Of a stretch of 8,675 nucleotides of DNA, positions 1-8,675 are shown piece by piece. Every line of letters begins with the position of its first letter. The stretch's first letter is position 1. The notes beneath the pieces were generated by a model, which saw only the letters and a program-made list of their open reading frames with translations, was not told the DNA's origin and searched no databases. A program made the translations under genes and the position numbers. The DNA is from Oscillospiraceae bacterium (GTDB taxonomy: Bacteria > Bacillota_A > Clostridia > Oscillospirales > Oscillospiraceae). The stretch covers positions 1-8,675 of the forward strand of contig JAEDOK010000071.1 of assembly GCA_016302005.1 (NCBI GenBank). The letters are read 5' to 3'.

Positions 1-200
1 GCCAGTATTTATACTGTCATACTTTGTCGTTTACACAGACTTTTCTGCGGTCTCACGGTTCAATCCCTTTTGCGAATTAGAAGGGATGTCGTATAGGAAT
101 ATTTTCGCATCAAGCTTGGTTATTTGTTTTTTTGGTGGATCGTGGTGTACTTTTTGCGTTTCTTCCCTCCACCTGTACTCCGTTTGGTTACTCTTTGGCA
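1..200. other. AT-rich stretch without a recognisable gene
   Basis: I see no credible coding region on either strand; open frames here lack ribosome sites and family-like sequence. A small inverted repeat, ATCCCTT (63-69) with AAGGGAT (81-87) around an 11-base loop, is present. The words TCAATCCCTT at 60-69 and 254-263 are followed by similar GCGAATT and GCGGAATT text, so an imperfect direct repeat brackets the palindrome that follows. Composition is visibly more AT-rich than the genes to the right, which fits an intergenic or accessory origin. Confidence 0.5.
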
Positions 201-246
201 GAAAAGAAACAACCTTTGTCTTGCAAGACAAAGGTTGTTTCTTTTC
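201..246. terminator. Perfect 46-bp palindrome, possible bidirectional terminator
   Basis: Bases 201-223 are the exact reverse complement of bases 224-246, centred on TTG|CAA. As RNA this gives a stem of about 21 bp closed by a tight loop. Each arm ends in GTTTCTTTTC in its direction of reading, so both strands have a T-rich 3' edge, as expected of a two-way intrinsic terminator. The T-tracts are interrupted by C and are part of the stem, so termination is inferred. It could instead be the tip of a palindromic mobile repeat continuing into the hairpin ladder at 266. Confidence 0.55.
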
Positions 247-265
247 AACGAAATCAATCCCTTGC

Positions 266-424
266 GGAATTTGTGAAATGCCCTTCGGGCGTGAAATATG
301 GCTTCGCCATGAGAAATGCCTGCTTATCGTGAGGGGATTCATTTCATTTCACTTTCCGCGCAGGAGGAAAATTTCACAATGACCGAAGGTCATTATTTCA
401 CATCCGAAGGATATTCCACTTCAC
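266..424 (+). repeat. Hairpin ladder built on GTGAAAT / ATTTCAC units
   Basis: Left side: GTGAAAT at 273-279 and 291-297, then GAGAAAT at 311-317. Between them lie hairpins GCCC-TTC-GGGC (280-290) and ATGGC-TTC-GCCAT (298-310). Right side: ATTTCAC at 346-352, 371-377 and 395-401, then ATTCCAC at 413-419. Between these lie TTTCC...GGAAA (353-370), AATGACC-GAA-GGTCATT (378-394) and ATCC-GAA-GGAT (402-412). Left units can pair with right units in nested order, with GGAAT (266-270) facing ATTCC (413-417), so the whole can fold into one long stem with small hairpins projecting from it. Left loops are TTC and right loops GAA, as expected of an overall inverted design. I recall similar ladders as dispersed repeats in Clostridia but cannot name a database family. 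It ends about 50 bases before the four-helix-bundle pseudogene. Confidence 0.75.
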
Positions 425-473
425 ATTCTTCCTTGCCTGCTGCATAATTTGGATTAGAAAAGGCGGTGTATTT

Positions 474-615
474 CTGTCCGAATCCAAACTTCGAGAAATT
501 CCAACGGATTTCGCAGTCAGAGTGATTAGGCTAATATAATGTAAAACGAACGGCGTTTCAAGCGTTCTCGCACAGATGGTCGATTTGGGCGGATAAGTGG
601 TTACGTCGGACGATG
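474..615 (+). pseudogene. Remnant of a four-helix-bundle (23S IVS / Avd-like) protein gene
   Basis: Frame 474 reads (L/M)SESKLREIPTDFAVRVIRLI, which matches my memory of the N-terminus of small bacterial four-helix-bundle proteins (23S rRNA intervening-sequence protein family, relatives of the Avd protein of diversity-generating retroelements). A purine-rich ribosome-like site, AAAGGCGGTG (460-469), precedes a CTG where a start codon would be expected. A TAA at 537-539 stops the frame after 21 codons. The same frame then continues with a reading like GVSSVLAQM. A shift of frame is needed to read on through an IGR-x-G-like stretch, resembling the family's NQIGRSGTSIGAN motif. Beyond about 615 I recognise nothing, so the C-terminal two thirds are lost or unreadable. 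Intact members are usually about 120 residues. The assignment rests on recalled sequence similarity. Confidence 0.5.
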
Positions 616-690
616 AAAAAGAAAAACCGACAATTTCCCGAAGAAAACTGTCAGATATCGGTGAAAGAACGATCAGTGTAGTTGTAACCC
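616..690. other. No recognisable feature between the pseudogene and the tRNA terminator
   Basis: This short AT-rich stretch shows no ribosome site, hairpin of note or family-like translation. It may contain unreadable remains of the four-helix-bundle gene. No copy of the tRNA-Thr 3' end, which would mark an integration site, is visible here or further left. Confidence 0.4.
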
Positions 691-699
691 TTTTCAATG

Positions 700-728
700 A
701 AAAAAAGCACGCCGAAGCGTGCTTTTTT
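700..728 (-). terminator. Intrinsic terminator of the tRNA-Thr gene
   Basis: Bases 701-712 pair perfectly with 717-728 around a four-base CGAA loop, with a GC-rich core (GCACGC/GCGTGC). Read on the minus strand, the hairpin ends in a run of seven U (700-706). It begins three bases beyond the CCA end of tRNA-Thr. The symmetrical A and T runs could also let it stop plus-strand transcripts. Confidence 0.88.
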
Positions 729-730
729 CG

Positions 731-806
731 TGGAGCTACTGGCCGGACTCGAACCGGCGACCTGCTGATTACGAATCAGCTGCTCTACCAACTGAGCCAC
801 AGTAGC
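731..806 (-). tRNA. tRNA-Thr, anticodon CGU
   Basis: The minus strand folds into a complete 76-nt cloverleaf. The acceptor stem is GCTACTG (806-800) with CAGTAGC, followed by a U discriminator and an encoded CCA (733-731). The D-arm carries the usual AGTTGGTAGAGC, and the T-arm GCCGG-TTCGAGT-CCGGC. The anticodon stem GCTGA/TCAGC closes the loop TTCGTAA, placing anticodon CGU at 773-771, which reads the threonine codon ACG. It has its own promoter and terminator and stands as a single-gene unit downstream of sigF. Confidence 0.96.
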
Positions 807-834
807 ATAACCGCTTGCGCGATTAGCGGATATT

Positions 835-863
835 ATGATACCGTATTTTTTATGTTTTGTCAA
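835..863 (-). promoter_or_regulatory. Sigma-A promoter of tRNA-Thr
   Basis: On the minus strand a perfect -35 box TTGACA (863-858) and a -10 box TATCAT (840-835) are separated by 17 bases. The start of transcription would fall near 828, about 20 bases before the mature tRNA 5' end. Near-consensus boxes and ideal spacing suit strong constitutive expression. Confidence 0.85.
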
Positions 864-893
864 GACAGAAAGTGAAAAAACTTCACATTTTCT

Positions 894-931
894 AAAAACA
901 GCGGCACATAGATACACTACATACCGCTGTT
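894..931 (-). terminator. Terminator of the spoIIA operon after sigF
   Basis: The minus strand begins this hairpin seven bases after the sigF stop codon. AACAGCGG (931-924) pairs perfectly with CCGCTGTT (904-897). The inner part, TATGTAG with CTATGTG, extends the stem through several G-U pairs to about 15 bp around a five-base loop. A run of five U follows (898-894). It separates spoIIA from the tRNA promoter. Confidence 0.83.
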
Positions 932-935
932 CGCT

Positions 936-1640
936 TTAAATATAGCTTTTCAGCGCAGCAAGCGCTTTTTTTTCGATGCGTGAGATCTGCACCTGTGAAA
1001 CGCCGAGGATCTTTGAGGTCTTATCCTGCGTCAAGCCGTGGAAAAACCGCAGCTTGATGACCATTTGCTCCCGCTCCGACAGGCACGCGATCGCCTCCCG
1101 CAATGCGATCCGTTCCACGATCTGCTCCTCCATTTCTCCGTCCGTCAAAACATCCTCCAGCGAGAAGCCGTCCTCCCCGCACTGCCGCTGGATGGATTCC
1201 GTCGCGCCCGTCGCGGTCTCCGCCGAGGCGATCTCCTCCGCCTGTAAGCCGGTCTCTGCGCTCAGCTCCTTTAGAGTCGGTTCGCGCCCCAGCTCACCCG
1301 TCAGTCTCGCCCGCGCAGCTCGAATCTGCCCCGCGCGTTCTTTGAGACTGCGGCTGACCTTGACCGTGCCGTCGTCCCGCAGGAAGCGGCGAATTTCTCC
1401 CGCAATTTTGGGGACGGCATAGGTTGAAAACTGGGTGCCGTACTGCGGGTCAAAGCCCTCGACCGCTTTGAGAAAGCCGAGACAGCCGAGCTGATAAAGA
1501 TCGTCCGGATCGACGCCGCGCCCGAAATAGCGCCGCGCGATCGACCAGATCAGCCCCGTGTTGCCGACGACAAGCGCCTCACTTGCCTCGCGGTCCCCCT
1601 GCTTTGCCCGTTCTAGCAGCGTGCTTTGTTCCGCGATCAC
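936..1640 (-). CDS. sigF: RNA polymerase sigma-F factor (SpoIIAC)
   Basis: Forespore-specific sigma factor of the sigma-70 family, which directs RNA polymerase to early forespore genes after asymmetric division. The 234-residue protein has region 2 at about 25-93, including DDLYQLGCLGFLKAVEGFD, and then the EIRRFLRDDGTVKVSRSLKE stretch (82-101) typical of sigma-F/sigma-G. Region 3 lies at about 95-145, and region 4 at 178-231 with helix-turn-helix LTQDKTSKILGVSQVQISRI. Length is close to B. subtilis sigma-F. The start is GTG (1640-1638), overlapping the spoIIAB stop in a GTGA four-base overlap that implies coupled translation. It is the last gene of the operon, held inactive by the SpoIIAB encoded just upstream. 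Sigma-G is the main alternative, but the position after spoIIAA-spoIIAB makes sigma-F near certain. Confidence 0.96.
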   Translation of the reverse strand: MIAEQSTLLERAKQGDREASEALVVGNTGLIWSIARRYFGRGVDPDDLYQLGCLGFLKAVEGFDPQYGTQFSTYAVPKIAGEIRRFLRDDGTVKVSRSLKERAGQIRAARARLTGELGREPTLKELSAETGLQAEEIASAETATGATESIQRQCGEDGFSLEDVLTDGEMEEQIVERIALREAIACLSEREQMVIKLRFFHGLTQDKTSKILGVSQVQISRIEKKALAALKSYI

Positions 1641-2077
1641 TTTTTTCCTCCGCGGCGGATGATCTTTCGCTTCATATGTACGGTGGTGCCCTTGCCCTTC
1701 GCGGAGCTCAGGCGGAACTCCGTCATAAAGCTCTCCATGATGGTAATGCCCATGCCCGAGCGATCCTCACCGCCTGTGGTGAACATCGGCTTGCGTGCCT
1801 GTTCGATGTCCTCGATGCCGCAGCCCTTATCCTTCACGACGATGTCCAGCACATTGTCACCGAGAATGCGTGCCTTTAAAATGATCGGCCCGATGGTGTC
1901 GGGATAGGCGTGGACGATGCAATTCGTGACTGCCTCGGAGACGGCGGTCTTGATATCCCCCAGCTCGTCCAGCGTCGGGTCAAGCTGGGCGGCAAAGCAG
2001 GCAACTGCCGCGCGCGCAAAGGCTTCGTTGGATGATTTGCTCGGAAATTCCAAGCTCATGTAGTTTTCTCCCCTCAT
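1637..2077 (-). CDS. spoIIAB: Anti-sigma-F factor and serine kinase SpoIIAB
   Basis: GHKL-family kinase that binds sigma-F and holds it inactive, and that phosphorylates SpoIIAA. With the chosen start it has 146 residues, as in B. subtilis. The ATP-binding N box is SEAVTNCIVHAY (E48, N52), the G1 box DKGCGI (83-88), and the later glycine box SGMG (107-110). R22, in NEAFARAAVA, corresponds to the B. subtilis arginine that contacts sigma-F. I chose ATG at 2077, which shares an ATGA overlap with the spoIIAA stop and has AGGAGGAG eight bases upstream. A GTG at 2086 and an ATG at 2059 are in the same frame; the latter, giving MSLEF, also has a fair GGGGAG site. The tight overlaps on both sides suggest fixed stoichiometry with partner and target. 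Confidence 0.95.
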   Translation of the reverse strand: MRGENYMSLEFPSKSSNEAFARAAVACFAAQLDPTLDELGDIKTAVSEAVTNCIVHAYPDTIGPIILKARILGDNVLDIVVKDKGCGIEDIEQARKPMFTTGGEDRSGMGITIMESFMTEFRLSSAKGKGTTVHMKRKIIRRGGKK

Positions 2078-2394
2078 CTGGTGCACTCCTCCTTGATCTC
2101 CGTGATTTTTTCAATTCCCGCCGCCCGCAGCACCTTATACGGCTGCGCCGGAATATTCTGCAAAAGCAGCTTGCCCTGCAGGGTGTTCATCCGCCGCAGC
2201 GTATGCAGCACGACGGCGATACCGCTGGAATCCATAAACCGTACCTCCTGAAAATCGAGGATACAGCGCAGCGGCATATACAGGTCGATCTTCTCCGAGA
2301 TCGTCTGCATGATCTCTTTCGCGCAGTGATGGTCGATCTCACCCGTCAGCGCGACGGTGAGCTGCCGATCCTGCACATAGCTTGTCAGATTCAT
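2074..2394 (-). CDS. spoIIAA: Anti-sigma-F factor antagonist SpoIIAA
   Basis: Small STAS-domain protein that, when unphosphorylated, displaces sigma-F from SpoIIAB. The 106-residue product carries TGEIDHHCAKEI near residues 18-29, matching the GELDHH motif of the family, and FMDSSGIAV (53-61). S56 is the expected phosphorylation site, equivalent to Ser58 of B. subtilis, and is intact. The start is ATG 2394-2392, with GGGAGGAG six bases upstream; an open frame continues to 2418 but without a better start. It overlaps spoIIAB by four bases. It is the first gene of the spoIIA unit, yet a terminator hairpin lies only about 20 bases upstream (see terminator at 2417). Confidence 0.94.
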   Translation of the reverse strand: MNLTSYVQDRQLTVALTGEIDHHCAKEIMQTISEKIDLYMPLRCILDFQEVRFMDSSGIAVVLHTLRRMNTLQGKLLLQNIPAQPYKVLRAAGIEKITEIKEECTR

Positions 2395-2416
2395 TGTATG
2401 CTCCTCCCATTTGTAC

Positions 2417-2455
2417 AAAAAAACGAACCCACGCGGGTCTTTCCCGTGTGGGTTC
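2417..2455 (-). terminator. Terminator between the GerMN gene and spoIIAA
   Basis: On the minus strand GAACCCACACGGG (2455-2443) pairs with CCCGCGTGGGTTC (2437-2425) around a five-base loop, with a single A-C mismatch. It is followed, after CG, by seven U (2423-2417). This is a strong intrinsic terminator for the comEA/two-component operon, whose last stop codon is at 2520-2518. Its U-tract ends only 22 bases before the spoIIAA start, leaving room for the ribosome site but not for a promoter downstream of it. An attenuator role in a spoIIA leader is possible but not shown. Confidence 0.82.
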
Positions 2456-2517
2456 AGTATAAGCGATAAAGCTTGCGCCGTTTGTCGAAAGCGCTTCGCA
2501 GGTTGGACTTTTTCGCG

Positions 2518-3831
2518 TCAATCCGCAAACCAACGCTCGGCAGGGCGGTGAATTGTGCGCAGCGCCTCGTCGCGGAAGGTCGGCTCGATGCCCTCCACCA
2601 GTATTTCGACGGTATTGATCTCCGAAAGACCGCACATCGTCGCGACGATGGAGCGGACGGCAAGCGTCTCCTCCTCGGCATTGACACAGCCGTCTAAGAA
2701 TTCGCGGGTCAGATCGACCACACAGTTGCCGTTCTCAATGCGCAGAGACAGCAGCTTCGTACCGGCGGGAATACAGCTTTGCAGACCGTTTGTGCCTTCA
2801 AAGGCAAACAGTGCGTTGAGCAGCAGCTCGGCGGTTGTATGCTCTTCGTCCAGCGGAAGAAGCAGCGGTACAGAGACTAAAAGGCTGTCGCCTCCGCAGG
2901 TGGGGTAAAGGGTGACATCCAGCAGATCCTTGCTCGCGGGGACGGAGATCAGGCTTTCGTCGCGGGAAATGCCGCTTAGCAATTCCATGCGGTACAGCTT
3001 CTCGACCGGTGCGCCTGCGACCCAAAGGTCTACGGTGGTGATCTCAGGCAGCTCCGTCAGGGAATTGACAATCGAATAAACCGCCATGCGTTCCGCAGCA
3101 TAGCTTTGCTCCAAGTCATTCAGAAATTCCGACGAGAGATCGACGGTGCATATGCCGTTTTCCACGCTGATCCCCAGCAGCTCCGTCCCCTCGGGAATAC
3201 AGGAGGTGAGCTGTCCGCGTTCTCTGCCTGCAAGAAGCTGCGAGATGATATAGGCGGGTTTATCCGCGCTGTTCATCGCCTCAACGCTCAGCGTCTCGCG
3301 CACAAGATAGCGCCGCTGCGCGTCGGGATAATAGAGCGTGAGCATTTCCTCCTGCGGGAGCATGCCCGTGTCATGCAGGAAGATATCGTTTTCCGAAAGA
3401 ACCAGCGGCGCATCTACGCCCGGCATGGTGATGCTGACACGCTGTACGGTATCAAGCTGTAAGAGCGTCATGGCAATACAGGTTGCGCAGAGGGAACGCT
3501 CGAGTGCATCAACCTGCTTCCCATGCAGGACGATCTCCGCAGTCGCGTCCTGAAGGACGACAGAGCTTAGCGTCCATGAGGTAGGGAGAGGCGCCGCTCC
3601 GTTTTCCGGCGGGAGGGAGGCAAAATATCGCGTCAGCAGCTCCTCGGTCTCGACTGCGGTGACATCAAAGCCTGCGCTTTGCGAGCAGAAGGCGCCTTCC
3701 CCTCCGTAGGAGACCGTTTGCGCGGGATAATAGAAGAGAAACGCGGCATCAGCTTCCTGCAGATCAGCCTCCCCGCAGGCGCACAACAGCAGCATAACGG
3801 CAAGAAGAAGGCAAAACAGGCGATTTTTCAT
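2518..3831 (-). CDS. Lipoprotein with three GerMN-like repeats
   Basis: Predicted exported lipoprotein of 437 residues. A signal peptide MKNRLFCLLLAVMLLLCAC ends in a lipobox with C19 as the lipid-bearing cysteine. Three GerMN-like units follow: a diverged one at about 31-136, then 163-272 and 305-413. The last two share CIPxGTxLL-x-x-x-ENGxCxVDLxxEFL (211-237 and 353-379). GerMN domains occur in the spore germination protein GerM and in actinobacterial LpqB, a lipoprotein that works with the MtrA-MtrB two-component system. Here the gene overlaps the histidine kinase stop by four bases (ATGA), with GAGGAGG seven bases upstream, so kinase and lipoprotein are probably made together. A role in sensing or tuning the kinase at the membrane surface is inferred. 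A sporulation or germination role like GerM is the alternative. Confidence 0.82.
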   Translation of the reverse strand: MKNRLFCLLLAVMLLLCACGEADLQEADAAFLFYYPAQTVSYGGEGAFCSQSAGFDVTAVETEELLTRYFASLPPENGAAPLPTSWTLSSVVLQDATAEIVLHGKQVDALERSLCATCIAMTLLQLDTVQRVSITMPGVDAPLVLSENDIFLHDTGMLPQEEMLTLYYPDAQRRYLVRETLSVEAMNSADKPAYIISQLLAGRERGQLTSCIPEGTELLGISVENGICTVDLSSEFLNDLEQSYAAERMAVYSIVNSLTELPEITTVDLWVAGAPVEKLYRMELLSGISRDESLISVPASKDLLDVTLYPTCGGDSLLVSVPLLLPLDEEHTTAELLLNALFAFEGTNGLQSCIPAGTKLLSLRIENGNCVVDLTREFLDGCVNAEEETLAVRSIVATMCGLSEINTVEILVEGIEPTFRDEALRTIHRPAERWFAD

Positions 3832-5273
3832 AGGTTTTCCTCCTCTGTTTCAAACAGCGGAAAGCCTACGGTGAATACCGTGCCGCCGCCCTCTCTCGCT
3901 GCAACGCTGATTGTACCGTAGTTCCGTTTGACCATGTCATGTACGATGGACAGGCCCAAGCCCGCGCCGCCGGCGGCGCGGGAGCGCGCCTTATCCACGC
4001 GGTAGAAGCGCTCAAAGATGTGCGCCATCGACTCTTCCGGGATGCCGACACCGTTGTCCGCCACACACAGTACGACTTCCTCCTCCTTGCGCGATAGGGA
4101 GACCTTGACCCATCCGCCCTCGCGGTTATACTTTATGGCGTTTTCCGCCAGATTAAAGACGATCTGATAGAGGTCGTCCTCCACCGTCATAACGGTGCAG
4201 CCGTCAGAGAGCGTGCAGCCCAATCGGATCTTACGCAGCGTAGCAAGCGGCTGCAGCATTCGCGTCACCTTCTGCACCGTCGCGGCAGCATCAAGAATCT
4301 CCCGTTCCTCTAAAACGGCGCTGTCCAGCTTGGTCAGTGTCAGCAGCTTCTGCGACAGTCTGCCCAAACGATCCGCCTCCCTGCCGATGTCGCTGATGAA
4401 CTCGCGCTGTGTGGCAAGGTCCATATCGTTTTGTAAAATAGAATCCGACAGCAGCTTGATTGACGCGAGCGGCGTTTTCAGCTCGTGGGAGGCGTCCGAG
4501 ACAAACTGACGGCGGCGCTGCTCGGAGGCCTCCAAGCGCTCCGCGAGATCATTAAACTCCCTGCCGAGCTGATCCAACTCGTCATGCCCGCGCAGCGTGA
4601 GCTTGTGGCTGTAGTCGCCGTCGCGCATCATGCGGACGGAATGCAGAATGCGGCGCATACGGCGGGAAAAGGCAGTCGAAAAGAGCATGGAAAAGAGAAT
4701 CATGCCGACCGCTAACGCCACGGAAAGCCGCAGGACATTGGTCTGCAAGGCGTCGATCAGCGCGCCCTGATCGGTGTCGTAGAGCATCAGATAGACCGTG
4801 CCGAGCATCTGCCCGTTCTTGACCAGCGGGACTGCTGCGCGGCTTTCAATCGCGCCGTCGGCGTAGCTGCTGTAAAACACGTCCTTGCCGGAAAGCGCCG
4901 TGACGATTTCGGGGAAGAGCAGCAGCTTCCCTTCGGCATTGCCTGCAACGAGCGAGTCATATACCGCCATGCCGCTTGCGTCCGTCACGACGGTGCGTGT
5001 GGTGGAAAGATCCTCCAACGCATTAATCGCGGCTTCGACCTTCGTTGAGGTCAGCTCATCCAGCTGCAAAAGAGCAGTCGTCATGAGCTGCGTTCTGTCC
5101 TCCATGGTCTGCCGCTGTGCGCTGAAAATCATATTGCGCAGGGTCGTGGAGGTGTAAATATTCAAAAAGAACAAAACAACTGCAGTGATCAAAATGTACG
5201 CCATTGCAAAGCGAAGCTGCGAGCTGCTCGGCAACAGGGACAATCTTCGTTTACGCTTTGAAATAGTACCCAA
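3828..5273 (-). CDS. Membrane sensor histidine kinase
   Basis: Sensor kinase of 481 residues that should phosphorylate the response regulator encoded just upstream. It has a basic N-terminus (KRKRR), a membrane segment at about 22-40, an outer sensor domain at 41-181, and a second membrane segment at 182-202. A HAMP linker (203-255) follows. The H box is SDASHELKTPLAS with H263; the catalytic domain has N box NLAENAIKYN (N374, N378), G1 DNGVGI (406-411), F box FERFYRVD and G2 GAGLGLS (436-442). All catalytic boxes are intact. The start is uncertain: TTG at 5273 overlaps the regulator gene by 23 bases and keeps the basic leader, but its GGGGAG directly abuts the codon. A TTG at 5243 is the alternative. 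The overall form resembles PhoR/WalK-type kinases; the signal is unknown. Confidence 0.92.
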   Translation of the reverse strand: MGTISKRKRRLSLLPSSSQLRFAMAYILITAVVLFFLNIYTSTTLRNMIFSAQRQTMEDRTQLMTTALLQLDELTSTKVEAAINALEDLSTTRTVVTDASGMAVYDSLVAGNAEGKLLLFPEIVTALSGKDVFYSSYADGAIESRAAVPLVKNGQMLGTVYLMLYDTDQGALIDALQTNVLRLSVALAVGMILFSMLFSTAFSRRMRRILHSVRMMRDGDYSHKLTLRGHDELDQLGREFNDLAERLEASEQRRRQFVSDASHELKTPLASIKLLSDSILQNDMDLATQREFISDIGREADRLGRLSQKLLTLTKLDSAVLEEREILDAAATVQKVTRMLQPLATLRKIRLGCTLSDGCTVMTVEDDLYQIVFNLAENAIKYNREGGWVKVSLSRKEEEVVLCVADNGVGIPEESMAHIFERFYRVDKARSRAAGGAGLGLSIVHDMVKRNYGTISVAAREGGGTVFTVGFPLFETEEENL

Positions 5274-5925
5274 CTCCCCACTTTGTCATCACATATTCCG
5301 GCTCCGCCGGAACGGTTTCCAGCTTTTCTCGAATGCGTCGGATATGCACATCTACGGTGCGGATGTCGCTGCGGTATTCATAGCCCCAGATCATATCCAA
5401 CAGGTTTTCGCGGGAATAGACGCGGTTCGGATTGCGGATCAGAAGCTCCAGAAGGTCGAATTCACGGGCGGTCAGCTCCACGGGCACGCCGTTTTTATAC
5501 ACATTGCGCTCCTGCGTGTCCACCGTCAGTGCGCCGATGGTGATGCGGCTGCGCTGATGGTCATAACCGCCGCTGCGGCGCAGAAGCGCGCGGATACGGG
5601 CTTTTAACTCTAAAATGTTAAAAGGCTTTGTCAGATAATCGTCCGCGCCGTGCTCAAAGCCGAGCAGCTTGTCCATATCCTCCGTACGGGCGGTGAGCAT
5701 AATGATCGGCACATCGGAGAACTCGCGGATGCGCCTGCATGCCTCCAAGCCGTCGATCTCCGGCATCATGACATCCAGCACGATCAGCCGCACCTCCGGA
5801 TCATGCGCCAGCTCGATCGCCTCACGCCCGTTGGAGCCGCTGACGACCTGATAGCCGTCGTTTTGCAGATTGAAGCGAATACCCTTGACAAGCAGCTCCT
5901 CGTCATCTACTACCAGTATTTTCAT
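5251..5925 (-). CDS. OmpR/PhoB-family response regulator
   Basis: Two-component transcription regulator of 224 residues. The receiver domain (1-115) has the acidic pair at 7-9 (VVDDEE), phospho-acceptor D51 in VLDVMMPEIDG, T78 in MLTAR and K100 in YLTKPF, so all key residues are present. The winged-helix DNA-binding domain (about 126-224) contains LTAREFDLLELL, RENLLDMIWGYEY and RTVDVHIRRIREKLE, and ends in WGVGYYFKA as in PhoB/WalR relatives. The ATG at 5925 has GGGAGG six bases upstream and lies in an ATGA overlap with the comEA-like stop. The downstream kinase overlaps its 3' end, so it is almost surely the cognate partner. Target genes cannot be told from this window; cell-wall genes are suggested only by the neighbours. 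Confidence 0.95.
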   Translation of the reverse strand: MKILVVDDEELLVKGIRFNLQNDGYQVVSGSNGREAIELAHDPEVRLIVLDVMMPEIDGLEACRRIREFSDVPIIMLTARTEDMDKLLGFEHGADDYLTKPFNILELKARIRALLRRSGGYDHQRSRITIGALTVDTQERNVYKNGVPVELTAREFDLLELLIRNPNRVYSRENLLDMIWGYEYRSDIRTVDVHIRRIREKLETVPAEPEYVMTKWGVGYYFKA

Positions 5926-6323
5926 TCCGTTCCTCCCAAAGTCACATAGTCTCGGATATCATCAATGCGCTTTTCGCCGATCCCTTCCACCTGCGCAAGC
6001 TCGTCAATGGAGGAAAAGCTGCCGTGCGCCGCGCGATACGCCACAATGCGTCCGGCAAGAACCTCCCCGATGCCGGGCAGGGTCATCAGCTCCTCGGCGG
6101 TTGCCGTATTCAAATCGAGTTTCGCGCCTTGCTGCATCGCTGCGGTCTCCTCGGTGCTGCTCATCGCCCGGGTAGCGCTCTCAGACACGGCTGCGGGCTG
6201 CCGCATGGTGATCACCCTTGTGTTCCCGTCCGTTTGCAGCCTCCCTACGCAGAAACCGGCGGCAAAGAGTAAAAACGCCGCAGCCAACGCAATCAAAATC
6301 AGGTTTGTGTTCCTCAATTTCAT
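5922..6323 (-). CDS. ComEA-like helix-hairpin-helix DNA-binding protein
   Basis: Membrane-anchored DNA-binding protein of 133 residues. One membrane segment (about 7-27) is followed by a low-complexity Ala/Ser/Thr/Glu-rich linker, then tandem helix-hairpin-helix motifs at about 69-129: LDLNTATAEELMTLPGIG and IDELAQVEGIGEKRIDDI. ComEA binds double-stranded DNA at the outer membrane face during transformation. This protein is shorter than B. subtilis ComEA, lacks room for its middle domain, and no comEB or comEC follows, so a competence role is likely by family but not proven. The frame is open to 6467, but ATG 6323 has AGAGGA eight bases upstream and begins just before the membrane segment. 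Its stop overlaps the response regulator start by four bases, an unusual pairing of comEA with a two-component system. Confidence 0.88.
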   Translation of the reverse strand: MKLRNTNLILIALAAAFLLFAAGFCVGRLQTDGNTRVITMRQPAAVSESATRAMSSTEETAAMQQGAKLDLNTATAEELMTLPGIGEVLAGRIVAYRAAHGSFSSIDELAQVEGIGEKRIDDIRDYVTLGGTE

Positions 6324-6346
6324 CGTGTATTTCCTCTGTAATTCCG

Positions 6347-6374
6347 TTGACATAATCATGTTTTTTGCTATAAT
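6347..6374 (+). promoter_or_regulatory. Sigma-A promoter of the dacF-udg operon
   Basis: A perfect TTGACA (6347-6352) and a perfect TATAAT (6369-6374) are 16 bases apart. Transcription should begin near 6381, giving a 5' leader of about 115 bases before the dacF-like start. The leader holds a small hairpin, CGGCA (6386-6390) with TGCCG (6396-6400). The promoter suggests vegetative expression, unlike the sporulation-controlled dacF of B. subtilis. Confidence 0.85.
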
Positions 6375-6437
6375 AAAAATGACCACGGCAAGCTGTGCCG
6401 AATCAGCCGCGATGCAAGAACTCGGTTGATATCTTTT

Positions 6438-6467
6438 ATTATAACACAAAACTGTGCGCTGCGGCAA
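6438..6467 (-). promoter_or_regulatory. Probable promoter of the comEA/two-component operon
   Basis: On the minus strand a perfect -10 TATAAT (6443-6438) is preceded, after 18 bases, by TTGCCG (6467-6462), which matches the -35 consensus at four of six positions. Start of transcription would be near 6431 and the leader about 108 bases long. Because the opposing plus promoter fires near 6381, the two transcripts should share about 50 complementary bases at their 5' ends. Confidence 0.5.
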
Positions 6468-6496
6468 TCCTTATCCGTGCGCTTTTGGGGGTACAT

Positions 6497-8023
6497 ATGA
6501 AAAATCGTTGGTTTTTGTCCGTTTTTTTACTGCTGATTCTATTGACGCAGATGATTTTGCCCTGCGCGGCAACAGAGAACGGCGCGTCCGCTTCCGAATC
6601 CGTGCAGGAAGCGGAGGACGGGAGCGACGAGACCGTCCCCGAATCTGTTCCGGAAGCACCGAACGCGGCAGCAAAAGAGGGCTTTGCGCCGCCGGCGCCG
6701 CTGATTGAGTATAACTTTCCTTCGGATTATCAGGTGCGGGCAAAGGCGGCGGTACTGCTCGAGGTGACTACCGGTACGGTCATCTACGGTTATCAGCTCG
6801 ACGAACGGTTGTACCCTGCCAGCCTGACGAAGATCATGACCTGTATGCTGGCGCTTGAATACGGGAGCCTTGATGATACTCTGACGGTCTCCGCGACCGC
6901 GTTGGAAAACCTCAGTGAATTCGGCAGCACCGCCAATTTGCAGGAGGGCGAAGAGATCAGCCTGCGGGAGCTGCTCTACTGCATTATGGTTTCCTCCGCG
7001 AACGAGGGCTGTAATGTGGTTGCGGAATATGTTTCCGGCAGCATCGAAGCCTTTGTTGCGCTGATGAATCAAAAAGCCCGGGAGCTTGGTATGACCGGTA
7101 CGCATTTTGCCAATACCCACGGCTTGCATGATGACAACCATTATACCACAGTGCGTGACCTTGCGATTTTGAGCTATTGGGCGTGGAATAATCGCGATTT
7201 CCGCGAGTACGCGACCACGACGGCGCACACTGTTCCCGCGACGAATCTCTCCGAATCCCGCACGCTGCATACGACAAACTACCTGACCAGCGCCCAGATT
7301 ACCGCGAAATATTATTACTCCAAGGCAAGCGGTATTAAGACCGGCTTCACCACGCCCGCAGGCGGCTGCCTTGCCTCCACGGCGACGGACGGCTATCTGA
7401 CCTATCTGAGCGTGGTCTGCGGCTGCGAGACCCTGATCGACGAGAACGGCGATGATCTGGATATGCGTTTCGTTGAAACAAAGCGGCTGATGGAATACGG
7501 CTTTGAAAACTACGACTATGTCCAGGTGCTCTCCGATACGCAGATGCTCGGGCAGCCTGCCGTTACCAACGCGAAGGGACGCGCTAATGTCGTTGTCCAC
7601 GCCAACGCGAACGCGACGGTCCTGCTGCCGAAGGACTGCACGGCGGAGGACATCACGATGAGCCTCAACTATGACAGCACGCAGACCCTTGACGCGCCCT
7701 TAGAAGCAGGGCAGCGCGTCGGCACGGTGACGGCGATGTATCAGGGCATCCCGCTGGCAGCGGCGGAGCTGGTCACGCTGACCGCCGTCGAACGGGAAGG
7801 CGCTGTTCCTACCACGGCGAATGAGACGGAAGCGGCAGTGCAGGAGGCGGGAGCTACGGAATCGGCGTGGAAAAAATACCGCGTCCTGATCATCGTACTT
7901 GTGATCCTGTTTACGCTGATCTGCACGCTTTTGATCCTGCGCGCGATCAATGTGCATCAGGCGAAAAAGCGCGCCGCGCAGCGCAGACGGAGAGCGGAGC
8001 AAAGGAGAAACGGCAATGGATAA
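6497..8023 (+). CDS. D-alanyl-D-alanine carboxypeptidase (DacF/PBP5 type)
   Basis: Serine-type carboxypeptidase that removes the terminal D-alanine from peptidoglycan stem peptides outside the membrane, limiting cross-linking. The 508-residue protein has an N-terminal signal segment (about 4-24) and an acidic linker (26-65). The S11 catalytic core follows, with S109-L-T-K112 (nucleophile S109), S167-A-N169 and K281-T-G283, all intact. The PBP5 C-terminal beta domain lies at about 335-430. The C-terminus is a real membrane helix (about 462-482) followed by a very basic tail ([15 protein letters not shown]), rather than the amphipathic anchor common in the family. ATG 6497 has GGGGG five bases upstream; the open frame extends to 6395 but precedes no better start. 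B. subtilis dacF lies directly upstream of spoIIAA; here a related gene lies nearby in opposite orientation. Confidence 0.93.
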
Positions 8024-8582
8024 TATGGACATTCTGCGGCAGCGATGCCTGCAATGTAAGAATTGCCGCCTCGGCGCGACGCGGACGAATATCGTCTTCG
8101 GCGTAGGACCCGTGCCGTCTCCGATCGTCTTCGTGGGCGAGGGACCCGGGCAGCAGGAGGACTTGCAGGGGGAGCCGTTCGTCGGCGCAGCAGGCAAGCT
8201 CCTCGACGAAATGCTCTCCATCATTGACCTCGGGCGGCATAACTGCTATATCGCCAATATCGTCAAATGCCGTCCGCCGCAGAACCGCGACCCCATGCAG
8301 GACGAGCAGGATGCCTGCATCGGCTATTTAAACGAGCAGCTTGCCCTGCTGCAGCCGAAAATCATCGTCTGCCTCGGCAGGATCGCCGCCATGCGGCTGA
8401 TCAAAGAGGATTTCCGCATCACGAGAGAACATGGGCATTGGTTCTCTAAGGACGGTGTGGAGTATACCGCCCTCTACCACCCCTCTGCCCTCCTGCGCGA
8501 CATCTCCAAACGACCGGACACCTTTGCCGACCTTCTCTCCCTCCGCCAAAAAGCGCAAAGCTTAGGCCTGACGATTGGATAA
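8016..8582 (+). CDS. udg: Family 4 uracil-DNA glycosylase (Fe-S)
   Basis: Base-excision repair enzyme that removes uracil from DNA. The 188-residue protein has the family 4 cluster cysteines at C14, C17, C85 and C101, with spacing C-x2-C-x67-C-x15-C, as known for the thermophile enzymes with a 4Fe-4S cluster. Motif GEGPGQQED (41-49) with [14 protein letters not shown] forms the catalytic pocket, and [11 protein letters not shown] (152-162) is the family's second motif with H155. The ATG at 8016 overlaps the end of the dacF-like gene by eight bases and has AAAGGAG eight bases upstream, so the two are probably co-transcribed and translation may be coupled. ATG 8025 is a less likely start. The related phage SPO1 DNA polymerase N-terminal domain is an older name for the same fold. 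Confidence 0.94.
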
Positions 8583-8675
8583 AGGATGGAAAACAAAATA
8601 AAACGAACGGTGCGCTTGAATGAACCGCTCCCTGTCAAGTAGACAGGTGAAAAAACAAAAATCTTTTTACCAGGA
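8583..8675. other. Trailing intergenic DNA with a short inverted repeat
   Basis: No gene begins here within the window. CCTGTC (8631-8636) and GACAGG (8642-8647) form an inverted repeat with loop AAGTA, followed by A-rich rather than T-rich sequence, so it is not a plus-strand terminator. The word GTCAAGTAGACAG reminds me of ends of insertion sequences in Firmicutes, but the element, if any, would lie beyond the window. No terminator for the dacF-udg transcript is seen. Confidence 0.35.

What the first reader, a model, noticed from the sequence alone, without database searches (positions are those of the whole stretch)
266..615. Hairpin ladder coupled to a decayed four-helix-bundle gene: a possible non-coding RNA plus protein element
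The ladder ends at 424, and from 474 a ribosome-like site and a frame resembling the N-terminus of IVS/Avd-type four-helix-bundle proteins follow. Proteins of this fold are known from insertions in 23S rRNA and as accessory proteins of diversity-generating retroelements, where they act with RNA and reverse transcriptase. A ladder with such a gene, far from rRNA and without a visible reverse transcriptase, would be a distinct mobile or RNA-binding module, present here as a dead copy with a premature TAA (537-539) and at least one frameshift. Coupling is inferred from adjacency.
Basis: partly seen in the sequence, partly recalled or inferred. Interest (0 to 1): 0.75.

Follow-up and report, generated by a model that had tools for sequence, protein, structure and literature searches.

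The report
Hairpin repeat with partner protein gene
A short ladder of DNA hairpins in a gut bacterium sits before the torn-off start of a small four-helix protein gene, and in many relatives the same kind of gene keeps company with repeats of this sort, which suggests that the two form one little-known family of spreading genetic elements.

Summary
The ladder (242-424) is two opposed copies of the Rfam repeat Gut-1. A promoter-like site follows (420-448), then the 5' end of a PF05635 (23S_rRNA_IVP) gene, 459-532: window 199-532 aligns in one piece with L150, whose gene is intact (78%, E 4e-68). The gene is cut off, not shown to be frameshifted: element homology stops at 532, where homology with a ladder-free sister species starts. 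The TAA at 537-539 lies in that host flank.

The coupling is real and wider than proposed. In 64 IVP loci, 38 pass a test for arrays of a short unit and its reverse complement, against 62 of 1701 control ORFs. The unit goes with the protein's kinship and matches between the two arms of an element. Gene-less arrays of the same unit are scattered in genomes. A reverse transcriptase was found in only 15 of 37 IVP genomes. Best reading: a selfish repeat family of the REP/RAYT kind whose partner protein is an IVP ring instead of a transposase; the window holds a truncated copy. Movement itself was not shown.

The parts
148..199 (+). left-hand repeated stretch before the terminator hairpin
   Evidence: recurs in G002:C73 (twice), G060:C23, G003:C22 and, in part (178 on), G060:C5
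194..253 (.). terminator-like, nearly perfect hairpin at the left end of the element
   Evidence: 30-nt arms, 90% complementary; in L150 the matching hairpin follows tRNA-Leu
242..424 (.). hairpin ladder: unit GTGAAAT between hairpins in the left half, its reverse complement in the right half
246..322 (+). Rfam Gut-1 (RF01706), left half
   Evidence: 61.5 bits
341..421 (-). Rfam Gut-1 (RF01706), right half, opposite strand
   Evidence: 50.8 bits
420..448 (+). promoter-like site TTCACA-17-CATAAT between the ladder and the gene remnant
   Evidence: 3 such sites found in 1-960, 1.4 expected; similar sites at the same place in L137, L150, L148, L123 and L140, read by eye
459..532 (+). ribosome-binding region and 5' remnant of a PF05635 (23S_rRNA_IVP) gene, truncated
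   Evidence: the intact relative L150 is PF05635
532..730 (.). host flank up to the tRNA, shared with the ladder-free sister locus L063
   Evidence: blastn 532-959, 88%; 532-3531, 92%
533..561 (-). host promoter-like site; in L063 it faces a LytTR-like gene (name recalled)
   Evidence: L063 sequence
701..728 (-). hairpin after tRNA-Thr, read as its terminator
   Evidence: I2; also in L063
731..806 (-). tRNA-Thr(CGT)

Best explanation
The ladder and the gene remnant are the left part of one selfish element. Shown: (1) many PF05635 four-helix-bundle genes stand with arrays of a short unit and its reverse complement, either as a hairpin ladder upstream of the gene or as inverted arrays on both sides; (2) the unit is proper to the element and goes with the protein's kinship; (3) gene-less arrays of the same unit are scattered through genomes, most of which hold the cognate gene; (4) gene-bearing copies often follow a tRNA in the same orientation. 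Inferred: the IVP protein, a ring of five in a solved relative (Xcc0516, as told in PMC4990558), recognises its own unit, repeated at each rung of the extruded or single-stranded ladder, and promotes its copying into new intergenic places, so that gene copies are the source and solo ladders the passengers, as RAYT is to REP. In this subfamily the last rung overlaps the -35 box of the gene's likely promoter, so binding there could also limit the protein's own synthesis. The copy in the window lost most of its gene at position 532, where the promoter region of an old host gene begins. Likelihood: ladder and IVP as one co-inherited unit, about 0.9; a selfish REP/RAYT-like pair, about 0.6; the copying step itself is a guess.
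Against: No target duplication, no precise empty site and no movement was seen; the genomes compared are different species. I know of no catalytic activity of IVP. G158 holds several ladders but no IVP hit; G162 likewise, save the 30-residue remnant. G166 holds 15 AGATAGG array matches while its only IVP found has another unit. G014 has 2 weak L155 array hits without IVP. In three genomes with the L155 type of IVP (G029, G041, G071) no further arrays were found. 12 of 30 Gut-1-bearing genomes have no IVP hit. Regions after tRNAs are rich in arrays even without IVP (4 of 10 control regions), so part of the association of upstream ladders may reflect a shared hot spot. 26 of 64 IVP loci miss the array threshold, among them two DGR Avd-like genes and short contig ends. 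In 8 of 27 two-armed elements the own arm is not the best in row and column; L133 ranks 8th and 9th. Most genomes are incomplete metagenome bins. Unit sharing with kinship is also what plain co-descent gives.
Confidence: 0.6

Rival explanations
1. The ladder is a regulatory sequence of the IVP gene: a DNA or RNA structure bound by the IVP ring to control its own expression or that of neighbours, without mobility.
For: A promoter-like site directly follows the ladder and its -35 box overlaps the last rung; rungs are conserved by compensation; the unit goes with the protein.
Against: Gene-less copies lie at many unrelated places; 20 fetched loci with solo ladders of G080 and G132 show no trace of the gene (tblastn with the L150 protein); in the two-arm type the arrays stand on both sides of the gene; the purH-purD site lacks the element in G167.
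Confidence: 0.15
2. The ladders are REP/BIME-like repeats moved by a RAYT-type Y1 transposase, and the IVP gene merely hitch-hikes or landed in a hot spot.
For: Y1 hits are commoner in Gut-1-bearing genomes: 22 of 30 against 37 of 120.
Against: Of 20 divergent Y1 genes, 17 miss the array threshold; the 3 that pass (L249, L257, L260) show other repeats (GTAGGG.. and GGCGGA.. palindromes), and by eye no ladder of the IVP design stands in the 160 bases printed on each side of any of the 20. In six genomes compared by eye (G001, G009, G060, G069, G080, G156) the nearest Y1 gene to a listed Gut-1 hit is about 13 kb away. Arms and units go with the IVP protein.
Confidence: 0.12
3. It is a retroelement: the ladder RNA is reverse-transcribed by a reverse transcriptase acting in trans, with IVP in the part that Avd plays in diversity-generating retroelements.
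Against: RVT_1 found in 15 of 37 IVP genomes and 31 of 113 others (p 0.15); of six genomes with three or more IVP hits, five (G009, G069, G070, G115, G155) have none and one (G139) has two; no G.T over A.C bias in rungs. Bins are incomplete.
Confidence: 0.1
4. The protein likeness at 459-532 is chance and only a solo ladder is present.
For: No frame reaches a Pfam or NCBIfam model.
Against: Continuous DNA homology with L150 from 199 to 532; 40.1 bits for the gene part alone, 0 of 200 shuffles.
Confidence: 0.02

Closest known systems
23S rRNA intervening sequences (IVS) with an S23p/IVP gene (Leptospira, Coxiella; PMC4990558, passages read)
   Same: PF05635-type gene enclosed by complementary ends; long suspected to be a mobile element (hypotheses quoted in PMC4990558)
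   Different: Not in rRNA; ends are arrays of a repeated, element-specific unit or hairpin ladders; gene-less copies are scattered
REP/BIME repeats with RAYT transposase (PMC3116915, PMC2817692: search listing and start of abstract only)
   Same: Many short palindromic intergenic copies plus a partner protein gene that stands among such repeats (RAYT part recalled)
   Different: The partner is a four-helix-bundle protein, not a Y1 transposase; 17 of 20 RAYT-like genes in these genomes lack such arrays and 3 have other repeats
Gut-1 RNA, RF01706 (PMC2864571, passages read)
   Same: The two halves of the ladder are Gut-1 matches
   Different: Described as a putative non-coding RNA found only in environmental sequences; here it is half of a dispersed palindromic repeat tied to IVP genes
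Diversity-generating retroelement Avd (4dwl, 8ub7/8ub8)
   Same: Same fold
   Different: Most IVP genomes examined have no RVT_1 hit; the two Avd-like hits (L172, L174; a reverse transcriptase within 1 to 1.5 kb) lack the arrays by eye

Membership tests
PF05635 23S_rRNA_IVP (gene of the element) | score over Pfam's cut-off | tested here: met
   intact relatives L150 (88 bits) and L321 (94.6), cut-off 33.8
PF05635 23S_rRNA_IVP (remnant in the window) | own profile match | tested here: not met
   0 families for three frames; about 20 codons remain. Descent from such a gene rests on DNA homology
PF05635 23S_rRNA_IVP (gene of the element) | four-helix-bundle fold of the S23 family | tested here: met
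Rfam Gut-1 RF01706 | gathering score 50 | tested here: met
   61.5 and 50.8 bits
Rfam Gut-1 RF01706 | is a non-coding RNA | not testable with these tools
   no expression data; no strand bias of wobble pairs, with little power
23S rRNA IVS | insertion inside a 23S rRNA gene | tested here: not met
   neighbours are tRNA-Thr and protein genes; no rRNA among the Rfam matches of the window
REP/RAYT system | Y1 transposase gene flanked by the repeat | tested here: not met
   20 Y1 genes examined: 17 miss the array threshold, 3 pass with another repeat; no ladder by eye in the 160 bases printed on each side
REP/RAYT system (works like) | many gene-less copies plus a gene-bearing copy with the same repeat | tested here: met
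   exceptions G158, G162 and G166
Diversity-generating retroelement | reverse transcriptase in the same genome | tested here: not met
   no RVT_1 hit in 22 of 37 IVP genomes; incomplete bins
Transposable element in general | precise empty site and target duplication | tested here: inconclusive
   G167 lacks the insertion at purH-purD but has other sequence there; L063 gives only the right-hand junction

The most novel reading that the evidence does not exclude
PF05635 proteins, known for 30 years from rRNA insertions without a function, are the partner proteins of a large class of selfish DNA: each element carries arrays of its own short unit in both orientations, renews both arms in concert, and seeds gene-less hairpin ladders through its host, all without transposase or reverse transcriptase. 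23S rRNA intervening sequences and DGR Avd proteins would then be special offshoots, and Rfam's Gut-1 'RNA' half of such a repeat.
Probability: 0.4. Interest if true: 0.88.

Novelty: new variant of a known kind. Interest (0 to 1): 0.74.

Why it matters
It joins two orphans, a protein family without a function and an Rfam motif without a role, in one testable system. If IVP rings read the units of their own arrays, then rRNA intervening sequences, Avd proteins and a large class of intergenic repeats share one mechanism, and a way of spreading without a known transposase or reverse transcriptase is open to experiment. I found no description of this coupling in the held library (searches; open-licence papers only, of which I saw listings and some passages).

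Tried and rejected
Whole-genome searches of the window's own genome were not possible; relatives were used instead. Profile scans of the broken frame gave nothing. A reverse transcriptase requirement was tested and not supported. RAYT as the mobiliser was tested by the flanks of 20 Y1 genes and not supported. A G.T over A.C bias as a sign of RNA function was not found (only 22 internal mismatches, little power). My notes put the scattered L118 arrays in G095 at 25 to 30 places; the matches group into about 15. In one search three of the six IVP loci (L111, L114, L116) were translated on the wrong strand, so that only L112, L113 and L115 count there; one search corrected this.

Full report
What the window is. 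It is chromosomal DNA of an Oscillospiraceae-like bacterium: a SigF-like protein (name recalled) at 936-1640 (-) has its nearest relatives in uncultured Bacillota, Clostridia and Oscillospiraceae bins (L063 97%, L001 93%). A tRNA-Thr lies at 731-806 (-). No genome is held for the window.

The ladder. Rfam Gut-1 (RF01706) matches twice, head to head: 246-322 (+) and 341-421 (-). The left half carries the unit GTGAAAT between hairpins, the right half its reverse complement. Of 37 rung pairs 95.8% of cells pair, 19 pairs change on both sides (shuffle mean 6.9; none of 500 shuffles reaches 19), and sliding the partner drops pairing to 47% or less. In the window itself the fourth helix is broken (columns 79-89 of A3). 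The structure is real; whether it acts as DNA or RNA is open. In 30 oriented ladders, 174 hairpins were found (38.7 on average in shuffles) with 4 G.T and 4 A.C internal mismatches, so there is no sign of selection on one strand, though the numbers are small.

The gene remnant. Against three IVP proteins from relatives (L112, L113, L115; three more in that call were translated on the wrong strand) the best piece was SKLREIPTDFAVRVIRL (E 4e-4 in 361 bases). At DNA level window 199-532 aligns with L150 (G009:C10), which has terminator hairpin, ladder and an intact PF05635 gene, at 78% over 337 columns (E 4e-68); L137 gives 85% over 200-448. The gene part alone gives 40.1 bits, against at most 28.3 in 200 shuffles and 25.6 in the rest of the window. 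The element's homology ends at 532; the host flank, shared with L063 at 88% (532-959) and 92% (532-3531), begins at 532. L063 has no ladder there; its flank leads to a LytTR-like gene (name recalled) whose promoter-like site, 561-533 on the minus strand, abuts the junction. So the copy is the left part of an element, cut at the junction; the TAA at 537-539 belongs to the host side. The start codon of the intact relative is not seen at the aligned place. A second cut-off copy exists: L190 (G162:C73) has the ladder and only the first 30 residues of the gene.

The coupling in relatives. PF05635 searches gave 6 hits in 4 of 8 near genomes, 61 in 37 of 150 family genomes and 14 in 5 of 11 further ones. 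I examined 64 loci from the first two in gene orientation. Three designs recur by eye: a ladder upstream of the gene, mostly after a tRNA and its terminator (23 loci by my count); inverted arrays on both sides of the gene, often right after the stop codon of one gene and before the next (27 picked, including 11 loci); and a tRNA terminator followed by a reversed array, a second copy of a terminator arm, a forward array, and the gene. A simple measure (a 6-mer and its reverse complement each present at least three times in 400 bases upstream plus 250 downstream) is met by 38 of 64 IVP loci and by 62 of 1701 control ORFs of L001-L080; over all 89 loci examined it is met by 55, against 16 of 890 dinucleotide shuffles. 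An independent sample, PF05635 relatives on IMG/VR viral contigs, meets it in 9 of 12 (two near-duplicate pairs), one of them (L321) with the window's own type of ladder.

The unit belongs to the protein. Protein identity correlates with shared units (r 0.39, 0 of 5000 permutations; 56 of 59 elements): pairs above 80% identity share a unit in 60%, pairs of 40-50% in 5%. Co-descent alone can give this. Stronger: in 27 two-arm elements the left arm matches its own right arm far better than other elements' (mean 20.6 against 8.6; own best in row and column in 19 of 27). At purH-purD (names recalled) G095 (L118) and G166 hold IVP genes 71% identical with different units, each unit in both arms: both arms appear to have been renewed in concert.

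Gene-less copies. The window's ladder recurs in its genus: 13 of 17 genomes match some part of window 1-720, all 13 at least in part of the ladder. Solo ladders in G080 and G132 sit between genes by eye, and the 20 loci fetched for them show no trace of the gene (tblastn with the L150 protein). L118's arrays give 34 further matches in G095 (about 15 places by my grouping) and 15 in G166 (about 9 places), and no array match in 18 other genomes, of which 9 carry other IVPs and 9 (including G167) have no IVP hit. L155's arrays recur in G074, G069, G009, G141, G115 and G065, that is 6 of 9 genomes with that IVP group (grouped by eye); in 8 genomes with other IVPs there is no array match, and of 8 without IVP only G014 has 2 weak ones. 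Exceptions: G158 (ladders, no IVP hit), G162 (ladders, only the remnant) and G166 (AGATAGG arrays, but its one IVP has another unit). Overall IVP is found in 18 of 30 Gut-1-bearing genomes and 19 of 120 others (p 3e-6).

Where they sit. A tRNA in the same orientation lies within 420 bases upstream of 30 of 64 IVP domains; none in the opposite orientation (background 13 tRNAs in 805,833 bases). But 4 of 10 regions after tRNAs of L001-L080 also pass the array threshold, two of them overlapping in L003, so these places attract arrays with or without gene.

Rivals tested. Reverse transcriptase: 15 of 37 IVP genomes against 31 of 113 others (p 0.15). Y1 transposase: more common in Gut-1-bearing genomes (22 of 30 against 37 of 120), but 17 of 20 divergent Y1 genes examined miss the array threshold, and the 3 that pass have another kind of repeat; GTAGGG-type repeats also stand beside solo ladders in G080, which may explain the correlation.

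What is known. Gut-1 was published as a putative non-coding RNA found only in environmental sequences (PMC2864571, passages). IVS elements were suspected to be mobile, and S23p has no known function (PMC4990558, passages). IVP genes were noted in cas loci (PMC3936711, passages), appear in a figure legend on CRISPR associations (PMC10910872, one passage) and were the most common Pfam in aggregated DGR neighbourhood data (PMC10053308, passages). Apart from the inverted ends of the rRNA insertions, none of the passages read mentions repeat arrays or scattered copies. The coupling was not found in the searches listed under why it matters.

Verdict. The finding's core (ladder plus four-helix-bundle gene, dead copy) is right; its details about decay are wrong; and it opens on a system that I place as a new variant between IVS elements and REP/RAYT pairs. 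Movement and mechanism are inferred.

Noticed in passing
L253, L254, L257, L260, L263 (flanks of RAYT-like Y1 genes): RAYT-like Y1 genes stand beside GTAGGG-tagged palindromes, a separate REP-like family that also lies next to solo ladders in G080.
   Followed up: partly
window 148-199; L185, L186, L187, L188: A stretch with the motif TACTTTT..TCTTTCTTACC recurs before terminator-like hairpins, with and without a ladder (read by eye in L185 and L186).
   Followed up: partly
L190 (G162:C73), 527-616 (-): A second ladder followed by only the first 30 residues of an IVP gene: cut-off copies recur.
   Followed up: partly
L155, L157, L158, L160, L161, L143: After tRNAs the inverted array contains a second copy of a terminator arm, in some reaching the complement of the tRNA's CCA end, as if made by copying with strand switching.
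   Followed up: no
L115, L145, L156, L314, L318: A further stretch of ladder of the same or a similar unit follows the IVP gene.
   Followed up: no
L172 (G022:C2), L174 (G076:C6): PF05635 hits that look like DGR Avd genes: a reverse transcriptase lies within 1 to 1.5 kb.
   Followed up: partly
G158: Several GTGAAAT ladders but no IVP hit: lost partner or incomplete bin.
   Followed up: no
window 936-8580: Ordinary chromosomal genes: sigma factor with anti-sigma and anti-anti-sigma neighbours, a two-component pair, a D-Ala-D-Ala carboxypeptidase-like protein and a uracil-DNA glycosylase-like protein (names recalled from the sequences).
   Followed up: no
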